Of a stretch of 12,431 bases of DNA, positions 1 to 12,431 are shown in pieces. This stretch comes from Verrucomicrobiota bacterium. GTDB lineage: Bacteria; Verrucomicrobiota; Verrucomicrobiia; Verrucomicrobiales; Akkermansiaceae. Position 1 is the first letter of the stretch, and every line of letters begins with the position of its first letter. The notes beneath the pieces are model-generated. The model worked only from the letters and a program-made list of their open reading frames with translations, was not told the DNA's origin and searched no databases. The DNA is taken from assembly GCA_009885905.1 (NCBI GenBank), contig VFJU01000405.1, forward strand, positions 1 to 12,431. Direction: 5' to 3'. A program made the translations under genes and the position numbers.

Positions 1-6
1 GCGGGC

Positions 7-489
7 ATGGACAAGGTTGTTCCAAGTGGATTGGTTGCGGGTGGCCCTGGCGAGAAGGCCGCGCTCAAACGGTTCACAGGTTTTTTGAAAGGTCTAGATG
101 ATGCCAAGTTTGTTCGTGAAAATGCGCTACAAGTTTATGCGGCGGATGCTTATTTGGACGATACATTGGTGACGCATCACGGTGCAGCTGAGATCGAAGC
201 CTATTTTCTCAAAACCAGCGAGACGATGACCAGTTATCAGCTCGACATCGATGATGTGGTTAGATCAAAAGATGACTACTACATACGCTGGACCATGAAA
301 TTTGCTGCGCCGCTGGTGGGGGGTGGTAAGCCAGTTTTCTCGGTGGGCATGAGCCAAATTCGCTTCAATCGTGAAGGTAAGGTCGAGTTCCATCAGGATT
401 TCTGGGATGCAGGGAAAAACTTTTATGGTCGACTTCCAGTGATCGGGGGAGCGGTTGGGTATGTCAGAAAAAGTTTGAATGCTAACTGA
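7..489 (+). CDS. NTF2/SnoaL-like domain protein, first visible gene of the lipid operon
   Basis: This 160-residue protein has the size and pattern of the NTF2-like (SnoaL) cone fold. An N-terminal helix (residues about 17-45) is followed by a small acidic region and a strand-rich C-terminal half, ending in the family-like segment at residues 115-134 (SQIRF...GKVEFHQDFWD). No signal peptide or membrane segment is seen. NTF2-like proteins of this type often accompany COG2907 flavoproteins, DUF1365 proteins and cyclopropane-synthase-like methyltransferases. By inference it assists that pathway as a small enzyme or binding protein, but its reaction is unknown. The reading frame stays open for the six bases before this ATG to the window edge, so the true start may lie further left and the gene may be cut. 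The stop at 487-489 directly abuts the desaturase leader. Fold assignment is fairly sure; function is open. Confidence 0.75.
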   Translation: MDKVVPSGLVAGGPGEKAALKRFTGFLKGLDDAKFVRENALQVYAADAYLDDTLVTHHGAAEIEAYFLKTSETMTSYQLDIDDVVRSKDDYYIRWTMKFAAPLVGGGKPVFSVGMSQIRFNREGKVEFHQDFWDAGKNFYGRLPVIGGAVGYVRKSLNAN

Positions 490-501
490 TTGATTGAAAC
501 T

Positions 502-1503
502 ATGAATCCAAATCATCAAGTGCCTGAAAAGAAACCCATGGGTGTCTGGGGTGTCTTTGTCCTAACATTTTGCCAGTGGCTTGATTCAGATTTTCGGCGC
601 GAGGGTCTACCCGACCCTGCAGATCTCCCCGAAAAAGTTAATTGGCAGCGGACCCTTCCGTTTATTTTCCTTCACCTCGGATGCCTTGCCGTAATTTGGG
701 TTGGATTTAGTCCCGTTGCCGTTGGCGCAGCCATTTTTCTCTACGTTGTGCGGATGTTTGCAATCACGGGTTTCTACCACCGCTATTTTTCACACAGGAC
801 TTTTAAAACCTCCCGACCCGTCCAATTCATTTTCGCGGTGTTAGGTAATAGCTCAATGCAACGGGGTCCCTTGTGGTGGGCTGCGAACCATCGCCACCAT
901 CACAAGCATTCAGATCACGAGGAAGACATTCATTCTCCTGTGATCAGTGGATTTGCTTGGTCTCATATCGGTTGGCTGACCTCGATGAAAAATTTCCCCA
1001 CGTCGTACAAGAGCATTCCGGATCTTAGTAAATTTCCTGAATTGGTTTTTCTAAACCGTTATGACCAGACCGTGCCATTTGCTTACGGGTTGATCATGTT
1101 GGGCACGGGGTGGGTCCTTGAAACATTTTTCCCAGCGCTTGGAGTGTCGATGGGTCAGTTTTTTGTTTGGACGTTTTTCATTAGTACGACTGTGCTGTTG
1201 CATGGGACCTTGTTCATCAATTCTCTCGCTCATGTATGGGGGCGTCGTCGTTATAACACTGACGACGATAGCCGTAACAGTTGGTTGCTGACAATCATCA
1301 CTCTAGGGGAAGGTTGGCACAATAATCATCACCGTTACCCGCATTCCGTCAGGCAAGGGTTTCGTTGGTGGGAGTTGGATCTAACTTATTATGGTCTTAA
1401 AATACTGTCATGGACTGGCTTAATCTGGGACCTAAGGCCGGTTCCTCTAGTGGTGATTGAGGAAGGCAAGGTAGCTCTCGGATCCCACCAGCATCCTGCA
1501 TGA
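502..1503 (+). CDS. Fatty acid desaturase, stearoyl-CoA/acyl-lipid delta-9 type (integral membrane di-iron)
   Basis: The protein (333 residues from this ATG) has all the histidine boxes of the membrane di-iron desaturases: HRYFSH at residues 93-98, HRHHH at 130-134 and HNNHH at 273-277. It also has the extra NxxxH ligand pair (N240, H244) typical of stearoyl-CoA-desaturase relatives (COG1398). Hydrophobic stretches around residues 50-85 and 190-235 fit the four-helix membrane architecture. The family uses O2 and electrons from a redox partner to insert a cis double bond, usually delta-9, into an acyl chain. In this operon it probably supplies the unsaturated substrate that the methyltransferases need, which is an inference. 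A TTG at 490, directly after the previous stop, would add four residues. I prefer the ATG, although neither has a clear Shine-Dalgarno. The gene overlaps the next one by ATGA. Regiospecificity cannot be read from sequence. Confidence 0.93.
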   Translation: MNPNHQVPEKKPMGVWGVFVLTFCQWLDSDFRREGLPDPADLPEKVNWQRTLPFIFLHLGCLAVIWVGFSPVAVGAAIFLYVVRMFAITGFYHRYFSHRTFKTSRPVQFIFAVLGNSSMQRGPLWWAANHRHHHKHSDHEEDIHSPVISGFAWSHIGWLTSMKNFPTSYKSIPDLSKFPELVFLNRYDQTVPFAYGLIMLGTGWVLETFFPALGVSMGQFFVWTFFISTTVLLHGTLFINSLAHVWGRRRYNTDDDSRNSWLLTIITLGEGWHNNHHRYPHSVRQGFRWWELDLTYYGLKILSWTGLIWDLRPVPLVVIEEGKVALGSHQHPA

Positions 1504-2780
1504 GTCGGGGCAGGATTGCCATCGTCGGAACTGGAATCGCGGGCTTATCCTGTGCGCATTTTTTACGTCGAGATTATGATTTAACCTTGTTTGAAAAAGA
1601 TGATAGAATCGGCGGCCATTCCCATACGGTTTTAGTCAATGAGGGTCACCAAGTCATTCCTATAGACACAGGCTTCATGGTTTATAATGAAGTGACTTAT
1701 CCTCTCCTCACGCGTCTCTTTCGTGAGTTAAATGTTGCCACCAAGCCGACCTCCATGTCCTTCAGCGTGAACCACGTTGCGGATCGTCTTGAGTTTAATG
1801 GCGGAAGCGTCAACTTGCTTTTCGGGCAGCGGAAAAACCTTTTTAGTCCACGCTATTGGCGGATGCTCGGTCAGATTGCGCGTTTTAACCGTGAAACCAT
1901 CGAGGAGCTGGCGAATCCTGTCTTTGGAGATATTTCATTGATGGAATATGTGATCGCGCGGGGATATGGAAATGACTTTTTGGACTGGTATCTCTCACCC
2001 ATGGCGGCGGCGGTTTGGTCAAGTCCTCCCGAGCGAATCAAAATGTTTCCTGCTAAAACGTTGATGCGTTTTTGGCACAATCACGGGTTTCTTGGATTGG
2101 ACACCCAGCACCCGTGGCGAACGGTTTCGGGCGGTTCGAGATGCTACGTGGAAAAGTTAAGTCAACCATTCTCCGACTGTATCCATCGCGGTGCGCCGGT
2201 GAAGTCGGTGACTCGTTCCGCGAGGGGATCAGTCCTGATGCTGGACGATGGAAAGCCTTTCGAGTTCGATCATGTGGTGATCGCCGCACATGGTGATCAA
2301 GCGCTGCAGTTACTTGCCGATCCGACGACGTTAGAACTGGATATTCTCGGTCGGTTTCACTATCAGAATAATGAAGCTGTTTTGCACACGGATACTAAGT
2401 TCATGCCACGAACTCGGCGTTGCTGGGCATCATGGAATTATCGCATTGATCAGGACGAGAATAAGCAAAACCGTTATTCAACCCACTATTGGATGAACGA
2501 GTTGCAGGGTGTTTCAGAGCGTGAATCCTACTTTGTTTCGATTAACCCGCCGACATCTCCTGACGAGGCTTCGATCAAGCGGAGACTTATTTATGAGCAT
2601 CCGCTGTTTGATCTAACAGCAGTATCGGCGCAAGCTCGCTTGCCGGAACTGCACCAGGCTGGAGCGAAAACTGGACGTGTTTTTTGCGGTGCGTGGCAAC
2701 GATATGGCTTTCACGAAGACGGACTATGGTCTGCGGTGAATGTTTGTACTGAGCTACTCGGGAGGGATCCGTGGGAATGA
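1500..2780 (+). CDS. FAD-dependent oxidoreductase (COG2907, amine-oxidase-like), lipid modification
   Basis: This 426-residue flavoprotein opens with a Rossmann dinucleotide motif (GTGIAGLS, residues 10-17), the acidic end of strand two (FEKDD, about 31-35) and the RIGGHSHT segment that contacts FAD in the amine-oxidase/phytoene-desaturase superfamily. Near the C terminus is the GFHEDG signature (within GAWQRYGFHEDGLW), characteristic of the COG2907 group. No transmembrane helix is evident. Members of this group are almost always next to a DUF1365 gene and a cyclopropane-synthase-family gene, as here. In Rhodobacter, genes of this neighbourhood take part in furan fatty acid synthesis, where UfaD desaturates and UfaO adds oxygen to methylated phospholipid acyl chains. 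I cannot say from sequence which role, if either, this protein has. The start overlaps the desaturase stop (ATGA) and its stop overlaps the DUF1365 start, implying translational coupling. Confidence 0.9.
   Translation: MSRGRIAIVGTGIAGLSCAHFLRRDYDLTLFEKDDRIGGHSHTVLVNEGHQVIPIDTGFMVYNEVTYPLLTRLFRELNVATKPTSMSFSVNHVADRLEFNGGSVNLLFGQRKNLFSPRYWRMLGQIARFNRETIEELANPVFGDISLMEYVIARGYGNDFLDWYLSPMAAAVWSSPPERIKMFPAKTLMRFWHNHGFLGLDTQHPWRTVSGGSRCYVEKLSQPFSDCIHRGAPVKSVTRSARGSVLMLDDGKPFEFDHVVIAAHGDQALQLLADPTTLELDILGRFHYQNNEAVLHTDTKFMPRTRRCWASWNYRIDQDENKQNRYSTHYWMNELQGVSERESYFVSINPPTSPDEASIKRRLIYEHPLFDLTAVSAQARLPELHQAGAKTGRVFCGAWQRYGFHEDGLWSAVNVCTELLGRDPWE
2761..2765 (+). promoter_or_regulatory. Shine-Dalgarno GGAGG for the DUF1365 gene
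   Basis: GGAGG lies inside the end of the COG2907 gene. It is 5 bases before a GTG at 2771 and 11 bases before the ATG at 2777, so both starts are possible. The ATG is favoured because it forms the ATGA overlap used elsewhere in this operon. The choice changes the protein by only two residues. Confidence 0.5.
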
Positions 2781-3571
2781 ATGCACTCTACGAATGTTTG
2801 GTGAGTCATAGCAGATTAAAGCCTAAGAGACATGCATTCAATTACCGTGTTTTTATGTTCTGCGTGGACTTGGATGACCTGCCAAGGCTGAGTCATCGTA
2901 TTTTTGGATTCAGTCACAACCGGTTCAATTGGTTCTCGATCGACGATCAAGATCACATCGATCTTGGTAAGCCCGGCGGCATTCGTGGTAATTTAATCGC
3001 TTGGCTCAATACACAGGAGCTTCATTTTCCGGCAGACGTAAAAATCCAGTTGCTGACATTTCCACGTGCGCTCGGTTACGGCTTCAATCCGGTGTCATTT
3101 TATTATATTTTCGCGCCGAGTGGTACTCCGCTTGCGGTGGTTGCAGAAGTGGTGAACACGTTTAGGGAAATGAAACTGTATGCGATTGATTCGGTAGGTG
3201 ATGATCAATTGTGGCATCGAAGAGTGGCAAAGAACTTCTATGTTTCGCCGTTTTCAGATCCGAGTATTGATTTTGATTTTCGTCTTGGAGTCCCGAGTGA
3301 TCAATGGCGGGTCAACATTGACGATTATGCCGATGGCGAGCGAATTTTACAAAGCTCGGTGCGTGGAACTAGACGGCGATTGTCCTCGTTTCGGTTGGTC
3401 TGGTATGCTTTGAAATATCCACTCTTGTCGCTGCGGATTATTGGATTGATTCACTGGCACGCCCTGCTTCTCTGGGCTAGGCGGGTGCCTTATTTCCGTA
3501 AAAGTGATCGTCTCGAAGCACAACAAGATGTGATGCGACAGCAATCCAGTTCAAAGTCAAAGTCCCCATGA
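2777..3571 (+). CDS. DUF1365 family protein (COG3496)
   Basis: The 264-residue product matches DUF1365. The N terminus (residues 1-30) has the ALYECLVSHSRLKPKRHAF pattern. The central signature RALGYGFNPVSFYY is at 97-110, followed by the VVNTFRE segment at about 125-131 (EVHNTFGE-like in the family) and KNFYVSPF at 152-159. A hydrophobic and basic segment around residues 205-235 could associate with the membrane. DUF1365 proteins have no established isolated mechanism that I can name. They occur with COG2907 flavoproteins and cyclopropane-synthase-family methyltransferases, and in Rhodobacter genes of this neighbourhood are needed for furan fatty acids. A role on methylated phospholipid acyl chains is therefore inferred. 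The C-terminal tail (about 250-264) is Ser/Lys/Gln rich and probably disordered. A GTG at 2771 is the alternative start. The stop overlaps the methyltransferase ATG at 3568. Confidence 0.9.
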   Translation: MNALYECLVSHSRLKPKRHAFNYRVFMFCVDLDDLPRLSHRIFGFSHNRFNWFSIDDQDHIDLGKPGGIRGNLIAWLNTQELHFPADVKIQLLTFPRALGYGFNPVSFYYIFAPSGTPLAVVAEVVNTFREMKLYAIDSVGDDQLWHRRVAKNFYVSPFSDPSIDFDFRLGVPSDQWRVNIDDYADGERILQSSVRGTRRRLSSFRLVWYALKYPLLSLRIIGLIHWHALLLWARRVPYFRKSDRLEAQQDVMRQQSSSKSKSP

Positions 3572-4875
3572 GTACGACCACCGAAATCAAATCTGAGTGT
3601 GTGCCATCCGTGGCTTGTACACATCCCAAGAACGGATTTTCCGAACGGATGGTGGTTGGGTTGTTAGAAAAAATGCCAGTGGGAGGACTTCGGTTGGAAC
3701 ATGCGGATGGTCGTGTGCGCCACTTTGGTGCCCCGGGTGCGCCTGTCACGGCGCGCGTGATTCTGAGAGACGATTCAGGATTCTTCAAACGCTGTGCGTT
3801 TTACGGTAACATCGGTATGGGTGAGGCTTACACCGATGGACTTTGGGATACCGAAGACATTGCTGCGGTGATTTCCTGGTTTGTGCATAATGTGAACGCT
3901 CTTCAAGGCGCGGAGAGTTCGGCGGCAAGTCTTCCTGGGGTGAATCTTCTTAAGGTTGTGAATTGGTTCCGACACTTGCGGCGTGAGAACTCCGTGGAGA
4001 CGAGTCGGAAAAATATCGCGGAACACTACGACCTTGGTAACAACTTCTATCAGTTATGGCTAGATCCAAGCATGACGTATTCGAGTGCTCGTTTTGAAAA
4101 TGCAACCCAGACGCTCGAAGCAGCACAGCGCGGAAAATACGATGCGTTGTGTCGAAAGCTTAAGCTCAAACGTACAGATCATATTTTAGAAATTGGCTGT
4201 GGTTGGGGAGGATTTGCGGTGCACGCAGCGAAGCACTTCGGTTGTAAAGTCACGGGTGTGACGATCTCAGAGGCTCAGGCGGATTACGCCCGTAAACGGA
4301 TCTCAAGCGAGGGATTGGAGGGCCAAGTCGAGATTCGAATCCAAGACTACCGCCACATCACTGGTCGATTTGATAAAATCGCATCGATAGAAATGCTCGA
4401 GGCGGTCGGAGATAAATACCATCGGTCTTTTTTTGCAAAATGTGCGGAAGTTCTGACACCACAGGGTTTGTTAGGAGTCCAGATGATCACGGTGCCGGAT
4501 TGCAGTTATCGCAGTTTGAAGAAGAATGTGGATTGGATTCAAAAGCACATCTTTCCGGGTTCTCTTTTGCTCAGTGTCGGACGAATCAATGACGTTCTAT
4601 TAGAAACTGGAGACCTTTTCATGCACGATCTCGAGGACTTGGGAGCCGACTATGCTCGTACGCTTTCGACTTGGTATGATCAATTCAATTCGGTGAAGGA
4701 AGAAGTCGCCGCATTGGGATTTGATGAGCCGTTTGTTAGATCTTGGAATTACTATTTAAAATATTGTGAAGCCGCCTTTGCCACACGGAATATTTCGGTA
4801 GTCCAAGCCATTTATACACGTCCGAATAATTCACTGCTGCATCACCGATTTGAAGAGGGGCGGGGTAATGAGTGA
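3568..4875 (+). CDS. SAM-dependent methyltransferase, cyclopropane-fatty-acyl-phospholipid synthase family (COG2230), UfaM/plant-CPA-synthase-like
   Basis: The 435-residue protein has the two-part layout of this family. An N-terminal lipid-associated domain (about 1-140) precedes AEHYDLGNNFY (151-161) and a class I SAM-methyltransferase domain with motif EIGCGWGG (208-215) and GVTISEAQ (230-237). The family transfers a one-carbon unit from SAM to the double bond of a phospholipid acyl chain, giving a cyclopropane or, in UfaM and related enzymes, a methylated alkene. Compared with E. coli Cfa, the bicarbonate-site glutamate is kept (E278), as is the GADY tyrosine (Y362). The Cys139 position is Ser173 and the His266 position is Gln305, within QMITVPD. 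The Gln and the following ITVPD resemble plant cyclopropane synthases and the flavoprotein-linked bacterial enzymes. The start overlaps the DUF1365 stop (ATGA) and has no clear Shine-Dalgarno. Family is certain; the product (cyclopropane versus methyl branch) is not. Confidence 0.93.
   Translation: MSTTTEIKSECVPSVACTHPKNGFSERMVVGLLEKMPVGGLRLEHADGRVRHFGAPGAPVTARVILRDDSGFFKRCAFYGNIGMGEAYTDGLWDTEDIAAVISWFVHNVNALQGAESSAASLPGVNLLKVVNWFRHLRRENSVETSRKNIAEHYDLGNNFYQLWLDPSMTYSSARFENATQTLEAAQRGKYDALCRKLKLKRTDHILEIGCGWGGFAVHAAKHFGCKVTGVTISEAQADYARKRISSEGLEGQVEIRIQDYRHITGRFDKIASIEMLEAVGDKYHRSFFAKCAEVLTPQGLLGVQMITVPDCSYRSLKKNVDWIQKHIFPGSLLLSVGRINDVLLETGDLFMHDLEDLGADYARTLSTWYDQFNSVKEEVAALGFDEPFVRSWNYYLKYCEAAFATRNISVVQAIYTRPNNSLLHHRFEEGRGNE
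4855..4860 (+). promoter_or_regulatory. Shine-Dalgarno GAGGGG deciding the DUF2062 start
   Basis: GAGGGG lies in the last codons of the methyltransferase gene, 7 bases before the ATG at 4868. It supports that start over the upstream TTG at 4850, which lacks a site at suitable distance. Confidence 0.6.
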
Positions 4876-5386
4876 GATGTTTAAGGGCGTAAGTACAACC
4901 AAAGAAACTTGGTGGCGGCGTTGGCTGGTGAGGCCGGTTGTTGGTCAGTTGACTTGTGGCGTTTCTCCGCAGAAAATTGCGTGGACGATTTCTTTGGGAA
5001 TCGTTTTAGGAGTTTTTCCTGTCATGGGTACCACCACGTTGGTGTGTTTTCTAATGGGTTGGATGCTCCGCCTCAATCAACCGGTTTTGCACGTATTTAA
5101 GACTTTGGTATATCCATTGCACCTCGCGATGATTCTTGTTTTCATCCGCATGGGAGAGCATCTGTATCAGGTTCCATTGATTTCATTCTCCATTCCACAG
5201 TTGCTCGAGCGATTCAAGGTGGATCCACTTCAATTTGTGAGAGATTTTGGAATGACTGCATGGTACGGGGTGAGTGCATGGTTGATCGTAGCGCCGCTGG
5301 CGGCATTTCTAATCAAACTGTCGGTGATGCCCTTTTTGACGAGATTGGCCGAGACTATCAAACGACGACAGGAGCTTACATCATGA
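4868..5386 (+). CDS. DUF2062 family integral membrane protein
   Basis: The 172-residue product fits DUF2062 (COG3216). A short basic, Trp-rich N terminus (WWRRWLVRP, 15-23) is followed by the family segment SPQKIAWTISLGIVLGVFPV (33-52) and further hydrophobic helices at about 54-68, 77-96 and 128-158. The short basic tail is probably cytoplasmic. The family's function is unknown. Members are small inner-membrane proteins, sometimes beside glycosyltransferase or lipid genes. Its place between two acyl-chain methyltransferases, with an 8-base overlap to the preceding gene and an ATGA overlap to the next, suggests it serves the same pathway, perhaps as a membrane scaffold or in lipid access. That is inference. 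The ATG at 4868 is chosen because GAGGGG lies 7 bases upstream; a TTG at 4850 would add six residues. Confidence 0.8.
   Translation: MSEMFKGVSTTKETWWRRWLVRPVVGQLTCGVSPQKIAWTISLGIVLGVFPVMGTTTLVCFLMGWMLRLNQPVLHVFKTLVYPLHLAMILVFIRMGEHLYQVPLISFSIPQLLERFKVDPLQFVRDFGMTAWYGVSAWLIVAPLAAFLIKLSVMPFLTRLAETIKRRQELTS
5370..5374 (+). promoter_or_regulatory. Shine-Dalgarno AGGAG deciding the DUF1295 start
   Basis: AGGAG sits 8 bases before the ATG at 5383, inside the end of the DUF2062 gene. It identifies 5383 as the real start rather than the GTG at 5260, which would add 41 non-conserved residues overlapping the DUF2062 gene in another frame. Confidence 0.65.
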
Positions 5387-6183
5387 ACAGTGGATTGGCT
5401 TTTTTGATCGGTTGTGCGGTGGCAATGTTGCTTTTTTTCCTAACATGGATCTTAGCGTCTCGCTGCGATAATTTCTCATGGGTTGATGCGGCGTGGGCTT
5501 TTGGTGTCGGTTTGATTGGGGTGTATTGGTTGACGGTTCTCGGGAGAAGTTGCGCAAAACATTGGGCGGTGGCAGGCTTGCTTGTGTTATGGAGTGCGCG
5601 GCTTGGTTGGCACCTGCAAAAGCGAATTCGAAGGACTCATCCCGAAGAAGATGCCCGCTATGTAAAACTTCGGGAAGTTTGGTCAGGACGTGTTCTATCA
5701 GCATTTTTTTGGTTCTTCCAAGCACAGGCGGCCTCGGTGGTGCTGTTGGCATTACCATTTCTGATCATTGCAGTTGATGCAGACACGACGTGGAGCGGGT
5801 GGGAGTCGGTTGGTCTGTGTGTCGCACTCGTCGGAATTTTAGGAGAGGGCTTGGCGGATATGCAAATGGCTCGCTTTAAGTCTCAAGACCATGGTACTAA
5901 ATCCGTTTGCCAAGAGGGGTTGTGGCGATACTCGCGACATCCCAACTATTTTTTCGAGGCGGTCATTTGGCTCGGTTTTTACCTATATTCATGTGGATCT
6001 AACTGGGGATGGGCGATGATTTATGCTCCTTGCGTGATCATTTTTTTATTACTCAAGGTCACGGGAATTCCTCCTACAGAAGCCGCAGCAGTTGCACGTA
6101 AGGGTGATGCATACCGACGTTACCAAAAGTCAACCAGTCCATTCATTCCTCTACCGCCTCGTCGAAACAACAAAAATTTCTAA
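5383..6183 (+). CDS. DUF1295 membrane protein, steroid 5-alpha-reductase-like (COG3752)
   Basis: The 266-residue polytopic protein begins with a hydrophobic helix (about 4-26), then DNFSWVDAAWAFG (29-41), further helices at about 42-55, 62-75, 104-130 and 140-156, and ends with the family hallmark GLWRYSRHPNYFFE (179-192). The tail, with DAYRRYQKSTSPFIPLPPR, is also typical. The RHPNYF region corresponds to the cofactor-binding end of steroid 5-alpha reductases and isoprenylcysteine/phospholipid methyltransferase-like proteins. The superfamily usually reduces activated or isolated double bonds with NADPH, but DUF1295 enzymes are poorly characterised. Sitting between two acyl-methyltransferases, it could reduce a methylated or methylene alkene intermediate to a saturated branch (inference). 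It starts inside the DUF2062 stop (ATGA at 5383) with a good Shine-Dalgarno. Five bases separate its stop from the next gene. Confidence 0.88.
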   Translation: MNSGLAFLIGCAVAMLLFFLTWILASRCDNFSWVDAAWAFGVGLIGVYWLTVLGRSCAKHWAVAGLLVLWSARLGWHLQKRIRRTHPEEDARYVKLREVWSGRVLSAFFWFFQAQAASVVLLALPFLIIAVDADTTWSGWESVGLCVALVGILGEGLADMQMARFKSQDHGTKSVCQEGLWRYSRHPNYFFEAVIWLGFYLYSCGSNWGWAMIYAPCVIIFLLLKVTGIPPTEAAAVARKGDAYRRYQKSTSPFIPLPPRRNNKNF

Positions 6184-6188
6184 CAACC

Positions 6189-7229
6189 ATGATTCATACT
6201 AATGATATACTCGCCAAGGGCATCATTCCGGATGCGTTGATTCGTATCGGCATTCGTCAACGTCTTGCGGCAACATTGCTTCCATTTGAAAAACTCAATT
6301 GTGAGCAGCGCCAGGCGAAGGTCATGCAACATGTCGCGGAGTTGCGTTCGAGTCCGGTGGCTATTTCAACGGACGAGGCGAACGAGCAGCATTACGAGTT
6401 GCCAACGCGTTTCTTTGAGCGCGTTTTGGGTAAGAACATGAAATACAGCTCAGGGTATTGGGACGAAGGGGTTTCCGGTATTGATGAATCTGAAGCGCGG
6501 ATGCTCCAGATCACCTGTGAGCGTGCTGGGTTACAAGATGGTCAGCGTGTTCTCGAGTTGGGATGTGGCTGGGGTTCCCTCACCCTTTGGATGGCAGCAC
6601 ACTATCCGAATTCACGGATCACCGCCGTGTCAAACTCGCGCACGCAGAAAATCCATATTGATTCACAATTGGCGGTACGGGGTTTGAAAAACGTCGAAGT
6701 GCGAACTGCGAATATGATTCACTATGCCGGTGAGGGTGATGGGGTGTTTGACCGAGTGGTTTCCGTGGAGATGTTCGAGCACATGAAAAATTACGAGGTG
6801 CTCATGGAACGGATTTCTAGTTGGTTGAAGCCCGGTGGTGCCTTGTTTGTGCATATTTTTACGCACCGCGAATACGCCTATCATTACGAGGCGGAGGGCG
6901 AGGATGATTGGATGGCGCGTTACTTCTTCACGGGCGGTCAAATGCCTTCGGATGATCTGTTACTTTATTTTCAAAATCATCTTAGGATCGTCGGGCATTG
7001 GCAAGTCAGTGGGAGTCACTATCAGAAAACCTCGGAAGCGTGGTTGACTCGGATGGATGCCGCGCGCGATGAGCTTTTGCCGTTGATTGCCGAAACCTAC
7101 GGGCAAGACCAACAAACCCGGTGGTGGGTTTATTGGCGGGTGTTTTTCATGGCGTGCGCTGAGCTATGGGGTTACCGCGGTGGCGATGAGTGGATTGTTT
7201 CGCACTATCGCTTTTCCAAGCCAGATTAA
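6189..7229 (+). CDS. Second SAM-dependent methyltransferase, cyclopropane-synthase/coclaurine-N-methyltransferase-like
   Basis: The 346-residue protein has the class I methyltransferase motif VLELGCGWGS (121-130), the upstream NEQHYELPTRFF (65-76) and the YSSGYW stretch (86-91). In place of the longer E. coli Cfa N-terminal domain it has a short helical one. The C-terminal half, with FTGGQMPSDDLLLYF (247-261), GSHYQKTSEAWL (275-286) and FMACAELWGY (320-329), matches the bacterial group related to plant (S)-coclaurine N-methyltransferases, a branch of the cyclopropane-synthase family. Positions equivalent to the Cfa bicarbonate site look retained (E197 in EMFEH, H222 in FVHIF), unlike the first methyltransferase. 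It may act on the lipid product of the upstream genes, as FufM adds a second methyl to furan fatty acids; this is inference. The start is 5 bases after the DUF1295 stop with only weak Shine-Dalgarno. It is the last operon gene. Confidence 0.9.
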   Translation: MIHTNDILAKGIIPDALIRIGIRQRLAATLLPFEKLNCEQRQAKVMQHVAELRSSPVAISTDEANEQHYELPTRFFERVLGKNMKYSSGYWDEGVSGIDESEARMLQITCERAGLQDGQRVLELGCGWGSLTLWMAAHYPNSRITAVSNSRTQKIHIDSQLAVRGLKNVEVRTANMIHYAGEGDGVFDRVVSVEMFEHMKNYEVLMERISSWLKPGGALFVHIFTHREYAYHYEAEGEDDWMARYFFTGGQMPSDDLLLYFQNHLRIVGHWQVSGSHYQKTSEAWLTRMDAARDELLPLIAETYGQDQQTRWWVYWRVFFMACAELWGYRGGDEWIVSHYRFSKPD

Positions 7230-7239
7230 GAGTCTGGTT
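7219..7239 (+). terminator. Possible weak terminator hairpin at the end of the lipid operon
   Basis: AGCCAGA and TCTGGTT pair with one G-U, giving a 7-base stem around a 7-base loop that contains the TAA stop of the last operon gene. A run of five T follows at 7247-7251, seven bases beyond the stem, which is further than in a classical intrinsic terminator. On the opposite strand only five pairs remain and no T run follows, so any activity would serve the lipid operon rather than rpoN. Confidence 0.3.
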
Positions 7240-8639
7240 CAGAAGGTTTTTCGCAAATGCGAAGGAAGGATGCCGAGTTGTTCGCGGTATTTGGCGATGG
7301 TTCTGCGGGCGACTTTGATCCCTTGTTTGTGCAGTGACTTCATGAGAAACTCGTCGGAAAGGGGCTTTTCTTGATTTTCCGAGCCGACTAACTGTTGAAT
7401 CGCTTCACGCACTCCTGCGTTGGATACTTCTTCTCCGTTGGTGGTTTGGTAGCCCGTGGCGAAAAATGCCCGCATCTCCATGAGACCGTGTGGAGTTAGA
7501 ACATATTTTCCGGAGACTGCTCGAGAAATCGTCGTTGCATGGAGGTTGAGTTCGTCGGCGATGTCGCTCATCGTTAGGGGTCGCAAATGACGGTGACCCT
7601 TGCGGAGAAACATCGGCTGGTGCTCGATGAGTTTGTGGGTGATCGCGAGGATAGTTTCTTGGCGCAGTGAAATGGCGTGGATCAAACTGCGCCCGTCACG
7701 GATTTGGTCGCGGAGAAATTGGCGTGCTTTAGTATCGATGCCATTTTTTCCGATCATGTCTTTGTAGAAGTCGTTGATACGGAGATTTGGCAAGTGCTCA
7801 CCTGTTAGGCGGGCGTACCACTCGCCATCATCGTCTTGTTCAATCACGGCATCTGGCAGAATATATGGATTACCCGTCGGGTCGAATTCGCCGCCAGGAT
7901 TTGGAGTCAGGCGTCCGATCCGAGTGGCGGCTTCTGCGATGCGTTCGACGTTGGTTCCGAGGGCGCGGGCAATTTGTGGGTGGCGCCTGCGGGCGAGATC
8001 TTCGAGGTGGTTCAGTACGACCTTATACTCAATCGTATTTTTCCCGTTGGAACGATCGAGCTGCAATAGAAGGGATTCGGGAATGCCGGACGCACCAATT
8101 CCAGCGGGGTCAAAAGACTGGACGAGGGCCAATCCTGCCGCGAGATGGTCGGGCTTGAAGCCCATTCGGACCCCGAGAGCTTTGCATGTCATGTCAAGAA
8201 ACCCGCGCGAATCCAGGTTACCGAGTATGGCTTGGGCGCATTCTCGGACTTCTGGATCGACCATGGATTGGTCGAGTTGGTGTTGCAAATGCTGCTGGAG
8301 TGTTTCGGGCGCGACGATCGAATCGTAGATCCTTTGGCGCCGCTCCTCATCGTCGCTCGTCCATGGTGATGACTTGCCCTCGAGAATCGACCGGTCCCGC
8401 CAATCGTCGTCGGTTTCGTTCATGTATTCCAGCGAATCGGCTTCATCAGGATCCGCTGAATCGTCGTCGAGTGAGACTGTCTCGGTGATGTCTTCGAGCA
8501 CCGGATTGGTTTCGAGAGCTTGTTGAACCAATTGGCCCAATTCCAGGGTGCTGGATTGCAAAATTTCTAAGCTCTTGCGCATTTGTGGCGCGAGAGTCTG
8601 CTGTTGAGACAGCGATTGTTTTAGAAATACATCGGACAT
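7239..8639 (-). CDS. rpoN: RNA polymerase sigma-54 factor RpoN
   Basis: The 466-residue product is a full-length sigma-54. Region I (residues 1-50) is the Gln/Leu-rich activator-interacting segment (LKQSLSQQQTLAPQM). Residues about 50-100 form the acidic linker, and 103-300 the core-polymerase-binding domain (including IGASGIPESLLLQL). A helix-turn-helix lies at 354-376 (LTMSDIADELNLHATTISRA) and MRAFFATG at about 389-396. The diagnostic RpoN box ARRTIAKYRE is at 444-453 near the C terminus. It recognises -24/-12 promoters and needs AAA+ enhancer-binding proteins to open DNA. It converges with the lipid operon, with 9 bases between stop codons. A near-consensus -24/-12 element stands about 60 bases before its start codon. 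No Shine-Dalgarno is evident. Length and all key motifs are normal, so it should be active. Confidence 0.97.
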   Translation of the reverse strand: MSDVFLKQSLSQQQTLAPQMRKSLEILQSSTLELGQLVQQALETNPVLEDITETVSLDDDSADPDEADSLEYMNETDDDWRDRSILEGKSSPWTSDDEERRQRIYDSIVAPETLQQHLQHQLDQSMVDPEVRECAQAILGNLDSRGFLDMTCKALGVRMGFKPDHLAAGLALVQSFDPAGIGASGIPESLLLQLDRSNGKNTIEYKVVLNHLEDLARRRHPQIARALGTNVERIAEAATRIGRLTPNPGGEFDPTGNPYILPDAVIEQDDDGEWYARLTGEHLPNLRINDFYKDMIGKNGIDTKARQFLRDQIRDGRSLIHAISLRQETILAITHKLIEHQPMFLRKGHRHLRPLTMSDIADELNLHATTISRAVSGKYVLTPHGLMEMRAFFATGYQTTNGEEVSNAGVREAIQQLVGSENQEKPLSDEFLMKSLHKQGIKVARRTIAKYREQLGILPSHLRKTF

Positions 8640-8820
8640 TGCGGGGGTGCGATTGATTCGCTGTCGCTAATGTATCGAAAAAACTACAAGAAAAGAAGCA
8701 ATTTTTGTGCCATGAAGTAATATTTATTATCGCATGAGGAAATTAGGGGTCTAGAATGACATTTCTTGCTTAGTTTAGGCAAGTTACAAGGTGTGACGTG
8801 CCACATGGGGTGGTTATGCA
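8640..8820 (-). other. Intergenic region between the pyrophosphatase gene and rpoN
   Basis: This 181-base AT-rich gap lies downstream of the pyrophosphatase gene and upstream of rpoN. It contains the sigma-54-type element at 8697-8712. It also contains an imperfect stem-loop at 8765-8783 (CTTGC...GCAAG, eight pairs including one wobble on the plus-strand RNA) without a T run, so it is not a convincing terminator for either strand. An AT-only inverted repeat TAATA-AA-TATTA lies just upstream of the -24 element. No small ORF or structured RNA was recognised. Confidence 0.6.
8697..8712 (-). promoter_or_regulatory. Sigma-54 (-24/-12) promoter upstream of rpoN
   Basis: On the minus strand the bases read TGGCACAAAAATTGCT. 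The sigma-54 consensus is TGGCACG-N4-TTGCW; only the seventh base differs, and the 10-base spacing between the invariant GG and GC is exact. The predicted start of transcription is near 8686-8687, leaving a leader of about 47 bases before the rpoN ATG. This suggests that RpoN holoenzyme drives or modulates its own gene, with an unknown enhancer-binding protein acting from upstream. Confidence 0.6.
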
Positions 8821-10464
8821 TTACAGTCCCCGGATCAAGTCGACCAAGTAAGGCATCATCTGTTTCTTGCGAGACAGGACGCCGACCATTTCGAAGAGGT
8901 TTTCTCCAATTTTCGGGTAGCTTATGGCCTCGATGATTTTTTCCTCTCCGGAGCACAAAAGCAAACTGGTGCTGCTGGTGATGTCGGTGACCATGAGGCA
9001 GCTGAATTGGCAGGCCGCTTCTTCCCGTGCGCGGTCTAACTCCTTGGCGAGTGATTCGCTTATATCTTTGAAGGTTTCCAAGCCGACAGTTTCCATCTGA
9101 CTCACGCTGATTTTCCAACCGCTTTCGTCGTAGATTTTAAGATCTTGGTGGATGAGAGTTTTTGGATTCACGCCATCTACCGCGCAGCCTGCGGAAAACA
9201 TTTTGTTACCAAAGGAGGGTAAATCCACTTGGGCGAGTTTTGCTAGCCAACTTGCCATTTCACGGTCGAGTGGGGTGGTCGTTGGCGATTGGAGGATCAC
9301 TGTATCTGATAGAATTGCAGCCAACATCAAGCCAGCGATCTTGAGCGGTGGTTCTACGCGGGAGTTTTGAAATAGCTCTGCGATGATCGTGCAGGTGCAG
9401 CCGACCACCTTATTGATAAAAGTGATGGGCTGGTCAGTGCTACGATAGCCGAGGCGGTGATGATCGATGATTTCCTCCACTGAGGCTTCTTCCACGCCAT
9501 CCACGGCTTGTGATAGTTCGTTATGATCCACCAAGGCTACGCGAAATTTCCAATGCGTTAGGAAACTGAGGCGGGTGATGACTCCGCAGATGAATCCGTC
9601 ATCGTCTGTGACGATGAACCCGCCTTCATTCGATTTTCGAATCTCTTTTTGGACCTCGCGAACCAGATTGTAGGGTCTGAAAATCGACTCTTGTCGTTCG
9701 ATGAAATCTTGCAGTGGTATGGAAAGACACAGTTTTGTGGCCACATCCAGTGCGTAGCGTGCGGTGGTAATCACGCAGGCACATTTGTTGCGGAGCATTT
9801 CGGTCATGTTGTCCGCGAGCGTCTCGGTGGCGCAGATGACTATCACGTCGGCACCGCGTTTGCAGGCTTCAATCAGGCCAGATTCTCCGCCATCCGGCAG
9901 GACCACTAACAATGGATGTTCGCCTGCAGGTGGCGTGGCGGCGAGGCCTTGGAGACAAACTCTGCCACGAAACGACTTAGGAATTTCTCCCATGATCAGC
10001 CGACCAGAGATTGATTCAAAAAACGTCTGAAGCTGAATAGATCGGTCAGGTTTGCAGCAGAGTTCTGTAAGATTTGGTATTAGGCTCGCAAGTTGTAATG
10101 CGGAAATTTTTCCAGCGTACCGACCATCTTCGCCGGTGACTGGCAGAAATGCGAACCGATCACGTGTGATCACTTGTTGTGCGTTAGAGACTGCGTCGTC
10201 CTCCTTCAGCGAGATCACCTGTTCCACTGGGATCATGATGTCGGAGAGAGTGGGTAACATCGAGATTAGGAGTTGTGGTTCCTGCACCTTGAAGTAATCC
10301 AAAACGAATCGGGTCTGTGGATTGATATTTCCTGCACGGTATGGCACCGCAGGTATTCCTAACACTTCATTTTTGTAGTGTGCGTATGCGATCGCCGAGC
10401 AGATGGAGTCCGTATCTGGGTTCTTATGCCCGATGACCATTAGGGGTTGTTCTGGGTGTGACAT
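8821..10464 (-). CDS. Manganese-dependent (family II, DHH) inorganic pyrophosphatase with CBS-DRTGG-CBS insert
   Basis: The 547-residue protein hydrolyses pyrophosphate to phosphate. Catalytic residues of the DHH family are visible: GHKNPDTDS (H13, D17, D19), LVDHNE (D313), the DHH motif IIDHHRLG (D334-H335-H336), D387, and SRKKQ in the C-terminal DHHA2 domain (R532, K533). Between the first motif and the DHH motif are a CBS repeat (about 70-130), a DRTGG domain (about 135-245) and a second CBS repeat (about 248-305). This is the layout of regulated CBS-PPases, in which adenine nucleotides modulate activity. Plain family II enzymes have only about 310 residues, so the added length is the regulatory insert. 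The gene follows purL on the same strand after a 161-base gap and precedes rpoN. No Shine-Dalgarno is visible. All key residues are present, so it is expected to be active and nucleotide-regulated. Confidence 0.93.
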   Translation of the reverse strand: MSHPEQPLMVIGHKNPDTDSICSAIAYAHYKNEVLGIPAVPYRAGNINPQTRFVLDYFKVQEPQLLISMLPTLSDIMIPVEQVISLKEDDAVSNAQQVITRDRFAFLPVTGEDGRYAGKISALQLASLIPNLTELCCKPDRSIQLQTFFESISGRLIMGEIPKSFRGRVCLQGLAATPPAGEHPLLVVLPDGGESGLIEACKRGADVIVICATETLADNMTEMLRNKCACVITTARYALDVATKLCLSIPLQDFIERQESIFRPYNLVREVQKEIRKSNEGGFIVTDDDGFICGVITRLSFLTHWKFRVALVDHNELSQAVDGVEEASVEEIIDHHRLGYRSTDQPITFINKVVGCTCTIIAELFQNSRVEPPLKIAGLMLAAILSDTVILQSPTTTPLDREMASWLAKLAQVDLPSFGNKMFSAGCAVDGVNPKTLIHQDLKIYDESGWKISVSQMETVGLETFKDISESLAKELDRAREEAACQFSCLMVTDITSSTSLLLCSGEEKIIEAISYPKIGENLFEMVGVLSRKKQMMPYLVDLIRGL

Positions 10465-10625
10465 GGGAAATACTAATAAGATCTGTGAATGAGTAAGCTC
10501 AAAGGATCACAAGGATGCAAAGTTTCGCGTGGGGTTGCAAACCGATTTTAAGATTGTGTTACCCGCTATTTTCTATCAGAACCAATGGCATTTCTTGGTC
10601 ATCCAAGGATGAATGTAATCACGGG
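10465..10625 (-). other. Intergenic region between purL and the pyrophosphatase gene
   Basis: This 161-base gap holds no recognisable gene. Just after the purL stop are two short stems that share bases: CTTGG/CCAAG at 10594-10607, and ACCAA/TTGGT at 10581-10599. Neither is followed by a T run, so no intrinsic terminator is called. A weak promoter-like pair lies close to the pyrophosphatase start. Confidence 0.5.
10473..10502 (-). promoter_or_regulatory. Weak sigma-70-like promoter for the pyrophosphatase gene
   Basis: On the minus strand TTGAGC and TATTAG stand 18 bases apart, each matching four of six consensus bases. Transcription would begin only 2-3 bases before the ATG at 10464, giving an almost leaderless mRNA. 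This fits the missing Shine-Dalgarno, but the match is weak. Confidence 0.22.
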
Positions 10626-12431
10626 TTACTTGAAGAATCCAACTCCAGCGGCAAATAGCGGCTGGTTCTTATTTCCGGGGATGTTGCTGGCCACTCGGTC
10701 ACCGCTGCGTTCGGTGTGAGCCATTTTCCCAAAGACTCTTCCGCAGGGACTGGTGATACCCTCGATGGCAGACATTGAACCGTTAGGATTGATAGCGATG
10801 TCCATGGATGGCACGCCGTCCGCATCGCAATATTGCGTGGCGATCTGTCCCTTGGCAGCGAGATCTGCGATGACGGCGTCCGAGGCGAAAAATTTTCCTT
10901 CACCGTGAGAAACTGGTAAGCGGTGGATGTCACTGACGTTGCTGTTAGCAAGCCAAGGGGAAAGTGTGCTGATGATCTGGGTGTGGGCGTAGCAGGAAAT
11001 GTGGCGGCCGATCGAGTTGTGCACCAACGTGGGAGCTGCGGAGTCCGCGTCGCGGATTTCCCCGTAGGGTAAGAGCCCAGTTTTGATCAATGCTTGGAAG
11101 CCATTGCAGATTCCGAGGATCAAGCCATCGCGGTTTTTTAATAAATCCATGATGGCATCTGACACGCGAGGGCTGCGAATGATGGTGGCGATGAATTTGG
11201 CTGAGCCATCTGGCTCGTCACCCGCGCTGAAGCCGCCGGGGAACATGAGGATTTGCGCCTGGCGGATTTGTGTGGCGAGGGCAGTGAGGGATTCCTCGAT
11301 GTGCTTCGATGTTAGATTTTTGAATACCAATATTTCAGCGTTAGCTCCGGCCTCGTTGAATGCTTTGGCGGTGTCGTATTCGCTGTTGGTTCCGGGAAAG
11401 CTGGGAATCACGACTTTAGGGCGTGAAATTTTAAATGCTGAATTCTGAATCTTAGATGCAGTGAAGCGAGGGATTTTCGCGATTCTCAAATCCTGCTGCT
11501 GGATTGCCGGTTGTGTCGGGTAGATGGGTTCCAGTGTGCTGATCCATGCGTCTTGAATTTCAGTTAGAGTGTGAGATTCGTTGTTAAGAACCAACGTCGC
11601 GACCTCGGTGGTGTGGCCGATTTCCAGAGAGCTGAATTCTACTGGCAGTGGATCGGTATGTTCGATTAGGAAGCCGAAATAGCGTTCCTTGTTGAGGTCG
11701 AGAGTCGTGTTGATTTCCGCACCGATGTGATTTCCAAATGCCATCTTCGCCAATGCCGCGGCGATACCGGCTTGGCCGATGTGATGCAGCGAGAGAATTT
11801 TCCTCTCCACATTCAGCTCATGCAGCGAGGCGGCGACTTGTCTGAGTTCATTGAAATTTGGCAGGTGATTTGCGTCTCGGGAAATTTCGATAAATGAGAG
11901 GGTCGATTCACGCGTTTTAAATTCGGGTGATAGGGCGAGGCTTGCCTTTCCGGGAGCAAGGGCGAATGAAACCAAGGTCGGCGGGACGTCGAGATCGTTG
12001 AATGAGCCTGACATCGAGTCCTTGCCACCGATGGCGGCGAGGCGCAGTCCGTGTTGTGCTTGATAAGCTCCTAACAGTGCCGCGAATGGTAAGCCCCAGC
12101 GAGTGGGATCGTTTCCGAGTTTTGGAAAATATTCCTGCAGCGTGAGCCGGATATCCGAGAGTTGTGCACCTGCGGCGACGGCTTTGCAGACGGATTCGGT
12201 GACCGCGTAAAGGGCACCGTGGAAAGGCGACCAAGCAGAGATGTTAGGGTTGAAGCCCCAACTCATGTAGGTGCAGACGTCAGTGTTACCTTCTAGCAGA
12301 GGCAGCTTCGCGACCATCGCGTCGGGTGGAGTGAGTTGTCGGTCACCGCCGAAGGGCCAGAGCACGGTGCCCGCGCCGACTGAGCCGTCGAAGATTTCGC
12401 CAAGGCCTTTTTGGGAGCAGATGTTAAGAGA
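10626..12431 (-). CDS. purL: Phosphoribosylformylglycinamidine synthase, large single-chain type, C-terminal half (5' end outside window)
   Basis: PurL makes FGAM from FGAR, glutamine and ATP in step four of purine synthesis. About 601 of the roughly 1,230-1,300 residues are visible. The frame is open to the right edge, where LNICSQKGL and VGAGTVLWPFGG are typical internal PurL motifs, so the GTG near 12365 is not the start. Next come the second ATP-binding-like synthetase domain (GGKDSMSGSFNDLDVPPTL) and then a class I glutamine amidotransferase domain beginning KVVIPSFPGTNSEYD. The catalytic cysteine is in LGICNGFQ (codon 11106-11108) and the His/Glu pair in MAHTERSGDR near 10705-10720. PFSF-type features such as FPGGFSAGDE are intact. 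The linker before the amidotransferase domain contains a short AT-rich repetitive stretch encoding KIQNSAFKIS. No Shine-Dalgarno can be judged because the start is outside. Confidence 0.96.
   Translation of the reverse strand, partial: SLNICSQKGLGEIFDGSVGAGTVLWPFGGDRQLTPPDAMVAKLPLLEGNTDVCTYMSWGFNPNISAWSPFHGALYAVTESVCKAVAAGAQLSDIRLTLQEYFPKLGNDPTRWGLPFAALLGAYQAQHGLRLAAIGGKDSMSGSFNDLDVPPTLVSFALAPGKASLALSPEFKTRESTLSFIEISRDANHLPNFNELRQVAASLHELNVERKILSLHHIGQAGIAAALAKMAFGNHIGAEINTTLDLNKERYFGFLIEHTDPLPVEFSSLEIGHTTEVATLVLNNESHTLTEIQDAWISTLEPIYPTQPAIQQQDLRIAKIPRFTASKIQNSAFKISRPKVVIPSFPGTNSEYDTAKAFNEAGANAEILVFKNLTSKHIEESLTALATQIRQAQILMFPGGFSAGDEPDGSAKFIATIIRSPRVSDAIMDLLKNRDGLILGICNGFQALIKTGLLPYGEIRDADSAAPTLVHNSIGRHISCYAHTQIISTLSPWLANSNVSDIHRLPVSHGEGKFFASDAVIADLAAKGQIATQYCDADGVPSMDIAINPNGSMSAIEGITSPCGRVFGKMAHTERSGDRVASNIPGNKNQPLFAAGVGFFK
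11426..11460 (-). repeat. Degenerate AT-rich heptad repeat inside the purL linker
   Basis: Five consecutive 7-base units on the plus strand (aaatttt, aaatgct, gaattct, gaatctt, agatgca) are variants of GAATTCT. Only 9 of the 35 bases are G or C, clearly lower than the surrounding gene. Read on the minus strand in the purL frame, the stretch gives the low-complexity peptide KIQNSAFKIS between the synthetase and amidotransferase domains, where length variation should be tolerated. Confidence 0.4.

Follow-up and report, generated by a model that had tools for sequence, protein, structure and literature searches.

What lipid is made by an operon that brings together a fatty acid desaturase, a flavoenzyme, a DUF1365 protein and two methyltransferases of the cyclopropane-synthase (CMAS) family? 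The window, i.e., the whole stretch of 12,431 nucleotides analysed here, is the entire contig C24 of a Verrucomicrobiota genome assembly. The original prediction proposed a self-contained pathway to a modified lipid, possibly mono- and dimethyl furan or methyl-branched acids. A furan pathway whose second methyltransferase is of the FufM type withstands the alignments, signature residues, tree, gene neighbourhoods and co-occurrence counts, all of them comparisons of sequence. The probable products of the operon are methylated furan acyl chains of membrane phospholipids, reached by a five-step route.

An eight-gene operon at a contig edge

As predicted, eight tightly packed genes of the named families lie on the + strand (positions 1–7229), each with an open frame and a Pfam match (Table 1), and neighbours overlap or are separated by at most 26 bases, whichever starts are chosen. 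Because the window is the whole contig, the operon is truncated at its left edge. Of the span first proposed, 7..7229, the right end stands. The left end does not: relatives of the NTF2-like protein have ~47 additional N-terminal residues, including a membrane segment (ending in several of them in a lipobox-like L(N/A)SC), and since these extend in-frame upstream, position 7 is an internal methionine of a gene that is open at the contig edge. The DUF1295 gene most likely starts at 5383, versus 5260 for the mechanically called frame. The same eight-gene order is found again in 8 of 20 related stretches, drawn from 26 other genomes with a FufM-type gene at at least 58% identity, and therefore the grouping does not reflect chance; DUF2062 occurs in 13 of the 20. 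The genes thus belong to the kinds that the pathway calls for, co-occur and have stayed linked. We propose accessory roles for the NTF2-like and DUF2062 proteins.

Table 1. Genes of the operon, with positions in the window
Gene product	Position	Strand	Evidence
NTF2/SnoaL-like protein, 5' end cut by contig edge	1..489	+	Pfam SnoaL_2 1e-9
Acyl desaturase, acyl-CoA desaturase class	502..1503 (or TTG 490)	+	PF00487 FA_desaturase 5e-23
UfaD-like FAD enzyme	1500..2780	+	flavin amine-oxidase family; 43% to Rhodopseudomonas UfaD candidate
UfaO-like DUF1365 protein	2771..3571 (GTG 2771 or ATG 2777)	+	PF07103 7e-69
UfaM-like methyltransferase	3568..4875	+	CMAS 5e-85; 40% to Rhodopseudomonas UfaM candidate
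DUF2062 membrane protein	4850..5386 (or ATG 4868)	+	PF09835 2e-8
DUF1295 membrane protein, proposed NADPH-dependent C=C reductase	5383..6183	+	DUF1295 6e-62
FufM-like methyltransferase	6189..7229	+	CMAS 1e-40; 46% to Rhodopseudomonas FufM candidate

The probable furan core and the two methyltransferases

In Rhodopseudomonas palustris, ufaD-ufaO-ufaM correspond to RPA2571–2569 and fufM to RPA0924; the Rhodobacter sphaeroides genes are RSP1091, RSP1090 and RSP2144. Pairwise alignment with the candidates of R. palustris strain XCP agrees with the predicted kinship: identities are 43% for UfaD (over 428 columns, the gene adjoining the UfaO/UfaM block), 36% for UfaO (over 240 columns), 40% for UfaM, 46% for FufM and 37% for DUF1295. 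The strains compared are other than CGA009, and the XCP counterpart of RPA0924, its sole FufM-type protein, is assigned by elimination and identity: it is 27% identical to UfaM (26% is printed for RPA0924 versus R. sphaeroides UfaM), and the third XCP homologue matches loosely (31% versus 38% printed). The neighbourhoods point the same way. The order ufaD-ufaO-ufaM is common to the operon and all four Rhodopseudomonas genomes, in each of which a DUF1295 gene directly precedes the FufM candidate; the two are also neighbours in the operon. Of the glycines in the GxGxxG motif of UfaD, G10 and G12 never vary among 35 rows, and at least 90% of these rows retain G15.

The two CMAS proteins belong to the same superfamily as E. 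coli cyclopropane fatty acid synthase (Cfa) and, as claimed, differ from one another (25% identity over 285 columns). We rejected cyclopropane fatty acid synthase as the assignment for either gene: Cys139 of E. coli Cfa is Ser in both, and the GMFEH motif is replaced by EMLEA in UfaM, which lacks the EH pair as well, and by EMFEH in the second enzyme. The window UfaM carries S139, EMLEA and Q266 (E. coli Cfa numbering); in the alignment, 23 of 23 UfaM-type rows lack Cys139 and have EMxEA and Q266, and 6 of 6 CFA-type rows carry Cys139 and GMFEH. In the tree, the window UfaM falls into a clade with Rhodopseudomonas UfaM (support 100/97), with CFA outside, a placement with lipid enzymes on which the original prediction had depended.

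The second methyltransferase is FufM-like in identity, active-site signature and DUF1295 neighbour, and would carry out a second C-methylation, from monomethyl to dimethyl furan. All 23 FufM-type rows have H266, F268 and Y317, and four of them have Cys at 139. Coclaurine N-methyltransferase (CNMT) was also considered, and its residues at the three aligned sites, E/I/F in the one reference row, differ from H/F/Y. In the tree, the FufM type forms a group (100/100) that includes the single CNMT row, CNMT and FufM lying in one superclade without being separated by the tree.

Desaturase, DUF1295 and the proposed route

The operon desaturase matches the solved acyl-CoA desaturases 4ymk (1e-33) and 4zyo (9e-30), and is 33–36% identical to the host's own paralogue on contig C184. 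It lies outside the described gene set, as originally supposed: the eight Rhodopseudomonas ufa/fufM stretches have no match to it at E 1e-4. FabA has no match in the host. Among the 64 UfaO-carrying genomes of 288 from Verrucomicrobiota, the operon-type desaturase is present in 1 of 13 with FabA and in 46 of 51 without, so that 59 of 64 have FabA or the desaturase; weaker desaturase matches are excluded by a cut of E ≤ 1e-80, placed post hoc where the matches fall from 1.8e-80 (48% identity) to 4e-48 (36%). Since UfaO genomes have one or the other, and rarely both, the presence of a desaturase in the operon is explained: we infer that it is the probable maker of the starting monoene, standing in for FabA. 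Acinetobacter has FabA, and for that reason an Acinetobacter plasmid cluster with the desaturase (49% identity) counts against the swap.

On the proposed route, the desaturase would generate a cis-monounsaturated chain, the host having no FabA match (step 1), UfaM would place a SAM-derived methyl group at the double bond, which would shift (step 2), the flavoenzyme UfaD would dehydrogenate the methylated monoene to a conjugated methyl-diene (step 3), UfaO would insert O2-derived oxygen into the diene and close the furan (step 4), and the FufM-type enzyme would methylate the monomethyl furan to the dimethyl form (step 5). The biochemistry of UfaM/UfaD/UfaO and FufM in steps 2–5 is established in relatives, as described in an excerpt of PMC7380195, which also has FufM active in vitro without DUF1295; from the genes we infer step 1, the task of DUF1295 and, for this host, every reaction. 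Our literature search found no lipid or enzyme measurements for this lineage. The fatty acids given for four Luteolibacter strains in the portion of PMC11427321 used include C16:1 w9c or summed feature 3 but not vaccenate, and the substrate should therefore differ from that of Rhodobacter. If the reactions of the known pathway are followed through, a Delta-9 C16 chain should end as a heptanoic acid bearing a pentyl-furan, and a Delta-7 C16 chain as a pentanoic acid bearing a heptyl-furan.

Of the 59 DUF1295 carriers among the 288 genomes, 58 have UfaO. In its predicted model DUF1295 folds like the steroid 5-alpha and sterol-14 reductases, which leads us to propose a double-bond reductase; it is probably an NADPH-dependent C=C reductase that acts on a pathway intermediate or a ring-opened product. 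Its SRHPNYF motif (185–191, numbered from 5380) is invariant in 25 rows and presumably similar to the cofactor site of those reductases. A more speculative and, in our estimate, improbable extension is that the operon encodes a cycle that repairs a sacrificial lipid. Furans are opened by singlet oxygen to unsaturated 1,4-dicarbonyls; DUF1295, as an enone reductase like steroid 5-alpha-reductase, would reduce the dicarbonyl's double bond, and the 1,4-diketone would reclose to the furan (Paal-Knorr), perhaps aided by UfaO or the NTF2-like protein, whose fold includes ketosteroid isomerase.

Three other readings bear on parts of this route, and the phylum-wide counts (raw genomes with kinship ignored, UfaO spanning 20 families and the FufM type 15) help to weigh them. 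The operon might yield monomethyl furans only, with the second methyltransferase acting elsewhere, e.g., on a different acyl chain or a headgroup amine. The closest solved structures to this enzyme are indeed coclaurine (2e-81) and pavine (1.5e-68) N-methyltransferases, far ahead of CFA synthase (1.4e-28), and plant relatives methylate alkaloid nitrogen; the FufM type is also absent from 11 of the 64 UfaO genomes, and G034, a carrier outside the 288-genome set, has no UfaO match, its genome being 70% complete and its contig beginning inside a UfaM-like frame (the UfaO check of such outside carriers excludes G003 and G025). Yet the FufM residues are present rather than those of the one CNMT row, the identity to the FufM candidate is 46%, and 53 of 53 FufM-type carriers among the 288 genomes have UfaO, although 16 copies are not within 6 kb of it (the count omits a second match in G311, 31%, which is its UfaO-UfaM frame). 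Together with the published tie between FufM and plant LIME1 (38%, in the part of PMC10940516 consulted), this makes a monomethyl-only product unlikely.

Less probable still is a pathway that ends in methyl-branched or methyl-diene acids instead of furans, with another task for UfaO. In actinobacterial 10-methyl acids a methylated monoene is reduced to a saturated branched acid, as DUF1295 could do here, and among the four enzymes UfaO has diverged furthest (36%). Against this, UfaO would seem superfluous in such a route, UfaD and UfaO occur in the identical 64 of 288 genomes, and UfaO and UfaM are fused in the seven long DUF1365 frames checked of eleven (L123–L128 having been chosen for a long DUF1365 frame). 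The genes thus favour a furan product over methyl-branched acids. For the desaturase step, a general membrane-fluidity enzyme lodged in the operon and not feeding UfaM has somewhat better prospects than either of these readings, while still being the less likely case: the host has two further FA_desaturase-family genes, six genomes have the desaturase type but no UfaO, and 5 of 64 UfaO genomes have neither desaturase nor FabA. Against it, the type hardly occurs outside UfaO genomes (47 of 64 versus 6 of 224 others) and swaps with FabA within this group, and genus members G007 and G008 (88 and 79% complete), compared for the FufM type and the desaturase with UfaO left out, lack the FufM type and show only the other desaturase.

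Known systems and meaning

The furan pathway itself is already known from Rhodobacter and Rhodopseudomonas, with homologues in Halomonas and Arabidopsis; its occurrence outside the alphaproteobacteria, as predicted, holds for the gene set here but is not new in itself. The same four enzyme kinds are used as in Rhodopseudomonas and Rhodobacter, and with Rhodopseudomonas the operon also shares the ufaD-ufaO-ufaM order and DUF1295 beside FufM; here, however, all are in one operon, joined by the desaturase, DUF2062 and the NTF2-like protein, in a Verrucomicrobiota host with no match to FabA or ChrR. The RpoE-ChrR association, which is proteobacterial and not strictly defining, is thus not found in the host, and in 13 genomes ChrR (TIGR02451) gives two weak matches and none over the cut-off. 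On two rhizobial plasmids, ChrR is annotated adjoining the furan-pathway genes.

The plasmid of Acinetobacter sp. WY4 (NZ_CP053948) carries desaturase, FAD oxidoreductase, DUF1365, CFA-family, DUF1295 and class I methyltransferase genes in the same order, with an NTF2-family gene nearby; it differs in being plasmid-borne, in having no DUF2062 match, and in lying next to histidine kinase and photolyase genes. In Halomonas sp. YLGW01, ufaD, ufaO and ufaM follow one another, and E. coli served as host for expressing its ufaM and cfa; the excerpt of PMC12089945 seen has no FufM or operon desaturase. Arabidopsis UFAMD1, UFAO1 and FUFM1/LIME1 are homologues of all four enzymes, in a eukaryote that joins UfaM and UfaD parts in one protein; the portion of PMC10940516 seen makes no desaturase link. 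In Chlamydomonas, also a eukaryote, CFA1, CFA2 (called CPLD27, coclaurine N-methyltransferase, as well), a DUF1365 gene and a DUF1295 gene show SAK1-dependent induction by singlet oxygen, again with no desaturase link in the part of PMC4067076 seen.

We found no published description of a version that covers both mono- and dimethyl furans in one operon and brings its own desaturase, of DUF1295 as a furan-pathway member, or of UfaO-UfaM fusions. Among the literature matches listed, DUF1295 never appears together with 'furan fatty acid', occurring in the Chlamydomonas paper and one plant miRNA paper, and the search gave no report of furan fatty acids in Verrucomicrobia, the titles returned concerning diet, piglets and crab-egg lipid.

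The locus would thus let a member of the Verrucomicrobiota make mono- and probably dimethyl furan lipids from a single operon, and adds two candidate new members to the pathway, DUF1295 and a desaturase that replaces FabA. Methylated furan fats are thought to shield membranes from harmful oxygen, and the furan lipid here likely serves to scavenge or sense singlet oxygen in the membrane. If the repair cycle were true, the furan would be a renewable quencher paid for by NADPH, rather than a one-shot scavenger.

Gene order in the operon and its relatives

The window is contig C24 of a host assembly that is 97% complete (569 contigs, 2.78 Mb). Open frames and Pfam matches pack the operon with eight plus-strand genes, whose ends lie close together or overlap, in the order NTF2-like, desaturase, UfaD-like, UfaO-like (DUF1365), UfaM-like, DUF2062, DUF1295 and FufM-like. 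The first gene is truncated by the contig end, and its product, judged from sequence, may be an anchored lipoprotein. On the opposite strand follow rpoN and a gene for a DHH-type pyrophosphatase, and beyond them comes a partial gene that we take to be purL; the operon is likewise followed by rpoN in five of the six closest genomes fetched. Of 120 relatives listed for the last gene, all that carry an organism name belong to Akkermansiaceae, Luteolibacter, Roseibacillus or further Verrucomicrobiota, which places the host in that phylum.

As shown by Lemke et al. 2020 (PMC7380195), the monomethyl furan acyl chain is the product of UfaM, UfaD and UfaO, and its dimethyl counterpart that of FufM (RPA0924). 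The comparison set reached 39 loci in Rhodopseudomonas and Rhodoblastus. All four Rhodopseudomonas genomes searched carry one ufaD-ufaO-ufaM run in the window's order and, away from it, a DUF1295 gene immediately 5' of a 341-residue protein of CMAS, the Pfam family of both methyltransferases. Three strong CMAS proteins are encoded by strain XCP, the number also printed for strain CGA009 (PMC7380195); two of the other searched genomes have only two. The small CMAS protein of XCP is 27% identical to UfaM (the printed value for RPA0924 and R. sphaeroides UfaM is 26%), and the third 31%, versus a printed 38% (PMC7380195). The window proteins share 43% (UfaD), 36% (UfaO), 40% (UfaM), 46% (FufM) and 37% (DUF1295) identity with those of XCP.

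A FufM-type gene of at least 58% identity was present in 26 other genomes, and stretches from 20 of these were fetched. UfaD-UfaO-UfaM adjoins that gene in 16, together with the desaturase in 12 and in the full eight-gene order in 8; in the genomes of the remaining four (G004, G005, G017, G058), UfaO is encoded elsewhere. A UfaO search of eight FufM-type carriers found it in seven and not in G034, a 70% complete genome. Among the matches listed, six Acinetobacter plasmids besides that of strain WY4 match the last gene at 47–48%. On Mesorhizobium and Rhizobium plasmids, the pathway genes lie close to those for RpoE-ChrR, described as singlet-oxygen regulators (PMC6852236); a search of the host genome gave no ChrR. 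A Mesorhizobium terrae plasmid (L005) has msrP, fasciclin, DUF2177 and heme-binding genes around ufaDOM and DUF1295-FufM, the last three names being shared with SAK1-dependent singlet-oxygen genes listed for Chlamydomonas (fasciclin, DUF2177, SOUL heme-binding; PMC4067076).

Coordinates of the operon and of related loci
Feature	Location	Observation
Operon	window 1-7229	eight genes
NTF2-like gene	window 1-489	membrane segment; lipobox-like end in several relatives
Acinetobacter sp. WY4 plasmid	L003, 3894-10020	desaturase-UfaD-UfaO-UfaM-DUF1295-FufM type in one row; photolyase nearby
UfaM-like copies (G004)	L161, 7826-9019 and 15617-16417	~7 kb apart; DUF2062 match after second
FufM-type gene, same-genus assembly	G010:C234:10179-11099	interrupted by three TGA and one TAG
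DUF1295 match, UfaO genome without FufM type	G182:C1:1259206-1259891	two pieces; TAA inside

The two methyltransferases

Five sites of presumed functional importance, numbered by alignment to the E. coli Cfa chain, were compared: C139, E239, H266, I268 and Y317. The UfaM type (23 rows) has S (21) or A (2) at the first, then E, Q, I and Y, with the motif EMxEA, and the six cyclopropane synthase (CFA) rows have C139 with GMFEH and, at 266, H (4) or Q (2). The FufM type (23 rows, the window's included) has S, A or C (C in 4) at the first site, followed by E, H, F and Y; the last four sites of the single coclaurine N-methyltransferase (CNMT) row are E, E, I and F.

In a 52-row tree, window and Rhodopseudomonas UfaM form a 100/97 clade, outside of which the CFA rows (88/51) are placed. 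The window's second enzyme groups with FufM at 100/100, the position of the CNMT row inside that clade not being settled. The second enzyme also resembles plant N-methyltransferases (2e-81); given the site and tree results and the 38% that Omata et al. (PMC10940516) report for FufM against LIME1, a lipid-droplet protein, this likeness is no argument against a lipid role.

Co-occurrence across the phylum

Among 288 Verrucomicrobiota genomes, which are not independent of kinship (carriers come from 20 families), DUF1365 (UfaO) occurs in 64 and UfaD-like proteins (E <= 1e-40) in the identical 64. The FufM type (E <= 1e-30, at least 46% identity) occurs in 53, every one a UfaO genome, within 6 kb of UfaO in 37 and not in 16. 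DUF1295 is found in 59, 58 of them UfaO genomes; 51 genomes have both it and the FufM type, and in 38 of these the two lie no more than 2 kb apart. Its presence in 7 of the 11 UfaO genomes lacking the FufM type indicates that it tracks the pathway, not FufM alone. In G207, the sole DUF1295 genome without UfaO, the gene adjoins the operon-type desaturase.

Of the 64 DUF1365 frames in the phylum set, 11 reach 650 residues; all seven long frames checked (L123-L128, L140) are UfaO-UfaM fusions of 657–712 residues, whereas the protein described from Arabidopsis joins UfaM and UfaD likeness (PMC10940516).

Proposed source of the monoene and assignment of the operon

A FabA model (E <= 1e-5) had no match in the host genome, which holds three FA_desaturase-family genes. 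The operon-type desaturase is present in 1 of the 13 UfaO genomes with FabA over the cut-off and in 46 of the 51 without (Fisher 2e-8, uncorrected for kinship), leaving 5 of 64 with neither. In families f14, f26 and f43, 11 of 12 genomes carry FabA and not one carries the desaturase; family f29 (four genomes) is mixed, with FabA in two, the desaturase in three and both in one. Beyond the UfaO genomes (n = 224) both are rare (desaturase 6, FabA 4). Because of this distribution, we read FabA and the operon-type desaturase as interchangeable sources of the cis-monoene needed by UfaM. Acinetobacter fits poorly, with a desaturase in its cluster and, we assume, FabA as well.

Published fatty acid tables for kin of the host give, for Luteolibacter (PMC11427321), C16:1 w9c at 21–22% in three strains and 9% summed feature 3 in a fourth. 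Those for Oceaniferula (PMC9865893) comprise C15:1, C17:1 and summed feature 3; vaccenate is absent from both tables.

In sum, we read the eight genes as a furan fatty acid operon. The case for UfaM, UfaD and UfaO is strong, that for the last gene as FufM good, and that for the desaturase as supplier of the cis-monoene moderate; the case for the task proposed for DUF1295 in the pathway is weak. The pathway is already known and the operon is a variant of it, whose predicted furan product should differ from that of Rhodobacter in chain length and furan position.
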